A stretch of 64,000 nt of DNA from assembly GCF_029714305.1 (NCBI RefSeq), contig NZ_CP121647.1:4670501-4734500 (forward strand). The letters are read 5' to 3'. The stretch is from Bradyrhizobium sp. CB3481. GTDB lineage: Bacteria; Pseudomonadota; Alphaproteobacteria; Rhizobiales; Xanthobacteraceae. The notes beneath the pieces are model-generated. The model was given only the letters and a program-made list of their open reading frames with translations. It searched no databases and was not told the DNA's origin. The position numbers and the translations under genes were made by a program. Shown here one piece after another: positions 1 through 64,000 of the stretch (within the stretch, counting starts at the first letter, position 1; every line of letters begins with the position of its first letter).

Positions 1-20
1 GATCGGGAATTGAGGCAGGC

Positions 21-647
21 TCAGCGTTCCTGCAGCGCCAAACGGACACCCAGCGCACAATAGATGCCGCCAACCGCCTTGCCCTGCCATTTCAATACAG
101 CGGGATTCCGGCGGAGGAAGCTGCCGAGGCCTCCTGCACAGACGGCGAAGACCACCGTGCTGACAAGTCCCAACAGGACAAACAGGATGCCCAGAATGGT
201 GAGTTGAAGCATGACCGATCCATTCTCAGGCGCAACAAACTGGGGAAGGAAGGCGAGGAAGAAAAGTGCCGTCTTTGGATTCAGCACCTCGGCCAGAATG
301 GCCTGCCTGAATGCCTTGCCTGCCGGGATCGGCAGCGCGCTGGCCGCCAGATTTGCCGGCGCTTTCTCGAGAATTGCACGAATGCCGAGGTAAACGAGAT
401 ACGCCGCACCAATGTATTTGATGATGCTGAACAGCAGCGCCGAAGTCGCGATGATCGCCGAGATGCCGACGATCGCCATGAAAGTATGGATAAGGTCGCC
501 AGCGGCGATCCCGACGCCGGTAGCTATCCCCACTTTCGTGCCCGAACTAGTGGCCCGTGCCACCGTCAGGAGCGTGGCGGGACCTGGGATGAATACAAAG
601 CCCAGCACGACTGCTCCATAAGCAACCAAGGTGGTCAGGTCGATCAT
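21..647 (-). CDS. LysE/RhtB-family amino acid exporter
   Basis: Inner-membrane exporter of the LysE/RhtB superfamily, 208 aa, predicted to export amino acids or related metabolites. The family hallmark FIPGPATLL lies near residue 20 and about six hydrophobic segments follow through to the C-terminus. I chose the ATG at 647 because AAGGAG sits 7 nt upstream. A GTG at 668 is also in frame but would place the ribosome site inside the gene. It is transcribed toward the left edge and ends 20 nt from it, so its downstream context is unknown. The substrate cannot be told from sequence. Confidence 0.9.
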   Translation of the reverse strand: MIDLTTLVAYGAVVLGFVFIPGPATLLTVARATSSGTKVGIATGVGIAAGDLIHTFMAIVGISAIIATSALLFSIIKYIGAAYLVYLGIRAILEKAPANLAASALPIPAGKAFRQAILAEVLNPKTALFFLAFLPQFVAPENGSVMLQLTILGILFVLLGLVSTVVFAVCAGGLGSFLRRNPAVLKWQGKAVGGIYCALGVRLALQER

Positions 648-698
648 CGGCTGGCTCCTTTCACGCACTCAGTGAGCGACGAGAGAGACGTCCGGGTC

Positions 699-1724
699 CT
701 AAAACCCGCCTGCCGCCTGGTCGCCGCCAATCTCGGCGCCGGCCCGCGCCCGGCGTGCGATGCTCGCCAGTTTCCCAGGGCGATCCTCATGATCTGGCCT
801 CGCGGTCGCCATCCGCAGCACGGCGGCATAGTTCGGTTGTACCTCCATCCTCCCCGCGTAGCGGCTTTCAGACAAGATGCAGTGCACGCGCGGCAGGTTG
901 TAGCAGGGCACATAGAACAGCAGATGATGTTCGAGGTGGTAGTTGACGTAATACGGCGCGATGAACAGCCGCTCCAGGAAGTTCGCACGCGTGGTGCGGG
1001 TATTGCGCAGCGGATCGCTCGAGTCGGGAACGACGGCATGCTCGGCAATGTTGCGGATCCGGGTAATCACCATTTGCCAGGTGAGCAGCGGCAACAGCCA
1101 CAGCAGCGGATAGGCCCACCACACGCCGGCGGCGGCAAGGCCGGCGAACAGCGCGGCATTGACGACGCATTGCGGGCCGAGCTTTTCCCAGAAATGCGCG
1201 GCGCGCCGCGCGAGGGGCCATTCCTTCGGACCGAGCGCATTGAGGAACTGCGCCTTGCGCTGCTGGTAACCGGTCTGCCCGGTGATGTCGCGGAAGAACT
1301 TGCGGCGATAGCTCACCTTCGTGATCGGAAACGGCGCCGATAGGATCAAATCCGGATCGTCTTCCTGCTGCGTGCGCGCATGGTGCTGCAGGTGATAGCG
1401 GCGGTAGGCGCGTGTCTCGGCGAAGATCGGATAGGCGCAAAACCATTGGCTGAGCGTCAAATTGAGCTTCTCGTCTGCCGAAAGGCATCCATGCGCGCCG
1501 TCATGCATCAGGATGGCAAGCCCGAGCTGGCGCGAGCCGATGATGCCGACCGCGAGCAGAAAGGTCAGCGGGTTGGGCCACCACGCGACCAGCGCGATCG
1601 AGCCCAGGATCAACGCCCAGGCATGCGTGATCAGCGCCGCACCCTTCCAGGTGAAGCGCTCGCGCACTGTGATCAATTCGTCCTCGCTGAGGAAATCGCG
1701 GGCACGCATGCGAAGTGCTGTCAT
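699..1724 (-). CDS. membrane fatty acid desaturase
   Basis: Integral-membrane di-iron fatty acid desaturase, 341 aa. The three histidine boxes are all present: HDGAH at residues 74-78, HLQHH at 111-115 and HLEHH at 263-267, with hydrophobic segments around residues 30-70 and 185-220. It should introduce a double bond in acyl chains of membrane lipids, or hydroxylate a related hydrophobic substrate; carotenoid ketolase-like members share these boxes. Its ATG overlaps the stop of the upstream TetR gene by 4 bp (ATGA), so the two are co-transcribed and the desaturase is likely under TetR control. The last 35 residues are Arg/Ala/Gly-rich and not part of the family core. Confidence 0.88.
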   Translation of the reverse strand: MTALRMRARDFLSEDELITVRERFTWKGAALITHAWALILGSIALVAWWPNPLTFLLAVGIIGSRQLGLAILMHDGAHGCLSADEKLNLTLSQWFCAYPIFAETRAYRRYHLQHHARTQQEDDPDLILSAPFPITKVSYRRKFFRDITGQTGYQQRKAQFLNALGPKEWPLARRAAHFWEKLGPQCVVNAALFAGLAAAGVWWAYPLLWLLPLLTWQMVITRIRNIAEHAVVPDSSDPLRNTRTTRANFLERLFIAPYYVNYHLEHHLLFYVPCYNLPRVHCILSESRYAGRMEVQPNYAAVLRMATARPDHEDRPGKLASIARRARAGAEIGGDQAAGGF

Positions 1725-2434
1725 CTCTCGCTCTCCCCTTCCGATGCTTCTTCGGTCACGCCGCTGCCGACGAGGCGCAGCCTGTTGCCGGTCGCCTTGG
1801 CGGCGGCCTGATCGCCCAGCACGCGCAGCATCTCGGCGGCCATTTCCTCGGACGACCGGCCCATCGCAAATCCCTCGACCGTCACGCCGATGGCGAGTGC
1901 CCAGAATCGCCGCGAGGATGCATCGGGATCGCGCAAGCTGCGCCAGCCGTGGCGCTCGATCTGCTCTGCATAGGCGCGCATGCCCTCGGCATGCAGCCGC
2001 TCGATGGTGCGCTCCACCAGCGGTGCGAGATCGGGCCTGCGCCGCGTCAGGGTCAGCGCCTCGGCGAAGAAAGCGACGGAATCGGTTGCCGTGACGGTCT
2101 CAACCAACGCGCGGGTGTAGTCCCGCGGCGTCTGCGCCCGCAATGCGGCCTGCTCGGTGGCGCGCGCAACATAGAGCATGTCGCGGCAGGCGGCCTCGAC
2201 GAACAGCGCCTCCTTGGTGCGGAAGTAATAGGTGATCTGGCTTGGGAAAGCGTCTGCGGCGGCTGCGATATCCGAGATCGAGGTCCCGGCGAGGCCGCGC
2301 TCCTTGAACAGCCGGCTTGCGCCATCCAGCAGCAGCGAGCGCATTCTGCGCCCAGCCGTACGCGTGGCGCGCACGGCGTGCTTGGGGTCGCCGGAAATCG
2401 GCTCGGCCGCCGTGTCGGTCCGCTTCGGGTCCAT
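1721..2434 (-). CDS. TetR family transcriptional regulator of the desaturase
   Basis: TetR-type repressor, 237 aa. The N-terminal helix-turn-helix covers about residues 25-75 (LFKERGLAGTSISDIAAAA then SQITYYFRTKEALF), followed by a helical ligand/dimer domain. It is the first gene of a two-gene unit with the desaturase, with a 4-bp overlap. A perfect 17-bp palindrome lies 19 bp upstream of its start codon and is the obvious autoregulatory operator. A fatty acid or acyl-CoA ligand is a reasonable inference from the partner gene but is not visible in the sequence. Confidence 0.9.
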   Translation of the reverse strand: MDPKRTDTAAEPISGDPKHAVRATRTAGRRMRSLLLDGASRLFKERGLAGTSISDIAAAADAFPSQITYYFRTKEALFVEAACRDMLYVARATEQAALRAQTPRDYTRALVETVTATDSVAFFAEALTLTRRRPDLAPLVERTIERLHAEGMRAYAEQIERHGWRSLRDPDASSRRFWALAIGVTVEGFAMGRSSEEMAAEMLRVLGDQAAAKATGNRLRLVGSGVTEEASEGESER

Positions 2435-2452
2435 CGGCCCCTCCTCCGGTTA

Positions 2453-2469
2453 TTTGTATGTCATACAAA
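2453..2469. promoter_or_regulatory. palindromic operator of the TetR/desaturase unit
   Basis: TTTGTATG-T-CATACAAA is a perfect inverted repeat with 8-bp arms and a single central base, in an AT-rich stretch flanked by GC-rich DNA. It sits 19-35 bp upstream of the TetR start codon, the usual position for autorepression. Binding by the adjacent TetR is inferred. Confidence 0.75.
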
Positions 2470-2518
2470 CAAATAACTCAAGGCCTATATTCGCCTCCCC
2501 CCTTGCGGGACCCTGGGG

Positions 2519-2541
2519 CTACTGTGCATGGGGTTGTTTTC
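2519..2541. repeat. dispersed 23-bp repeat, copy A
   Basis: These 23 bases are exactly the reverse complement of positions 13713-13735. Both copies are in gaps between genes. No homology is seen beyond the 23 bp. The stretch 2470-2750 contains nothing else I can assign to a gene. Confidence 0.7.
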
Positions 2542-2762
2542 CAGAAAACGAGAATGGAGCCGGTTCTCGTCAGGACCGGGCTGTTCCGGGCCAGGCGCGT
2601 CCTTCGGCTTGCCATTCCGGCCAAAATCCTTATAAGGCGCGCATCCGCAGATCCCGGCCGGGAGCTGAACGGACGGTCTCAGCAATCGCTCCTCATCTGG
2701 CGTTTTTGATGTGACAGGGCCAGTCGGCCCGTCGTCCCGTGCTTCCGCCTTCTGAGCATTAT

Positions 2763-2784
2763 CGAGTCCTTTCCGAAGGTCTCG
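2763..2784 (+). promoter_or_regulatory. hairpin in the rpsF leader, possible S6:S18 autoregulatory element
   Basis: CGAG-T-CCTT, loop TCCG, AAGG-T-CTCG forms a hairpin with one T-T mismatch about 47 nt upstream of the rpsF start. Many bacteria carry an rpsF leader that binds the S6:S18 complex and contains an essential exposed CCG; the CCG in this loop is suggestive. The match to the known secondary-structure model has not been tested, so this is only a candidate. Confidence 0.35.
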
Positions 2785-2830
2785 AAGGGCTTGCCGTCGG
2801 GAGATGCGCTAACTCTAGGAAAGGACACCC

Positions 2831-3301
2831 ATGCCTCTTTACGAGCATGTTTTTCTCGCGCGTCAGGATGCGAGCACCCAGCAGGTCGAAGAGCTGACCA
2901 CCCAGATGACGGGCATCGTCGAAGGGCTCGGCGGCAAGGTCACCAAGACCGAGAACTGGGGCGTGCGCTCCCTCACCTATCGCATGAACAAGAATCGCAA
3001 GGCACACTTCGTGCTGATGAACATCGATGCGCCCTCTGCTGCGGTCACCGAGATCGAGCGCCAGGAGCGAATCTCCGAAGACGTCATCCGCTACCTCACC
3101 GTCCGCGTCGAAGAGCACGAGGAAGGCCCCTCGGCGATGATGCGCAAGGCCGATCGTGACCGCGAGCGCGACGATCGCGGCGGCGGTTTCCGTGGCGACC
3201 GCGAAGGCGGCTTCCGTGGCGATCGTGAAGGCGGTGGCTTCCGCGGCGACCGCGGCCCGCGCCGTCCGCGTGAAGACGACGCAGCAGCGGTAGAGGAGTA
3301 A
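2831..3301 (+). CDS. rpsF: 30S ribosomal protein S6
   Basis: Ribosomal protein S6, 156 aa, of the small-subunit platform, where it pairs with S18. The ferredoxin-like core occupies about residues 1-95 (begins [13 protein letters not shown]; contains the [17 protein letters not shown] segment). It is followed by an acidic/basic linker and an Arg/Gly/Phe-rich tail with three GGFRGDR-like units, making it longer than the usual 100-130 aa. AGGAAAGGA precedes the ATG. It is the first gene of rpsF-rpsR-DUF2232-rplI, with rpsR only 5 bp downstream. Confidence 0.98.
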
Positions 3302-3306
3302 GAATC

Positions 3307-3546
3307 ATGGCTGAAGCTGGTGCACGCCGTCCGTTTTTCCGTCGCCGCAAGACCTGCCCGTTCACGGGTCCGAACGCGCCGAAGATCGACTACAAGGATT
3401 CCAAGCTGCTGATGCGTTACGTCTCCGAGCGCGGCAAGATCGTGCCGAGCCGCATCACCGCCGTCTCCGCCAAGAAGCAGCGCGAACTCGCGCGCGCCAT
3501 CAAGCGCGCCCGTTTCCTCGGCCTGCTGCCGTACGTCATTCGCTAA
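3307..3546 (+). CDS. rpsR: 30S ribosomal protein S18
   Basis: Ribosomal protein S18, 79 aa, full length. It contains the conserved [10 protein letters not shown] near the N-terminus, then [19 protein letters not shown] and the basic [19 protein letters not shown]-terminus. It binds S6 and 16S rRNA in the platform. It starts 5 bp after rpsF and is clearly co-transcribed with it. Confidence 0.98.
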
Positions 3547-3554
3547 GAGATCCT

Positions 3555-3580
3555 GGTCCGCGGCGTTCGCGCCGTGGACC
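3555..3580 (+). terminator. hairpin after rpsR
   Basis: GGTCCGCGGCG, loop TTCG, CGCCGTGGACC: an 11-bp stem with one G-U pair, capped by a stable UUCG loop, starting 8 nt after the rpsR stop. There is no strong T-run after it, so it may be an attenuator or RNA-stability element between the ribosomal genes and the membrane-protein gene rather than a full terminator. Confidence 0.6.
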
Positions 3581-3667
3581 TTCATATTCATAAGGCTTCC
3601 GGGTCGTCCGGTCGCCGATGGTTGGGGCCAGGTGGCCTCTAACCGCTCGAAAGGAGCGGGACAGCTG

Positions 3668-4633
3668 ATGATCGCGATTGTCCTCATTGGTCTTGCCGCC
3701 GGCGCTGCGTCGGTGCTGATGTTCGCCTCGACAGTGTCGGGCGTGCACATCTCGCTGCTGCTTTCCCTTCTCGCACCGCTGCCGCTCATGGTGGCAGCGC
3801 TCGGATGGGGCCCGCTGGGCGCAACCATCGGCGGCATCGCGGCCGCTTCGGGATTCGGCCTTATTTTCGGCCTTCGCTATTGCATCGCCTTCGCGATCGC
3901 AGTGGCGCTGCCCGCCTGGTGGCTTGGCCATCTGGCTCTGCTGGGACGGCCGCTGACCGGAGCCGCCCCGGGCAACGGCTCGGCGCCGGCTACACCTCAA
4001 TTCGAATGGTATCCCCTCGGCCGAATCCTGCTCTGGATCGCGGGCTTTGCCATGCTGTCTTCCGCCACGTCGCTGGCGTTCGGCAAGGGCGGCGACGCCA
4101 CCACCGCGGCCCTCCGCAACGCGCTGCTGCAGGCTTTTCCTGCGCGCGAGGGCCTGTCGACAGGCGAAATCGAACGGCTCGTCGACGCGATGATGACTAT
4201 CTTGCGAGGCCTGTCGGCGGTGTTTGTCGGCATGACTCTCACGCTCAACCTTTGGCTCGCTGCGAAGATATCCGCGATATCCGGGATGCTGCGCCGCCCC
4301 TGGCCAGACGTGACGAGCACGGTGTTGCCGCCGATGACGCTGGTCGCGCTGTCCGTCGCTCTGGCGTTTTGCTTCGTCGACGGAATATTCGGAGTGCTGG
4401 CGCAGATCGTCGCCGCCGCGCTCATGATGGCTTACGCGCTGATCGGCCTTGCCGTCCTTCACACCGTGACTTGGACGTTGAAGAGCCGCCTGGTCTGGCT
4501 CACCTGCGCCTATGGGATGCTGGTGCTGTTGCCATGGCTCATCTTGCTGATCGCACTCGGAATTGCCGATACCGTCTTCGGACTTCGCCAACGCTACCTG
4601 CGCGGCAAACCTCCACCCCTGCCCGCATCCTGA
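3668..4633 (+). CDS. DUF2232 membrane protein
   Basis: Polytopic membrane protein, 321 aa, with about eight hydrophobic segments. It matches by context and composition the DUF2232 family that alphaproteobacteria keep between rpsR and rplI; its function is unknown. I prefer the ATG at 3668 because AAAGGAG lies 11 nt upstream; a GTG at 3632 in the same frame would add 12 residues. It is 48 nt upstream of rplI and in the same direction, so it probably belongs to the ribosomal operon. Confidence 0.85.
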   Translation: MIAIVLIGLAAGAASVLMFASTVSGVHISLLLSLLAPLPLMVAALGWGPLGATIGGIAAASGFGLIFGLRYCIAFAIAVALPAWWLGHLALLGRPLTGAAPGNGSAPATPQFEWYPLGRILLWIAGFAMLSSATSLAFGKGGDATTAALRNALLQAFPAREGLSTGEIERLVDAMMTILRGLSAVFVGMTLTLNLWLAAKISAISGMLRRPWPDVTSTVLPPMTLVALSVALAFCFVDGIFGVLAQIVAAALMMAYALIGLAVLHTVTWTLKSRLVWLTCAYGMLVLLPWLILLIALGIADTVFGLRQRYLRGKPPPLPAS

Positions 4634-4681
4634 AACTGCAACATCCACCCAATCGAATACGAACATCAAAGGAGAACGAAA

Positions 4682-5281
4682 ATGGAAGTCATCTTGCTCG
4701 AACGCGTCGCCAAGCTCGGTCAGATGGGCGAAGTCGTCCGCGTCCGCGACGGCTATGCCCGCAACTTTCTGCTCAAGCGCGGCAAGGCGCTGCGCGCCAC
4801 CGCCGACAACCGCGCCAAGTTCGACGGCATGAAGGCCGAGCTCGAGGCCAACAACCTCAAGGCCAAGGGCGAAGCGGAAAAGGTCGCGGAGAAGATCAAC
4901 GGCCGCAACGTGATTGTGCTGCGTCAGGCCTCGGAATCCGGCCAGCTGTTCGGCTCGGTCAGCGTGCGCGACATCATCACGTCCTTCGAGGCCGACGGTG
5001 TCACCATCAGCCGCAGCCAGGTGCTGCTCGATGCGCCGATCAAGACCATCGGCAAGCACGAGATCAACATCGCCGTCCACCCCGAGGTCGAAGTCGCCGT
5101 CAGCGTCACCGTGGCGCGCAGCGCCGATGAGGCCGAGCGCATCAACCGTGGCGAGGACATCTCGACCCGTCAGGAAGACCAGGACGCCGCCGCCGAGGCG
5201 ATCGCCGCTGCCGGCGAGTTCTTCGATCCGGAAGCCCAGCACGACGAGGTCGCGCCGGCGCCGGCTGCGACCGAGAAGTAA
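4682..5281 (+). CDS. rplI: 50S ribosomal protein L9
   Basis: Ribosomal protein L9, 199 aa. The N-terminal rRNA-binding domain has the signature [16 protein letters not shown] at about residues 16-31. A central Lys/Glu-rich connecting helix and the C-terminal domain (to about residue 150) follow. The last 45 residues are an acidic Ala-rich extension, common in rhizobial L9 and absent from the 149-aa E. coli protein. AAAGGAGAACGAAA precedes the ATG. It is the last gene of the rpsF operon and is followed by a strong hairpin. Confidence 0.98.
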
Positions 5282-5311
5282 CGCGCGTTTCGTTTCAGCG
5301 CGATCACGACG

Positions 5312-5340
5312 TCAAGCCCGGCCCCTCAGGCCGGGCTTGA
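5312..5340. terminator. bidirectional terminator-like hairpin between rplI and the thioesterase gene
   Basis: TCAAGCCCGGCC, loop CCTCA, GGCCGGGCTTGA: a perfect 12-bp stem between two convergent genes. The stop codon of the minus-strand thioesterase gene lies in the loop. There is no long T-run on either side, so its strength as an intrinsic terminator is uncertain. Confidence 0.7.
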
Positions 5341-5790
5341 GATTCTGGCAGCCGCCTTCTCGTCGAGCATGGCGATCGAGGCGAGCGCGGTCGCGGTGTG
5401 CTTCTCGACGCCATCGGTGACGCAGAACACGTCGGCTGCGACCACGGCGACCTGGCGTCCGGGCTTGATCACACGTGCCCGGCAGATCAGGCGTTCGCCG
5501 GCTGCCGGCGACAGCAGGTTCAGTTTGTACTCCGCGGTCAGCGCCGGCTGGCCGCGCGAAGTCGCAGCCGCAATCGTGGTGGCGTTATCGACCAGGAAGG
5601 CCGTGACGCCGCCGTGGAACAGGCCATTCTGCTGCAGCAGTTCTGGCCGGCGGTCGACCGCAAGCGTACAGGTGCCCCGCGTCAATTCGGCCAGTTCTGC
5701 CCCAACATGATTCATAAAACCCTGGCGGCCGACATTGTCGCGAATGCGCGTCGCGATCGGCGCGAAGTCTGGGTCGGCATTCGCATTCAT
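5326..5790 (-). CDS. PaaI-family hotdog thioesterase
   Basis: Acyl-CoA thioesterase of the PaaI/4HBT hotdog superfamily, 154 aa, cytoplasmic. It carries the family core QNGLFHGGVTAFLVDNATTIAA at about residues 53-75, including the HGG turn and catalytic-region Asp, and then AEYKLNLLSPAAGERL. It should hydrolyse a CoA thioester; the acyl group is not predictable. Its start overlaps the stop of the upstream TetR gene by 4 bp, so it is very likely the target of that regulator. Confidence 0.9.
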   Translation of the reverse strand: MNANADPDFAPIATRIRDNVGRQGFMNHVGAELAELTRGTCTLAVDRRPELLQQNGLFHGGVTAFLVDNATTIAAATSRGQPALTAEYKLNLLSPAAGERLICRARVIKPGRQVAVVAADVFCVTDGVEKHTATALASIAMLDEKAAARISSPA

Positions 5791-6410
5791 GCGGTTTCTC
5801 CTGGCTTTTGGATCGCATCGGGCGCAACCACCGCGCGGATGGCACAGGCGATCAGGATTTCAGCTTGCTCTCTCGGATCCGAGCGGTCGCGGCCCGACAG
5901 AAAGGCGCGGCAGAAAATCTGTGCCGGCCCGATGATCTGACTGAAGAAGACGGGCGACGTCATCGGCAGCAATTCGCCGCGCGCGACCAGTGGCGCGCGC
6001 CATCGCTCGACCGCTTCGGCAAGGCGCGAATTCTGGGCGCGCTGCGCGCCACGCACCTCTTCCGTCCATTCGCTGCGGGAAATCTCGAACAGGTAGCGCG
6101 CCTCGCGCCGGGAGTTCACGACCCATTCCAGGTGCGCGCGGATCAGACGGGCGACCCCCTCCCGGGCACCGCAGGAATCATCGACCGCCGCGATGATGGC
6201 GGCGTGGTAGCGGGCGAGAATTTCCAGGAACAGCGTGCCGGCTAGCTCTTTCTTCGAACCGAAGAAGTGGAAAAAGCTGCCGTTGGATGCTCGCGCGCGG
6301 CTGCGAATGGCAGCCACCGTAGCGCCGTCGAAACCGTCGCGATCGAAGACCGCCAATCCCGCCGCCAGCAGATCCTCGCGTGCCGTCGTCACCAGCACCG
6401 CCTCCCACAT
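5787..6410 (-). CDS. TetR family regulator
   Basis: TetR-type regulator, 207 aa. The DNA-binding domain covers about residues 8-58 (GLAVFDRDGFDGATVAAIRSRA, then GSFFHFFGSKKELAG), followed by a ligand domain. It is co-transcribed with the downstream thioesterase (4-bp overlap). A perfect 7-bp inverted repeat 15 bp upstream of the start is the likely autoregulatory operator. Confidence 0.9.
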   Translation of the reverse strand: MWEAVLVTTAREDLLAAGLAVFDRDGFDGATVAAIRSRARASNGSFFHFFGSKKELAGTLFLEILARYHAAIIAAVDDSCGAREGVARLIRAHLEWVVNSRREARYLFEISRSEWTEEVRGAQRAQNSRLAEAVERWRAPLVARGELLPMTSPVFFSQIIGPAQIFCRAFLSGRDRSDPREQAEILIACAIRAVVAPDAIQKPGETA

Positions 6411-6424
6411 AACTAGACGGCCAC

Positions 6425-6443
6425 TCTAGAGTAATGCTCTAGA
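6425..6443. promoter_or_regulatory. palindromic operator of the TetR/thioesterase unit
   Basis: TCTAGAG-TAATG-CTCTAGA is a perfect inverted repeat (7-bp arms, 5-bp spacer) 15-33 bp upstream of the TetR start codon. Its location argues for autoregulation by that TetR protein. Confidence 0.7.
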
Positions 6444-6492
6444 AATGGTCAAGCGACGTCGTAGTGGCGGATGGCCTGCAAATGGAGAACCG

Positions 6493-7500
6493 CTAGCGGG
6501 AAATGGGCGGAGCCGGCGGGCCGGAGGACGCGGGAGGCGAAGCGGGTGCCGTAGCCTCCACCGACGAAGGTGGCGCGGGTGACGGCGCTGCTGAGGAATT
6601 CGCATCCGGCTCGGGCGCGGTCGTTGAAGAAGCGGCCGGCGGCGGATCAGACCGCAGCGGCGCCTGCTCGCTGCCAACGCTGTCCCTGGAAGAGTCTACT
6701 TTGGCGCTATCCGATTGGACGTCACGGGACGGCCTTTCGGAATCGACAGCGGGCTTCGCCGCCTCGCTGTCCGGCTTCTCTACGTCGCGCTTTATCGCAT
6801 CAGTTTTGGCCGGATCGACCGCAGAGGTTTCAGGCTTGACGGTATCCCGCGAGACATCCTCTTTGGCGGACTCGCTGCGGACCGGCTCGTCGGATTTCGG
6901 CGGCTCTTCGATGGCGGCTGGCTTGGCGCGGCGGCCTCGCTTCTGCTTGACGTCCGATTTGCTATCGGTGGCGGCCCGCACCGGCGGCGCGCGACCGTCG
7001 GGCGAATCGGAAGCCTCGGGTGCCGGGTGCGGCCGGGCCACGCGGTCGCGGCCCCGGCGTCGGCCCTCGCCTTGCGGCGGGGTCGCCTCACCATCCGGCC
7101 GGGAAGCTTCCTGGGCGGGAGCCGGCGGCTGCCGGCGGCCAAACCGCTCAGGCTGGTCCGGCCTCGCGTCCTGCTTGGCGTCCTTTTGCCTGGCGTCCTT
7201 CTTCGCCTGCTCCTTGCTCTGATACCTGGGATCAGCCGCCCCGTTGGAGATCAGGTAGGACGAGAGCACCGAGGCCATGTCGGAGCCCGTCGTATAATGC
7301 TGGCGCAGGAAACCCGGCAATGACGAAGCCGCCGTGTTCTTCAGCAGCCCTCGCGGGCTCTTGTGGCAGGCGCTACAGGTGCTCGAGAATATCTGGGACG
7401 GGCTCTTGCCGGCGTCGAGATTTTCGGCGGCCGATACGCCTGCTGTGAGGCAGCCGATCAGGAGCGTCACCGTCGCTAAACTGAGCGCTCGGCTCAACAT
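6493..7500 (-). CDS. secreted cytochrome c-like protein with long disordered tail
   Basis: 335 aa. A signal peptide (about residues 1-24, ending VSAAEN) is followed by a short domain with a single haem-attachment motif, CSACH, at about residues 42-46. From about residue 95 to the end the protein is low complexity: first Lys/Asp/Arg/Gln-rich, then Asp/Ser/Lys, then Pro/Ala/Ser. The cytochrome part is only about 70 residues, and I see no clear distal methionine in the usual context apart from the one in GSDMASVL. It is likely periplasmic. The tail could be a spacer or a polymer/wall-binding segment. A redox role is inferred from the CxxCH motif alone. Confidence 0.75.
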   Translation of the reverse strand: MLSRALSLATVTLLIGCLTAGVSAAENLDAGKSPSQIFSSTCSACHKSPRGLLKNTAASSLPGFLRQHYTTGSDMASVLSSYLISNGAADPRYQSKEQAKKDARQKDAKQDARPDQPERFGRRQPPAPAQEASRPDGEATPPQGEGRRRGRDRVARPHPAPEASDSPDGRAPPVRAATDSKSDVKQKRGRRAKPAAIEEPPKSDEPVRSESAKEDVSRDTVKPETSAVDPAKTDAIKRDVEKPDSEAAKPAVDSERPSRDVQSDSAKVDSSRDSVGSEQAPLRSDPPPAASSTTAPEPDANSSAAPSPAPPSSVEATAPASPPASSGPPAPPISR

Positions 7501-7758
7501 CCCTGCATTCTCCGGAAGTGGAATCGCTGCCCGCAGCCCACAAGGTGGACGGCGGCGGGGTCACCTTTTAGCCGATTATGACGCGAATGGAAGCGCGCTT
7601 ATTACGCATCTGCGTGAGTGTGACATTTGAGAATATCCACTTTGAGTCCAACGCCCTAGCATCAAGGCACTATCGTACTTATGATAATCTTGATCCATCC
7701 ATGGAACCAAACGTTCCGGGATGCGTAGGTATAAGGGTATCGCTCCATTGGTGTCTCG
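7501..7758. other. AT-richer regulatory spacer upstream of cfa
   Basis: No gene is seen in these 258 bases. The part from about 7600 to 7720 is notably AT-rich for this genome and holds two small palindromes: ACGCA-TC-TGCGT at 7604-7615 and GGAAC-CAAAC-GTTCC at 7703-7717. These probably mark the promoter and regulator sites of the divergent neighbours, mainly the cyclopropane synthase gene. Confidence 0.4.
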
Positions 7759-9009
7759 ATGGACCGGTTGTTGCGTTATTTCTTAAGCCAATTCATTCGT
7801 CGCGGTGCGATAACATTCACGACCGCGAGCGGGACAAGATTTACCTGCGGAGATCGAACCGGCCCCTCGGTGGCGGCGCGGTTCCTGACCGAGCGGACCC
7901 AGCGCCGCATTCTCCTCAATCCGGAACTGGCGCTCGGCGAAGCTTATATGGACGGCACATTCGTCGTTGAAAACGGCACCATCGCGGACGTGCTGGCGAT
8001 TGTGCTCGACCAGCCCGAAATGGTGCCGCATTGGGCCAAGTTGCAATGGTGGCTGCGCTATTTCGTAAGGCACTTCCGGCAATTCAACTGGCGCGGCCGG
8101 GCGAAAAACAACGTCGCCCACCACTACGACCTCGACGGGCGGCTCTACTCCCTCTTCCTCGACGCCGACAAGCAATATAGCTGCGCCTATTTCGAAACGC
8201 CGGATGCGACGCTGGATGATGCCCAGCTCGCCAAGAAGCGTCATCTCGCGGCCAAGCTCCTGATCAAGCGCGGCAACCGCGTGCTCGATATCGGCTCGGG
8301 CTGGGGCGGTCTTGGCCTTTACCTGGCCGAAATGACCGGCGCGGACGTCACAGGCATCACGCTCTCGACCGAGCAATTGCAGATCTCGAACGCCCGCGCC
8401 GCCGAGCGGAACCTGGCGCAGTCGGCAAGGTTCCTGCTCAGCGATTACCGCGATATTGACGGCCCCTTCGATCGCGTCATCTCGGTCGGCATGTTCGAAC
8501 ATGTCGGGGTCGACTTTTACGAGACCTTTTTCCGGCGTTGCGCCGAGCTGCTGTCGGACGACGGCGTCATCCTGCTACATTCGATCGGCCGCTCGACCGG
8601 CCCCGACGTGACCAGCCCGTGGATCACCAAATACATCTTCCCGGGCGGCTACATTCCCGCCCTTTCCGAGGTCATCCCCGCGATCGAGAAGGCCGGCCTT
8701 CTGGTCTGCGACATCGAGATCCTGCGCCTGCACTACGCGGAAACGCTGAAGGCCTGGCGCGATCGCTTCATGGCACGGCGTGAAGAGGCGGTGCGCCTCT
8801 ATGACGAGCGCTTTGCGCGGATGTGGGAATTCTATCTGGCGGCGTCGGAGATGTCGTTCCGTAAGCAGAACCTGATGAATTTCCAGATCCAGCTTACCAA
8901 GCGCCAGGGGATCGTGCCGATGACGCGCGATTACATCACACGGGAAGAAGCCAGGTTGCGTGGGGAGGAACTCGGACGGAAGCCGCGGCTGCAATTGGCG
9001 GGCGAATAA
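7759..9009 (+). CDS. cfa: cyclopropane-fatty-acyl-phospholipid synthase family protein
   Basis: 416 aa, the usual length for the family. It transfers the methylene group from S-adenosylmethionine to unsaturated acyl chains of membrane phospholipids. The N-terminal lipid-binding half is followed by the methyltransferase domain with SAM motif VLDIGSGWGGLGLYLAE (about residues 175-191), the conserved RDID/FDRVISVGMFEHVG block (about 229-249) and the C-terminal FRKQNLMNFQIQLTKRQ. Family members also include mycolic-type methyltransferases, so the exact lipid product is inferred. It is transcribed alone, with an AT-rich promoter region upstream. Confidence 0.93.
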   Translation: MDRLLRYFLSQFIRRGAITFTTASGTRFTCGDRTGPSVAARFLTERTQRRILLNPELALGEAYMDGTFVVENGTIADVLAIVLDQPEMVPHWAKLQWWLRYFVRHFRQFNWRGRAKNNVAHHYDLDGRLYSLFLDADKQYSCAYFETPDATLDDAQLAKKRHLAAKLLIKRGNRVLDIGSGWGGLGLYLAEMTGADVTGITLSTEQLQISNARAAERNLAQSARFLLSDYRDIDGPFDRVISVGMFEHVGVDFYETFFRRCAELLSDDGVILLHSIGRSTGPDVTSPWITKYIFPGGYIPALSEVIPAIEKAGLLVCDIEILRLHYAETLKAWRDRFMARREEAVRLYDERFARMWEFYLAASEMSFRKQNLMNFQIQLTKRQGIVPMTRDYITREEARLRGEELGRKPRLQLAGE

Positions 9010-9027
9010 GCCGTCACGAGCTGCGCG

Positions 9028-9234
9028 TCAGTTTCGCAGGCTGTAGGTCGATGCAAAAGACGAAGGCGCGAGCGCCGGACGGGCAAGCTGGGCACGCACG
9101 GTTGCAAGTAACTGGGCATCACAGGGCACGGCACGCCGGTCCGGGCGCGAAATCTGTTCCATGGTCTGGATCAGCTTCGACAGCCACGAGCGCTGGCCGC
9201 TAGCTGATCGCCATCCCTGCACTTGCTGACCCAT
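9028..9234 (-). CDS. small hypothetical protein
   Basis: 68 aa from an ATG at 9234, preceded by AGGACAGGG; an in-frame GTG at 9330 would give 100 aa. The protein starts MGQQVQGWRSASGQRSW and has a predicted amphipathic helix with SKLIQTMEQISR. No family is recognised. Coding potential is moderate. The gene is convergent with cfa, whose stop is 18 bp away. Confidence 0.4.
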   Translation of the reverse strand: MGQQVQGWRSASGQRSWLSKLIQTMEQISRPDRRAVPCDAQLLATVRAQLARPALAPSSFASTYSLRN

Positions 9235-9325
9235 CGCCCTGTCCTTCCGGTCCGTTGCTACTGGCAACTCGAAAATCGCCAGGCCGTTCCCGATATCGTA
9301 ACCCAACCATTGTGCGGCGAAGAAA

Positions 9326-9342
9326 ATCACATCCGATGTGAT
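9326..9342. promoter_or_regulatory. 17-bp palindrome between divergent small genes
   Basis: ATCACAT-CCG-ATGTGAT is a perfect inverted repeat with 7-bp arms. It overlaps the left half of the CRP-type site at 9337-9352, so the two may be alternative or overlapping binding sites for the divergent genes. Confidence 0.5.
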
Positions 9343-9352
9343 CTACTTCACA
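9337..9352 (+). promoter_or_regulatory. CRP/FNR-type site, exact TGTGA-N6-TCACA
   Basis: TGTGA-TCTACT-TCACA matches the canonical cAMP-receptor consensus at all ten specified bases. Its centre is about 42 bp before the start codon of the 38-residue membrane peptide gene. Binding by a CRP-family protein is inferred. Three class III cyclases in the window make a cAMP link plausible. Confidence 0.55.
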
Positions 9353-9386
9353 GAAGGTCTTCCCGGCCCGCCGTAAATCTACGGAC

Positions 9387-9503
9387 ATGAGCCAGCCGAC
9401 CTACCGAGCCCCGTTCGACTCCGACATCCGGATCGACTACGCCTTGATCGCAGCAGGGATTGCCGCCACCCTGTTCGCGTTCATCTACTTGATGCTGATT
9501 TGA
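9387..9503 (+). CDS. 38-residue single-pass membrane peptide
   Basis: Small ORF starting MSQPTYRAPFDSDIRIDYAL, with one hydrophobic segment (about residues 18-38) running to the C-terminus. The N-terminal half is polar and carries charges, which predicts an N-in or N-out single-span peptide. No family is recognised. Support comes from the clean signal-anchor shape, the preceding CRP-type site and the lack of any other gene in this gap. A conserved small membrane protein is likely, but its function is unknown. Confidence 0.55.
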   Translation: MSQPTYRAPFDSDIRIDYALIAAGIAATLFAFIYLMLI

Positions 9504-9811
9504 TCAACGCTTAAGGCCGAGGCTCGAAAACACCTCTCGCCTTCGGATGGGTCTGCCCAAGTCGAGGTAAGGTTCAGGCTTCCCTAAGATATTGCTTGGC
9601 ATTTTCGCGGAGCATGGCCCCAAACCGTCCGGCTTTCCGGCTGAATGGGCGTCAAGCTCGGCGGCCGGCGCGCGCCGGATTCATCCACATTTTTGAAGAA
9701 CGGTGCATAGCGGTCAGCTTTTGCTTCCGCTTTGCCCGGGACAGGCGCTTCATCGCGGCCCCTCACAGAAATGCTGGCAACGCCTAAAAACGAGAAGCAT
9801 AAGCTGACGCC
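9504..9811. other. spacer upstream of dnaB
   Basis: I see no convincing gene in these 308 bases. They contain a self-complementary 14-mer at 9665-9678 (CCGGCGCGCGCCGG) and presumably the dnaB promoter. Confidence 0.4.
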
Positions 9812-11314
9812 ATGGCACCGATTGATTCGAACGTTCTCAAGCTCGCTCCCGACGCGGGAACTCCGGTTTACCGGAGCGCGCCGCACAATATCGAAGCGGA
9901 ACAGAGCCTCTTGGGCGCCATTCTGGTCAACAATGACGCGTTCTACCGGGTGTCCGACTTCCTGGAAGCGAAGCACTTCTTCGAGCCGATCCACCAGACC
10001 ATCTTCGAGACCGCCGGCAGCCTGATCCGGATGGGCAAGGTCGCCACCCCCGTGACGTTGAAGACCTTCCTGCCTGCCGACACCGATATCGGCGGCATGA
10101 CGGTCGGCCAATACCTCGCACGCCTCGCCGCCGAAGCCACCACGATCATCAACGCGCAGGACTATGGCCGCACCGTCTATGACATGTCGCTGCGCCGCGA
10201 CCTGATCCGGATCGGCGAGGACATGGTCAACGTCGCCTTCGACGCGCCGGTCGACTTCACCCCGCGCACCCAGATCGAGGACGCCGAGCGCCAACTCTAC
10301 GAGCTTGCCGAGTCCGGCCGCTACGAAGGCGGCTTCCAGCGTTTCTCGCAGGCGATGAAAGTCGCCCTCGACATGGCGGCCAATGCGTACCAGCGCGACG
10401 GCAAGCTCTCCGGCATCTCTACGGGCCTGCGTGATCTGGACTCGAAGATGGGCGGCCTGCAGCGGTCCGACTTGATCATCCTGGCCGGCCGTCCCGGCAT
10501 GGGCAAAACCTCGCTGGCCACCAATATCGCTTATAACATTGCCAGAGCATACCAACCGGAGACCAAGGCCGACGGCACCACGACGGCCGCCAATGGCGGC
10601 GTTGTCGGCTTCTACTCCTGCGAAATGTCGGCCGAGCAGCTCGCCACGCGTATTCTCGCCGAGCAAACCCGTATTGCCTCAAGCATGATCCGCCGCGGCG
10701 GCATCAAACAGGAAGAATTCGACAAGATTCGCGACTATACGATCGAGCTGGAGCACTTGCCGCTATACGTCGACGAGACGGGCGGCCTTTCAATTTCGCA
10801 ACTGACGGCGCGCGCCCGGCGGCTAAAGCGGCAGCGTGGCCTCGACGTCATCGTCGTCGACTACATCCAGCTGCTTCAAGGCTCGGGCAAGCGCGGCAAT
10901 GACAACCGCGTCCAGGAAGTCACGGAAATCACCACCAGCCTGAAGGCGCTCGCCAAGGAGCTCAACGTTCCGATCATCGCCTTGTCGCAGCTCTCGCGCC
11001 AGGTCGAGAACCGCGACGACAAGCATCCGCAACTGTCGGACCTGCGTGAATCCGGCTCGATCGAACAGGACGCGGACGTCGTGCTCTTCGTCTATCGCGA
11101 AGAGTATTATCTGCAGAACAAGGAGCCCAAGCCCGGCACCCCCGAGCATGAGAAGTGGAAGCTCGACATGGAGCTCGCTCACGGCAAGGCCGAGGTCATC
11201 ATCGCCAAGCAGCGCCACGGGCCAACGGGCACGGTCCCACTGCAATTCGAAGGGCAATACACCCGGTTCAGCGATTTCATCGAAGAGGACAATCTGCCCT
11301 ACCGCGTGCCGTGA
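9812..11314 (+). CDS. dnaB: replicative DNA helicase DnaB
   Basis: 500 aa hexameric 5'-3' helicase of the replication fork. The N-terminal domain that contacts primase (about residues 20-125; begins PHNIEAEQSLLGAIL) is followed by the RecA-like motor with Walker A GRPGMGKTS at about residues 225-233 and Walker B VIVVDYIQLLQG near 345-356. Conserved IIALSQLSRQVENR and DLRESGSIEQDADVV follow. The length is standard, with no intein. It sits downstream of the rpsF-rplI block, as in other rhizobia, and is followed by alr. Confidence 0.98.
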   Translation: MAPIDSNVLKLAPDAGTPVYRSAPHNIEAEQSLLGAILVNNDAFYRVSDFLEAKHFFEPIHQTIFETAGSLIRMGKVATPVTLKTFLPADTDIGGMTVGQYLARLAAEATTIINAQDYGRTVYDMSLRRDLIRIGEDMVNVAFDAPVDFTPRTQIEDAERQLYELAESGRYEGGFQRFSQAMKVALDMAANAYQRDGKLSGISTGLRDLDSKMGGLQRSDLIILAGRPGMGKTSLATNIAYNIARAYQPETKADGTTTAANGGVVGFYSCEMSAEQLATRILAEQTRIASSMIRRGGIKQEEFDKIRDYTIELEHLPLYVDETGGLSISQLTARARRLKRQRGLDVIVVDYIQLLQGSGKRGNDNRVQEVTEITTSLKALAKELNVPIIALSQLSRQVENRDDKHPQLSDLRESGSIEQDADVVLFVYREEYYLQNKEPKPGTPEHEKWKLDMELAHGKAEVIIAKQRHGPTGTVPLQFEGQYTRFSDFIEEDNLPYRVP

Positions 11315-11366
11315 TTGGGCTTTCGGCGCAGTTGAACCGTAGCGTTCCGCCGCGTAAAACGGTGGC

Positions 11367-12602
11367 ATGAACGTCGCCGCCGATCCCAAATCCATGCCGC
11401 AAGGCACCCTGCTCTCGCCCAACGCGAACCAGGCCGCCGCGCTTGCGACCGCAACCGGCGTGCTGACGGTCGATCTCGACGCCATCGTCGCCAATTGGCG
11501 AAAGCTCGAGAAGACGGCCGTGCCGGCCGAGTGCGCCGGTGTCGTCAAGGCGGATGCCTATGGCTGCGGCGCCGCGCAGGTCGCCCGCGCCCTTGCCGGT
11601 GCCGGCTGCAAGACATTTTTCGTCGCCACGCTGGATGAAGCGCGCGTCGTCCGCGCCGCGGTGCCGGGGGCGGCGCTCTATGTGCTCGGCGGCTTCTTCC
11701 AGAACAGCGGCCCCGCCTATGCCGAGATCGACTGCAAGCCTGTGATCGGCGACCTCAACGAGCTTGCCGAATGGGACGTGTTCTGCCGCCGCTCGGGCTG
11801 GTCAGGTGGCGCGGCCATTCACATCGATACCGGCATGAACCGGCTCGGCCTCACCGTGACCGAGGCGCAGGGCATTATCCCGCGGATCAATGCCGGCGAT
11901 CACGGCATTACGCTGGTGATGAGCCATCTCGCTTCCGCCGAGCTGCTCAACAATCCCGCCAACGCTCGTCAGCTCACTGCCTTCCGCGAGATCGCAAGCC
12001 TCTTCTCCGGCGTGCCGGCCTCGCTGGCGAATTCGTCCGGCATTTTCTTGGGGCCCCAATTCCAGTTCGACCTGGTGCGGCCGGGCTGCGCGCTCTACGG
12101 CATCAACCCGACCCCCGAAGCCGACAATCCGATGCAGCCGGTCGTCGAGTTGAAGGCCCGCATCGTGCAGATCCGCAACGTCGAGCGCGGCGAGACCGTC
12201 GGCTATGGCGGGACCTGGACCGCTCGGCGCCCGACCCGCTTGGCAATCGTCGCCGCCGGATATGCCGATGGCTATTTCCGTGCGGCCAGCGCCAATGACG
12301 GTACCCGCGGCGCCGAGGTGGTGGTCGCGGGCAAGCGCTGCCCGGTCGCGGGACGGATTTCGATGGACCTGATGGCGGTCGATATCACCGATCTCGACAA
12401 GAACGCGGTACGGCGCGGCCACATGGCGACGCTGATCGGCGAGGGCATCACGGTTGACGAACTCGCCCACCATTATGGCACCATCGGCTACGAGGTGATG
12501 ACCAGCCTCGGCCGGCGCTACGCGCGGATCTACAAGGGCGGCAATGCCGTTGCGGCCGCCCCTGCTCCACCCCCGGCGAAGCCGGCCGCAGCTTCGACTT
12601 AA
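11367..12602 (+). CDS. alr: alanine racemase
   Basis: 411 aa PLP-dependent enzyme interconverting L- and D-alanine for peptidoglycan. The PLP-binding lysine is K61 in the motif VVKADAYGCG. The second-domain tyrosine region is VGYGGTWTARRPTRLA (about residue 278 onward), and RISMDLMAVDITD is conserved. The C-terminal 25 residues are Ala/Pro-rich and dispensable-looking. It starts 52 bp after dnaB. The rhizobial order dnaB-alr-radA is interrupted here by nearly 7 kb. Confidence 0.97.
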   Translation: MNVAADPKSMPQGTLLSPNANQAAALATATGVLTVDLDAIVANWRKLEKTAVPAECAGVVKADAYGCGAAQVARALAGAGCKTFFVATLDEARVVRAAVPGAALYVLGGFFQNSGPAYAEIDCKPVIGDLNELAEWDVFCRRSGWSGGAAIHIDTGMNRLGLTVTEAQGIIPRINAGDHGITLVMSHLASAELLNNPANARQLTAFREIASLFSGVPASLANSSGIFLGPQFQFDLVRPGCALYGINPTPEADNPMQPVVELKARIVQIRNVERGETVGYGGTWTARRPTRLAIVAAGYADGYFRAASANDGTRGAEVVVAGKRCPVAGRISMDLMAVDITDLDKNAVRRGHMATLIGEGITVDELAHHYGTIGYEVMTSLGRRYARIYKGGNAVAAAPAPPPAKPAAAST

Positions 12603-12637
12603 TCTTCGTTTCGCCCGGTTGCCTCGCGGCCGCTATC

Positions 12638-12859
12638 TCACTGCTTCTTCCGGCTCGCCAACACTTTCTTGCAGGCGTCGCTGAGCTGGCTCTGCTGCTT
12701 GTTCAGGCACGCGACGACACGGCCGCCGCCGGGCAGCGTACCGGCGCAATATTTGTCATAATCCGCCTTGCAGGCGCCGCGGCCGTCGCCGCTTTGAGCA
12801 ATCGCGGATCCGGAGCATCCAATGGCGAGCAAGAAAACGGCAAGGCGCAGTGTCGGCAT
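12638..12859 (-). CDS. small secreted cysteine-rich repeat protein
   Basis: 73 aa from the ATG at 12859 (an in-frame ATG at 12886 would add nine residues). A signal peptide (MPTLRLAVFLLAIGCSGSAIAQ) leads to a mature domain with four cysteines in the arrangement C-x6-C-x13-C-x10-C. This resembles the Cys-rich GLG1/FGFR-type repeat found in short periplasmic proteins of rhizobia. Its role is unknown. It is divergent from xthA, with the two starts about 50 bp apart. Confidence 0.75.
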   Translation of the reverse strand: MPTLRLAVFLLAIGCSGSAIAQSGDGRGACKADYDKYCAGTLPGGGRVVACLNKQQSQLSDACKKVLASRKKQ

Positions 12860-12908
12860 GGAATCTCCAGGTGTCAGGCGACGCATAGTGATGCCCGGCT
12901 AGTCCTAC

Positions 12909-13679
12909 ATGAAGATTGCGACCTTCAACATTAATAATGTCAACCGACGCTTGCCGAACCTGTTGCGCTGGCTGCGCGCGGCCAAACCCGACGTCGCTTG
13001 CTTGCAGGAGCTGAAATCGACCGATGCCGAGTTCCCGTTTCTGGCAATCGAAAAAGCTGGCTATGGCGCGGTGTGGCGCGGACAGAAAACCTGGAACGGC
13101 GTCGCCATCCTTGCCCGCAACACCGAGCCGGTGCTGACCCGGACCGCCCTGCCCGGCGACCGCGACGATGACGAAGCGCGCTACATCGAAGCTGCCGTCA
13201 ACGGCATCCTCGTCACCAGCCTCTATCTGCCGAACGGCAACCCGCAGCCCGGCCCGAAATTCGACTACAAGCTCGACTGGTTCAGGCGGCTGCGGTCGCA
13301 CGCGGGGAAACTGCTCAAGCAGGACATTCCCGTCGTGCTGGCCGGCGACTACAACGTCGCACCGACCGCCGCGGATATCTACCCGACAAAATCCTGGGAC
13401 AAGGACGCGCTGATCCAGCCGAAAAGCCGCGCCGCCTTCAAGGCGCTGGTGGACCAGGGCTGGACCGACGCGATCCGCACCCTGCATCCGGAAAAACCGA
13501 TGTTCACGTTCTGGGACTACAAGCGCAACCGCTGGCCACGTGATGCCGGATTACGGCTCGATCATCTCCTGCTGAGCCCGACGATCGCGCCACGCCTCGT
13601 CAAGGCCGGTGTCGATCGCAAGGTCCGCGGCGAGGAAGGCGCCAGCGACCACGCGCCGGCGTGGATCGTGCTGAGCTAG
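12909..13679 (+). CDS. xthA: exodeoxyribonuclease III / AP endonuclease
   Basis: 256 aa, the normal size. Repairs abasic sites and removes 3'-blocking groups in base-excision repair. Family residues are visible: N7 in ATFNINNV, E34 in CLQELK, the GDYNVAPTAADIY block around residues 146-158, LRLDHLLLSP near 217 and the C-terminal catalytic ASDHAPAW. There is one long frame with no anomalies. It is a single gene, with a dispersed repeat just downstream. Confidence 0.96.
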   Translation: MKIATFNINNVNRRLPNLLRWLRAAKPDVACLQELKSTDAEFPFLAIEKAGYGAVWRGQKTWNGVAILARNTEPVLTRTALPGDRDDDEARYIEAAVNGILVTSLYLPNGNPQPGPKFDYKLDWFRRLRSHAGKLLKQDIPVVLAGDYNVAPTAADIYPTKSWDKDALIQPKSRAAFKALVDQGWTDAIRTLHPEKPMFTFWDYKRNRWPRDAGLRLDHLLLSPTIAPRLVKAGVDRKVRGEEGASDHAPAWIVLS

Positions 13680-13712
13680 CGGCACAACACAGGGCGTGGA
13701 CTACAAAATTGC

Positions 13713-13735
13713 GAAAACAACCCCATGCACAGTAG
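13713..13735. repeat. dispersed 23-bp repeat, copy B
   Basis: Reverse complement of 2519-2541 over all 23 bases. It lies in the gap between the convergent xthA and cupin genes. Confidence 0.7.
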
Positions 13736-13747
13736 GCCTGGCTGCAG

Positions 13748-14203
13748 TCAGCCCTTCCGCGTGTGGCCCCAGGCCGCGTCCCAATCCTCGCCCGCCGCGT
13801 CGATGACGCGGCCGTCGGCCTCGAAGAACTTGTTCGGCACCTGGAAGATCGCCAGCATCAGCCCGCCTTCCGGGCACCATGCGACGTGACGGCTGCCCTC
13901 TTCGCGCCAGATGAATTCGCCTGCCTTGCATTCGATGCCCTGCGCCGGACCTTCCTTGTCGACGAGCGAGCCTTCGAGCACGTAGGTCTGCTCGATGTTG
14001 ACGTGCTCGTGGTCGGGCAGCACCGCGCCCGGCGCAAACCGCATCAGCGCCGTCATCAGCCCGGTCTTGCGATCGAACAGCAGCGTCTTGGCTTCGCAAC
14101 CGGGGAACCGGGTTTTCTGCCATTCCATGCTTGCGGGGCGAACCAGATGGGAATGCGTCTCAGCGGTCTGCGCCTTTGCCGGCGTCACGGCGTCCATTGG
14201 CAT
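13748..14203 (-). CDS. cupin domain protein
   Basis: 151 aa single-domain cupin. Metal-binding motif 1 is LPDHEHVNIEQTYVLEG (about residues 63-79) and motif 2 lies around CKAGEFIWREEGSRHVAW (about 91-108). It resembles the ChrR-type/cupin_7 sensor or dioxygenase-like proteins. Its enzyme or sensor role cannot be decided from the sequence. It is transcribed alone and converges on xthA. Confidence 0.8.
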   Translation of the reverse strand: MPMDAVTPAKAQTAETHSHLVRPASMEWQKTRFPGCEAKTLLFDRKTGLMTALMRFAPGAVLPDHEHVNIEQTYVLEGSLVDKEGPAQGIECKAGEFIWREEGSRHVAWCPEGGLMLAIFQVPNKFFEADGRVIDAAGEDWDAAWGHTRKG

Positions 14204-14351
14204 CCTCCGTTCTGATTATTTGGACGCGATCCTAGCAGCTTTGCCTTGCGCCGCCAGCCAGCCGGTGTGCGCTGCGGGACGCTGCCTTGCCCGCTCCCAC
14301 TGCCAGTTATAGGATCGTCGCACCAGCCGCTCTCGTGGAGTACGGTTGAAC

Positions 14352-15089
14352 ATGGAAGCTCTGCAACATTCGTTCATTTGCAAAGGGTGCTGGGAGCAGA
14401 TGCACATGCCGGTGGTGCTTCGCGGCGTGGCCTCGGCGCCCTATCGCGCATTCGGCATTCGCCCGAGCCGGATGAATCCGAATACCTGCACCATCTGCGA
14501 GCTGATGTTCACCAAGGTGATGCGAGCCCGCAAGATCACCATCGATGCGACCATCATGTTTGCCGATCTGCGCGGCTACACCAGCCTGTCGCAGTCGCAA
14601 TCGGCGGATGCGGTCTCCGGGCTGCTCGACGCTTTCTACGATGAATGCGCCAGCGCGATCTGGCAGCACGACGGTCTGCTCAACAAGACCATCGGCGACG
14701 CCGTGATGGCGGTCTTCAATTTTCCGCTACAGCGGGAGGGGCACGCCAGGAACGCGGTGCTGGCCGCCCGTGAAATCCAGACGGCTTGGCGCGACCGGCG
14801 TGAGAGCCTTGCCAAAGCGCACGGCCTGAACGCAGACGAATTGGGGATCGGGATCGGCATCCATACCGGTGAACTCAGCTTCGGCGAGTTCGGCCATTCG
14901 CACCGCGATCTGACGGCGATCGGCACCGTCGTCAATACCGCCTCGCGCGCCCAGTCGGTTGCCGAAGCCGGCCAGATCCTGGTGACCAAGGCCGTATTCG
15001 ATCGTTCGCAACCGGATTTGAAAGACAGCCCTTCGAAGCCATTCCAGCTCAAGGGATTTGATACGCCGGTCGAGCTTTACGCGGCCTGA
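14352..15089 (+). CDS. class III nucleotidyl cyclase with N-terminal four-cysteine module
   Basis: 245 aa soluble protein. The cyclase domain fills residues 60-245: metal Asp D72 (FADLRGYT) and D116 (KTIGDAVMAVF), substrate-selecting K112 and D186, and N195/R199 in VVNTASRAQ. The catalytic set is complete and of the adenylate-cyclase type. The N-terminus carries C10-x2-C13 and C46-x2-C49, a probable zinc knuckle or iron-sulfur/redox module with no transmembrane segment. A TTG at 14346 is an alternative start. It should make cAMP, perhaps in response to redox state or metal; that response is inferred. It has no obvious operon partner. Confidence 0.85.
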   Translation: MEALQHSFICKGCWEQMHMPVVLRGVASAPYRAFGIRPSRMNPNTCTICELMFTKVMRARKITIDATIMFADLRGYTSLSQSQSADAVSGLLDAFYDECASAIWQHDGLLNKTIGDAVMAVFNFPLQREGHARNAVLAAREIQTAWRDRRESLAKAHGLNADELGIGIGIHTGELSFGEFGHSHRDLTAIGTVVNTASRAQSVAEAGQILVTKAVFDRSQPDLKDSPSKPFQLKGFDTPVELYAA

Positions 15090-15110
15090 CGCGACGCTGG
15101 CAGCCGCCCC

Positions 15111-15479
15111 TCACCACAAGTTCTTGCCATCGATCACGGTCACCGGCACGGCATCGAGATCGAAATCATCGAAGAGACGCGAGTTGACGCCGACCTTGGG
15201 ATTGTCGAAGTCCGGCTTGCCGGTCGACCAATCGGGCGATTCCGAATAGGTGCCGCAGCCGCAACTGGCGCAGAAATGATGCTTGACGGTGCGGCTGCCC
15301 CACAGATAAGTCGCGACATTTTCCGGCGGCGAGATCAGGCGAAATTGTGCCGGCTTGTAATAGGCCCACAGCGCGCCGCGCTTGGAGCACAGCGAGCAGG
15401 TGCAGCGCGTCACGTCGGCCGGCGCCTCGCTCACCTCGAATTGTGTCTGGCCGCAGTGGCAGCTTCCCTTGATCGGCAC
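15111..15479 (-). CDS. GFA family zinc enzyme
   Basis: 122 aa protein of the glutathione-dependent formaldehyde-activating (GFA/CENP-V) family. It has the zinc ligands CHCG near residue 8, CTCSLCSK at about 27-34 and CASCGCGTY near 70. Members bind formaldehyde-glutathione or related S-adducts, but most short ones are uncharacterised. A second, distinct GFA gene lies at 56220-56633. It is convergent with the preceding cyclase gene, 21 bp away. Confidence 0.9.
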   Translation of the reverse strand: MPIKGSCHCGQTQFEVSEAPADVTRCTCSLCSKRGALWAYYKPAQFRLISPPENVATYLWGSRTVKHHFCASCGCGTYSESPDWSTGKPDFDNPKVGVNSRLFDDFDLDAVPVTVIDGKNLW

Positions 15480-15567
15480 GATCGCCTCCTTTCCTCCTGA
15501 TATCAGGACTCGTAACCTCTCGCTGCTGACACCATGATGTCAGCATCAGGAATCGCGAGATTTTAGG

Positions 15568-16290
15568 GTGGGCTTCCTTTTCGTCCTCATTGTCGGGCTT
15601 ATCGCCGGCACCATCTCCGGCATCGTCGGCACGGGATCGTCGATCATGCTGATGCCGGTATTGGTCTATCAATATGGGCCGAAGGAGGCCGTTCCGATCA
15701 TGGCGGTCGCGGCCGTGATGGCGAACCTCTCGCGCATTCTCGCGTGGTGGCGAGAGGTCGACTGGCGCGCCTGCCTGGCCTACTCGGCCACCGGGATTCC
15801 GGCCGCAGCGCTCGGCGCGCGGACGCTGCTGGCGCTGCCCTCGCATGCCGTCGATATCGCGATCGGCCTGTTTCTGATCGCGATGGTGCCGATCCGGCAC
15901 TGGCTGGCGCGGCATCAGCTTAAAGCGCAGCTCTGGCATCTGGCGGTCGGTGGCGCTGTTATCGGCTATCTCACTGGCATCGTAGTTTCGACCGGCCCGC
16001 TCAGCGTGCCGCTGTTTCTGTTTTACGGGCTGACCAAGGGCGCTTTCCTGGCCACCGAAGCGGCAAGCTCGCTCGGGCTTTACTTGAGCAAATCGGTCAC
16101 GTTCGAGCGTTTTGGCGCGCTGACACCAGATATCGCACTGAAAGGCCTGATTGCCGGCTCTTCCCTGATGTTCGGCGCCTTCATCGCCAAAGGCTTTGTG
16201 CTGCGGCTCAAGCCCGACGTCTTCCGGCTCTTGATGGATGGCATCATGCTGGTCGCCGGTCTCACCCTGCTATGGACGGCTTTTTCATAG
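15568..16290 (+). CDS. TauE/SafE family membrane permease
   Basis: 240 aa with about seven hydrophobic segments and the TauE/SafE glycine-rich start (GLIAGTISGIVGTGSSIMLMPVL). The family exports or imports sulfoacetate, sulfite and other organic anions. The start is a GTG; the next in-frame ATG would remove the first segment. Its substrate is unknown. It is divergent from the GFA gene. Confidence 0.88.
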   Translation: MGFLFVLIVGLIAGTISGIVGTGSSIMLMPVLVYQYGPKEAVPIMAVAAVMANLSRILAWWREVDWRACLAYSATGIPAAALGARTLLALPSHAVDIAIGLFLIAMVPIRHWLARHQLKAQLWHLAVGGAVIGYLTGIVVSTGPLSVPLFLFYGLTKGAFLATEAASSLGLYLSKSVTFERFGALTPDIALKGLIAGSSLMFGAFIAKGFVLRLKPDVFRLLMDGIMLVAGLTLLWTAFS

Positions 16291-16421
16291 CAACCAGACC
16301 AACGGCCTGAACCATCCGCCTGCGACGGGCGACCAAGTGACGCGTGTCACATCCAGTCCGCAGGTCACCATAGATCAATGCCGGGCCTGGATTCGCATCA
16401 CCCACGTCCGGAGAGACTGAA

Positions 16422-17318
16422 ATGCCCAAGGGAAGCATCCGCGGAATCATCGGCGCGATCATCGCCGTCGTTATCGTCGCCATCATCGCCGCAGGAAGCT
16501 GGTACACCGTCGATCAGACCGAGCGCGGGGTGAGGCTGCGCTATGGCGCGGTCATCGGCACCGCGCAGCCGGGTCTCGGCTTCAAGCTGCCGCTGATGGA
16601 CAGCGTCGAGAAGGTCAGCGTCAAGACGCTCACCTACACCTGGGACAAGATGAACTCCTACTCGTTCGACCAGCAGCCGGCCGACCTCAAGATCAGCGTC
16701 ACCTTGCGCGCGTCGCCGGAGAAGGTGGCCGATCTCTATGCCAAATTCGGCGGGCTCGACACCGCGGTCAAGCAGGTGGTCAGCCCGGCGGTGAATCAGC
16801 AGGTCAAGATCGTGTTCGGCCGCTACACGGCCGTGAAGGCGATCCAGGAGCGCGGTGCGCTCAATTCCGCGATCAAGGACGCCATCACCGCGTCGCTCAA
16901 GGACGATCCGATGATCATGATCGAGAGCGTCCAGCTCGAAAACATTGAATTCTCTGCCAACTATCTGCACTCGATCGAGCAGCGCATGCTGGCCGAGGTC
17001 GAGGTGCAAAAGCTGCAGCAGAACGCCGAGCGCGAAAAAGTGCAGGCGCAGATCACCGTGACGCAGGCAACCGCCAAGGCCAACGCGGTCCGCGCCGAGG
17101 CTCAGGCCGCCGCCGACGCGCTGCGACTGAACGGCGAAGCCCGCGCCACCAATATCAGGATCACCGGCGAGGCCGAGGCCGCTGCCATCGAAGCCCGCGC
17201 CAAGGCGCTCGGCACCAACCCGAACCTCGTCACGCTGGTGCAGGCCGAACGCTGGAACGGCGTGCTGCCGACCACGATGGTGCCGGGCTCGGCGGTGCCG
17301 TTCGTGTCCGTGAAATAG
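16422..17318 (+). CDS. SPFH/prohibitin-like membrane protein
   Basis: 298 aa band-7 protein. A single N-terminal membrane anchor (about residues 7-28) is followed by the SPFH domain (about 30-200; VDQTERGVRLRYG, PGLGFKLPLMDSV). A long Glu/Ala/Gln/Lys-rich coiled-coil stretch (about 200-270) and a hydrophobic end follow. It resembles prohibitin/HflK-type scaffolds that organise membrane domains or regulate FtsH-type proteases. No partner protease (NfeD, HflC, FtsH) is adjacent. GGAGAGACTGAA precedes the ATG. Confidence 0.9.
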   Translation: MPKGSIRGIIGAIIAVVIVAIIAAGSWYTVDQTERGVRLRYGAVIGTAQPGLGFKLPLMDSVEKVSVKTLTYTWDKMNSYSFDQQPADLKISVTLRASPEKVADLYAKFGGLDTAVKQVVSPAVNQQVKIVFGRYTAVKAIQERGALNSAIKDAITASLKDDPMIMIESVQLENIEFSANYLHSIEQRMLAEVEVQKLQQNAEREKVQAQITVTQATAKANAVRAEAQAAADALRLNGEARATNIRITGEAEAAAIEARAKALGTNPNLVTLVQAERWNGVLPTTMVPGSAVPFVSVK

Positions 17319-17382
17319 CACCAGGCTGCGATCATCACGGCGCCCGGCCTCGGGCGCGGTCATGACACGGCGATATCAGTGA

Positions 17383-17799
17383 ATGATCATGCCGAAAGTC
17401 CTCGCCCTCGCAAGCGTGCTCGCCGTTCTTGCCATGCAAACGTCCTCGCACGCCGCGCCGACGTTTGATGGGCTATGGGCAACCAGCAGGAAAGATTGCC
17501 GCGACAAGGACGGGCCTGACAGCAAGACCTTCATCGACCTCGAAAACGTCATCAAGAGCAAGCCGGCGCCGCTCGTCGATCAGTACGAAAATCATTGCCG
17601 GGTCAACCACAAGACGCCGGCCGGCGACGGGCTGGTGCTGTCGATGACCTGTTTCGAATTCTGGGACGACTACAACAAGGGCGCAAACGGGCGGAAAGTG
17701 ACGATCAGGCTTTCGCCCGGGCCGAACAACACGATCAAGATCGACGGCAAGCCCTATCTGCTTTGCAAGCGCAAAAGTGATCTTTTCAAGAAGCGTTAG
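17383..17799 (+). CDS. secreted hypothetical protein
   Basis: 138 aa with a signal peptide cleaved after about residue 24 (SSHAAP). The mature domain has four cysteines (in KDCRDK, ENHCRVN, MTCFEF and LLCKRK) that could form two disulfides. Its FDGLWATSRKDC opening is typical of small periplasmic proteins of Bradyrhizobium. No function is known. It lies 64 bp after the SPFH gene in the same direction but probably has its own promoter. Confidence 0.75.
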   Translation: MIMPKVLALASVLAVLAMQTSSHAAPTFDGLWATSRKDCRDKDGPDSKTFIDLENVIKSKPAPLVDQYENHCRVNHKTPAGDGLVLSMTCFEFWDDYNKGANGRKVTIRLSPGPNNTIKIDGKPYLLCKRKSDLFKKR

Positions 17800-17991
17800 C
17801 TCTCGTGGCTCGGTATCGGCCTTTCCGAACCGGATAACCAACTTAACGTTGCTCGAGAGCCTGACTAACGGCCGCAGTATTGATATGGCGGCTCCGGTCG
17901 GTGGCCGCCTCTTCTCAGACGTGCCATCTTAAGCGACGACGCCGTGCAGGTTGCACGGTCCGATTCTCGACTGGGAGTACGTGTCTTGAGC

Positions 17992-19392
17992 ATGGCGGCA
18001 GAAGTGGCTGATGTCCCCTCTCTTCGTGCCCGGCGACCTGGACGGACCGACGCCCAGCAAGACACGCTGAAATTCGCGGAAGCTGCCCTTGCCGAGAGCA
18101 AGCGCCAGGGTCTTCTGCTCGCCGTCAGGGCCCGCTGGGTCGCGCTGGCGGTGATTGCGGTGAGCTTGCCGATCATCAACCCGAACTGGGACGTGATCTA
18201 CTACGTCGTGATGCTGGGCTTCTTTGCGCTGATCGGCTGGGCCCAGCTCAAGGTGGGCAAGGTCGGCCGTTCGCCGGTCGAGGTCTTCCTGATCATCTGC
18301 GATCTGGCATTAATTACCCTCCTCACCGTCGTGCCAAATCCGTTCAGTGCCGAGAGCTGGCCGATCGGCATGCAATTCCGGTTCGACACCTTCATCTATT
18401 TCTTTGTCTTTTTGGCAACCGCTACGCTTGCCTATTCGTGGCGAACAGTGGTCGCGATGGGCTTCTGGACCTCGGCCGTATGGGCGATCGGGGTGGGCTG
18501 GGCGTACCTGCAGCCCGAAACTCACGCCGAGTTGTCGGAACGCGTGCGAGCCGCCATCGGCTCCGACCTCAGAATGTTCCACATCATCAACCCTTCATCG
18601 ATCGGCATTCCGGAGCGCTTCCAGGAAATCATCGTGTTTCTGATCGTCGCCATGACACTGGCGCTGGCGGTGCGCCGTTCGAATGCGCTTCTGATCAGCC
18701 ATGCCGGGCTCGAACGCGAGCGCGCCAACCTGGCGCGCTATTTCTCACCCAATGTCGTCAATGAATTATCCGGCAATGACGAGCCGCTGACGCGGGTTCG
18801 CACCCAGGACGTCGCGGTGTTGTTTGCCGATATCGTGGGATTCACCGCTTACAGCGACGGACGAGACCCGAAACAGGTGATCGAGACGCTGCGGCAATTC
18901 CATGAACGAATGGAACGCGAAGTATTCCAGCACGGCGGAACGCTCGACAAGTATCTCGGCGATGGGTTGATGGCGACGTTCGGCACGCCGTTCGCCGGCG
19001 ATTCTGATGCGCTGAACGCCCTGCGCTGCGCGCGCGGCATGATCGCCTCGATCGCCGAATTGAACAGGGAACGGATCGCTCGCAACCAGCCACCGATCCA
19101 GGTCAGCGTTGGCCTACACTACGGGCAAGTCGTGCTCGGCGACATCGGCCTCAACCGGCTCGAATTCGCTGTCATCGGCACCACCGTGAATGCCGCGAGC
19201 CGACTCGAGGCGCTGACCCGCGAATTCGGCTGCGCCATCGTCGTCAGCGACGCGCTGGTGCAACAGGCCCGAAGCGAAACGAGCCAGTCGAGCGCCGACT
19301 TCGCGTCGCTAGTCGAGCAGCCGGCGCAGAGCATTCGTGGGCTTGAGCAGCCAGTTGGCATCTGGACGTGTGCGGGGGTTGCTTCCCCCTGA
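17992..19392 (+). CDS. membrane-bound class III adenylate/guanylate cyclase
   Basis: 466 aa. Six or so transmembrane segments (about residues 35-220) form a MASE-like sensor, then a short helix (ERERANLARYFSPNVVNEL) leads to the cyclase domain. Catalytic metal residues are in VLFADIVGFT and YLGDGLMATF; the N/R pair is in TTVNAASRLE. The Lys in LDKYLGD is kept, but the second purine-selecting residue is Glu-Phe rather than Asp, so ATP specificity is likely but not certain. A GTG at 17944 would extend the N-terminus by 16 residues. Signal input is unknown. Confidence 0.88.
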   Translation: MAAEVADVPSLRARRPGRTDAQQDTLKFAEAALAESKRQGLLLAVRARWVALAVIAVSLPIINPNWDVIYYVVMLGFFALIGWAQLKVGKVGRSPVEVFLIICDLALITLLTVVPNPFSAESWPIGMQFRFDTFIYFFVFLATATLAYSWRTVVAMGFWTSAVWAIGVGWAYLQPETHAELSERVRAAIGSDLRMFHIINPSSIGIPERFQEIIVFLIVAMTLALAVRRSNALLISHAGLERERANLARYFSPNVVNELSGNDEPLTRVRTQDVAVLFADIVGFTAYSDGRDPKQVIETLRQFHERMEREVFQHGGTLDKYLGDGLMATFGTPFAGDSDALNALRCARGMIASIAELNRERIARNQPPIQVSVGLHYGQVVLGDIGLNRLEFAVIGTTVNAASRLEALTREFGCAIVVSDALVQQARSETSQSSADFASLVEQPAQSIRGLEQPVGIWTCAGVASP

Positions 19393-19485
19393 CGCTTGCT
19401 TGACGACATCGGCTCATCGCACCACACGGAGTCTTTCCGTGCTAGATAGTGCCGCCCGTTCCAACCGAGTCTGCTGTCCCCCATC

Positions 19486-20943
19486 ATGGCCAAATCCACC
19501 CTTTCCTTCGTCTGCCAGAACTGCGGCGCGGCGTATAACCGCTGGCAGGGCAAGTGCGAGTCCTGCGGCGAGTGGAACACGCTGGCCGAGGAGGACACGG
19601 CCGGCAGCGTGCCGGTGTCGATCCGTTCGAAACGCCGGGGTCGGACGTTTGCTCTGGAATCGCTGACCGGCAAGAGTAACGACGCCCCGCGCCTTTCTTC
19701 AGGGATGACGGAGCTCGATCGCGTCACCGGTGGCGGCTTTGTCCGCGGCTCGGTGCTGTTGGTCGGCGGCGATCCCGGCATCGGCAAGTCGACGCTGCTG
19801 ACGCAGGCCACCAGCCTGTTGGCGCGCGCCGGACATCGCGCGGTCTATATTTCAGGCGAAGAAGCGGTGGCGCAGGTGCGGCTGCGCGCCGAGCGGCTGG
19901 GCCTTGCGGATGCGCCGGTGCAACTCGCCTCCGAAACCTCCGTCGAGGACATTATCTCCACACTGTCGGAGGGCGCGGTGCCGCGCCTGATAGTGATCGA
20001 TTCGATCCAGACCATGTGGACCGATACGGTGGAATCGGCGCCGGGAACGGTGACGCAGGTCCGCGCCTCCGCACAGGCGCTCATTCGGTTCGCCAAGAAA
20101 TCAGGTGCCGCGATCATTCTGGTCGGCCACGTTACCAAGGACGGCCAGATTGCCGGCCCCCGCGTGGTCGAGCACATGGTCGACGCGGTGCTGTCGTTCG
20201 AGGGCGAAGGCTCGCAGCATTTCCGCATCTTGCGCGCGATGAAGAATCGTTTTGGGCCAACCGACGAGATCGGCGTGTTCGAGATGACCGGCCTTGGCCT
20301 GCGCGAGGTCACCAACCCTTCCGAACTGTTCCTTTCTGAACGTGACCTCGGCAGCCCCGGAACCGCGGTGTTTGCCGGCATCGAGGGCACCCGCCCGGTT
20401 TTGGTGGAATTGCAGGCCCTGGTGGCGCCGACGACGCTGGGCACCCCGCGCCGGGCCGTGGTGGGCTGGGATCCGAGCCGACTTTCGATGGTGTTGGCGG
20501 TGCTGGAGGCCCATTGCGGGGTCAAATTGTCCGGATACGACGTCTACCTGAACGTCGCGGGCGGCCTGCGGATCCAGGAGCCCGCGGCTGACTTGGCGGC
20601 GGCTGCCGCCCTGGTTTCATCCTTGGTGAACGCACCGTTACCGACGGATGCGGTTTATTTCGGCGAAATTTCGCTCTCGGGCGCAGTCCGGCCGGTGGCG
20701 CAGACCTCGGCGCGGCTGAAAGAGGCCGCCAAACTCGGTTTTGGCCGTGCCGTCCTGCCCGAATCGGCCCGAGGCGAGGTCGGCGGCGATAGCGGCCTGG
20801 CACTGAACGCCGTCGGCGGGCTGACCACTCTTGTTGCCGAAATAGCGGCCCGCGGCACCCCGAGAGGCAATCGCGATAACAATCGCGAGGGTGCGGGGGA
20901 GAAAAATGCCACACCAGCGCGATTCCGTCGTGAAAACAACTAA
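19486..20943 (+). CDS. radA: DNA repair protein RadA (Sms)
   Basis: 485 aa RecA-like branch-migration helicase used in recombination and repair. Order of domains: zinc finger with C10, C13, C24 and C27; ATPase with Walker A GGDPGIGKSTLL near residues 91-102; the RadA-specific KNRFG motif near 253; and the C-terminal Lon-like domain (from about 290). All signature residues are present. It is the first gene of the radA-cvpA-purF block. Confidence 0.97.
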   Translation: MAKSTLSFVCQNCGAAYNRWQGKCESCGEWNTLAEEDTAGSVPVSIRSKRRGRTFALESLTGKSNDAPRLSSGMTELDRVTGGGFVRGSVLLVGGDPGIGKSTLLTQATSLLARAGHRAVYISGEEAVAQVRLRAERLGLADAPVQLASETSVEDIISTLSEGAVPRLIVIDSIQTMWTDTVESAPGTVTQVRASAQALIRFAKKSGAAIILVGHVTKDGQIAGPRVVEHMVDAVLSFEGEGSQHFRILRAMKNRFGPTDEIGVFEMTGLGLREVTNPSELFLSERDLGSPGTAVFAGIEGTRPVLVELQALVAPTTLGTPRRAVVGWDPSRLSMVLAVLEAHCGVKLSGYDVYLNVAGGLRIQEPAADLAAAAALVSSLVNAPLPTDAVYFGEISLSGAVRPVAQTSARLKEAAKLGFGRAVLPESARGEVGGDSGLALNAVGGLTTLVAEIAARGTPRGNRDNNREGAGEKNATPARFRRENN

Positions 20944-21111
20944 AGCGGCGTGACGCGCCCGGCCCTCGCCGCTATACAACGCGCGCGGAATGGCAGGCGG
21001 GATGGCGGATATCCGGCCTTGCGGGATGCACCATCTGCCCCTCCACTTGGGGTGAGCCGGCCCCCGCCGATTCGCTGCTTTAAGGGATTTACGAGCGGAC
21101 CTGACCAGCCG

Positions 21112-21741
21112 ATGCCGATTACGATACTCGATCTCGTCCTGCTCGGAGTGATGCTGATCTCGGGGCTGCTCGCCATGGTGCGCGGCTTCATGCGCGAAAT
21201 CCTGTCGATCGCGGCTTGGGGTGCGGCGGCACTGGTGACGCTCTACGCCTTCTCGAAGCTGATGCCGCAAGCCAAGGCCTATTTCGGCAGCGATACGATC
21301 GCGGCCGTGGTGGTCGTCGCCGGCACCTTCATCGGTACCCTGATCGTGGTCTCCGTCATCACGGTGCGAATCTCGGACATGATCCTGGATTCCCGGATCG
21401 GCGCGCTGGATCGCACCCTCGGTTTCCTGTTCGGCCTCGGCCGCGGCCTCCTGATCGTGGTGGTCGCCTTCCTGTTCTTCAGCTGGCTGGTCCCGGACAA
21501 GCAGCGGCCGGACTGGATCACCGGGGCGAAGTCCCGGGTGGTGCTGCAGGGAACCGGGGATTGGTTAATGTCGCTCTTGCCTGACGACCCCGAGAACACC
21601 ATCTTAAAGAGATTCAAGAAGAATAAACCGGAAGACGACCAAACTGACGCCGAGCAGGCAGCCCCTGCGTCCGGCGATGGCTACAGTAAACCTGCCCGCG
21701 ACGGCCTTAAAAAGCTGATCGAGAAACCCGCGGGCCGCTAA
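21112..21741 (+). CDS. cvpA: CvpA family membrane protein
   Basis: 209 aa. Four hydrophobic segments in the first 130 residues (ILDLVLLGVMLISGLLAMVRG and three more), then a charged C-terminal tail with KKNKPEDD. The family is required for colicin V production in E. coli and for envelope stress tolerance, and is typically next to purF, as here. I use the ATG at 21112; the same frame is open back to 20950, but those 54 residues look non-coding. Stop to purF start is 22 bp. Confidence 0.92.
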   Translation: MPITILDLVLLGVMLISGLLAMVRGFMREILSIAAWGAAALVTLYAFSKLMPQAKAYFGSDTIAAVVVVAGTFIGTLIVVSVITVRISDMILDSRIGALDRTLGFLFGLGRGLLIVVVAFLFFSWLVPDKQRPDWITGAKSRVVLQGTGDWLMSLLPDDPENTILKRFKKNKPEDDQTDAEQAAPASGDGYSKPARDGLKKLIEKPAGR

Positions 21742-21763
21742 TTCTGGCCAAGATAGAGAGGCG

Positions 21764-23278
21764 ATGGACGCGATGCAAAACCCTTCCGATCCCGCCGGCC
21801 AACTCGATCTAGATTCCGGTATCGAGTTGCAGGACGATCTCGAAGGCGACACGCTACGCGAGGAATGCGGCGTGTTCGGCATTTTCGGCCACCCCGAGGC
21901 CGCCGCGATCACAGCCCTCGGACTACACGCCCTCCAGCATCGCGGCCAGGAGGCCGCCGGCATCGTCTCCTTCGACGGCAGCCGCTTCCACTCCGAACGC
22001 CGCCTGGGCCTCGTCGGCGATACCTTCTCCCGCCGCGAGGTGATCGAGCGCCTGCCCGGCGGCATGGCGGTCGGCCATGTTCGCTACTCCACGACCGGCG
22101 GGACCATCCTGCGCAACGTGCAGCCGCTGTTTGCCGAGCTCAGCGCCGGCGGTTTTGCGGTCGGCCACAACGGTAACCTCACCAACGGGCTGACGCTGCG
22201 CCGCGAGCTGGTCAAGGGCGGCGCGATGATGCAGTCGACCACCGACACCGAAGTGATCCTGCACCTGGTCGCGCAGTCCAAGCGCAGCCGTTTCATCGAC
22301 CGCTTCATCGAGGCGCTGCGCGCGATCGAAGGCGCCTATGCGCTCACCGCACTCACCAACAAGAAGCTGATCGGCGCGCGCGATCCGCTCGGCATCCGCC
22401 CCTTGGTGCTCGGCGATCTCGACGGCCGGCCGATCCTGACGTCGGAGACCTGCGCGCTCGACATGATCGGCGCCCGCTATGTCCGCGACATCGAGCCGGG
22501 CGAGATCATCGTGTTCGACGAGGCCGGCGCCCACAGCCACAAGCCGTTCCCGCCAAAGCCGCCGCGCCCCTGCATCTTCGAATACATCTATTTCGCGCGG
22601 CCGGATTCCATCGTCGGCGGCCGTTCGGTCTATGACGTCCGCAAGGCCTTCGGTGCACAGCTCGCCCGCGAGAGCCATCCCGATGTCGACGTCGTGGTGC
22701 CGGTGCCGGATTCCGGCGTGCCCGCCGCGGTCGGCTACAGCCAGTTCTCCGGCGTGCCGTTCGAGCTCGGCATTATCCGTAATCACTATGTCGGCCGCAC
22801 CTTCATCCAGCCGACGCAGAGCGTGCGCGAGCTTGGCGTGCGCATGAAGCATTCGGCCAACCGTGCTGCGATCGAAGGCAAGCGCATCATCCTGATCGAC
22901 GACTCGCTGGTGCGCGGCACCACGTCGAAGAAGATCGTGCGCATGATGCGAGATGCCGGCGCCCGCGAAGTGCATTTCCGCCTCGCTTCGCCGCCGATCC
23001 TGTATCCCGACTATTACGGCATCGACCTGCCGGACCGCGGTGGCCTTTTGGCGGCGACGCATTCGCTGGAAGAGATGCGCGAGACCATCGGCGCGGATTC
23101 GCTGGCGTTCCTGTCGATCGACGGCATGTACCGCGCGATGGGCGAACCCGGCCGCGATCCCGCCAATCCGAAATTCAGCGATCACTGCTTCACCGGCGCC
23201 TATCCGACCCATCTTACTGACCAGACCCAGGTCGAGCCGCAGCCCCGGCAATTGTCGCTGCTGGCGGAAGCGAGCTGA
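21764..23278 (+). CDS. purF: amidophosphoribosyltransferase
   Basis: 504 aa; makes 5-phosphoribosylamine from PRPP and glutamine, the first step of purine synthesis. After a 34-residue propeptide, the N-terminal nucleophile C35 begins the glutaminase domain (CGVFGIFGH). The PRPP-binding loop is in IILIDDSLVRGTTSKK (about residues 370-385). The length and both domains are standard. It is co-directional with radA and cvpA. Confidence 0.98.
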   Translation: MDAMQNPSDPAGQLDLDSGIELQDDLEGDTLREECGVFGIFGHPEAAAITALGLHALQHRGQEAAGIVSFDGSRFHSERRLGLVGDTFSRREVIERLPGGMAVGHVRYSTTGGTILRNVQPLFAELSAGGFAVGHNGNLTNGLTLRRELVKGGAMMQSTTDTEVILHLVAQSKRSRFIDRFIEALRAIEGAYALTALTNKKLIGARDPLGIRPLVLGDLDGRPILTSETCALDMIGARYVRDIEPGEIIVFDEAGAHSHKPFPPKPPRPCIFEYIYFARPDSIVGGRSVYDVRKAFGAQLARESHPDVDVVVPVPDSGVPAAVGYSQFSGVPFELGIIRNHYVGRTFIQPTQSVRELGVRMKHSANRAAIEGKRIILIDDSLVRGTTSKKIVRMMRDAGAREVHFRLASPPILYPDYYGIDLPDRGGLLAATHSLEEMRETIGADSLAFLSIDGMYRAMGEPGRDPANPKFSDHCFTGAYPTHLTDQTQVEPQPRQLSLLAEAS

Positions 23279-23290
23279 GACACCACCGGC

Positions 23291-23414
23291 GTCGTCCCTG
23301 CGAAAGCAGGGACCCATAACCGCCGGCTTACGTTGCTTAGGCGGCATTAGACACGAAGACCTCCTCTCGCCATAACCGCCACGGCGTATGGGTCCCCGCT
23401 TTCGCGGGGACGAC
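23291..23414. repeat. inverted pair of REP-like elements after purF
   Basis: Two 28-bp arms (23291-23318 and 23387-23414) face each other across a 68-bp centre. Each arm is itself a small hairpin (CCCTGC-GAAA-GCAGGG and CCCCGC-TTTC-GCGGGG) ending in the same CCCATA/TATGGG. Together they would form a large cruciform or terminator structure between purF and the SDR gene. The same core recurs at 36036-36256. Confidence 0.85.
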
Positions 23415-23434
23415 GATTTGCTAGAGTCCTTTCC

Positions 23435-24175
23435 ATGACCAAACCCCTCGCCTCCCGCATCGCGCTCGTCACCGGCGCCTCCCGCGGCATTGGCTTTGCC
23501 ACGGCCCGCGCGCTCGCCCGCGCTGGCGCGCACATCGTAGCCGTCGCGCGCACGCAAGGGGGCCTTGAGGAACTAGACGACGAGATCCGCAAGGACGGCG
23601 GCACCGCCACGCTGGTGCCGCTCAATCTCACCGATTTCGACGGCATCGCGCGGCTCGGCGCCGCGCTGCATGAGCGTCATGGCAAGCTCGACATTCTCGT
23701 CGGCAATGCCGGCGTCGCCGGCCCCTCCTCGCCGCTCGGCCATATCGAATTGAAACCGTGGAACGACGTCATCGCGGTCAACGTCACCGCAAACTTCCAG
23801 CTCATCCGCTGCATGGACCCGCTGCTCAGGGTATCCGACGCCGGCCGCGCCGTGTTCGTCACCTCAGGCGCCGCCAGCAAGGCGAACGCCTACCAGGGTC
23901 CCTATGCGGCATCAAAAGCCGCGCTCGACACGCTGGTGCGTTCCTGGGCCAACGAGACCGTCAGCACCAAACTTCGCGTCAACCTGTTCAGCCCCGGCCC
24001 GATCCGCACCCGCATGCGCGCAGCCGTATTTCCCGGCGAAGACCCGATGACACTGGATACACCGGAGCAGGCCGCGGAGTTCATCGTGCCGATGTGCGCG
24101 CCGGAGTGGACCGAGACCGGGAAGCTTTACGATTACAAAGCGCGCAAGCTGATGAGTTTTCGCGCGCCGGAGTGA
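23435..24175 (+). CDS. SDR family NAD(P)-dependent oxidoreductase
   Basis: 246 aa classical short-chain dehydrogenase. Cofactor motif TGASRGIGFATA is at about residues 12-23, NAGVAG follows near 91, and the catalytic YAASK near 154. The substrate is unknown. The gene follows purF in the same direction but is separated by repeats, so it probably has its own transcript. Confidence 0.93.
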   Translation: MTKPLASRIALVTGASRGIGFATARALARAGAHIVAVARTQGGLEELDDEIRKDGGTATLVPLNLTDFDGIARLGAALHERHGKLDILVGNAGVAGPSSPLGHIELKPWNDVIAVNVTANFQLIRCMDPLLRVSDAGRAVFVTSGAASKANAYQGPYAASKAALDTLVRSWANETVSTKLRVNLFSPGPIRTRMRAAVFPGEDPMTLDTPEQAAEFIVPMCAPEWTETGKLYDYKARKLMSFRAPE

Positions 24176-24198
24176 GCCGCGTTATTGCATGCTCTCTG

Positions 24199-24285
24199 CC
24201 GTCATTGCGAGGAGCGAAGCGACGAAGCAATCCATGCATCCGCGTGCGCTGAAGGATGGATTGCTTCGCTTCGCTCGCAATGACG
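24199..24285. repeat. REP-like palindrome before the beta-propeller gene
   Basis: Imperfect inverted repeat: the left side runs CCGTCATTGCGAGGAGCGAA, and its complement (TTCGCTCGCAATGACG) closes it on the right; GAAGCAATCCA/TGGATTGCTTC pair internally. This element type is common in bradyrhizobial intergenic DNA. It reads through in frame with the following gene, which explains a spurious N-terminal extension there. Confidence 0.85.
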
Positions 24286-24377
24286 CGGCGACACCGATTG
24301 ACTTGGCCAACTCCCCACGATTGACTGCCCCCTCCCAAGCGGGACAACCCGCCAACAAAAATCATCGGGAGGCACTC

Positions 24378-25511
24378 ATGACGCCGACGCGTAATCGCGC
24401 TCGCCAACGTCTATCCAGAGCGATTTCTGTCTGCTTCACCGCCGCCATGCTGATGGCAACGGCGCCCGCCCTCGCCGGCGACATCCCAACCTTCGCCGTC
24501 GATGCCTCCTGGCCAAAGCCGCTGCCGAACAACTGGATCCTCGGCCAGGTCGGCGGCATCACCACGGATGCGCAGGGGCATATCTGGGTCATTCATCGTC
24601 CGCGTTCGCTGACCGATGATGAGAAAGGCGCGACGCTCAATCCACCGCGCTCCAAATGCTGCGTGCCGGCGCCGCCGGTGCTCGAGTTCGATGCCGACGG
24701 CAACCTGCTGCGCTCCTGGGGCGGCCCGGGCGAAGGCTATCAATGGGTCGGCCGCGAGCACGGCATCGAGGTGGACGACAAAGGCTTTGTGTGGGTCGGC
24801 GGCAATGCCGACAACGACAACGCGATCCTGAAATTCACCGCCGACGGCAAGTTCGTGATGCAGATCGGCACGATCGCGCCGAGCAAGGGTTCTGGCGACA
24901 CGACGCAGCTCGGCAAGCCCGCGGAGACTGCTGTCGACAAGGACGCCAACGAAATCTTCGTTGCCGATGGTTACGGCAATCGCCGCGTTATCGTGTTCGA
25001 TGCGACGACCGGCGCCTACAAGCGGCATTGGGGCGCCTACGGCAAGCCGCCGAGTGACGACAAGCAGCCACCCTACGATCCCAACGGGCCGGTGCCGCAG
25101 CAATTCGCCAACCCCGTGCATTGCGTGAAGCTCGCCAATGACGGGTTGCTCTATGTCTGCGATCGCATGAACAACCGCATCCAGGTGTTCAGGAAAGATG
25201 GAACCTTCGTTAAGGAATGGTTTTACGAAAAGAACACGCGCGGCAATGGCGCGGTGTGGGATGTCGCGATCTGGCCCGATCCGAAACAGACCTATTTGCT
25301 GAGCGCCGATGGCGAGAATAACGAAATCCGGGTGCTCAAACGGGACGATGGTACCGTAGTCGGCAGCTTTGGTCGCAGCGGCCGCCAGGCCGGGCAGTTT
25401 CACTGGGTTCACGCCATGGCCGTGGACGCCAAGGGGAACGTCTATACCGCCGAGGTCGACACCGGTAAGCGGATCCAGAAGTTCAAGCTGACGTCGGACG
25501 CGCTACGATAG
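24378..25511 (+). CDS. exported NHL/six-bladed beta-propeller protein
   Basis: 377 aa. The signal peptide (about 1-33, ending ALAGD) is followed by NHL-like repeats: VGREHGIEVDDKGFVWVGG, ETAVDKDANEIFVADGYGNRRV, HCVKLANDGLLYVCDRMNNRI and WVHAMAVDAKGNVYTAEV. It resembles the lyase domain of peptidyl-glycine amidating enzymes and other periplasmic propellers. GGGAGG lies 5 nt before this ATG. The frame is open further upstream only because it reads the repeat. It lies 94 bp before an ABC-type binding protein, perhaps in one transcript. Confidence 0.88.
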   Translation: MTPTRNRARQRLSRAISVCFTAAMLMATAPALAGDIPTFAVDASWPKPLPNNWILGQVGGITTDAQGHIWVIHRPRSLTDDEKGATLNPPRSKCCVPAPPVLEFDADGNLLRSWGGPGEGYQWVGREHGIEVDDKGFVWVGGNADNDNAILKFTADGKFVMQIGTIAPSKGSGDTTQLGKPAETAVDKDANEIFVADGYGNRRVIVFDATTGAYKRHWGAYGKPPSDDKQPPYDPNGPVPQQFANPVHCVKLANDGLLYVCDRMNNRIQVFRKDGTFVKEWFYEKNTRGNGAVWDVAIWPDPKQTYLLSADGENNEIRVLKRDDGTVVGSFGRSGRQAGQFHWVHAMAVDAKGNVYTAEVDTGKRIQKFKLTSDALR

Positions 25512-25605
25512 GTGGATTGCACCCGCTTTCGGGAACGACTATCGCAAAGTTAGCTGGCAGGTTCCGAAAAGAGAGCCGGCGAACAAACATTCTGGAGGGA
25601 ATATT

Positions 25606-26832
25606 ATGACGATTAGAAACGCGCGGCGCTTTGCCGCCTCCGTGGCGCTTGCTGCGCTCTGCCTCGGAACGCCAGCACTGGCTCAAGACAAGACGGTCAA
25701 GATCGGTGTGCTCAACGACATGTCGAGCCTCTACGCCGACATCGGCGGCCCGAACTCGGTCGCCGCCGTCAAGATGGCCGTCGAGGATTCCGGCCTCAAG
25801 GCGAAAGGCTGGACTATCGAGGTGGTGAGCGGCGACCACCAGAACAAGCCCGACATTGGCGTGAACATCGCGCGGCAATGGATCGACGCCGACAAGGTCG
25901 ACGCCATCGCCGATACACCGAACTCCGGCGTTGCGCTCGCCGTGAACAATCTGGTGAAAGAAAAGAATTCGGTGCTGCTCAACTCGGGCGCCGCCACCGC
26001 CGATCTCACCGGCAAGGCCTGCACGCCGAACACGATCTCCTTCACCTACGACACCTACATGCTCGCCAACGGCACCGGCAAGGCGCTGACCAAGGCCGGC
26101 GGCGACACCTGGTTCTTCCTCACCGCCGATTATGCCTTCGGCCATGCGTTGGAACGCGACACCGGCAACGTCGTCACCCAGACCGGCGGTAAGGTTTTGG
26201 GTGCGGTCAGGCATCCGCTCAACACCTCGGACTTCTCGTCCTTCCTGCTGCAGGCGCAGTCCTCGAAGGCCAAGGTCATTGGCCTTGCCAATGCCGGCGG
26301 CGACACCACCAACTCGATCAAGCAGGCGGCCGAATTCGGCATCGTGGCAGGCGGCCAGAAGCTCGCCGCGCTGCTGCTCTTCATCAACGACGTGCACGCG
26401 CTCGGCCTGAAGACGGCGCAGGGCCTGACCTTCACCGAATCCTTCTATTGGGATCTCAACGACAAGACCCGCGAATGGTCGAAGCGCTTCCAGAAGAATT
26501 CGCCGAAGGGCTCGATGCCCTCGATGACGGTCGCAGGCCTCTATGCGGAGATCCTGCACTATCTGAAAGCGATGGAAGCGCTCGGCAGCAATCCGCATGA
26601 CGGCGCCAAGGTCGTCGCCAAGATGAAGGAGCTGCCGACCGACGATCCGCTGTTCGGCAAGGGCCCGCTGCGCGCCGACGGCCGCCGCCTGATTCCGGCC
26701 TATCTGTTCGAGGTCAAGAAGCCGGAAGAGTCGAAGGGACCGTGGGACTATTACAAGCTCGTCGCCACCATCGCGCCGGAGGACGCCGCCAAGCCGCTCG
26801 AAGCCAGCGACTGCCCGCTGGTGAAGAAATAA
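25606..26832 (+). CDS. Liv-type ABC transporter substrate-binding protein (orphan)
   Basis: 408 aa periplasmic-binding protein of the branched-chain amino acid/amide type. Signal peptide to about residue 26 (ALAQDKT), then the type I fold beginning VKIGVLNDMSSLYADIGG. It is closely similar along its whole length to the binding protein at 42309-43529 (for example LTADYAFGHALERDT and KGPWDYYKLV in both). No permease or ATPase genes are next to it, so it may share the system at 40-45 kb. A strong ribosome site (GGAGGG) precedes the ATG. Confidence 0.93.
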   Translation: MTIRNARRFAASVALAALCLGTPALAQDKTVKIGVLNDMSSLYADIGGPNSVAAVKMAVEDSGLKAKGWTIEVVSGDHQNKPDIGVNIARQWIDADKVDAIADTPNSGVALAVNNLVKEKNSVLLNSGAATADLTGKACTPNTISFTYDTYMLANGTGKALTKAGGDTWFFLTADYAFGHALERDTGNVVTQTGGKVLGAVRHPLNTSDFSSFLLQAQSSKAKVIGLANAGGDTTNSIKQAAEFGIVAGGQKLAALLLFINDVHALGLKTAQGLTFTESFYWDLNDKTREWSKRFQKNSPKGSMPSMTVAGLYAEILHYLKAMEALGSNPHDGAKVVAKMKELPTDDPLFGKGPLRADGRRLIPAYLFEVKKPEESKGPWDYYKLVATIAPEDAAKPLEASDCPLVKK

Positions 26833-26837
26833 GAAGC

Positions 26838-26919
26838 GTAGGGTGGGTTAGCGAAAGCGTAACCCACCTCCTTTCACGCAAGCGAGCGGTGGGTTACGCC
26901 TTCGGCTAACCCACCCTAC
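26838..26919. repeat. large inverted repeat between convergent genes
   Basis: GTAGGGTGGGTTAGCGAAAG..., on the left, is complementary to ...CTAACCCACCCTAC on the right, with internal small stems. It is a known type of dispersed palindrome and probably doubles as a two-way terminator. Its right end includes the stop codon of the MFS gene. Confidence 0.85.
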
Positions 26920-28157
26920 TTTTTCAGCGTCCGCCACGCGATCAGGAGCGCCAGCCCGAGCAGCGCCGCGGCCAGCAGGAACGGCGCGCCCGGCAATTTC
27001 ACCGGCGCCTGGTCGCTGATGAAATAGGCAAAGGTCAGCGTAAACAGGAACGGCCCGGCCATCTGCGCGATTGAGTTGACGCTGTTGGTCGCGCCCTGCA
27101 ACTGACCCTGCTGATCCGGCGCGACGAGCTGCGTCGTCAGTGCCTGGACCGCCGCGCCCGCCACGCCCCACAGCGCCATCACGGGAATGCCGATCCAGAA
27201 CAGCGGCCCGGTCGGCGCCACGCCGTAGATGAAGAATCCCAATCCGCCGCTGGCGAGCCCGAGCAGCAGCGCGCGGCGCTCGCCGAGCCATTTGACGATC
27301 GGCCCGACGCCCGCGCCCTGCACCACCATGGCGCAGACGCCAACCAGGGCCAGCGTGAGCCCGACCGTCTTCGTATCCCAGCCATAGCGGTAGGTGGCGT
27401 AAAGCACAAAGGTGGACGGCAGCACCACATGCGCGACCTGCCCGAAGAAATTCGCCAGCGACAGCCCGGCGAGGACGCGGTTCGAACGTAAGAGATGCAG
27501 CGCGCCAAGCGGACTGGCGCTCTTCCAGCGAAACGGCGCGCGGCGTTCCCCCGGCAGCGACTCCGGCAGGATCAGCCAGCCATACATCGCATTGGCAAAG
27601 CTGAGGCCCGCCGCAATCCAGAACGGCAGGCGCGGGTCCATGCCGCCGAGCAGGCCGCCAACCGCCGGGCCGAGAATGAAGCCAGCACCGAACGCCGCGC
27701 CGATCTTGCCGAACACGGCGGCGCGCCGCTCCGGCGGCGTCACGTCGGCGATGTAAGCAAACGCGGTCGAGATGCTCGCCGAGGTGATGCCGGAGATCAC
27801 CCGGCCGATGAACAGCCACACCAGCGACGGCGCCAGCGCCATCAGCACATAATCCAGCGCCAGCCCGAAATTCGAGAGCAGCACCACCGGCCGCCGGCCG
27901 AAACGGTCCGAGAGCGCGCCGAGGATCGGCGAGAACAAGAACTGCATCAGCGCCCAGGCGGTGCCGAACAGGCCAAAAATCCGCGCCGCGGTGGCGGTAT
28001 CGTTGTCGACAAAGCTCTCCACCAGCTTGGGCAGGATCGGCAGGATCAGGCCGAGCGCAAGCATGTCGAGCAGGATGGTGACGAAGATGAAGGCCGCCGC
28101 GCCGCTGCGCACCGGCGGCTTGTCGTCGGCGATGGCAGCGGACGCCTGCTCGCTCAT
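26916..28157 (-). CDS. MFS transporter, TCR/Tet-like
   Basis: 413 aa, 12 predicted membrane segments. MFS signatures [14 protein letters not shown] (loop 2-3) and [26 protein letters not shown] resemble TetA/TCR drug-proton antiporters. Its substrate is unknown. The start overlaps the stop of der by 4 bp, so it is the last gene of the TPR-lipoprotein-der transcript. No dedicated regulator is adjacent. Confidence 0.92.
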
Positions 28158-29533
28158 GACGGCCGCTTGCGCTTGTGGGCGAACGGATTGGCCTTTTCGC
28201 GCAGCGTGATGCGGATCGGCGTTCCCGGCAGCTCAAATGCCTCGCGCAGGCTGTTGGTGAGATAGCGCAAATAGGATTGCGGCACGGCATCGGCGCGCGA
28301 GCAGAACAGCACGAAGCTTGGCGGACGCCCCTTGGTCTGCGTGATGTAGTTCAGCTTCAGCCGGCGCCCCGACACCGCGGGCGGCGGATTGGCGTCGACC
28401 GCCTGCTCGAACCAGCGATTGAGTGCGGCCGTCGGCACGCGCTTGTTCCAGACGGCGTAGGCGTCCTGGATCGCCTTCATCAGACGGTCGATGCCCTCGC
28501 CCATCAAGCCCGACACGGCGACGATAGGCGCGCCTTTGACCTGCGGCAGCCAGTGATCGGCATCGCTGCGCAGCTGAGAAATCAGATGCGGCTTGCGCTC
28601 CATCAGGTCCCATTTGTTGACCGCGAGCACGATGGCGCGCCCCTCGCGCTCGATCAGGTCGGCGATGCGCAGGTCCTGCTCCTCGAAGCGGTGCTGCGCG
28701 TCCATCATCATCACCACGACCTCGGCAAAGCGCACCGCGCGCAGCGCGTCCGCCACCGACAATTTCTCCAGCTTTTCCTCGATCCGCGAGCGGCGCCTGA
28801 GGCCCGCGGTATCGAACACGCGGAAATCGCGGCCCTGCCAGCTGATCTCCACCGCGATGGAATCGCGCGTGGTGCCGGCTTCGGCGCTGGTGAGCAGTCG
28901 CTCTTCGCCGAGCAGATGGTTGATTAGCGTGGACTTCCCGGCATTGGGACGGCCGACGATCGCAACGCGGATCGGTCGCCGCGCGAGATCCTCGTCCGAC
29001 ACAGCAGCGTCATCGAGATCTTCGGCCTCGTCCGACGGCTCCGGCATCAGCGCGGCGAGCGCGTCGTAGAGTTCGCCCATGCCCTCGCCGTGCTCGGCGG
29101 AAATCTGCACGGGATCGCCGAGCCCGAGCGCATAGGATTCCATCGCGCCGATTTCGCCGTGCTTGCCCTCGCTCTTGTTGGCGACCAGCACCACCGGCTT
29201 GTTGGCGCGGCGCGCGAAATCGGCAAAGGCGCGATCGTTCGGCGTCAGCCCGGCGCGAGCGTCGATCACGAACATCAGGGCATCGGCGAGGCCGATCGCG
29301 GTCTCCGTCTGCTCCTGCATCCGCGCGGTCAGTGAGCCCTTGGCGCCTTCGTCGAGGCCCGCGGTATCGATCACGGTGAATTCGAGATCGCCGAGACGCG
29401 CCTGCCCCTCGCGGCGATCGCGGGTCACACCAGGCTCGTCGTCGACCAGCGCAAGCTTCTGCCCGACCAGCCGGTTGAACAGCGTCGACTTGCCGACGTT
29501 GGGCCGGCCGATAATGGCAATCGTAAAGGACAT
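28154..29533 (-). CDS. der: ribosome-assembly GTPase Der (EngA)
   Basis: 459 aa with the defining tandem GTPase domains. P-loops are GRPNVGKST (about residues 8-16) and GRPNAGKST (about 197-205); each is followed by a G3 motif (DTAGLDEG and DTAGLRRR) and N/TKxD equivalents (NKSEGK, NKWDL). A KH-like C-terminal domain follows. Acts in 50S subunit maturation and is essential in most bacteria. It is downstream of a YfgM-like gene, as in many proteobacteria, but BamB is missing from between them. Confidence 0.97.
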
Positions 29534-29544
29534 AAATGATCCAA

Positions 29545-29565
29545 ACGCCCTTTTCTGAAGGGCGT
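29545..29565 (-). terminator. hairpin between lipoprotein gene and der
   Basis: ACGCCCTT-TTCTG-AAGGGCGT, a perfect 8-bp stem in the 55-bp gap before der. There is no downstream T-run on the transcribed strand, so it may only reduce read-through or stabilise the upstream message. Confidence 0.5.
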
Positions 29566-29588
29566 GTCAATCGAACGAATAGCAGAAA

Positions 29589-30095
29589 TCAGCGCTGGAA
29601 ACTGCCGCTCGGCATCGGGGCCGGGAAAGACGATTGCTGCGAGGATTGAGCCGGCTGATCGGGCGGCGGCGCGGTGGTGCGCTTGCGCGCGATCTTCGCC
29701 GGCTTGGGCGCCGGCGGGGCCGCAGCGGTGCTGCCCTCTTCCTCGGGCGCAGCGGCGGGGTCCACGGCCGCGGCCGGTGCGGCGGCCTGCTTGCCCCTGG
29801 ATTTCGCACCCTTCTTGGACTTCGGCTCTTCCGGCGGCGGCGCCATGGCGGCGGCCTGCGCGTTCGGATCGTCCTGTTGATGGGCCCCTCGATAGAGATC
29901 CTTCGGCACGCCCTGCTCGAGGCCGGGCACGCCTTCGGGGAAGACCGGCTTGCGGTCGCCGGGCAGCTTCTTCTTGGTATCGAGGAAGTCGAGCAGGTCG
30001 GTCGGATCGAAATTGCCCGAGCTGCCACAGCCCGCCAGCGCGCCCGAGAGTGCGATGAGGACAGCGGTTGCGATCAAACGTTGCGGGCGGCGCAT
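29589..30095 (-). CDS. Pro/Ala-rich outer-membrane-type lipoprotein
   Basis: 168 aa. Signal peptide with lipobox LAGC, lipid cysteine at about residue 23, then GSSGNFDPTDLLDFLDTKKKLPGDRK. From about residue 75 on it is Pro/Ala/Lys-rich low complexity. No fold is recognised. Its place, 30 bp after a YfgM-like TPR gene and before der, is where BamB is often found. It is too short and lacks the BamB beta-propeller, so homology to BamB is not supported. It may still be an envelope-assembly accessory. Confidence 0.8.
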   Translation of the reverse strand: MRRPQRLIATAVLIALSGALAGCGSSGNFDPTDLLDFLDTKKKLPGDRKPVFPEGVPGLEQGVPKDLYRGAHQQDDPNAQAAAMAPPPEEPKSKKGAKSRGKQAAAPAAAVDPAAAPEEEGSTAAAPPAPKPAKIARKRTTAPPPDQPAQSSQQSSFPAPMPSGSFQR

Positions 30096-30125
30096 ATCGG
30101 GTTTCCCAAGTCGTTCTTGCCGGTT

Positions 30126-30779
30126 TTAGCTCTTGGCGACCGGCGGCAGCAGGGCCTGCAGCGCTTCGGCACGCGAGCGCAGGCTCGGCGGCGTTTCGCC
30201 GTCATTGGCAATCATGTCCAGCCATTGCCGCGTCGCCGCGGCATCGTTGGCGCGCCACGCCGACAGCGCCAGCAATTCGCGCGCGGTATGGCGGAAGGTC
30301 GCCCCCGGCGCAGCCGCCGCCTCGAGGCGTTCCTTCATGTTCGGATAGCTGGTGCTTTCCAGCAGCAGTTGGGCCGCACGAATGCGCGCCAGATCCTGGT
30401 CGGCGGCGCCGACGCTGCGATCGGCAGCGATCTCGTCGTACATCTTGGCCGCTGCCGGCGCATCGCGATTGGCGATCTCCGCCGCGAGGCGCAATCGCGA
30501 CAGCACGCGGTAACCGAACGGCGCCTTGGCGACGAGGTCGGCGAAAGCAGCTTCAGCCTCGGCATGCTTGTTCGCCTCCGAAAGCTCGACCGCCTTGTCG
30601 AAGGCCGCGCCCGCCTCGGCCGCCTTCTTGGCTTCCAGATACTGGTAGCCGCGCCAGCCACCCACGGCGGCGACGATCAAAATCATCGCGGCAATGATGT
30701 AGATCGAATATTTGTCCCACAGCTTCTTGAGCTGTTCGCGACGTACTTCCTCGTCAACTTCATCAAATAATTCAGACAC
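30126..30779 (-). CDS. YfgM-like membrane-anchored TPR protein
   Basis: 217 aa. The cytoplasmic N-terminus (SELFDEVDEEVRREQLKKLWDKY) is followed by one membrane span (about residues 26-44, IYIIAAMILIVAAVGGW) and helical TPR-like repeats rich in Ala/Glu. This is the YfgM/DUF2133 type, which associates with the Sec translocon and periplasmic chaperones. It is the first gene of the operon with the lipoprotein, der and the MFS transporter. Confidence 0.88.
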   Translation of the reverse strand: MSELFDEVDEEVRREQLKKLWDKYSIYIIAAMILIVAAVGGWRGYQYLEAKKAAEAGAAFDKAVELSEANKHAEAEAAFADLVAKAPFGYRVLSRLRLAAEIANRDAPAAAKMYDEIAADRSVGAADQDLARIRAAQLLLESTSYPNMKERLEAAAAPGATFRHTARELLALSAWRANDAAATRQWLDMIANDGETPPSLRSRAEALQALLPPVAKS

Positions 30780-31022
30780 TTAAGGATATCCCATCCCCGA
30801 GGAACCGCAACATCGGCGGCAGGTTCGCGCACCCGATCCCCGCATGGCCGGGGCGTAGCCTATCGATATGGCGGTGGCAAGGCAAAGCTAGCGGGATCAA
30901 AGCGTTAACAACGCCCGGATCCGCCTGCAAAACCGGCCGGCAATGTTGACACTGAGGTTCAAAGTTTGGCGTAATCCGCCCGCCTTCCTTTGTCGACTCG
31001 TACCCCATTTTTCAGGTGTTTC

Positions 31023-31877
31023 ATGCCTCGCCATGCGCTGGTTTCGATCCTCGCCATGGGCCTGGCATTGCTGCCCGCAGCCTCGCTGGCCGACGACATC
31101 AAGCCGAAAGCACCTGATACGGCATTCTCGGGCAAGTTGCGCCCCGACATTCTGGGTATCTCGACCGAATCGAATGCCGAAGCCGCGCGCGCCGTCTTCG
31201 ATTCGCAGTTCAAGGGCCGCACCGACGCCAAGACCGATATCCAGCAGCAGAAGCTCGGCAATGGCGGAACCAGCTACGTGGCAGCGCTGAATTTCAGCCT
31301 TCCGGCTGCACCAAAGCAGAACGGCGAGATGCTCTCGACCAGCTTCTCCTCGCCGGCGAGCGCCAACCGTGCCTATTTCGTCGCCCGCAACCTGACCTTC
31401 GCGCAGGACCAGCAGCCTTCGAAGGCGGACATGATCAAGGAAGTGATGGGCAAATACGGCGTGCCTACCATCGTCGGCGATCAGCACCTGTACTACATCT
31501 ACCGCAAGGGCTCGATCATGTCGGTCGGCGGCAAGTACAAGGAAGCGACCGCCCTGGAGGCCATCGACAAGCCGCTTGATCCGCGCGCCGCCGTCAAGCT
31601 CAACGGCGACACCGTCCGCGGCAGTTGCGTCGCGGTCGTCAAGCGCGCGCAGGCCAAGGTCAAAGATCCAAGCGCCATGCTCATCGAGGCAAAGGGCGCG
31701 AATTGCGACGGTGTGCTGAGCGTGCAGCTCGTGCCGGGCGCGCAGAATGATCGTGTCGGCATCGCCCAGTTCACCCTGCTCGATGTCAAACAACTCATCA
31801 GCGCGGCGACCATTGACAGTGCCGCCGCGGGGCAAGGCAACGGATCAATGCCGACGGGAAGCGCACCAAAACTTTAG
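31023..31877 (+). CDS. exported hypothetical protein
   Basis: 284 aa from the ATG at 31023 (an in-frame ATG at 30990 would place the signal sequence internally). Signal peptide MPRHALVSILAMGLALLPAA, cut near SLADD. The rest is globular with no recognised domain; it contains GNGGTSYVAALNFSLP and DQHLYYIYRKGS. Only two cysteines occur near the C-terminus (CVAVV and NCDGV). Periplasmic location is likely and function unknown. It overlaps the convergent acyl-CoA ligase gene by 4 bp. Confidence 0.78.
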   Translation: MPRHALVSILAMGLALLPAASLADDIKPKAPDTAFSGKLRPDILGISTESNAEAARAVFDSQFKGRTDAKTDIQQQKLGNGGTSYVAALNFSLPAAPKQNGEMLSTSFSSPASANRAYFVARNLTFAQDQQPSKADMIKEVMGKYGVPTIVGDQHLYYIYRKGSIMSVGGKYKEATALEAIDKPLDPRAAVKLNGDTVRGSCVAVVKRAQAKVKDPSAMLIEAKGANCDGVLSVQLVPGAQNDRVGIAQFTLLDVKQLISAATIDSAAAGQGNGSMPTGSAPKL

Positions 31878-33478
31878 TCGGCCTTCAGGTGGGTCATGGT
31901 CTCGCGGAGCTGCCGTTTCATCACCTTGCCATTGGCGTTGCGCGGTAGCGGCTCGGTGCGCAGATCCATGGTTTCCGGCACCTTGTAGTCGGACAGCCGT
32001 TCGGCACACCAAGTGCGCAGCGCCTCGCTGGCAACGGGATTGCGCGTTACGACGACGGCGTGCACGCGCTCGCCCAGCACCGGACACGGTTTGGCGATGA
32101 TCGCGCTCTCGACAACATCTGGGTGGCCGGCCAGCACCGATTCGACCTCCGCCGAATAGATCTTCAGGCCGCCGCGGTTGATCATGTCCTTCTGCCGGTC
32201 GAACACGCGGACGAAATTCTCAGCATCGATCGAGCCGAGATCGCCGGAATGCCAGAAGCCGGCCGTAAAACTCTCCGCCGTCGCCTTCGGATTATTCCAA
32301 TAGCCTTTGATGACGGAGCCGCTGTGGATCCAGATTTCGCCGATCTCGCCGCGCGGCAGCTCGCGGCCCTCGGCATCCATCACGACGATCTGTGCGCCGG
32401 GACAGGGCAAGCCGACGCTGTCGATATGGCTTGCGGTCAGTTCGCCCGGCATCATGGTCGAGGGCGATGTCGTCTCGGTCGCGCCGTAGCAATTCATCAG
32501 CTTGAGGCCGGGAATTTTGGCATCGAGCTTCTCAATGGTGGCAATCGGCATCGGCGCGCCGCCGAAGCCACCGATCCGCCAGCTCGACAGATCGTAGCTG
32601 TCGAAGTCCGGCTGCAGCAGGCAGAGGTTGTACATCGCCGGCACCATCACGGTGTAGGTGACACGCTCGCGCGCGGCCAGCTTGAGATATTCCGCCGCCT
32701 TGAACTCGGGCATGATGATCAGCGTGCCGGCACAGCGCACCATGGTCATGACGTTGGCAACGACGCCCGTGACGTGGCCGAGCGGCACCGCTGCAATCGA
32801 ACGGTCCGCCTCGGTGAGCTTCATGCCCGCCACGAACACCATCGCAGAATGGATGATCGTGCAATGGGCGAGCATCGCGCCCTTGGGCCGCCCGGTGGTG
32901 CCCGAGGTGTAGAGGATCATCGCGGTGTCCTCTTCGCCGACCTCGACCGGTGCGGCCAACGGCGCGTTGTCGGCCAGCTCTGAAAAGCGCGAGAGACGCG
33001 GATCGTCGTCGACGGCGATCCGGTGCGTGACCTCGGGAATATCGCCCGCATCAGGCACGCGGCCTGCCAGCGCGGCTTCGTGGACCAAAAGCTTTGCGCC
33101 GCAATCGGTCAACACATAGGCGATCTCCGGCTTTTGCTGGCGGGTCGAAAGCAGGACCGTCACCAGCCCGGCATGCGCCGCGCCGAGCATCGTCAGCACG
33201 AATTCGACGCGGTTACCGAGCAGCACCGCGACACGGTCGCCGCGCTGCAGGCCGAGTTTCTGGAAACCTGCCGCGATTTGCGCCGATCGCTGCGCGACTT
33301 CTCGCCAAGTCATGCGCGTGGCGCCACACACCAGCGCTTCGCCATCGCCGTTTCGCGCCACGGCGTCGGCCACCATTGCCGCAATACCCCGGGGCCGCTC
33401 GCAAAACACTGGGACGATCCGGTCGCCGAAGCGCGGCTCGAGCCGCATTGGCGGAATGGCGTGCTGGGACCAGTCCAT
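31874..33478 (-). CDS. AMP-forming acyl-CoA synthetase
   Basis: 534 aa of the ANL superfamily; converts a carboxylic acid to its CoA thioester. The P-loop-like motif is ILYTSGTTGRPKGA (about residues 188-201), A5 is NCYGATETTSP, A7 is WHSGDLGSID, and the C-terminal catalytic-lysine motif is PRNANGKVMKR near the end. Substrate is probably a fatty or short aromatic acid. It is the last gene of NnrU-panB-ligase, 10 bp after panB. Confidence 0.94.
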   Translation of the reverse strand: MDWSQHAIPPMRLEPRFGDRIVPVFCERPRGIAAMVADAVARNGDGEALVCGATRMTWREVAQRSAQIAAGFQKLGLQRGDRVAVLLGNRVEFVLTMLGAAHAGLVTVLLSTRQQKPEIAYVLTDCGAKLLVHEAALAGRVPDAGDIPEVTHRIAVDDDPRLSRFSELADNAPLAAPVEVGEEDTAMILYTSGTTGRPKGAMLAHCTIIHSAMVFVAGMKLTEADRSIAAVPLGHVTGVVANVMTMVRCAGTLIIMPEFKAAEYLKLAARERVTYTVMVPAMYNLCLLQPDFDSYDLSSWRIGGFGGAPMPIATIEKLDAKIPGLKLMNCYGATETTSPSTMMPGELTASHIDSVGLPCPGAQIVVMDAEGRELPRGEIGEIWIHSGSVIKGYWNNPKATAESFTAGFWHSGDLGSIDAENFVRVFDRQKDMINRGGLKIYSAEVESVLAGHPDVVESAIIAKPCPVLGERVHAVVVTRNPVASEALRTWCAERLSDYKVPETMDLRTEPLPRNANGKVMKRQLRETMTHLKAD

Positions 33479-33488
33479 AGCCCCCTCG

Positions 33489-34310
33489 TCAGCTCTTTTT
33501 CATCTCGTAGACGTGTTCGGGTCTTGGAAACGCGCGAGAGCGGACGTCATCGGCATAGCCTTTGATTGCCGCCTCGATCGCGGGGCCGAGATCGCCATAG
33601 CGGCGCACGAACTTCGGCGTCCGCGGCGACAGGCCGAGCATGTCTTCCAGCACCAGCACCTGTCCATCGCAGGCCACGCTGGCGCCGATGCCGATGGTCG
33701 GAATGGCGATGCTCTCGGTGATCTTCCGCGCCAGCGGCTCGGCGACCGCCTCGATCACAACCGAAAACGCCCCGGCGTCCGCAATCGCCTGGGCATCCCT
33801 CAGGATCGGCTCCCAACTGCCCTTGTCGCGTCCCTGCGCGCGGAACGAGCCGAGCGTGTTGATCGATTGCGGCGTCAATCCGATGTGGCCCATGACCGGC
33901 ACGCCGCGCTCGGACAGAAACGCGATCGTTTCCGCCATTCGCTCGCCGCCTTCGAGCTTCACCGCGCCGCACTGCGTCTCCTTCAATATCCGCACGGCGG
34001 AATGAAACGCCTGCTCCTTGGAGGCTTCATAGGAGCCGAACGGCATGTCGACCACGACGAGCGCGTGCTTCGAGCCCCGCATCACCGCGCGCCCCTGCAG
34101 GATCATCATGTCCAGCGTCACCGGCACGGTGGTCTCGAAGCCATGCATGACATTGCCGAGGGAATCGCCGACCAGAATGACGTCGCAATGGCGGTCCACC
34201 AGCGCAGCGGTATGCGCGTGGTACGACGTCAGCATCACGATCGGCTCGCCATTCTTGCGCGCGCGGATGTCAGGCGCAGTCTTGCGCCTGACGGCAGATT
34301 GAACCGACAT
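33489..34310 (-). CDS. panB: 3-methyl-2-oxobutanoate hydroxymethyltransferase
   Basis: 273 aa; first committed step of pantothenate synthesis, adding a hydroxymethyl group from methylene-tetrahydrofolate to ketoisovalerate. Family motifs are [11 protein letters not shown] (about residues 46-56), [11 protein letters not shown] and KLEGGE, with GHIGLTPQS near 139. It lies between NnrU (2 bp) and an acyl-CoA ligase (10 bp). panC is not present in the window. Confidence 0.97.
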
Positions 34311-34312
34311 GC

Positions 34313-34897
34313 TTAAGCTCCAACCACGGGGACGCCGATCACGACCGGATGGAACGCGAAGGCGAGCGCCAGATAGGCAACGAGACCGACCGCGACTGCG
34401 ATCAAATCGTTGCCGGGACCACCGACGGGTATCGGCGGTCCGCCGGCGTCGGTACGGGATTTAAGCGAGATGCGGTCATAGACCGCCCAGGCGAGGAACG
34501 AGCCGAACAGGATGATCGAGCCGAGATCGCCATTGGCGAGAAGGTGCGCCGCCGCCCACAGCTTGATGCCGGTCAGCATCGGATGTTTCAGCGTCGTGTA
34601 GATCCGGCCGCGGATATAGGACGCAACCACGAGAATGACCGCGGGCAGCATCAAGGCCACCGTGATGTGCTTGAACGCCACCGGCGGGTTCCAGACGTCG
34701 ATCCAGCCCGTCGCGCGATACTTGGCAAAGCCCCAGATGATCAGCGCGAGGCCTGTGAATGAGGCCAGCGTATAGCCGATCTTGTAGCCGCCCTCGCCCG
34801 TCGCAGCGATAATCTGCGCACGCAGCTTGCGCTGGATCGTGATCGTGTGGACGCCAAAGAACACGATCAGGCCCAGGATCAACACCAGCAGTCCCAT
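34313..34897 (-). CDS. NnrU family membrane protein
   Basis: 194 aa, six predicted membrane spans. It matches NnrU/MAPEG-like methyltransferase-type membrane proteins by pattern ([20 protein letters not shown] start; [22 protein letters not shown]). First linked to nitrite/NO reduction, but many members lie elsewhere. It is the first gene of the unit with panB, starting only 2 bp before it. Confidence 0.88.
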
Positions 34898-34994
34898 GAT
34901 GTCCTCCCCTCGCGCGGCTGGTTTTCCGGATTATCCGCGTATCATTTTAGGGGCTTGGGACGCAATGCGCGAAAAGCTTCGGCGCGCCTGCACG

Positions 34995-35113
34995 GGAAAG
35001 CCTCGGCGAAGCCTTGGCGTAGCCGGGACCCGCGTATCCATCGTCCGCGCCAGCGGACAGACGTGATTCACGCGAAGGGCGATGGATTGCCGGGTGAAGC
35101 CCGGCAATGACAG
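34995..35113. repeat. REP-like repeat cluster between NnrU and TonB-like genes
   Basis: It contains ATTGCCGGG-TGAAG-CCCGGCAAT (35086-35108) and a second hairpin, GTCCGC-GCCA-GCGGAC, about 40 bp to its left. The arrangement is typical of palindromic elements of this genus. No gene is seen here. Confidence 0.8.
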
Positions 35114-35124
35114 GATAGATCGGC

Positions 35125-35727
35125 TCACGGCTTCCCCGCCTGCTTCCCCAGATCGCGGTTGTCGACGTACCGAATCGCAATCGGCCGCCCGGCCAGCGCG
35201 CCACCCAGTCCGGCCGTGAATTTGAGCGGCATGCAAGCCGTTAGCGAGGCGTCGATCGCTTTCAAATATAGCGCCCTTGTATCTGGCGGAACGCCGGCCG
35301 TGGCATAGGTCACACGGGGCGTCGCAATGATCTCGCCCGAGCGCTTGAAGCTGAAGCGCACCGACATCTGCATGCCCTCGCGCGCGAGATCGGAAGGCGG
35401 CGGCGACCAGCAGGAGCGCAGCGCCGCGAACAGGTCGCCGATCGTATCGAGATCGTGATCGGGCCTTTTGTATTTCGCGGCCTGATCCTGCGGCGGCACG
35501 CTCTGGATCGTCAGTTGCAGGTTCTGGCCGTAGGGGTAGTCGATTTCGGGAATGCAGGGGCCGTCGTTGAACACGCTGCAGAATGACGGCGTGCATGGCT
35601 GGCCGTCGAGCACGCTGCAGGGCGCATGCGAAAATGGCGTGGCGTCGATCTGACGCCGCGGCTGCGCCCCGAGGGCGCCGATCCCGGCGAACAGGCCGAT
35701 CAGGCAGAGGATGGCGAACCGAAACAT
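35125..35727 (-). CDS. exported protein with TonB-C-like domain
   Basis: 200 aa from the ATG at 35727 (an in-frame start at 35802 would bury the signal peptide). Signal peptide ends near GALGAQ. The middle carries four cysteines (APCSVLDGQPCTPSFCSVFNDGPC pattern), and the C-terminal half (RFSFKRSGEIIATPRVTYA ... ALYLKAIDASLTACMPLKF) resembles the TonB C-terminal/energy-transducer fold seen in many small periplasmic proteins. A link to a specific transporter is not visible. Confidence 0.75.
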   Translation of the reverse strand: MFRFAILCLIGLFAGIGALGAQPRRQIDATPFSHAPCSVLDGQPCTPSFCSVFNDGPCIPEIDYPYGQNLQLTIQSVPPQDQAAKYKRPDHDLDTIGDLFAALRSCWSPPPSDLAREGMQMSVRFSFKRSGEIIATPRVTYATAGVPPDTRALYLKAIDASLTACMPLKFTAGLGGALAGRPIAIRYVDNRDLGKQAGKP

Positions 35728-35798
35728 GCCGCGGGGTCCTTGCGGGTGATCCCGTTTAAGGTGATGCGCGTTGTGGGCACCATCAAGGCTGATCGCGT

Positions 35799-35915
35799 TC
35801 ACATCCCCGCGTTCATCGCGGACAGTTCCGCGATCAGGGCTTTCTCGCTGGGCTGGTCGAGGACGCCGGCCGTATACAGCGAAATGCCGCCATAGAGCGT
35901 GATGTAGACCTTCAT
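35799..35915 (-). pseudogene. small ORF or C-terminal remnant
   Basis: 38 codons from ATG (MKVYITLYGGISLYTAGVLD...). The frame is open only a few codons upstream before a TAG. It reads like the C-terminal end of a longer protein: soluble with no start of its own fold. It could be a small independent gene, but a fragment is more likely. It overlaps the alternative start of the TonB-like gene. Confidence 0.3.
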
Positions 35916-35951
35916 CACGGTGGGGCGGCGCTCGGTCTACTTCTTCATCAC

Positions 35952-36059
35952 GGCTGTCATCGTCCGGCTTGACCGGACGATCCAGTATCCCAGAGACGTC
36001 AGTAATTTACGGAGTGGCCGCGGCGTACTGGGTCCCCCGCTTTCGCGGAGGACGACAGC
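35952..36059 (+). repeat. composite REP element, copy 1
   Basis: About 108 bp: GGCTGTCATCGTCCGGC..., a hairpin (CGTCCGGC-TTGA-...CCGGACG), a variable middle, then GTACTGGGTCCC...CGACAG with an internal CCGC-TTTC-GCGG-type stem. Copy 2 at 36151-36256 is in direct orientation and differs in the middle. The same terminal motif is shared with 23291-23414. Confidence 0.9.
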
Positions 36060-36150
36060 TGCGCAAGGAGTTTGTGAGGGCTCGCGATGTATGCAGGCAT
36101 CCACCGGATGCATATGTGAGGGAGCGTGTTGCACCGCTATCCACACCCAC

Positions 36151-36256
36151 GGCTGTCATCGTCCGGCTTGACCGGACGATCCAGTATCCAAAGACGTCCG
36201 TGGTTTACGGTGAGGTCCCGGCGTACTGGGTCCCCGCCTTCGCGGGGGACGACAGC
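36151..36256 (+). repeat. composite REP element, copy 2
   Basis: Direct repeat of 35952-36059, with the two conserved ends nearly identical and a diverged centre. The 91 bp between the copies contain no gene. Together with copy 1 it accounts for most of the 527-bp gap between the TonB-like gene and prfC. Confidence 0.9.
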
Positions 36257-36329
36257 GGGGGTGGAGCAACACCGGGGGTTAGGCCGACAACGGGGTTTGG
36301 CGACCACGGGGCGTGGCAACAGCGCGCCG

Positions 36330-37949
36330 TCAGGCCTTCTTCTTCACGTCTTTGACGTTGGAGAAATTGATCCCCTCGGCGCGCTCGCGGGTGTAGCCGA
36401 GATAGAACTCGTTCTTGGCCATGAACACCGGATCGCCATCGACATCGTCGGCGATCCCCGAACCATTGGCGGCAATGAAGGCGTCGAGCTTTTTGCGGTC
36501 ATCGGACGAGACCCAGCGCGCGAGCTGGAACTCCGACACTTCAAATTCCACCGGCAGCGAATATTCGGCGTCCAGCCGCGCCTTGAGCACGTCGAGCTGC
36601 AGCGGGCCGACAACGCCGACCAGCGCCGGCGCGCCGTCGCGCGGCCGGAATACCTGCACGACGCCTTCTTCCGACATCTGCTGCAGGGCCTCTTTCAGCT
36701 TCTTCGCCTTCATCGCATCCGTCAGGCGAACGCGGCGAACAATTTCCGGCGCGAAGCTGGGAACGCCGACGAAGGTGATGTCTTCGCCTTCGGTCAAGGT
36801 ATCGCCGATCCGCAGCGTGCCGTGGTTCGGAATGCCGACGACGTCGCCGGCAAAGGCTTCGTCCGCCACCGAACGGTCCTGGGCGAAGAAGAACTGCGGC
36901 GACGACAGCGACATGTTCTTGCCGGTCCGCACCAGTTTTGCCTTCATGCCGCGGCTGAGCTTGCCGGAGCAGAGGCGCGCAAACGCGATGCGGTCGCGGT
37001 GGTTGGGATCCATGTTGGCCTGGATTTTGAACACGAAGGCGCTCATCCGCGGCTCCGCGGCCTCAACCTTGCGAATGTTCGAATCCTGCGCCCGCGGCGC
37101 CGGCGCGAACTTGCCGAGACCCTCGAGCAGATCGCCGACGCCGAAATTGCGCAGCGCGCTGCCGAAATAGACCGGCGTCAGATGTCCCTCGCGAAACGCA
37201 TCGAGATCGAACGGCTTGCAGGCTTCCGAGACCAGCTCCAGCTCTTCCTTAACCTGCCCGACATCCAGATTGGCATTGCGGCCGGCGAGATCGGCGATAT
37301 CGATCTGCTCGGTCGCGCCGGTCTTGGCGCCGCCGCCTTCCAGCAGCCGCACGCCGCCATTGACGACGTCGTAGGTGCCGAGGAAGTCGCGGCCGCGGCC
37401 GACCGGCCAGGTCATCGGCGTGGTGTCGAGCGCCAGCGTCTTTTCGATCTCGTCCAACAGCTCGAACGTATCGCGGCTCTCGCGGTCCATCTTGTTGATG
37501 AAGGTGATGATCGGAATGTCGCGCAGCCGGCACACCTCGAACAATTTTCGCGTCCGCGCCTCGATGCCCTTGGCGGCGTCGATCACCATGACGGCGGAAT
37601 CGACCGCGGTCAGTGTGCGGTAGGTGTCTTCCGAAAAGTCCTCGTGGCCCGGCGTATCCAGCAGATTGAAGACGAGGTCCTGGAACTCGAACGTCATCAC
37701 GGAGGTCACGACCGAGATGCCGCGCTCGCGCTCGATCTTCATCCAGTCGGAACGGGTGTTGCGCCGCTCGCCCTTGGCCTTGACCTGCCCCGCCAGGTTG
37801 ATGGCGCCGCCGAACAGCAGCAGCTTTTCGGTCAGCGTAGTCTTGCCGGCGTCCGGGTGGGAGATGATCGCAAACGTGCGGCGGCGCGCCACTTCCTCTG
37901 CAAGCGGCGAGCGGGACGGCGATTCGGCTGATACGGCGATGTCGGACAT
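36330..37949 (-). CDS. prfC: peptide chain release factor 3
   Basis: 539 aa GTPase that recycles RF1/RF2 after translation termination. G1 is HPDAGKTTLTE (about residues 32-42), the switch region ERERGISVVTSVM, G3 DTPGHEDFSEDT, and G4 INKMDRE. The domain order and length are those of RF3 rather than EF-G or TypA. It is divergent from the guanidine riboswitch/gdx transcript, with 155 bp between start codons. Confidence 0.97.
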   Translation of the reverse strand: MSDIAVSAESPSRSPLAEEVARRRTFAIISHPDAGKTTLTEKLLLFGGAINLAGQVKAKGERRNTRSDWMKIERERGISVVTSVMTFEFQDLVFNLLDTPGHEDFSEDTYRTLTAVDSAVMVIDAAKGIEARTRKLFEVCRLRDIPIITFINKMDRESRDTFELLDEIEKTLALDTTPMTWPVGRGRDFLGTYDVVNGGVRLLEGGGAKTGATEQIDIADLAGRNANLDVGQVKEELELVSEACKPFDLDAFREGHLTPVYFGSALRNFGVGDLLEGLGKFAPAPRAQDSNIRKVEAAEPRMSAFVFKIQANMDPNHRDRIAFARLCSGKLSRGMKAKLVRTGKNMSLSSPQFFFAQDRSVADEAFAGDVVGIPNHGTLRIGDTLTEGEDITFVGVPSFAPEIVRRVRLTDAMKAKKLKEALQQMSEEGVVQVFRPRDGAPALVGVVGPLQLDVLKARLDAEYSLPVEFEVSEFQLARWVSSDDRKKLDAFIAANGSGIADDVDGDPVFMAKNEFYLGYTRERAEGINFSNVKDVKKKA

Positions 37950-38036
37950 GAGGCGTGCGTTTGACAGGGAAAGGTGGGCTAATCAAGCCTCATTTGGTGG
38001 TTGCAGCGGCCTGTGGCCAGTCCCATATCGGCGTTG

Positions 38037-38086
38037 GGAAGGACGGCCTTCCATTTCGCAGCTCAATCCCGCGGGGACGACCCTGC
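38037..38086 (+). promoter_or_regulatory. guanidine-II (mini-ykkC) riboswitch
   Basis: Two adjacent perfect 6-bp hairpins, each capped by an ACGR tetraloop: P1 GGAAGG-ACGG-CCTTCC (38037-38052) and P2 GCGGGG-ACGA-CCCTGC (38071-38086, one G-U pair), joined by 18 nt. This is the full defining architecture of the mini-ykkC motif. The Shine-Dalgarno GGAGG begins 8 nt after P2 and the gdx ATG is at 38105, so control is probably at translation. A -35-like TTGACA is at 37961-37966. The downstream exporter family is the known target. Confidence 0.9.
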
Positions 38087-38104
38087 CATTTTCGGAGGGT
38101 TGTC

Positions 38105-38428
38105 ATGGCCTGGATCGTGCTGTTCGTCGCCGGCCTCATGGAAGTGGGCTGGGCGATCGGCCTCAAATATACCGAGGGCTTTACGCGGCCCGTTCCCTCC
38201 GTCCTGACGCTCGCCTGCATGGCGGGCAGTATCCTCCTGCTCGGGCTTGCCTTGAAATCACTGCCGATCGGAACCGCCTATGCGGTGTGGACCGGGATCG
38301 GCGCGGTCGGAACGGCGATCCTGGGCATCGCGCTGTTCGGCGAGCCGGCGACCGCCGCCCGCCTCGCCTGCATCGGCCTGATCGTCGCCGGCATCGTCGG
38401 TCTCAAGCTCGTCACCGGATCAGCGTAG
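38105..38428 (+). CDS. gdx: SMR-family guanidinium exporter Gdx (SugE)
   Basis: 107 aa, four transmembrane helices, dimeric small multidrug resistance-type antiporter. The conserved membrane glutamate is in [20 protein letters not shown], about residue 13, and [14 protein letters not shown] is typical of the Gdx subfamily, which exports guanidinium. The start is the ATG right after the riboswitch and its ribosome site; the frame is open further upstream but would read through the riboswitch. It overlaps the convergent Pit gene by 9 bp. Confidence 0.94.
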
Positions 38429-39424
38429 CGCCAGCGCGGCCCAGTAGGTCAGCGCGGCCACGATCCCGGACGCCGGAATGGTGATCACCCAGGCATAAAC
38501 GATCGAGCTCGCCACATTCCAGCGCACCGCCGATACCCGCCGTGCGGCGCCGACGCCGACAATGGCGCCGGTAATGGTGTGGGTCGTGGAGACGGGAACC
38601 CCGAGAAAGGTCGCCATGAACAGGGTCGCCGCCCCGCCGGTTTCGGCGCAAAAGCCCTGCATCGGCGTCAGCTTGGTGATCCGCAGCCCCATGGTGCGGA
38701 CGATCCGCCATCCCCCCATCAGCGTGCCGAGGCCCATCGCCGCCTGGCAGGAGATCACGACCCAGAACGGGATGTTGAAATCGGCGCCGAGATGGCCCTG
38801 CGAATACAGGAGCACAGCGATGATGCCCATGGTCTTCTGCGCATCGTTGCCGCCATGGCCGAGCGAATAGAGCGACGCCGAGGCGAATTGCAGGATGCGG
38901 AAGGCGCGGTCGACCGCGAACGGCGTCGAGCGCACCGACAGCCAGGACACGATCGCCACCAGCACCAGCGCCAGCAGAAAGCCGACCAGCGGCGACAGCA
39001 CGATCGCCAGCAGCGTCTTTGACAGGCCGCTCCAGACCGCCGCGGAAATGCCGGCCTTGGCCATGCCGGCACCGACCAGTCCGCCGATCAGCGCGTGCGA
39101 GCTCGACGAGGGAATGCCGAGCGCCCAGGTGATCAGGTTCCAGACGATGGCGCCGACCAGCGCCGCGAAGATGACGGTCGCGTCCACGACATCAGGCTCG
39201 ATGATCCCCTTGCCGATCGTGTTGGCGACGTGCAGCCCGAAGACCAGAAACGCAACGAAATTGAAGAACGCGGCCCAGATCACCGCGTATTGCGGGCGCA
39301 GCACGCGGGTCGATACGATCGTGGCGATCGAATTGGCGGCGTCGTGCAGTCCGTTGAGGAAATCGAACAGCAGCGCGACTGCGATCAGAAAGATCAGAAT
39401 CGGAAGGCCAAGGGAGGCGTCCAC
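38420..39424 (-). CDS. Pit-type inorganic phosphate transporter
   Basis: 334 aa, about ten hydrophobic segments, the normal size for the PiT family. Repeated GANDxxK-like motifs are seen as [23 protein letters not shown] near the N-terminus and [15 protein letters not shown] near residue 195, with [16 protein letters not shown] near 275. Likely low-affinity phosphate/metal symport. It lies downstream of the DUF47 gene with a palindromic repeat between them, the usual pairing. Confidence 0.95.
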
Positions 39425-39454
39425 TGAATTGGCCCCTGCCCTATATCACTTGCT

Positions 39455-39532
39455 TGAGCATGATCTCCGCGCAAACGCGTTCCGCGTTTGTCGCGACGGA
39501 AAACCGGTATCCACTTTTCCGGATCATGCTCA
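39455..39532. repeat. palindromic repeat between DUF47 and Pit genes
   Basis: Perfect 11-bp ends (TGAGCATGATC / GATCATGCTCA) and an inner AAACGCG-TTC-CGCGTTT stem. The right end includes the stop codon of the DUF47 gene. This type of element is widespread in Bradyrhizobium and Rhodopseudomonas and here splits a two-gene transcript. Confidence 0.88.
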
Positions 39533-40174
39533 TACCTGTTCGATCACGATCGAGTTGATTTCGTTGGCGACGTCGTCGAAGCGGTCGGAAACCTTTTCCA
39601 GATGCTTGTAGATCTCGGCGCCGACGACGAAGTCCATCGAATTGCCGTTGCGGTGCTTGAGGAACAGCTCCTTCAACCCGATGTCGTGGAGGTCGTCGAT
39701 GCGGCCCTCCAGCTTGCCGATTTCCTCCGTGATGGCGGTCAGCATCGCGACGTTGGCGCCGATCGATTGCATCAAGGGAATCGCCTTGCTGACGAGATTG
39801 GCGCATTCGACGAGCAGCGTGGCGATTTCCCGCATCGGCGGCTCGAACGAGCGGACTTCGAACAGCACCACCGCTTTCGCGGTCTGCTGCATCTGGTCGA
39901 TGGCATCATCCATCGCCGTGATCAGGTTCTTGATGTCGCCGCGATCGAACGGGGTGATGAAGGTACGGCGGACGGCGGTCAGTACCTCCCGGGTAATGCC
40001 GTCGGCATCGTTTTCGAACTGATTGACGCGCTGGCAGAATACCGGCGTCTCCTCGCCGCCGCGGAGCATATCCTGCAACGCCAGCGCGCCCTGCACGACC
40101 GTGTGGGCATGCCGGGCAAACAGGTCGAAAAACCGCTCCTCCTTGGGCAAAAAGGCACGAAACCAGCGAAGCAT
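39530..40174 (-). CDS. DUF47/PhoU-like regulator of phosphate transport
   Basis: 214 aa, all-helical. It begins MLRWFRAFLPKEERFFDLFARHA, characteristic of the DUF47 family, with two PhoU-like ExxxD metal-binding segments (for example NDADGI, MDDAIDQM). Encoded just upstream of a Pit transporter; members modulate Pit activity. The coupling here fits a phosphate-import unit. Confidence 0.92.
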   Translation of the reverse strand: MLRWFRAFLPKEERFFDLFARHAHTVVQGALALQDMLRGGEETPVFCQRVNQFENDADGITREVLTAVRRTFITPFDRGDIKNLITAMDDAIDQMQQTAKAVVLFEVRSFEPPMREIATLLVECANLVSKAIPLMQSIGANVAMLTAITEEIGKLEGRIDDLHDIGLKELFLKHRNGNSMDFVVGAEIYKHLEKVSDRFDDVANEINSIVIEQV

Positions 40175-40328
40175 GGGGGGTATTTTCCGTCGTTCAGAAA
40201 TGGCCGGCCGGGCGGCCTGTCACGAAACTGTCATAGACCATTCGGAAAAAAAACGCGCCACAGTGGGACCCCGGAACCGGATCATCCACCGCTTTGTGAA
40301 GCCGAAAATCGCGCCAAAATCGGTCGTT

Positions 40329-41297
40329 TTACAGGGACCGGCGGAAATAATGGGCAATTTCGCCGATGATGCCGCGTCGGAAGGTCAGCACGCAGGCGAC
40401 GAAGATGACGCCCTGGATCACCGTCACCCACTGGCCGAAGCCGGCCAGATATTGCTGCATGGCAATGATCACGAAGGCACCGACCACCGGGCCGAAGATG
40501 GTGCCGAGGCCGCCGACCAGCGTCATCAGCACGATTTCGCCCGACATCGTCCAGTGCACGTCGGTGAGCGAGGCATTTTGCGCCACGAACACTTTCAGCG
40601 ACCCGGCAAAGCCCGCAATCGTCCCGGACAGGATGAAGGCGAGCAGCTTGTACTGGTCGGTCTTGTAGCCCAGCGAAATCGCACGCGGCTCGTTCTCGCG
40701 GATCGACTTCAAGACCTCGCCGAACGGCGAGTTGATGGTGCGGTAGATCAAGAGGAAGCCGCCGAGGAAACCGGCTAGCACCACGTAGTAAAGCACCGTC
40801 GGCTTGGCGAGGTTGAACACCCCGAACAGATAGCCCTGCGGAATGCCCTGGATGCCGTCTTCGCCATGGGTAAACGGCGCTTGCAGGTAGACGAAGAACA
40901 GGAGCTGCGACAGCGCCAGCGTGATCATCGAGAAGTAGATGCCCTGCCGCCGAATGGAGATGAAGCCGGTGACGACGGAGAGCGCCGCAGCGCCGGCGAC
41001 GCCGACCAGAATTCCAAGTTCGGGCGAGACGCCCCAGACCTTGAGCGCATGCGCCGAGCAGTAGCCGGCCGTGCCTAAGAACATGGCGTGGCCGAACGAC
41101 AACAGGCCGCCATAGCCGATCAGGAGGTTGAAGGCGCAGGCCAGCAGCGCAAAGCACAAGGCCTGCATGACGAAGAACGGGTAGATGCCGGTCAGCGGCA
41201 CGAGCCCGAGCAGCACCGCCATCCCGGCGAATACGGTCATTTCGTCGCGCATGGCGCGCGGCGTTACGGGGAGTGTGTCGTCAGTCAATGCGCTCAT
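40329..41297 (-). CDS. livM: branched-chain amino acid ABC transporter permease LivM
   Basis: 322 aa, about ten membrane segments, with the LivM signature (LLIGYGGLLSFGHAMFLG at about residues 59-76). It forms the membrane channel with LivH, imports hydrophobic amino acids or short-chain amides, and is the last gene of the livG-livF-binding protein-livH-livM order, starting 1 bp after livH. Confidence 0.95.
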   Translation of the reverse strand: MSALTDDTLPVTPRAMRDEMTVFAGMAVLLGLVPLTGIYPFFVMQALCFALLACAFNLLIGYGGLLSFGHAMFLGTAGYCSAHALKVWGVSPELGILVGVAGAAALSVVTGFISIRRQGIYFSMITLALSQLLFFVYLQAPFTHGEDGIQGIPQGYLFGVFNLAKPTVLYYVVLAGFLGGFLLIYRTINSPFGEVLKSIRENEPRAISLGYKTDQYKLLAFILSGTIAGFAGSLKVFVAQNASLTDVHWTMSGEIVLMTLVGGLGTIFGPVVGAFVIIAMQQYLAGFGQWVTVIQGVIFVACVLTFRRGIIGEIAHYFRRSL

Positions 41298-41298
41298 G

Positions 41299-42219
41299 TC
41301 AGGCCGCCCGTCCGGTCAGTCCCGTTGGCTTCACCAGCAGCACCAGCACCATCAGCACGAACACCACGGTGTTGGAGGCCTCGGGATAGAAGTATTTGGT
41401 CAGACCCTCGATCACCCCCAGCGCGAAGCCGGTGATGATGGAGCCCATGATAGAACCCATGCCGCCGATCACCACCACGGCGAACACGACGATAATGAGG
41501 TCGGCACCCATCAGCGGGCGGACCTGGTTGATCGGCGCCGACAGCACGCCGGCAAGCGCCGCCAGGCCGACGCCGAGCCCGTATGTCAGCGTGATCATGC
41601 GCGGCACATTGATGCCGAACGCGCGCACCAGCGTCGGATTTTCAGTCGCGGCGCGCAGATAGGCGCCGAGCCGCGTCTTCTCGATCAGGAACCAAGTCGC
41701 CAAGCATACCACCAGCGAGAAGATCACCACCCAGCCGCGGTAGACCGGCAGGAACATGAAGCCGAGATTGATACCGCCCTGCAGGCCGCGCCTGCAGAAT
41801 GCATCCTGCGGGGCGCTCGGCGAGCAGTCGCCGATCTGCGGATAGTCCGGGATGGCATAGGGCAAACCGGACGAGCCGAAATAGTTCTGGAATACGCCTT
41901 GCACGATCAGCGCGATGCCGAAGGTCAGCAACAGGCCGTAGAGATGGTCGAGCCCGGTCAGCCATTGCAGCATGGTCCGCTCCAGGATCATGCCGAAAAC
42001 GCCGACGGCGATCGGCGCGATGATCAGCGCCCACCAGTAGCCCATGCCGGTCAGGTGGAGCAGGAAGTAAGCGCAGAACGCGCCCATCATGTAGAGCGCG
42101 CCATGGGCGAAATTGATGATGTTGAGCATGCCGAAGATCACGGCGAGCCCGAGGCTGAGCAGCGCGTAGAACGATCCGTTGATCAGTCCCACCAGGAGCT
42201 GGGCGTAGAGAGCTTGCAT
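41299..42219 (-). CDS. livH: branched-chain amino acid ABC transporter permease LivH
   Basis: 306 aa, multi-span permease with the LivH signature ALYAQLLVGLINGSFYALLSLGLAV at its N-terminus. An unusual extracytoplasmic loop with three cysteines (GDCSPSAPQDAFCRRG, near residues 130-146) is present. It lies 89 bp after the binding-protein gene with a strong hairpin in the gap, and is translationally adjacent to livM. Confidence 0.95.
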   Translation of the reverse strand: MQALYAQLLVGLINGSFYALLSLGLAVIFGMLNIINFAHGALYMMGAFCAYFLLHLTGMGYWWALIIAPIAVGVFGMILERTMLQWLTGLDHLYGLLLTFGIALIVQGVFQNYFGSSGLPYAIPDYPQIGDCSPSAPQDAFCRRGLQGGINLGFMFLPVYRGWVVIFSLVVCLATWFLIEKTRLGAYLRAATENPTLVRAFGINVPRMITLTYGLGVGLAALAGVLSAPINQVRPLMGADLIIVVFAVVVIGGMGSIMGSIITGFALGVIEGLTKYFYPEASNTVVFVLMVLVLLVKPTGLTGRAA

Positions 42220-42274
42220 CGGTTTCGCACTCGATCTCGTTTAAGAAGCGGAATCGCGCCAGAACGCGAAAGGA

Positions 42275-42301
42275 GGCCCGCCGGCACGGCGCCGGCGGGC
42301 C
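42275..42301 (-). terminator. intercistronic hairpin after binding-protein gene
   Basis: GGCCCGCCGGC, loop, GCCGGCGGGCC: a perfect 11-bp GC-only stem 8 bp after the binding-protein stop. Not followed by a T-run, so likely an attenuator or stabiliser that lets the binding protein be made in excess over the permeases. Confidence 0.65.
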
Positions 42302-42308
42302 GCTGTTG

Positions 42309-43529
42309 TTATTTCTTCACCAGCGGACAGGCACTTTCCGAGAGCGGTCGGAACGCCTGTTCGCCCGGGGTGGTCCCGATCAGCTTGTAATAGTCCCACG
42401 GTCCCTTCGATTCGGCGGGTTTCTTGACCTCGAACAGGTAGGCCGGATGAATCTTGCGGCCGTCAGCGCGGATCGTGCCCTTGCCGAACAGTGCGTCGTC
42501 GGTCGGCGTCTCCTTCATCTTCGCGACCACCTTGGCGCCGTCATGCGGATTGCCGCCCATGGCGTCGATCGTCTTGAAATAATGGATCAGGCCCGAATAG
42601 ACGCCCGCCTGCACCATCGAGGGCATCGCCTTGTTCTTCATGCGCTCGGAGAAACGCTTGGAGAATGCACGGGTGCCGTCGTTCAGATCCCAGTAGAAGG
42701 TTTCGGTGAAGTTCAGCCCCTGCGCCACCTTCAGCCCGAGCGAATGCACGTCGGTGATGAACAGGAGAAGACCGGCGAGTTTCTGGCCCCCGGCGACAAT
42801 GCCGAATTCCGATGCCTGCTTGATCGTGTTCGTGGTGTCGCCGCCGGCATTGGCCATGCCGATGATCTTGGCCTTGGAGGCCTGCGCCTGCAGCAGGAAG
42901 GACGAGAAATCCGACGAATTCAGCGGATGCTTGACGCCACCGATCACCTTGCCGCCCGCCTTGACGACGACGGCCGTGGTGTCCCGCTCCAGCGCGTGAC
43001 CGAACGCGTAGTCCGCGGTCAGGAAGTACCAGGTGTCGCCGCCGGCCTTCACCAGCGCCTGCCCGGTCGAGTTGGCGAGCATGTAGGTGTCGTAGACCCA
43101 GTGGATGGTATTGGGCGAGCACTGGGCATTGGTCAGGTCCGACGTCGCCGCGCCGGTATTGATCATGATGGAGTTCTTTTCCTTCACCAGATTATTGACC
43201 GCCAACGCCACGCCGGAGTTCAGCACGTCCATGAAGATGTCGACCTTCTCGACGTCGATCCATTGACGCGCGATGGTGGTGGCGATGTCGGGCTTGTTCT
43301 GGTGGTCGGCAGAGATGATGTCGATCTTCCAGCCCTTGGCCGCGAGGCCGGAGTCCTCGACCGCCATCTGCGCGGCAAGCGTGGAGCCCGCCCCGCCGAG
43401 GTCGGAATAAAGGCCCGAATTGTCGGTGAGCACGCCGATCTTGACGGTCTTGTCCTGCGCCAGGGCGACACCGCCTGCGGCAAACGCCAGCGCGGTACCG
43501 AGGAAGAGAGCCGAAATTTTGTGTTTCAT
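42309..43529 (-). CDS. Liv-type ABC transporter substrate-binding protein
   Basis: 406 aa. The ATG at 43529 is chosen because GGAG lies 5 nt upstream. The signal peptide (MKHKISALFLGTALAFAAGG, cut near ALAQD) precedes the type I binding fold. Paralogous to the orphan protein at 25606-26832 throughout. It is the middle gene of livF-binding protein-livH. The ligand is probably a hydrophobic amino acid or amide, and cannot be read from sequence. Confidence 0.95.
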   Translation of the reverse strand: MKHKISALFLGTALAFAAGGVALAQDKTVKIGVLTDNSGLYSDLGGAGSTLAAQMAVEDSGLAAKGWKIDIISADHQNKPDIATTIARQWIDVEKVDIFMDVLNSGVALAVNNLVKEKNSIMINTGAATSDLTNAQCSPNTIHWVYDTYMLANSTGQALVKAGGDTWYFLTADYAFGHALERDTTAVVVKAGGKVIGGVKHPLNSSDFSSFLLQAQASKAKIIGMANAGGDTTNTIKQASEFGIVAGGQKLAGLLLFITDVHSLGLKVAQGLNFTETFYWDLNDGTRAFSKRFSERMKNKAMPSMVQAGVYSGLIHYFKTIDAMGGNPHDGAKVVAKMKETPTDDALFGKGTIRADGRKIHPAYLFEVKKPAESKGPWDYYKLIGTTPGEQAFRPLSESACPLVKK

Positions 43530-43565
43530 AGTATCTCCAATAATCCAGAGTGCAGCGAGTACCAA

Positions 43566-44301
<736 letters not shown>

Positions 44302-44309
<8 letters not shown>

Positions 44310-45057
44310 GACCGGCTCCCAGATAGGCTTCCTTGACCCGCTCGTCCTTCGAGAGCTCGGCGTAATTGCCCTGCGCCAGCACCTGCCCGCGCGTCAGCAC
44401 GGTGATGATGTCGGACAGGTTGGCCACCACGGAGAGATTATGTTCGACCATCAAAATGGTATGCTTGGCCGAGATGCGCTTGATCAGCGCTGCAATCTTG
44501 TCGATGTCTTCATGGCCCATGCCGGCCATCGGCTCGTCGAGCAGCATCATTTCCGGGTCGAGCGCCAGCGTGGTTGCGATTTCGAGCGCGCGCTTGCGTC
44601 CATAGGGCATTTCGACCGCCGGCGTATTGGCGAACTCGCTCAGGCCGACGTCGTTCAGAAGCTCGATGGCACGGCCGTTGAAACGATCGAGCACGCTCTT
44701 GGAGCGCCAGAAATCGAACGAGCGTCCATGCTGGCGCTGGAGTGCGACGCGGACATTCTCCAGTGCGGTCAGGTGCGGAAACACCGCCGAAATCTGGAAG
44801 GAGCGCACGAGGCCAAGCCGCGCCACGTCGGCCGGCGCCATCGCGGTGATGTCCTGCCCCTTGTACAGAATCTGTCCCGCCGAGGGCTTCAGAAACTTGG
44901 TCAGGAGATTGAAGCACGTGGTCTTGCCGGCGCCGTTAGGCCCGATCAGCGCATGAATGCTGCCACGACGCACCTTGAGGGCGACATCGCGAACGGCGAA
45001 GAAACCCGCGAATTCCTTGGTTAATCCGTGGGTCTCGAGAATAAACTCATCAGCCAA
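44302..45057 (-). CDS. livG: Liv ABC transporter ATPase LivG
   Basis: 251 aa. Walker A is GPNGAGKTTCFN, the signature is in MPYGRKRALEIATTLA, and Walker B is EMMLLDEPMAGMG. I start it at TTG 45057, where GGGGG lies 8 nt upstream and the length then matches the family. The longer reading from 45189 adds 44 unrelated residues. Start uncertain by this choice. First gene of the transport operon. Confidence 0.9.
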
Positions 45058-45429
45058 ACAAATTTCCCCCGTCAGCCGTCTCCACGAAGCCGTTCGCGTG
45101 CGGCCCATTTTCCCTGCTCGGGCGAGCTCTGCCGGACGTTCCTTAAACCGCGCCGAGCCCGCCGCCTCCGGGCCGGAATATGCCGTCAACGCGGTGGATT
45201 AGGCAAGGTGGAAAGCTGCCGCGGGGAAAAGCGGCATATGGCGGTTCCGGATGCGCCATAAGTCGAATGCCCGGCCCGCTGCCTGGGCCGGACCACGGCC
45301 ACACCTTCAGCAGGAGTCTTGCGCCAGCAAGCCATCGTTAACGGTGTTCTGCTGCAATCAGGCGGTTTCACACAATATTTCCGCCTCCGTCGCATCTTTG
45401 CGCGATTTGGATAGCCAGGAATTGCCGCC
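45058..45429. other. spacer between livG and the PAS protein gene
   Basis: No gene is recognised in these 372 bases. A possible hairpin, CCGGCCC-GCTGCCT-GGGCCGG, lies at 45271-45291. The rest should contain the divergent promoters of livG and the PAS gene. Confidence 0.45.
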
Positions 45430-46032
45430 TTGGAATTTGAGAGCGTCGGACCGTCGGTCGTCAAATCGATCAAGCAGCGCGATCTGCTCAACACCTGGCT
45501 GCGGCTATACGCCCGCAACCAGTCGGTGCCGCGCATCTCGGAATATCAACCGGCGCGGATCGACGATGAACTTCCGGATCTGGTATTCTACACCGTCGAC
45601 ACGACAGTGCAGTCGCCGCGACTGACCATCCAGAGCGACGGCACGCGAATGTCGACCGCCTACGGCAATACTGGCAAGGGGCGCTATCTCGACGAGTACC
45701 TCGGCACAAGGCTCGCGCCGATGGTGATGCCTGTCTATTATGAATGCATTGCTCGCCGCCTTCCCGTGTACACCATCGCCGACATGAACGACATATACGG
45801 GCGGATCGTCGCCTATGAGCGGCTGTTGCTGCCGTTCGCCGACGAGGACAGCGTTACTCATATCATCGCCTCGCTGAAGACCATCAGCGAAGACGGCGGC
45901 TTCGAGATCAAGAACCTGATCCGCGGCAACGACAAGCTGCCGGCGCCGAAGCTTCGCACCATCATCGACCGCGATCTGTTTCATCGCGCACCCGGCCGCA
46001 TTCCGTCCGGTGATGAACTCGAATTCGGCTAG
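45430..46032 (+). CDS. PAS_5-type domain protein
   Basis: 200 aa. Central block (LPDLVFYTVDTT ... GTRLAPMVMPVYYECIARRLPVYT) matches the rhizobial PAS_5 domain family, of unknown ligand. No output domain is attached. The start is a TTG. Its 3' end overlaps the convergent ArsC-like gene by 4 bp. Confidence 0.82.
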   Translation: MEFESVGPSVVKSIKQRDLLNTWLRLYARNQSVPRISEYQPARIDDELPDLVFYTVDTTVQSPRLTIQSDGTRMSTAYGNTGKGRYLDEYLGTRLAPMVMPVYYECIARRLPVYTIADMNDIYGRIVAYERLLLPFADEDSVTHIIASLKTISEDGGFEIKNLIRGNDKLPAPKLRTIIDRDLFHRAPGRIPSGDELEFG

Positions 46033-46400
46033 GCCTTGCGCCCGCGCGATTTCGACGACACTTCCTTGCCGTAAACGTCCGGCTTGAAGCCGACCAGCAA
46101 TTTGCCGCCGAGATCGAGCACCGGGCGCTTGATCATCGAGGGCTGCGCCAGCATCAGCGCCAGCGCCTTGCGCTCGTTCAGACCCTCCTTGTCGCTATCG
46201 GGCAGCTTCTTGAATGTCGTGCCCGCGCGGTTGAGCAGCGTTTCCCAGCCAACATCGTCGGACCATTGCTTGAGCTTGTCCTTGGCGATGCCGGCAAGCT
46301 TGTAGTCGTGAAAATCATAGGCGACGCCATGATCGTCCAGCCAGGCGCGCGCCTTCTTCATCGTGTCGCAGTTCTTGATGCCGTAGATGGTGATGGGCAT
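46029..46400 (-). CDS. ArsC/Spx-like thioredoxin-fold protein
   Basis: 123 aa from ATG 46400 (MPITIYGIKNCDTMKKARAW). A thioredoxin-fold of the ArsC/YffB type with a single N-terminal Cys at residue 11 in NCDTM and a helical C-terminal lid. The CxxC of Spx is not present. It may be a glutathione-dependent reductase rather than an arsenate reductase; no ars operon is nearby. The longer frame to 46538 reads noncoding DNA. Confidence 0.88.
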   Translation of the reverse strand: MPITIYGIKNCDTMKKARAWLDDHGVAYDFHDYKLAGIAKDKLKQWSDDVGWETLLNRAGTTFKKLPDSDKEGLNERKALALMLAQPSMIKRPVLDLGGKLLVGFKPDVYGKEVSSKSRGRKA

Positions 46401-46471
46401 TTTCGGTGCATTCCGGAATGTTGTTATCGGCCCCGTGGACCGGATTGAAGGTAAGCAGAGCGGCGACCAGC

Positions 46472-47176
46472 TTAAGGCCGCTTCGGAATGTCGAGCCCGC
46501 GCTGCACCGCCGGCCGGGCGAGCCCGCGCTCCAGCCATGCCGGCACTTCTTTCAGCGTATCGAAGGCGACGAGATCGCGCGCACCGTAGAAGCCAATCAG
46601 GTTGCGCACCCAGCCGAGCATGGAGATATCGGCGATGGTATATTCATCGTCCATGATCCACTGCCGCCCGGCAAGCCGCGTTTCCATCACCTCAAGCAGC
46701 CGTCTCGACTCGGCGACGTAACGCTGTAACGGGCGCTTGTCCTCATATTCCTTGCCAGCGAATTTGCGGAAGAAGCCGACCTGGCCGAACATCGGCCCGA
46801 TGCCGCCCATCTGGAAATGCAGCCACTGGATGGTCTGGTATCGCTGCGCCGGATCATCAGGCAGAAGCTTGCCGGTCTTGTCAGCGAGATATTGCAGGAT
46901 CGCGCCGGACTCGAACAGCGGCAGCGGCTTTCCGCCCGGCCCATCGGGATCGAGGATCGCCGGGATCTTACCGTTCGGATTCAGCGACAGAAATTCCGGC
47001 GTCTTCTGGTCATCCTTGCCGAAATCGACCAGATGCACCTCGTAGGGCAAGCCGATCTCCTCCAGCATGATGGAAACCTTGACGCCGTTCGGCGTCGGTA
47101 GCGAATAGAGCTGAAGGCGATCAGGGTGCTTGGCGGGCCAGCGCTTGGTGATGGGAAATACGGCGAGATCAGGCAT
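46472..47176 (-). CDS. glutathione S-transferase-like protein
   Basis: 234 aa with N-terminal thioredoxin-like domain (RLQLYSLPTPNGVKVSIMLEE ... NPNGKIPAILD, near residue 70) and an all-helical C-terminal domain. It resembles the YghU/YfcG-type disulfide-bond oxidoreductases. Start at 47176; the preceding in-frame ATG at 47257 adds 27 residues with no homology. Divergent from the SDR gene. Confidence 0.92.
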   Translation of the reverse strand: MPDLAVFPITKRWPAKHPDRLQLYSLPTPNGVKVSIMLEEIGLPYEVHLVDFGKDDQKTPEFLSLNPNGKIPAILDPDGPGGKPLPLFESGAILQYLADKTGKLLPDDPAQRYQTIQWLHFQMGGIGPMFGQVGFFRKFAGKEYEDKRPLQRYVAESRRLLEVMETRLAGRQWIMDDEYTIADISMLGWVRNLIGFYGARDLVAFDTLKEVPAWLERGLARPAVQRGLDIPKRP

Positions 47177-47255
47177 TGATTCGTTCTTTTGCTTGGTTTG
47201 CGGTGCCGCGCTAATGTACGGCCGATGCCGCACATAACAAGACCTGCCCCGCCCC

Positions 47256-48128
47256 ATGACTGAACATCCAACACCGCCGAAGCTCGGCCTGACCGATGCT
47301 GAACTTGCGGTTTATCCGACGGTCTTCGCCAGCGACGTGCTGAAGGATCGGGTCGTTGTCGTTTCAGGCGGCGCCGGCGGCATCGGGCGCGCCATCGCGT
47401 GGCTGTTCGCCCGGCTCGGCGCACATGTCGCCGTGGTCGGTCGCGACGGAAGCAGACTCGACGCGCTGGTGGGCCAATTGGCCGGCCGCGGCCTCAAGGC
47501 CTCGGCGCATGTCACCGACATCAGGGAGCCCGATGCGGTCAATCAACTGTTCGATGCGATCTGGGCTGCGCAGGGCCGCATCGATGCGCTCGTCAACAGC
47601 GCGGGCGGACAGTTTCCGCAGGCGGCCATCGATTTTTCCGTGAAGGGCTGGAATGCCGTCATCAACACCAATCTGAACGGCACTTGGTACATGATGCAGG
47701 CTGCCGCGCAGCGCTGGCGCGCGCACAAGCACCCCGGCAGCATCGTCAACATCGTGGTCGTGACCACGCACGGCCTTTACGGCATCGCGCACACCATTGC
47801 CGCGCGGAGCGGCGTGATCGGATTGTCACGCGCGGTGGCGGTCGAATGGGCGCCGCTGAACATCCGCGTGAACTGCGTAGCGCCCGGCGCGATCGAAACC
47901 GAGGGCTGGGCGGTCTACACGCCGGAAGCGCGCGCCGCCTACCCGCGCTCGAACCCGATGATGCGCGTCGGCTCGCCCTGGGAGGTCGCGGAAGCAGTCG
48001 CCTTCCTCGCCGGGCCCTCGGCGAAATTCGTGACCGGCGAAACACTGACCGTCGACGGCGGCAGTCAGCTCTGGGGTGAGACCTGGACCACCGGCAAGCC
48101 GGCCTATTTTAGCGGCGACGCCGAATGA
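47256..48128 (+). CDS. SDR family protein lacking the YxxxK catalytic pair
   Basis: 290 aa. The cofactor motif GGAGGIGRA (about residues 38-46), NSAGG near 114 and the VEWAPLNIRVNCVAPG block are of the 2,4-dienoyl-CoA reductase-like SDR group. In the position of YxxxK it has T180-I-A-A-R184, so both catalytic residues are replaced. Dienoyl-CoA reductases also lack the tyrosine but keep Lys. It may act on enoyl-CoA thioesters or be an NADPH-binding non-enzyme. Adjacent, but divergent, to the GST. Confidence 0.85.
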   Translation: MTEHPTPPKLGLTDAELAVYPTVFASDVLKDRVVVVSGGAGGIGRAIAWLFARLGAHVAVVGRDGSRLDALVGQLAGRGLKASAHVTDIREPDAVNQLFDAIWAAQGRIDALVNSAGGQFPQAAIDFSVKGWNAVINTNLNGTWYMMQAAAQRWRAHKHPGSIVNIVVVTTHGLYGIAHTIAARSGVIGLSRAVAVEWAPLNIRVNCVAPGAIETEGWAVYTPEARAAYPRSNPMMRVGSPWEVAEAVAFLAGPSAKFVTGETLTVDGGSQLWGETWTTGKPAYFSGDAE

Positions 48129-48150
48129 CGCGCTGAAGGCCCGGTACCCG

Positions 48151-48801
48151 ATGACATCCCCACCCACGACGCGCTATCGCCTCGCGATCTTCGATTTCGA
48201 CGGCACGCTGGCCGACTCGCTGCCATGGTTCCGCTCCTCCTTCCAGGAAACCATCATGCGATATGGTCTGACGCCGACCACGCCCGATGAGCTCGAGAGC
48301 ATGCGCGGACTATCCGCGCGGCAAATGATGGCGCGGCTTGGCGTATCGATGTGGCAGCTTCCCGCGATCGCGAACGACATGCGAAAGCGCAAGCTCGCCG
48401 CCGCGAGCGAGATATCCTTGTTCGACGGCATCCCGGCGATGCTGTCGGGCCTCCAACAGATTGGGATCAAGACCGCTATCGTCAGCTCTGACAGCGAGGC
48501 GTCCATCCGGCAGGTGCTCGGGCCTGCTACCGCTCTCATCGCCGGCTTTGACTGCGGCGCCGCGGTGTTCGGCAAACACAGGAAGTTCCGCCGTGTCGCC
48601 CGCCGGCTGGGAATCAAGCCGGCGGAGACGATCTGCATCGGCGACGAGATCCGCGATATCGAGGCGGCGAAAACGGCCGAAATGGATTCGGGCGCCGTGG
48701 CCTGGGGCTTCGCCCTGCCGAGCGCGCTGCAAGCGGCAGGACCGACGCATCTGTTCAATTCGATTGAAGAGATGACCGCGCGGCTGGCCAGCATGAAATG
48801 A
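48151..48801 (+). CDS. HAD-type phosphatase
   Basis: 216 aa. Motif I is FDFDGTLADS (about residues 11-20), motif II is IVSSDS near 116, and motif IV is CIGDEIRDIE near 165. It resembles phosphoglycolate phosphatase-like proteins. The ATG at 48151 is used; a longer frame to 48076 overlaps the SDR end. 22 bp downstream of the SDR gene, likely in one transcript. Confidence 0.9.
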   Translation: MTSPPTTRYRLAIFDFDGTLADSLPWFRSSFQETIMRYGLTPTTPDELESMRGLSARQMMARLGVSMWQLPAIANDMRKRKLAAASEISLFDGIPAMLSGLQQIGIKTAIVSSDSEASIRQVLGPATALIAGFDCGAAVFGKHRKFRRVARRLGIKPAETICIGDEIRDIEAAKTAEMDSGAVAWGFALPSALQAAGPTHLFNSIEEMTARLASMK

Positions 48802-48843
48802 TGCCGGGCGATGCATCTGCCCGCACGTTGCCGCCAATGGCCG

Positions 48844-49386
48844 TCATGCCCGCAAGCCCCATCGGGCGATGTGTCGATGCCCCCTCAGACTGCGCACGAG
48901 CACAAACTCGGTCACCGTCCAGACGACAGGCTCGATGGGATACTCATCCGCCCTGCGCGCGTCATACAACAGCGTGACGTGCGGCGTGAAATTCGTATTG
49001 GCCGGTCGCCGCAGGCCGCCTCGCATCAGCGTAGCCGCGAGCGTCTGCCGAAACGATTGTAACCGGCGCAACCCCGCCTCGCCGACCAGGACAAAAGGGC
49101 GATTACCCGGTCCGCCGCGGAAGCTCGTCGTCCGATCGAACGACACCTCAAACGGCTCAGCCCGGAAATCCTCGGCTGCCTCGCACGCTGCGCAAACCTG
49201 GCGATCCGGCAAGCCGGTGAGCGAGAACAGCGACACGTGCAGCCGATCGGGCGGGATGAGTTTGCCGTCAAAACGATGCGCTCGCTTGAGCACGCCGGCG
49301 AGGCGATAAATTCGCTCCGCCGCGGCAGGATCGGGAACGATGGCGAGGAAGAGACGGCCACTACCAGAGCTTGCAAACATGTCCAT
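48844..49386 (-). CDS. 2H phosphoesterase (2'-5' RNA ligase-like)
   Basis: 180 aa. Two HxS/T motifs, HVSL near residue 50 and HVTL near 136, form the 2H phosphoesterase active site used by ThpR and related enzymes. Activity is probably a 2',3'-cyclic phosphodiesterase or RNA end processing. Convergent with the HAD gene. Confidence 0.88.
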   Translation of the reverse strand: MDMFASSGSGRLFLAIVPDPAAAERIYRLAGVLKRAHRFDGKLIPPDRLHVSLFSLTGLPDRQVCAACEAAEDFRAEPFEVSFDRTTSFRGGPGNRPFVLVGEAGLRRLQSFRQTLAATLMRGGLRRPANTNFTPHVTLLYDARRADEYPIEPVVWTVTEFVLVRSLRGHRHIARWGLRA

Positions 49387-49436
49387 GATAGACTAGAACA
49401 GCTCATGAACAAGCTTGACTGGCAAGTCGATCCGAC

Positions 49437-49452
49437 TGTATTGTAAAATACA
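49437..49452. promoter_or_regulatory. palindrome before the toxin-antitoxin genes
   Basis: TGTATT-GTAA-AATACA, a perfect 6-bp-arm inverted repeat 32-47 bp before the antitoxin start. It is the likely operator for the ribbon-helix-helix antitoxin. Confidence 0.55.
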
Positions 49453-49483
49453 CTACAGCTGAAAATTGACATGGGAGACAGGG

Positions 49484-49786
49484 ATGTCGCGCGTCAAAAA
49501 ACGGAAAGAGCATCCGCTATCGATGCGGTTGCCCGAGACGGATGTCGCGATTATCGATCGTGCGGCGGCGATACGCGGCCGTTCGCGTACCGACTTCGTA
49601 CGCGAGGCAGCGGTGCGCGCGGCAGAAGACGTTCTGCTGGAAACGATGCCCATTCGAATGAGCTCGGCGGGCTTCAAGGCGTTTGTTGAAGCTCTCTCGC
49701 AACCCGCACGGCCCGTACCTGAAATGGTCGAACTCTTTCAGCGCACAGCTCCGTGGGAGTCCGGAAAAGCAGAAGCCGAGAAGTGA
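49484..49786 (+). CDS. DUF1778 ribbon-helix-helix antitoxin
   Basis: 100 aa, TacA-like. RHH domain HPLSMRLPETDVAIIDRAAAI (about residues 10-30) with GRSRTDFVREAAVRAAE, then a C-terminal arm that should wrap the acetyltransferase toxin. Start ATG 49484 preceded by a GGGAGA site. Followed after 3 bp by the GNAT gene, the standard antitoxin-first order. Confidence 0.9.
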   Translation: MSRVKKRKEHPLSMRLPETDVAIIDRAAAIRGRSRTDFVREAAVRAAEDVLLETMPIRMSSAGFKAFVEALSQPARPVPEMVELFQRTAPWESGKAEAEK

Positions 49787-49789
49787 AAG

Positions 49790-50320
49790 GTGGCCATTTC
49801 CGAGCCGCAACTACTGACGGCCCTTCACGACGTCTCTGAGTTTTCTTGCGGAAAACCTTCGCTGGACCGGTGGCTCAAAACGCGGGCGCTATCCAATCAA
49901 GAAAAGGGTTTTACGGCCGTGATGGTCGTACACGAGGCCAACCGCGTCGTTGGCTATTATGGTCTCGCGCCTACGGGTGTTCTTCCCGCAACGTTGCCAC
50001 GATCGATTCGCACAGGCCAGCCGCCGGATCCAGTTCCTTGCCTGCTGCTCGGACAACTTGCGGCCGATGAGAGCTATCGCGGAAGAGGAATTGGCACCGG
50101 TCTGCTCAAACACGCGCTGCAACGTTGTGTAACGGCGGCGCGCCTGATCGGCGGGCGCGCACTCATCGTGAATGCCGTCGATATCGAGGCGGCGGATTTT
50201 TGGAAGCGACGCGGCTTTATTCCTTCGAAAGATGACAAGCTCATCTTGTTCAGGTCCATCGCCGACATTGCGGCATCGATCGGCTCTGCTTCCGGTTCAT
50301 CGTCTCAAGGCCTCGCATGA
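49790..50320 (+). CDS. TacT-like GNAT toxin
   Basis: 176 aa; GTG start. Acetyl-CoA-binding segment is LLLGQLAADESYRGRGIGTGLL (about residues 85-106). TacT proteins acetylate the amino group of charged tRNAs and stop translation. The catalytic Tyr usual near FY(x)xxGF is here W138 in AADFWKRRGF. The fold and partner gene are otherwise normal. It may have altered or weak activity. Confidence 0.9.
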   Translation: MAISEPQLLTALHDVSEFSCGKPSLDRWLKTRALSNQEKGFTAVMVVHEANRVVGYYGLAPTGVLPATLPRSIRTGQPPDPVPCLLLGQLAADESYRGRGIGTGLLKHALQRCVTAARLIGGRALIVNAVDIEAADFWKRRGFIPSKDDKLILFRSIADIAASIGSASGSSSQGLA

Positions 50321-50341
50321 ACCGTTGATCGCCCGACCAGT

Positions 50342-50830
50342 CTAAGCCGGCCCCACTCGTGGCAAATCAAGCGCGGACCGCAATCTTCCGATGCCTCGCG
50401 ATAGAGCATCGCATGCTGAGCCGGCGCCAAAAGATCCGTGCGCGGCACGAACCCATCGATCACCTTATTGAACGCGATTGCGCCGCATCCCGGGACGGCG
50501 CAATCGCGCTTCCCCTTGGGACACTGATTGAACGAACTGGGCCGCCCGCCGTACTTCCCCAAGACATTGCTGAGATTCAATCCAGAGTGCCAGATCGAGA
50601 TCATGGCATTCATGCCAAACCTCGATGCCCGCACGACGGAAATCGCTAAAGCGCGGAACCTCTTTCCATAGCGCCTTTGCCACCGAGCCAATCACGGCAA
50701 TGGCATGGATCTCCGGAAACGTCATCCACGCGTCGGTCACGACATCTGCGGCCACGCGAAACCGGCGTTGGTGGTCCACAAGATAGCTAGCTATTCTGCT
50801 GCTCGATCTTCGCGCGCCGCATCGCTTCAC
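50342..50830 (-). pseudogene. decayed nucleotidyltransferase gene
   Basis: The minus strand contains, in shifting frames, parts of one protein: MRRAKIEQQN, then YLVDHQRRFRVAADVVTDAW and AIAVIGSVAKALWKEVPRF, HDLDLALW (GS and DxD nucleotidyltransferase motifs), then FNQCPKGKRDC, PRTDLLAPAQHAMLY and RGIGRLRSALDLPRVGPA. A 4-bp tandem duplication (TAGC at 50784-50791), a probable deletion near 50550 and another shift near 50395 break it. The GTG at 50830 overlaps the stop of the SWIM gene by 4 bp, showing they once formed an operon. Confidence 0.75.
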
Positions 50831-52512
50831 CCCAACAGCTTCATGAAGTTGCGCTTCTGTTTGTGGCGCGCTTTCAGTGCTGCGACGTAAGCAGCCTGCT
50901 GGGCCGTACTTTGCAAGGCGGCCATTTGCGCGATGAGCTTTGCGGCTTCCGCATAGGCGTGATTGCCGCCCGTGTTCACAAACTGATTGACGCGCTCGGC
51001 GTAAACCTCGAGTGCTTCACGCGGGTACCCGGCCTTGCTCGCGTCGGCGAGAGCCACTCTGGCGCCGAACGAAATCTTCTGCTTGCGCGCAACGGCCCAC
51101 GCCGAATCGAACATGTTTTCTTCGATCAGGATCGTGACGAGAAGATCGGCGATGCTGTACCAGCCTGAACGTTCCCTGCCAGTCGATCGTGTCTCGAGAA
51201 TTCCAATGATACGATCGAGCGCGGCTTTGCCGCCGAGCTCCCGCAGTTGCTTGTACAGCTTGAGCCCCGGCGCCTTGTCGAACGCACGCCACAATAACGC
51301 TTCTGCGTCGGTCTTCCGACCGGCTTTCAAAAGCATCTCGACGGTGAACGAGACGAGCCGCTCGTCCGGTTGCCCGTCCTCGAACACCCAGAGGCCCTCC
51401 TCGGCGCGACGCAGCGCTTCGTCGAAGCGGCCCTGCGACTGACAGAATCGCGCCAATTCAAGATAGCGCCACGCGGAGGACAGGTCGCGAGCACGCAACG
51501 CGATACGTGTATCGACATCGCCGGCACGTTCGGCAAAGAAATCGAGGATTGCTTTCAGCCGCTCGTATTGGGCGGAGAATTCGTCTTCTTGCCTTCGCAC
51601 GCCACCCCCGCGCCTGGGCAGTTTCTCCCAGGCCTTCACGGCAAGGCGATTATATTCCGCGAGGCCCGGCTCCCCGAGCACGTCGGCGTAAAGTTCCGCG
51701 GCACCTGCGAACGTCCCGTAATCGCCGTCCACCTCGCGGGCAAAGAGCTTGCGGGCGAGCTGCACGGGATCGGGCTGCGCAGACTCGGCTGCGGCGAGAT
51801 GGATGTCGCGCGCACGAGCCAACAGCTCACTGCAGTAGCCATCGGAATCGTCTACATTGGCGATGGCTCGTTCGATCCGATCGATCGCGTATTCCGCAAG
51901 TTCCAGAGCGAGGTCGGAACGGCTTCCGGAAGCAAGATCATCGATGACATCGAGCGACGCATTCAGGTTCGAAGCCCAGTCCTGCACCTCACCATATTCG
52001 ACATAGCCCCGCGTCTGCGTCGCCGCGTCGATCGCCTTGCGCAAGCGTTTGCGAAGCGTCCCGTCGTCGGCATCCGCGGCCGCCGCCGCCATATCCAGTC
52101 TGCGCAGCAAGACGGGATCCCGCTCCGCCAATTCCACGATCATTCCGACGAGCTGATCAACCGCTTTCCGTTTCAGATCGTCACGTATGCGGTTCAGCAC
52201 GCCAGCGCCTTCCGCCTCCGCATCGGGACCTAAGGCATTGGTCGCCAACGCCACAGCGACCATGTGCTTACAAATTCCCCAATCCCTGAAAGCCACGCAA
52301 GAGCAATCGCCGCCGATGACACTGCCACGTCCCGTCAGCTCGGTACGGTAATCCTCCGTACCCGCAACTTGCGCTAACACGCGTCCCGGTTCGACGATGA
52401 GAATCTGCACTTGACCATCGCGATGGTAGGCCTCTCCGCGCGCGAACGTCTTATCGCCTGCCAGGTCACGTAACGCATCGATACTGAAGCGAGGTTGATC
52501 CTTGGCTTTCAT
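50827..52512 (-). CDS. SWIM zinc-finger protein
   Basis: 561 aa. The SWIM finger is C70-x-C72-x8-C81-x-H83 near the N-terminus, followed by a long all-helical region with repeats. SWIM proteins bind DNA or proteins; the bacterial ones are mostly uncharacterised. Its 3' neighbour, now broken, encodes a nucleotidyltransferase. Upstream lies the IlvD gene in the same direction but 88 bp away. Confidence 0.85.
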   Translation of the reverse strand: MKAKDQPRFSIDALRDLAGDKTFARGEAYHRDGQVQILIVEPGRVLAQVAGTEDYRTELTGRGSVIGGDCSCVAFRDWGICKHMVAVALATNALGPDAEAEGAGVLNRIRDDLKRKAVDQLVGMIVELAERDPVLLRRLDMAAAAADADDGTLRKRLRKAIDAATQTRGYVEYGEVQDWASNLNASLDVIDDLASGSRSDLALELAEYAIDRIERAIANVDDSDGYCSELLARARDIHLAAAESAQPDPVQLARKLFAREVDGDYGTFAGAAELYADVLGEPGLAEYNRLAVKAWEKLPRRGGGVRRQEDEFSAQYERLKAILDFFAERAGDVDTRIALRARDLSSAWRYLELARFCQSQGRFDEALRRAEEGLWVFEDGQPDERLVSFTVEMLLKAGRKTDAEALLWRAFDKAPGLKLYKQLRELGGKAALDRIIGILETRSTGRERSGWYSIADLLVTILIEENMFDSAWAVARKQKISFGARVALADASKAGYPREALEVYAERVNQFVNTGGNHAYAEAAKLIAQMAALQSTAQQAAYVAALKARHKQKRNFMKLLG

Positions 52513-52600
52513 GCGCGCTTGCAGCAGATGCTTGTGTTTGCCGGAGGTTGGGTTCCAATCTAGCTAATGAGCATAGACACCGCCAGCTGTTAAATCCCTC

Positions 52601-54322
52601 TCACACCACACATCCGTAATGCGCCGAAGACACCAGGCGGATGTACTTGTCGTGCACCGAGCCGGGCCGCACCGCGGCGACGGAGGCCGGCGGCCGCCAG
52701 TCGGCCATACGGCGGGCGATCTCTTCCCCGGGCACGTCGAGCGTCAGGGTGCGGGTGCCGGGATCGATCACAATGATGTCGCCGTCGCGCACCGCGGCGA
52801 TCGGACCACCGCGCGCGGCTTCCGGCGAGATGTGGCCGATCAGGATGCCGTGCGAGACGCCGGAAAAACGGCCGTCGGTGATCAGCGCGACGTCTTCACC
52901 GAGCCCTTGCCCCTGCAACTGGATGGTGAGCATCACCATCTCGGGCATGCCGGGTCCGCCGACCGGGCCGACATTGCGCACCACGATGACATTGCCTGCC
53001 ACGATCTCGCCGGCGCGGATGGCCGCCATCGTATCGGCCTCGGATTCGAACACCCGCGCGGTGCCGCGAAACTGGCCCTTCTCCAGCGTCTTGCCCGACA
53101 GTTTGAGCAGGCAGCTTTCCGGCGCGAGATTGCCCTGGAGGACGCTGATGTGATTGTTAGCCGGCGCGATCGGTTTCGATACCGGAGAAACGATCTCCTG
53201 CGGCGGCATCTCCTCCAGCGTCGGAACGTCGGCGAGATTTTCCGCCAGCGTCTTGCCGGTGACGGTCATGACGTCGCCATGCAGGAAGCCGGCACGCAGC
53301 AGCTCCTTCATCACGACGGGGACACCGCCGATCGCATGCAGACTTCCCATCGCGAACGGGCCGTGCGGCTGCAAATCGGCCAATAGCGGCACCCGCTCGC
53401 CGACCTGCTGAATCCGCTCAATCGTAATCGGCACCTGCGCCTCGCGCGCGACTGCCAGCAGGTGCAGATACATGTTGGTCGAGCCGCCCATCGCATAGAT
53501 AGTCGTGATCGCGTTCTCGAAAGCGCGCTCGGTCATGATGTCGCGCGGCCGGATGCCGGCAGCCATCAGGCGGTACAGCGCGTCGACCGAGGCGCGGGCC
53601 TGGGCGCGGACGTCGGCGTGGATGTCGCTGCCGGCATTGTAGTCGGCCGGATGCGAAGCGCCCCGCGGCAGCATCATGCCGATCGATTCCGCGATCGTGC
53701 TCATGGTGTTGGCGGTGAACATCGCGCCACAGGTGCCGCTGCCCGGCATCACGTTGCGCTCGACCTCCAGCAGCTCCTCGCCGGACAAGCGGCCGGACTC
53801 GTTGGCAGCGCGCGCCTCAGCGTAATCCATGATGGTGAGGTTGTTGCCCTTGCCGGCCCATGCCCCGAACGAAACACGGCCCGGCGTGCTGGTGCCGGGA
53901 TAGAGCACGAGGCCGAACGCATTGGTGCGCGCCAGCGGCATCAGCGCGGCGGCACCGGTCTTGTCGCAGCCGGAGATCACGATCATGGCGTCGCCGTGAT
54001 GGGCGTAGTGGCCGATCTCGAAACAGTCGGCGACGACATCGCGGGAGACGAGGCTGTAGCCCGCCGTCGGCGTTCCCTGTGTCAACGCATCCGACACCGC
54101 CGGCGCGCCAACGATCAGCCCCTGCCCGCCGCGCTCGGCGAAGATTTCCACCAGGAGATCGGTGATGGCGCGGACGCGGTTGTTGCAGCGGTGGGCATTG
54201 GTGTAGGCGCTCGCGATCGTCACCACCGCGTTGGTCTCTGCCGCACGATCCGGGTCAAAGCCGGCGGCGCGCAACTCGACGCGGCCCCGCTTCCAATAGG
54301 TGCTGCTGTCTTGCGTCGTCAT
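52601..54322 (-). CDS. IlvD/Edd family dehydratase
   Basis: 573 aa of the dihydroxy-acid/sugar-acid dehydratase family. Fe-S ligands are likely C46 (RCNN), C119 (SGCDKT) and C198 (GSGTCGA). It differs from canonical IlvD in C46's neighbours and is probably a sugar-acid dehydratase, such as xylonate/arabonate dehydratase. It is followed, upstream on this strand, by Lin0512 and an FMN oxidase that may form one catabolic unit. Confidence 0.93.
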
Positions 54323-54390
54323 GACGTGCTCCAGATCTCCTGATTCGATGCGCGGATGCCAATGTCCGGCCTGTTCGGCACGGAGCGAGG

Positions 54391-54741
54391 TTAAGCCGTC
54401 TTGCCGTCGTCGAAGCTGACGATCACGGCCGCGTTCGCAATCAGGATGGGGTCGTTACCGATATCGGACGGAATCTCCAGCCCGCCGGCGACAGCCGTCA
54501 CCTTCACCGTGCCGTATGGCAACTCCTTGGCCACCACAGCGGTGTCGACCCCCTCCGGGTTGGGTACGGCGATCGTGACATCGACGAACATGTCATTGGC
54601 GGTCTTGCCCAGCATCCGGAAGAAGCCGAGGCTGGAGTGGCGGATGGCGTCGGACACGGCGCGCTTGGCGGCCTTGGTCGCATCGCGCCCGTGAACGTCG
54701 ACGCCCATGCCCATCTCGGTGATACAGCGCACGCGTGCCAT
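54391..54741 (-). CDS. Lin0512 family protein
   Basis: 116 aa conserved protein ([42 protein letters not shown]). The family is of unknown function and often neighbours dehydratases. 68 bp before the IlvD/Edd gene on the same strand, so likely in the same transcript. Confidence 0.88.
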
Positions 54742-54832
54742 TGGGTTTCCTTCGATCGTTGAGTGAGGGTATCGGCCACCCGCAATTCCGGCGAACGACC
54801 AGCGAGGCGACGGCCCCAGGTCGTCATCAATC

Positions 54833-56011
54833 TTACGACGGGGGGCGCGAAGAAGTGAAGCTGTTACCGTGGAAGCGCAAATTCTCGCGCGACAACTGGT
54901 CGAGCGATGTAACGCCCATCAGCTTCATGTCGCGTTCGATTTCGATCCGCATCTGTTCCAGCGCACGTTCCACGCCGGCCTGGCCGGCCGCCGCCAGGGG
55001 GAAGAGATAATAGCGGCCAAGGCCGACGGCCTTGGCTCCCAGCGACAGCGCCTTGAGCACGTGAGTACCGCGCTGCACGCCGCCGTCCATGATGACGTCG
55101 ATCCTATCTCCTACCGCATCGACAATCTCCGCCAGTTGATCAAAGGCGCTGCGCGAGCCGTCAAGCTGCCGGCCGCCATGGTTGGAAAGTACGATCCCCG
55201 TGCAGCCGATCTCCACCGCGCGCCTGGCGTCTGCTACCGACATCACGCCCTTAAGGCAGAACTGCCCGCCCCAGTGCCGCACCATCTCGGCGACGTCGTC
55301 CCACGTCATCGATGGGTCGAGCATCTCGGTGAAGTAGCGGCTGATCGACATGGTGCCGCTCCCCATATCGACATGGGTGTCGAGCTGCGGCAGCTTGAAG
55401 CTTTCATGCAGGAAATAGTTGATCGCCCAGGCCGGCTTGATCGCAAACTGTGTGATGCCAGCAAGATTCAGCCTGAACGGGATGGCGAAGCCGGTGCGCT
55501 TGTCGCGCTCCCTGTTGCCGCCGGTAATGCTGTCGACGGTCAGCATCATGACCTCGACACCGGCCTGCTTGGCGCGGTTCATCATCTCGCGGTTCAGGCC
55601 GCGATCTCTATGGAAGTAGAACTGATAGACCTGCGGTGTGTTGCTGATCTTGCGCGCTTCCTCGAGGCTGACGGTGCCGAGAGAGGAAACGCCGAACATG
55701 GTGCCATATTTGCCGGCGGCGGCCGCCACGGCGCGCTCGCCCTGCGGATGGAATAATCGCTGCAGCGCCGTCGGCGAGCAATAGACCGGCATGGCGAGCT
55801 TCTGCCCCATGATCGTCACCGACATGTCGACATCGGTTACGCCGCGCAGAATGTTGGGCACCAGATCGCAATCGTCGAACGCGCGCGTGTTGCGGCGGTG
55901 TGTCGATTCGTCGTCGGCCGCACCGTCGATGTAATTGAAGATAGGCCCAGGCAGGCGCTGCTTGGCCATTCGGCGAAAATCGTGAAAGTTGTGGCAGTTC
56001 TTCAGACGCAT
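54833..56011 (-). CDS. FMN-dependent alpha-hydroxy-acid oxidase/dehydrogenase
   Basis: 392 aa, LldD/glycolate-oxidase family. FMN/active-site motifs: FNYIDGAADDE at about residues 25-35 and the catalytic His in LSNHGGRQLDG (about 285). It should oxidise L-lactate or another 2-hydroxy acid. It is the first of three genes with Lin0512 and IlvD/Edd, and AspGly-type hydroxy-acid catabolism is a fair inference. Confidence 0.95.
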   Translation of the reverse strand: MRLKNCHNFHDFRRMAKQRLPGPIFNYIDGAADDESTHRRNTRAFDDCDLVPNILRGVTDVDMSVTIMGQKLAMPVYCSPTALQRLFHPQGERAVAAAAGKYGTMFGVSSLGTVSLEEARKISNTPQVYQFYFHRDRGLNREMMNRAKQAGVEVMMLTVDSITGGNRERDKRTGFAIPFRLNLAGITQFAIKPAWAINYFLHESFKLPQLDTHVDMGSGTMSISRYFTEMLDPSMTWDDVAEMVRHWGGQFCLKGVMSVADARRAVEIGCTGIVLSNHGGRQLDGSRSAFDQLAEIVDAVGDRIDVIMDGGVQRGTHVLKALSLGAKAVGLGRYYLFPLAAAGQAGVERALEQMRIEIERDMKLMGVTSLDQLSRENLRFHGNSFTSSRPPS

Positions 56012-56147
56012 TGCATTTCTCGGTTGACAACAATCTCGCCTGCCGTAGCAGCGTTCTCATGAGGACAGGCTAGCATCTCGCCGAGTTCTTGGCACAGGAA
56101 TCCACATGTGAGGTGCGAGGCGGCCGTCATCCGCAAGGCAAGCAAAA

Positions 56148-56176
56148 CAGGCCCGGGCATACGTTGCCCGAGCCTG
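56148..56176 (-). terminator. intrinsic terminator after the GFA gene
   Basis: CAGGCCCGGGCA, loop TACGT, TGCCCGAGCCTG: a 12-bp stem with one mismatch. On the minus strand it is followed by TTTTG, which fits a Rho-independent terminator for the GFA gene ending at 56220. Confidence 0.7.
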
Positions 56177-56219
56177 ACTGTCTATAGATGCAACGCCTCG
56201 AGAGAAACCGGCCCGTCCC

Positions 56220-56633
56220 TCACCCCGGCGGCATCCTGTCGAATTTCGCCGCCGCCGGATCAAGATGATCCCAGGCGTGGCCCGCCGCGGTCCACAAGAC
56301 TTTTTGCGGCTTGTATCGGCTGGGGTCGTCGAGACTCCCTGCGTGGACGATGAAGATCTCGGGAATGCCGGGGAATGTCAGATAGACCGGTGAACCGCAT
56401 GTCGGGCAGAAGGCGCGGGATTTCACCGTCCCGCCGTCGCCGATGACGTCCCAGTGCTTTGCATCGCCCTCCGCCTTCACGGCGGGTCGCGGGAACGTCA
56501 AATAGGAGCCGTGGCCGGTGCCGCTCTTGCGCTGGCACTGCCGGCATTGGCAGTCGCTCATCTCAATCGGTTCAGCAGAAATTTCATATCGGATCGCGCC
56601 GCAGGCGCATCCGCCGGTATAGGCGGCATTCAT
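56220..56633 (-). CDS. GFA family zinc enzyme (second copy)
   Basis: 137 aa from ATG 56633. GFA/CENP-V fold with ligands CACG near residue 9, CQCRQCQRK about 28-36 and CPTCGSPVY near 77. Distinct from the copy at 15111-15479, with low similarity outside the cysteines. The in-frame ATG at 56702 adds 23 residues without homology. Confidence 0.9.
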   Translation of the reverse strand: MNAAYTGGCACGAIRYEISAEPIEMSDCQCRQCQRKSGTGHGSYLTFPRPAVKAEGDAKHWDVIGDGGTVKSRAFCPTCGSPVYLTFPGIPEIFIVHAGSLDDPSRYKPQKVLWTAAGHAWDHLDPAAAKFDRMPPG

Positions 56634-56730
56634 GTGTCTTTTCCTTCTGTAGAACAGCATTGTTGGCCAACGAAGAGTTTGGGCACATCGAGCGCGTAAC
56701 ACGCTCGGTTTTCGCCGATTCGAGCGATAT

Positions 56731-56991
56731 CTAGACGCGGCCAGCGATCAGCTTGAGCCACGGCGGCAGATGAAAGGCGCTCATCAGCAAGTACATCGGC
56801 ACCATCCCGCTCAGCGGTGACGCGCTTGCGATCGAACACATTGCCGGCCCGTCACCAAGGACGGCCGTCAATAGCGCCATCGTCGCAAACGTCGGCGCGG
56901 CCGCGAGATGGAGCCGATTGGCCGACCGGAGCGCCGCGGCGTTCCGCCGGGGCGCCTTGTCGTCGAATCCGCCGGAGCAGACCTGGCTCAT
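56731..56991 (-). CDS. small two-span membrane protein
   Basis: 86 aa with two hydrophobic segments (about residues 30-60 and 62-80). No domain recognised. It overlaps the stop of the DUF899 gene by 4 bp (ATGA), so it is probably co-transcribed and translationally coupled. Confidence 0.6.
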   Translation of the reverse strand: MSQVCSGGFDDKAPRRNAAALRSANRLHLAAAPTFATMALLTAVLGDGPAMCSIASASPLSGMVPMYLLMSAFHLPPWLKLIAGRV

Positions 56992-57737
56992 GGCTTTGCA
57001 CTCGCGCTCTGCTTGCGGAACGCCGCCTCGCCGGCATCAGACACTTCGACCCACCTCTTGTCGGGCGCGGCGCCTTCGACGTAGCTGTCGTGCCAATTCC
57101 ACCATTTGTAGGTCGGCGTTTGCGGATAGCCTTCCGGCGAATTCTCCCAGACCTCCTGCCGTCCAAGCGGCGTGATGTCGAGATAGTTCCAGGTACCCCC
57201 CATCTGCTCATCGCCACGGTTGTTGATGAAGTAGGTGCGGTAGACGTTGCTGCCGTCGCGGAAGAACACGTTGGTGCCGTGCCATTCGCCGACGTCGAAA
57301 TCGGCGTCAAAACTGTCCGTGATCGTGTACCAGGGGATCATCTCCCACCCCATCCGCGCCTTCAGCCGCGCAATGTCGGCCTGCGGCGCACGCGAGGTGA
57401 ACACCAGCGTGGTGTCGCGGGCATTGAGATGGGCGAGATGGGCGACCTGATCGGCCACCATCGAACAGCCGCGGCAGGCGTGGTCGGGCCAGCCGAACAC
57501 GCCCGGCTCGTAGAAAGCGCGGTAAACGATCAGCTGATGGCGGCCTTCAAATAGGTCCAGCAGGCTCGCCTTGCCGCGCGGTCCCTCGAACACATAATCC
57601 TTTTCAACGGCCACCCACGGCATCCGCCGACGCTCGGCGGCCAGTGCGTCGCGCGCGCGCGTCAGCTCCTTCTCCTTCACGAGCAACTTTTTCCGAGCGG
57701 CTTCCCACTCCTGCGCTGAAACAGCATGAATCTGCAT
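56988..57737 (-). CDS. DUF899 thioredoxin-like protein
   Basis: 249 aa, typical of DUF899 (KDYVFEGPRGKASLLDLFEGRHQLIVYRAF). The active-site-like CRGC is near residue 89 in PDHACRGCSMVADQ. Function is unknown; a thioredoxin-fold redox role is inferred. First gene of a pair with the small membrane protein. Confidence 0.9.
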   Translation of the reverse strand: MQIHAVSAQEWEAARKKLLVKEKELTRARDALAAERRRMPWVAVEKDYVFEGPRGKASLLDLFEGRHQLIVYRAFYEPGVFGWPDHACRGCSMVADQVAHLAHLNARDTTLVFTSRAPQADIARLKARMGWEMIPWYTITDSFDADFDVGEWHGTNVFFRDGSNVYRTYFINNRGDEQMGGTWNYLDITPLGRQEVWENSPEGYPQTPTYKWWNWHDSYVEGAAPDKRWVEVSDAGEAAFRKQSASAKP

Positions 57738-57785
57738 GGCTGATCTCCTGTTTTGTTAGGGTTCGTGTTGCGCCTGTCGAGCCGT

Positions 57786-58313
57786 TCATGCCGGCAGTCG
57801 GCGGCCGTACTCCTGGTGCAGACGGGCCCAGCCTTCCCAGAACTGCGCAGGCTCCGTGTCGTTCGCGCGGGCGACCAGGATATCGAGATGCATGTGCCAT
57901 CCGGCGCTGACTTTGAGCAGCGTCGATCGATCGGGCAGACGCCGATGGATCACGGTAAGCAGCACACCTGTGCCCTTCGGTTCCAGTTCGAACGTCACGT
58001 CGCCGCTGTTGTTCCAGGTAATTGAGAGCTTGCGTAGCGGTTCGAGCTCGGTGATCCGGCTTTGCATGCGATGTTCTTCGGCAAAGCCTTCCGGCCGCTT
58101 GCCGGGGGGATCGTTGAGCTCGTCGTTACGCCAGACCAATTCCACGGGCGCGCCGACCTTCATCTCCATCTGGCCCGCCGCCAGCCACTTGCTGCGCAGA
58201 TTGCTGTCGGTGAGATAGGCCCAGATGCGTTCGATCGGGCCGGGCAGCAGGCGCTGAATCCTGAGCGTGGTCGGCTCAATCAGTTCGCCATAGGCGTCGG
58301 GCTTTGCATTCAT
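57786..58313 (-). CDS. SRPBCC (AHSA1-like) domain protein
   Basis: 175 aa START/AHSA1-type fold with PTTLRIQRLLPGPIERIWAYLTD and the C-terminal helix KVSAGWHMHLDILVARA. Commonly encoded next to an ArsR regulator, as here, only 3 bp after it. Its ligand is unknown. Confidence 0.92.
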   Translation of the reverse strand: MNAKPDAYGELIEPTTLRIQRLLPGPIERIWAYLTDSNLRSKWLAAGQMEMKVGAPVELVWRNDELNDPPGKRPEGFAEEHRMQSRITELEPLRKLSITWNNSGDVTFELEPKGTGVLLTVIHRRLPDRSTLLKVSAGWHMHLDILVARANDTEPAQFWEGWARLHQEYGRRLPA

Positions 58314-58316
58314 CGT

Positions 58317-58673
58317 CTACTCCTTCTTTCCTTGCTTTGCTTTCGCCTCATCCTCTGCACGCAGCAGGGCTTCCAGCTGATCGAGCTTTTCGCTCCAGAA
58401 ACGTTCGTAGCGGCGGAGCCATGCATCGGCGTCCGCAAGGCGCGCCGCCTCGAGGCGGCACAGATGCGTGCGGCCGCGGATCGTGCGCGTCACGAGGCCG
58501 GCATTTTCCAGCACCCGCACATGCTTCGATGCACCGGCGAAGCTCATCTCGAACGGGGTTGCCAGTTCCCCGATCGTGCGTTCGCGTTCCGCCAATCGTC
58601 CAAGCATCGCCCGGCGCGTTGGGTCCGAGAGCGCGTGAAAAACAGCATCGAGATGCGTCGAATATTCAACCAT
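58317..58673 (-). CDS. ArsR family regulator
   Basis: 118 aa from ATG 58673. Winged helix with ALSDPTRRAMLGRLAERERTIGEL and the recognition region SFAGASKHVRVLENAGLV. No metal-binding cysteines, so likely not a metal sensor. Co-transcribed with the SRPBCC gene. Two identical-pattern palindromes cover its start region. Confidence 0.92.
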   Translation of the reverse strand: MVEYSTHLDAVFHALSDPTRRAMLGRLAERERTIGELATPFEMSFAGASKHVRVLENAGLVTRTIRGRTHLCRLEAARLADADAWLRRYERFWSEKLDQLEALLRAEDEAKAKQGKKE

Positions 58674-58679
58674 ATGGTT
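58668..58679. promoter_or_regulatory. ArsR operator half-pair 1
   Basis: AACC-ATAT-GGTT, a perfect 12-bp palindrome covering the start codon of the ArsR gene. The wider block TCAACC-N4-GGTTTA is shared with the site at 58707-58718. Confidence 0.6.
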
Positions 58680-58706
58680 TAGTATAAGGATGCAGCCGAA
58701 ATAGTC

Positions 58707-58718
58707 AACCGATCGGTT
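58707..58718. promoter_or_regulatory. ArsR operator half-pair 2
   Basis: AACC-GATC-GGTT, 39 bp upstream of the first. The conserved outer bases TCAACC/GGTTTA and the repetition around the regulator gene point to autoregulation. Confidence 0.6.
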
Positions 58719-58748
58719 TAACATCTTCGTGAAGGGGTTCTGGAGCGC

Positions 58749-59855
58749 CTAATCGTCGGGCAAGGTGTAGACGGCGCAGGGCGTCGCGATGCCACGCAAC
58801 GCATGCGTTCCCAGCGGAACCAATGCCGTCCGGGTCTCAGTGGCGACGGTGCTTGAGATCAGGACCGTGCGGCCGAGTGGACGGCAAAGCCCTTCCAGGC
58901 GGCTGACGAGATTCACCGCTGGGCCGATCGCCGTGAAATCCAGCCGGTCGGCCGCGCCGACATTGCCCCACAGGATTTCGCCGAGATGCAACGCCACCCC
59001 GAACGACAGCGGCGGCAGCCCCTGCTCGCGCCGCGTCGTGTCGAGATGCACCATGCCGGCCTTGGCTGATACAACCGCGCGCAACGCAGCGTCGCAGGCA
59101 TCACGCGGCCTGTCGCCGACCGGGAAGATGGCGAGCACGCCATCGCCGATGAATTTGAGCACCTCCCCGCCGAACGCGTGGACGGCGCCGCCGATGCAAT
59201 CGAACCAGCCGCCGAGCGCCGCGATGACGGCGGCGGGCGGCTTAGCCTCCGACAGCGCGGTGAAGCTGCGCAGATCGCCATAAAGCAACACCGCGCGGAT
59301 GGTCTCGCCCACTTCGCGCCGCAACGGCCCCGCCAGCACGCGCGCGGCGCTGCGCCGGCCGAGATAGGCCTCGAGCGCCGCCGAGAGCGTCGCGCGCACC
59401 GAGAGCGCCGCAAGCGGCGCGGCAGCGAAACGCGCGGCTTCACGCAGCCGATTTGCCTCCGCCTCCGTGAACCTGCGCGAGCCGATCCAGCCGAGCAGCG
59501 GCCCACCCTCGCCCGCCCCAACAATGTCTTCATGCGCCGCCCCGCCAGGCGCGAGCCCGTTCAACCAACGCCGGCCGGCATCCCCGGACGAGTCCCCTCC
59601 ATCGCCAAAGCCCGCGGGAGCGAAGCCCACCGCCTCGATCACCTCGCCATTTTCGGCCCGCCACAACCAGGTTCGGCGCGCGATGATCGGATGTGGCACA
59701 GAAAGCGTCAGCGCGCCGCCGGAAAGCGGGATGCCATCCTGGATCAGGCGCGCGCCGAGCTCGGCAAGGAACCGGTCAGCGCCCGGCGATCCGGCGGCCT
59801 CATCGACAAGCCATGTCAGTGTCGAACTCAGTTGCATGGGCCAATCATGTGGCAC
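58749..59855 (-). CDS. soluble class III cyclase domain protein
   Basis: 368 aa. N-terminal ~190 residues of unknown fold, then the cyclase domain: YGDLRSFT, LKFIGDGVLAIF and RLDFTAIGPAVNLVSRLEGL, with Lys and Asp of the ATP-selecting type. No membrane span. Third cyclase of the window. Divergent from an SRPBCC gene. Confidence 0.88.
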   Translation of the reverse strand: MPHDWPMQLSSTLTWLVDEAAGSPGADRFLAELGARLIQDGIPLSGGALTLSVPHPIIARRTWLWRAENGEVIEAVGFAPAGFGDGGDSSGDAGRRWLNGLAPGGAAHEDIVGAGEGGPLLGWIGSRRFTEAEANRLREAARFAAAPLAALSVRATLSAALEAYLGRRSAARVLAGPLRREVGETIRAVLLYGDLRSFTALSEAKPPAAVIAALGGWFDCIGGAVHAFGGEVLKFIGDGVLAIFPVGDRPRDACDAALRAVVSAKAGMVHLDTTRREQGLPPLSFGVALHLGEILWGNVGAADRLDFTAIGPAVNLVSRLEGLCRPLGRTVLISSTVATETRTALVPLGTHALRGIATPCAVYTLPDD

Positions 59856-59949
59856 GTTTCGTTGTCATGGGCACTTGGTAAATTCCTGCGCCGGCATATG
59901 TTGGCTCGGTTGCAGCCACCGCCATCCCCACCTAGCAACGAGGTTTTCG

Positions 59950-60405
59950 ATGCCTGAGTCATTTGTGGTCCAGCGCGAGACCCAGATCGCCGCGCCGCGC
60001 GCCAGCGTGTTCGCCTTCCTGACGGACCCCGAGAAGATCGTGCAATGGATGGGCAGCGAGGCCATGACGGAGCTGCATCCGGGCGGGCTCTATCTCCTGA
60101 AGGGCGTCGGCAGCGCCACCGGCCGCGGCACGTTTCGCGAGGTCGTCCCGGTGCACCGCCTCGCCTACAGCTTTGGCTGGGAAGGCAATGACGAAGTGCC
60201 GCCGGGATCGGGCCTGATCGAGATCGACCTGATCGAACGCGATGGCGGCACGCTGCTGCGCATGACCCATAGCGGCTTGCCCAGCGCCACCCACCAGGCA
60301 AGCCATGCCAAGGGCTGGGCGCATTACATCGACCGGCTGACCAAGGTTGCCTCCGGCGAGGATCCCGGACCCGACCGGGGGCCGAACGGCACCCGCAACG
60401 CGTAG
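59950..60405 (+). CDS. SRPBCC (AHSA1-like) domain protein
   Basis: 151 aa from ATG 59950; the same frame extends to 59467 as a shadow of the cyclase gene. Contains VQRETQIAAPRASVFAFLTDPEKIVQWMG. A second AHSA1 protein, but with no ArsR gene beside it. Ligand unknown. Confidence 0.9.
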   Translation: MPESFVVQRETQIAAPRASVFAFLTDPEKIVQWMGSEAMTELHPGGLYLLKGVGSATGRGTFREVVPVHRLAYSFGWEGNDEVPPGSGLIEIDLIERDGGTLLRMTHSGLPSATHQASHAKGWAHYIDRLTKVASGEDPGPDRGPNGTRNA

Positions 60406-60437
60406 GGACATGTCGGTCGGGGCGCGCATCGCCGGGG

Positions 60438-61139
60438 CTATGGCTCCGCTTTCTTCAGCACTGTGACATGAAACTGGCGGCGGATTTCCATCCCCTGCCG
60501 CCGGTAGAGCGCGATCGCCGAGTGATTGCTGGTGAACACGTGCAGGAACGGAATCTCGCCGCGCGATACGATCTGGCGCGAGATTGCGGAGAGCAGCATC
60601 TGCCCATAGCCACGGCCGCGATGCGATGGATGCACGCAGACGGCGGTGATCTCGGTGTAGTTGGCCGGCCTCATCCGTTCGCCGATCATCGCGGCGAGTT
60701 GGCCATTGACGCGAATACCGAGGAAGGTACCGAGTTCATGGGTCCGCTTGCTGAACGGACCCGGCTTGGTAAGCGCGGTCAGCTCGATCATGTCGGGAAT
60801 GTCGTCGGCGCCAAGGGTGACGATATCGACGCCGTTGGCCGACGTCTCAAGCGGCGTTCCGACCATCTGCTCGCCGGTTTCCGCCAGCATGACCTTGAAC
60901 TCCTCGGGTGCCTTCACAGCGTCCGGCGTGAACAACACGGCGATATCCGTTGGCGACATCAGCGCGCCGAGTGCCGAAAAGCTTTCAGGCGACATGTCCG
61001 GCATGTCGGCGAACGGCGTCATTGCCGTCGGATAGCGCCGCGCGCGTCCATCGCCTTCGGCCAGCGCCCGCTGCGTGGTCGTCAGCGCGGTCCAGATCGG
61101 CTGGTCGAGCGGGTGGTCGGGTGCATGGCTAACGGACAT
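60438..61139 (-). CDS. GNAT family N-acetyltransferase
   Basis: 233 aa from ATG 61139. The C-terminal GNAT domain has EITAVCVHPSHRGRGYGQMLLSAI (about residues 165-188). The N-terminal ~90 residues are a separate GNAT-like fold typical of the FR47-type proteins. Substrate unknown. Convergent with the SRPBCC gene. Confidence 0.9.
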   Translation of the reverse strand: MSVSHAPDHPLDQPIWTALTTTQRALAEGDGRARRYPTAMTPFADMPDMSPESFSALGALMSPTDIAVLFTPDAVKAPEEFKVMLAETGEQMVGTPLETSANGVDIVTLGADDIPDMIELTALTKPGPFSKRTHELGTFLGIRVNGQLAAMIGERMRPANYTEITAVCVHPSHRGRGYGQMLLSAISRQIVSRGEIPFLHVFTSNHSAIALYRRQGMEIRRQFHVTVLKKAEP

Positions 61140-61266
61140 CACACAACTTTCCTTAATTCTTGGTCGGACGGCACTGCGCGCTGCGCTGGCGATCACGCGG
61201 TGTATCGGCCATCATGAGCGGAACGGCCGGCCGCTCCTGAACTATCGCGCGTTGAAGGACAAACCA

Positions 61267-61491
61267 ATGAGTTGGCGCATTGCCGGAAGTGTTGGCGTCG
61301 CAATCTGGACAGCCCGCAACATCTACGTGCATGCGCGGAGCGAGGCGCTCGGACGGGTGGATATGGACGCCGCGGCCATCATCGCTGTTCCACCGATCCT
61401 GTTGCCGGGTTTGGTCGGGCTTGCCCGCCTGCTGTTTCCGGAAGCCGTTACTTCTCGGCCGTCGCCTCGATCAGATTGTCGCGGAGCGTGA
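61267..61491 (+). CDS. small membrane protein
   Basis: 74 aa starting MSWRIAGSVGVAIWTARNIY, with a C-terminal hydrophobic segment. AAGGA lies 9 nt upstream. It overlaps the 3' end of the convergent MarR gene by 44 bp, which weakens the case. No family recognised. Confidence 0.5.
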   Translation: MSWRIAGSVGVAIWTARNIYVHARSEALGRVDMDAAAIIAVPPILLPGLVGLARLLFPEAVTSRPSPRSDCRGA

Positions 61492-61975
61492 CGACACTCT
61501 GCTGCAGCCGTGCGAACTCGTCCGGTTTCAATCCGGTCGCGGCCACGAGATTCATGTGCATGCCCTTTTCGCGCAGCCGCCGCCCGGCATCGGTCAGGCT
61601 GATCCGGACCTGCCGCTCGTCCTCGGGATCGCGCTGGCGGCACAGATAGCCCGCCTGCTCCAGCTTTTTCAGGATCGGGGTCAGCGTGTTGGACTCAAGG
61701 AACATCCTAGCGCCAAGTTCGCTCACCGTCTGGCCGTCCTGCTCCCACAGCGCCACGATCGCGATCCATTGCGGGTAGGTCAGGCCGAGTTCATCGAGGC
61801 CCTTCTTGTAGGCCCGGCCGAAGGCGAGGTTCGCCGAGTAGATCGCAAAGCACAGAAAGTCGCCGAGGCGCCGCTCGCCGGCGGGCTTGGGCTTTTGATT
61901 GCCCTTTGAACTGTCTCTGGAATTTTCCCTGGAACCGGCGCTTGAACCGATCCGGGTACTATCATTCGGTCTCAT
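61448..61975 (-). CDS. MarR family regulator
   Basis: 175 aa from ATG 61975. Winged-helix core FGRAYKKGLDELGLTYPQWIAIVALWE ... NTLTPILKKLEQAGYLCR. Resembles OhrR/MarR but the reactive Cys of OhrR is not obvious at its usual place; C51 (in FLCFAIYSANLAF) may be the redox Cys. Divergent from VOC-cupin, with two matching operators in between. Confidence 0.92.
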   Translation of the reverse strand: MRPNDSTRIGSSAGSRENSRDSSKGNQKPKPAGERRLGDFLCFAIYSANLAFGRAYKKGLDELGLTYPQWIAIVALWEQDGQTVSELGARMFLESNTLTPILKKLEQAGYLCRQRDPEDERQVRISLTDAGRRLREKGMHMNLVAATGLKPDEFARLQQSVVTLRDNLIEATAEK

Positions 61976-62019
61976 GGTTCGTCCTTTCCGACACGAACAT
62001 GTGAAGTCTCGCATCCATA

Positions 62020-62039
62020 TATATCGTATCCGATTAAAT
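62020..62039. promoter_or_regulatory. MarR operator 1
   Basis: TATATCGTATCCGATTAAAT; the ATCG-TATC-CGAT core is palindromic. It is 70 bp from a near-identical site at 62090-62109 and lies in the divergent promoter region of the MarR gene. Confidence 0.65.
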
Positions 62040-62089
62040 CGGAAGGGTTGACACCGGCGTCCGGAGGAGTTTTATAGCACGCATTCGAT

Positions 62090-62109
62090 TATATCGTACA
62101 CGATCTAAC
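62090..62109. promoter_or_regulatory. MarR operator 2
   Basis: TATATCGTACACGATCTAAC; core ATCG-TACA-CGAT. It lies immediately before the AGGAGAAGGA ribosome site of the VOC gene, so binding there should block that transcript. Confidence 0.65.
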
Positions 62110-62122
62110 AGGAGAAGGAACC

Positions 62123-62785
62123 ATGACCGGTACTACCCGCACGCCAACTGTCGACCTGAAGCTCGAAGTCATCGTCATCCCGGTATCCGACGTTGAACGT
62201 TCGAAGCAGTTTTACGCGAGCCTCGGCTGGCGGCTCGATGCCGACTTCGCCGGCCCCGACGACTACCGCGTGATCCAGTTCACCCCGCCCGGCTCCAACG
62301 CCTCGGTGATCTTCGGCAAGAACGTCACCCCGGCCGCGCCCGGCTCGGCTCAGGGGCTTTATCTGGTCGTCTCCGACATCGAGGCCGCCCGCAAGGAGTT
62401 GCTCGGCCAAGGCGTCGCGATTAGCGACGTGTTCCACGCCGGCGGCGACGTGCATGTCGGCTCCGACGAGCCGTATCTGTTCGGACGCGTCCGTCTGAGC
62501 GGCGCCGATCCCGGGCGCGGCAGCTACCGTTCCTACGCTTCCTTCAGCGATCCCGACGGCAATGGCTGGTTGTTGCAGGAAGTGACGGCACGGTTGCCCG
62601 GCCGCATCGACGGCAACGCTACCTCGTTCAACTCGTCGGCTGATCTTGCCAGCGCGTTGCGCCGCGCCGCCGCCGCCCACGGCGAGTATGAAAAGCGCAA
62701 TGGCGGCCAGTACGACGTGAACTGGCCGGACTGGTACGCCGAATACATCATTCGCGAACAGAGCGGCCAGCAGCAGGCAGCATGA
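62123..62785 (+). CDS. VOC (glyoxalase-like) family protein
   Basis: 220 aa. VOC fold with LKLEVIVIPVSDVERSKQFYASLGWRLDADF, and SFSDPDGNGWLLQEVT near residue 140. Likely a metal-dependent dioxygenase, glyoxalase or antibiotic-binding protein. Strong ribosome site AGGAGAAGGA. Under apparent MarR control and followed by the cupin gene. Confidence 0.92.
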   Translation: MTGTTRTPTVDLKLEVIVIPVSDVERSKQFYASLGWRLDADFAGPDDYRVIQFTPPGSNASVIFGKNVTPAAPGSAQGLYLVVSDIEAARKELLGQGVAISDVFHAGGDVHVGSDEPYLFGRVRLSGADPGRGSYRSYASFSDPDGNGWLLQEVTARLPGRIDGNATSFNSSADLASALRRAAAAHGEYEKRNGGQYDVNWPDWYAEYIIREQSGQQQAA

Positions 62786-62853
62786 ACAGGCAAAGCGATC
62801 CAGTCATCGGCGGCGAGCCCGCCGGTGACGGATCTCAACCCAGGGAGTTCGAC

Positions 62854-63288
62854 ATGACCACGATAAAGCAATTGCAAAGCATCGCGATGGCGGCGCTTGT
62901 CGCCGGCGTTTTTCTGGCGCCTTCCGGCGTGCAGGCGCAGCAGAACGGCGTCACCCGGACCGACCTGCAGCGGCACGATCTGAGCACTAACGGCCACGAG
63001 GCGATCCAGGTCCGCGTCGACCTCGCGCCCGGCGTCGCCTTTGGCAAGCACACGCATCCCGGCGAGGAAGTGATCTATGTGCTGGAAGGCCAGCTCGAAT
63101 ATCAGATCGAGGACAAGCCGCCTGTCACGCTGAAGGCCGGCGACGTGCTGTTCATTCCAGCCGGAACGGTGCATTCGGCCAGGAACCCCGGCGATGTCAA
63201 AGGCAGCGAGCTCGCCACTTACATCGTCGAGAAGGGCAAGCCGCTGGTGACCCTCGTCAAGCAGCACGCGGACAAGGCGGCACACTGA
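62854..63288 (+). CDS. exported cupin domain protein
   Basis: 144 aa from ATG 62854, with signal peptide cut after VQAQ. Cupin motif 1 is FGKHTHPGEEVIYVLEG, and motif 2 GDVLFIPAGTVHSARN. An in-frame ATG at 62782 overlaps the VOC stop by 4 bp but puts the signal sequence inside. Co-transcribed with VOC. Confidence 0.88.
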   Translation: MTTIKQLQSIAMAALVAGVFLAPSGVQAQQNGVTRTDLQRHDLSTNGHEAIQVRVDLAPGVAFGKHTHPGEEVIYVLEGQLEYQIEDKPPVTLKAGDVLFIPAGTVHSARNPGDVKGSELATYIVEKGKPLVTLVKQHADKAAH

Positions 63289-63374
63289 GACAGGATGGAC
63301 CGGGGCTGCTCGCCACGCGGCCCCGCCCCGCTGCTGAAGATTTTTCTCGCTGTGTCGTGGCAAGACACCCGGCC

Positions 63375-64000
63375 TCAGCTGTTCGGCCTTTGCAGAAACG
63401 AGGATAGCGCGTCGGCCGTCTCCTTCGGTTTTTCCTCCGGGAAAAAGTGACCGCCATTTACCGGCCATCCTTTTACATCGCAGCACCAGCGTTGCCAGAT
63501 CGCGAGCGGGCCTCCTTCGGCTTCGTACCATGTCGCCAGCGATCCCGCTGCGCTCCACAGGGCGAGAGCCGGACAGGTGATTTTCTGCATCGCCTCCCGA
63601 TCACGCCGGTCGTGATCGCGATCGATCGAGGCAGCTGCGCGATACTCCTCGCAAATGGCGTGCGCATGCATGCCATCCTGTAGCATTGCGGCATATTCCT
63701 TCTGCACTCGTTCTGGAATTGCGTTCGCCGAACCCCAGTTTGCCGCAGCGTTCGCTACGATAGCTTCACCGCAACGGACCAGGATGGTTTCCGGCAGCGG
63801 CGCCGGCTGCGCCAGCAGCGACCACGGCCAGAACGCAAGTGCCAGCCGATCATCGGCGCGATCCCACGCGTCTGAAACCGGAATGATATCGAGCATGGCC
63901 AGCGCATCGATCCTGTCCGGCGCATCCAGCGCCAGACGCTGCGCGACGCGGCCTCCCCTGTCATGACCTGCGACGGCGAAGCGCGAAAAGCCGAGTTGGT
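63375..64000 (-). CDS. alpha/beta hydrolase, cut by the window edge
   Basis: C-terminal portion, at least 207 residues; the start lies beyond the right edge. It contains the nucleophile elbow GHDRGGR, in which Asp replaces Ser, as in haloalkane/haloacetate dehalogenases and epoxide hydrolases. The general base His is in VNGGHFFPEEKP near the end, with CPALALWSAAGS before it. Fluoroacetate dehalogenase-like proteins are the nearest fit; substrate not predictable. Confidence 0.85.
   Translation of the reverse strand, partial: QLGFSRFAVAGHDRGGRVAQRLALDAPDRIDALAMLDIIPVSDAWDRADDRLALAFWPWSLLAQPAPLPETILVRCGEAIVANAAANWGSANAIPERVQKEYAAMLQDGMHAHAICEEYRAAASIDRDHDRRDREAMQKITCPALALWSAAGSLATWYEAEGGPLAIWQRWCCDVKGWPVNGGHFFPEEKPKETADALSSFLQRPNS

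Follow-up and report, generated by a model that had tools for sequence, protein, structure and literature searches.

A conserved Guanidine-II riboswitch, most likely a translational ON switch, in the leader of the chromosomal gdx gene of Bradyrhizobium sp. CB3481

Introduction

Riboswitches of the Guanidine-II class (mini-ykkC, Rfam RF01068) are built of two GC-rich hairpins with ACGR loops, which are joined by a linker and lie near the ribosome site of a gene for an SMR exporter. The linker is given as 7–40 nt long (PMC7544219), and the class has been described as a translational switch which promotes initiation (PMC12186494). For the Guanidine-II RNA of Gloeobacter a potential, mutually exclusive stem loop has been reported which overlaps P2 and the ribosome site (PMC5486947). 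The riboswitch class, its pairing with the exporter gene and a proposed mechanism were thus already in print (PMC5486947, PMC12186494), and the initial annotation of the DNA analyzed here rightly treated class and target as established. The Guanidine-I, -III and -IV riboswitches respond to the same ligand and control similar target genes (PMC12186494), but their architectures differ from that of the element described below.

On the protein side, the guanidinium site of the exporter Gdx-Clo comprises E13, W16, S42, Y59 and W62, and position 16 is a conserved W in the Gdx subtype, whereas it is Gly or Ala in Qac (PMC7695847).

For rhizobia, an RF01068 prediction has been tabulated for Mesorhizobium huakuii (PMC5596092). 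From the titles matching our literature search no published guanidine riboswitch in Bradyrhizobium was evident; the riboswitch words searched for are absent from the main text of a B. japonicum ncRNA paper (PMC5082802), and no literature pairing "mini-ykkC" with "Alphaproteobacteria" was found. Here we describe a Guanidine-II element in a stretch of 64,000 nucleotides from the chromosome of Bradyrhizobium sp. CB3481, in the following called the window, and compare it with its counterparts in related genomes.

Results and discussion

The features of the locus are compiled in Table 1. The covariance model RF01068 matches at positions 38035–38085 of the plus strand with 33.7 bits, a narrow margin above the gathering score of 32 (E = 0.0057 for the whole window), and this bears out the mini-ykkC assignment of the initial annotation. 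It is the sole Rfam match within the window to reach the gathering level and the sole match at E ≤0.001 to this model in the 8.04-Mb genome, so that no second Guanidine-II motif was found there at this threshold (150 of 1582 first-look candidates scored). Around the element, between 37950 and 38150, no other Rfam family matched at E ≤1. Guanidine-III was likewise not found in the genome at E ≤0.001 (150 of 1990 first-look candidates scored).

Table 1. Features of the gdx locus (window positions)
Feature	Positions	Strand	Details
prfC, upstream neighbour	36330–37949	opposite to gdx	
P1 hairpin, Guanidine-II aptamer	38037–38052	+	GGAAGG-ACGG-CCTTCC; RF01068 alignment
P1–P2 linker	38053–38070	+	18 nt
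P2 hairpin	38071–38086	+	GCGGGG-ACGA-CCCTGC; 6-bp stem, loop ACGA; RF01068 alignment
P2 loop and 3' arm	38076–38084	+	GACGACCCT; candidate anti-Shine-Dalgarno strand of the OFF state
Shine-Dalgarno sequence of gdx	38094–38099	+	GGAGGG; from sequence
Shine-Dalgarno part and flank to the start codon	38096–38104	+	AGGGTTGTC; 3' strand of the proposed OFF helix
gdx (sugE-type SMR guanidinium exporter, predicted)	38105–38428	+	107 aa; NF008512, PF00893, PDB 6wk5
PHO4-family phosphate transporter gene, downstream neighbour	38420–39424	-	

The locus had been described as two perfect 6-bp hairpins with ACGG and ACGA tetraloops, 18 nt apart, just 5' of the ribosome site of an SMR gene. Loops, spacing and coordinates agree with our analysis, as does the placement directly before the GGAGGG sequence and the ATG at 38105, 18 nt of sequence lying between P2 and this start codon. 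Both stems are indeed of 6 bp; P1, with its ACGG loop, is Watson–Crick paired in all six positions, whereas P2 has five Watson–Crick pairs and one G-U pair (38073–38084), and therefore "perfect" holds for P1 only. ACGR loops on GC-rich stems, a linker length inside the published range and the position relative to the gene are thus all found here as in other members of the class. As details of its own the element shows the 18-nt linker, the G-U pair of P2, which is conserved (see below), and a proposed OFF strand which includes the P2 loop.

Such an arrangement is rarely expected by chance. A search of both strands of the 64-kb window for two ACGR hairpins of at least 5 bp spaced 7–40 nt apart returned this pair and no other. 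When the 64 kb were shuffled 100 times with dinucleotides kept, such pairs numbered 0.01 on average (at most one), and none appeared when stems of at least 6 bp were demanded.

The gene product belongs to the SMR family (PF00893) and scores 145.6 bits with the SugE equivalog model NF008512, whose curated cut-off is 126. Its best match in the PDB is the SMR chain 6wk5, over residues 1–103; we take 6wk5 to be Gdx-Clo. E13, W16, S42, Y59 and W62 are all present in the product with the same numbering. Both the score above the curated cut-off of the SugE/Gdx model and the Gdx-specific W16 place the protein in the Gdx subtype, in line with the initial annotation. The equivalog match, the similarity over residues 1–103 and the five binding-site residues are what the protein shares with the known Gdx/SugE exporters, as far as can be told from its sequence. 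At E ≤0.001 no PF00893 gene other than gdx was found in the genome.

With a GTG further upstream, at 37955, as its start, the gdx frame would run through the riboswitch. We prefer the ATG at 38105 because of the spacing to the Shine-Dalgarno sequence and because the close copies start with the same MAW. At its other end gdx overlaps the convergent transporter gene by nine bases (38420–38428), 38428 being the last base of the gdx stop codon.

Between 37940 and 38460 no promoter-like site of the sigma-70 type was found and no intrinsic terminator was seen. Terminator control of gdx was therefore set aside, and the result fits translational rather than terminator control.

Elsewhere in the same genome, outside the window, we noticed a ykkC-type RNA (L063:1936–2041, corresponding to G000:C1:6507935–6508040). 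It scores 55.2 bits, under the Guanidine-I cut-off of 63, and lies 42 nt 5' of an EamA-like gene which has a below-cut-off match to phn_DUF6. A reading as a second guanidine switch was rejected; the RNA in this setting matches the published description of the orphan ykkC subtype 2d (PMC7266159).

We then asked how far the element is conserved. For this purpose 60 Bradyrhizobium genomes were drawn evenly from a larger number, which gave 126 protein rows; a homologue of the gdx protein is present in 56 of the 60. The close copies, defined by at least 80% identity and including the window's own, number 50 and come from 48 of the 60 genomes; all of them were examined. Leaders above the RF01068 gathering score were found for 38 of the 50 (19/20, 12/20 and 7/10 by batch). 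The remaining 12 fall below it; in some of them a loop is altered or a stem is broken. The initial annotation had asked for the two hairpins in orthologous leaders, and two ACGR hairpins of at least 5 bp are present in 42 of the 50 (44 at 4 bp or more), against a mean of 0 in shuffled leaders. More distant homologues make up 76 rows at ≤71% identity; in the 20 of these that were scanned, neither an RF01068 match nor the two hairpins occurred. With 38/50 close and 0/20 distant leaders carrying it, the riboswitch goes with this particular gdx lineage. Whole-genome scans of 60 relatives gave RF01068 matches at E ≤0.001 in 29 genomes, in 28 of them above the cut-off.

A second set, the best 80 homologues from named genomes with Bradyrhizobium among them, extends this picture. 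Two ACGR hairpins of at least 4 bp precede the gene in 46 of these best 80, against a mean of 0.04 after shuffling, and in 38 the stems have at least 5 bp. Beyond Bradyrhizobium they are found, among these 80, in both Devosia records, in Rhizobium (L165, L174, L178), in Azospirillum endophyticum (L166) and in Methyloversatilis (L176). None of the three Variovorax records in the set has intact hairpins, and each of the five Bosea records (L122, L126, L137, L149, L150) has one intact hairpin.

In the 50-row alignment of close leaders pairing is kept in 98.3% of the P1 and P2 cells. Three pairs of P1 show changes on both sides, with 11 double-changed cells in total; shuffling gave a mean of 2.1, and none of 500 shuffles reached 11. 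The stricter measures, taking P1 and P2 together, are weaker: 31 of 500 shuffles equalled the three double-changed pairs and 30 of 500 the eight further pair types, these controls ignoring the relatedness of the leaders. Compensatory changes are thus seen in P1 only, P2 being nearly invariant in the 50 close leaders; its G-U pair is kept in 49 of the 50. We also tabulated the pairs over 85 distinct two-hairpin leaders of 130, in which the linker ranges from 13 to 38 nt. Since inclusion required 4-bp stems, only pairs 5 and 6 are unbiased in this table; they form in 79 and 73 of the 85 leaders in P1, and in 82 and 79 in P2.

Several close leaders (L048, L050, L058, L059, L079, L082) carry damaged aptamers, with loop changes such as ACGC or AGGC or with a broken stem, while gene and ribosome site are kept. 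Possibly these are cases of natural loss of guanidine control. Some of this damage, for example the AGGC loop of P1 in L059 and the broken P2 stem in L082, would also be expected if the hairpins were generally a decayed, non-functional remnant. For the window, however, where the two hairpins have intact loops and stems and where P1 pairing has been kept through changes in the close copies, we consider such a remnant highly improbable. What the window carries is a real and conserved riboswitch of the Guanidine-II class, placed before its customary target gene.

From its membership in this class the aptamer would be expected to bind guanidinium cooperatively and to raise expression. A related guanidino compound such as methylguanidine or aminoguanidine might instead be the natural signal, and the binding of both to Guanidine-II RNA has been cited as differing from that of guanidine by at most fourfold (PMC5486947). 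Against this stand the agreement of both loops with the ACGR consensus and the gene for a Gdx-type exporter downstream, so that we regard a different signal as quite unlikely and retain guanidinium as the probable ligand.

How the gene could be controlled is suggested by the fold of lowest energy predicted for its leader in the window. In this structure the loop and 3' arm of P2 (38076–38084) are paired with positions 38096–38104, and the Shine-Dalgarno bases are almost fully paired. Since this helix and the P2 hairpin share 38076–38084, the two are mutually exclusive. We propose that at low guanidinium the P2 strand would pair with AGGGTTGTC and hide the ribosome site. As guanidinium accumulates, P1 and P2 would kiss through their ACGG and ACGA loops, which bind two guanidinium ions in doing so. 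The kissing loops would hold P2 as a hairpin, the Shine-Dalgarno strand would be freed and the exporter would be made. We are highly confident that the 5' leader of the chromosomal gdx gene carries a Guanidine-II riboswitch of this general kind, most likely a translational ON switch.

The potential for the OFF helix is widespread within the genus. Among the close leaders 48 have a recognisable P2 core; all nine helix pairs are possible in 29 of these and eight in 12 more, which makes at least eight of nine pairs in 41 of 48. When everything apart from the Shine-Dalgarno core and the start codon was shuffled, the duplex of P2 strand and flank was better than 95% of the shuffles in 32 of 44 testable same-genus leaders. 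In the OFF helix the U which pairs with G in the P2 stem would lie opposite the A of the Shine-Dalgarno AGGG, and thus the conserved G-U may reflect one base serving both states.

It may be that the Guanidine-II aptamer is real but that control does not run through pairing of the P2 strand with the Shine-Dalgarno sequence; the kissing loop could alter ribosome access sterically, for example, or act through mRNA decay or Rho-dependent termination. Three observations point in this direction. The OFF helix is without covariation, there being no changes on both sides, a value as high as which was obtained in 500 of 500 shuffles. More distant leaders, L165 and L178 for example, show weaker complementarity. 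Finally, when P1 and P2 are forced in a 91-nt model, the fold loses 10.2 kcal/mol of stability relative to the free fold and frees the Shine-Dalgarno site only partly, the unpaired probability dropping from 0.95 to 0.01 along the site. These values were calculated without the energy of the kissing loop and of the ligand. Either the switch would have to act during transcription, where co-transcriptional folding could favour P1 and P2, or the model misses these energy contributions. The OFF helix being part of the minimum-energy fold and its pairs being formable in most same-genus leaders speak against control without it, which we judge unlikely on balance, if clearly less so than the other alternatives considered here. 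In the named-genome set the duplex surpassed 95% of the shuffles in 16 of 45 leaders among the best 80 homologues, and the exact helix therefore looks lineage-specific. Thus translational control is likely, while the OFF helix in its exact form is offered as a model.

L083 is one of the two most divergent close copies (80% identity). Its bases before the start codon differ, reading GGCGTCCC, and by eye they look able to pair, with one bulge, to the opposite half of P2 (GGGACG-A-CC). In this leader the ribosome site could be hidden in the same way in a different register, judging from the complementarity.

Finally, we surveyed 297 genomes of the order with RF01068, using the stricter filters of Infernal, and obtained matches in 75 genomes at 82 places. 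The next gene was sorted at 73 of these by BLAST, with one or two proteins as references for each kind of gene; the nine places left out are all below the cut-off. A gdx-like gene follows the motif at 37 of the 73 loci, a DUF1989-type gene at 15, a PACE-type gene at 15 and another gene at six.

Four same-genus genomes (L002, L004, L005, L010) have a second, stronger Guanidine-II motif of 42–50 bits directly before a DUF1989-type gene; PF09347 was confirmed for one of these four genes.

The 15 loci with genes of the PACE family (PF05232, "chlorhexidine efflux") are L012, L017, L022, L200, L202, L212, L213, L227, L228, L231, L233, L237, L241, L246 and L247. They span five families of the order, and the motif lies within about 30 nt of the gene, some of the distances being approximate. 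PF05232 was confirmed on three of the 15, and all nine riboswitches which were rescanned are above the Rfam cut-off. No report of a guanidine riboswitch before PACE genes was found by title in our search, which did not extend to the founding paper of the class; the passages of PMC10149990 consulted contain none either, "PACE" is absent from the main text of an SMR review (PMC9574504) and the PACE words searched for are all absent from PMC7736828. The association suggests that the riboswitch-linked PACE proteins may be exporters of guanidinium or of guanidino compounds. Tentatively, one riboswitch class would have three outputs in this order, Gdx, DUF1989 and PACE, with the PACE proteins so controlled as a further family of guanidinium exporters, unrelated to Gdx; we regard this as possible, at somewhat less than even confidence.

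Conclusion

Since class, gene pairing and proposed mechanism are already in print, the riboswitch of the window is in itself an ordinary one. It is a modest addition, a well-supported switch for the waste compound guanidine before the one SMR gene that was found in the genome of this rhizobial soil bacterium, and this placement makes it probable that guanidine stress really occurs in that niche. The PACE association, if it holds, is of more interest than the window element itself, since a guanidine riboswitch in front of these genes would point to a candidate natural substrate of the PACE family. Chlorhexidine is built of guanidine-like (biguanide) groups. If the PACE proteins so controlled do export guanidinium, the handling of chlorhexidine by PACE pumps would have a natural explanation.
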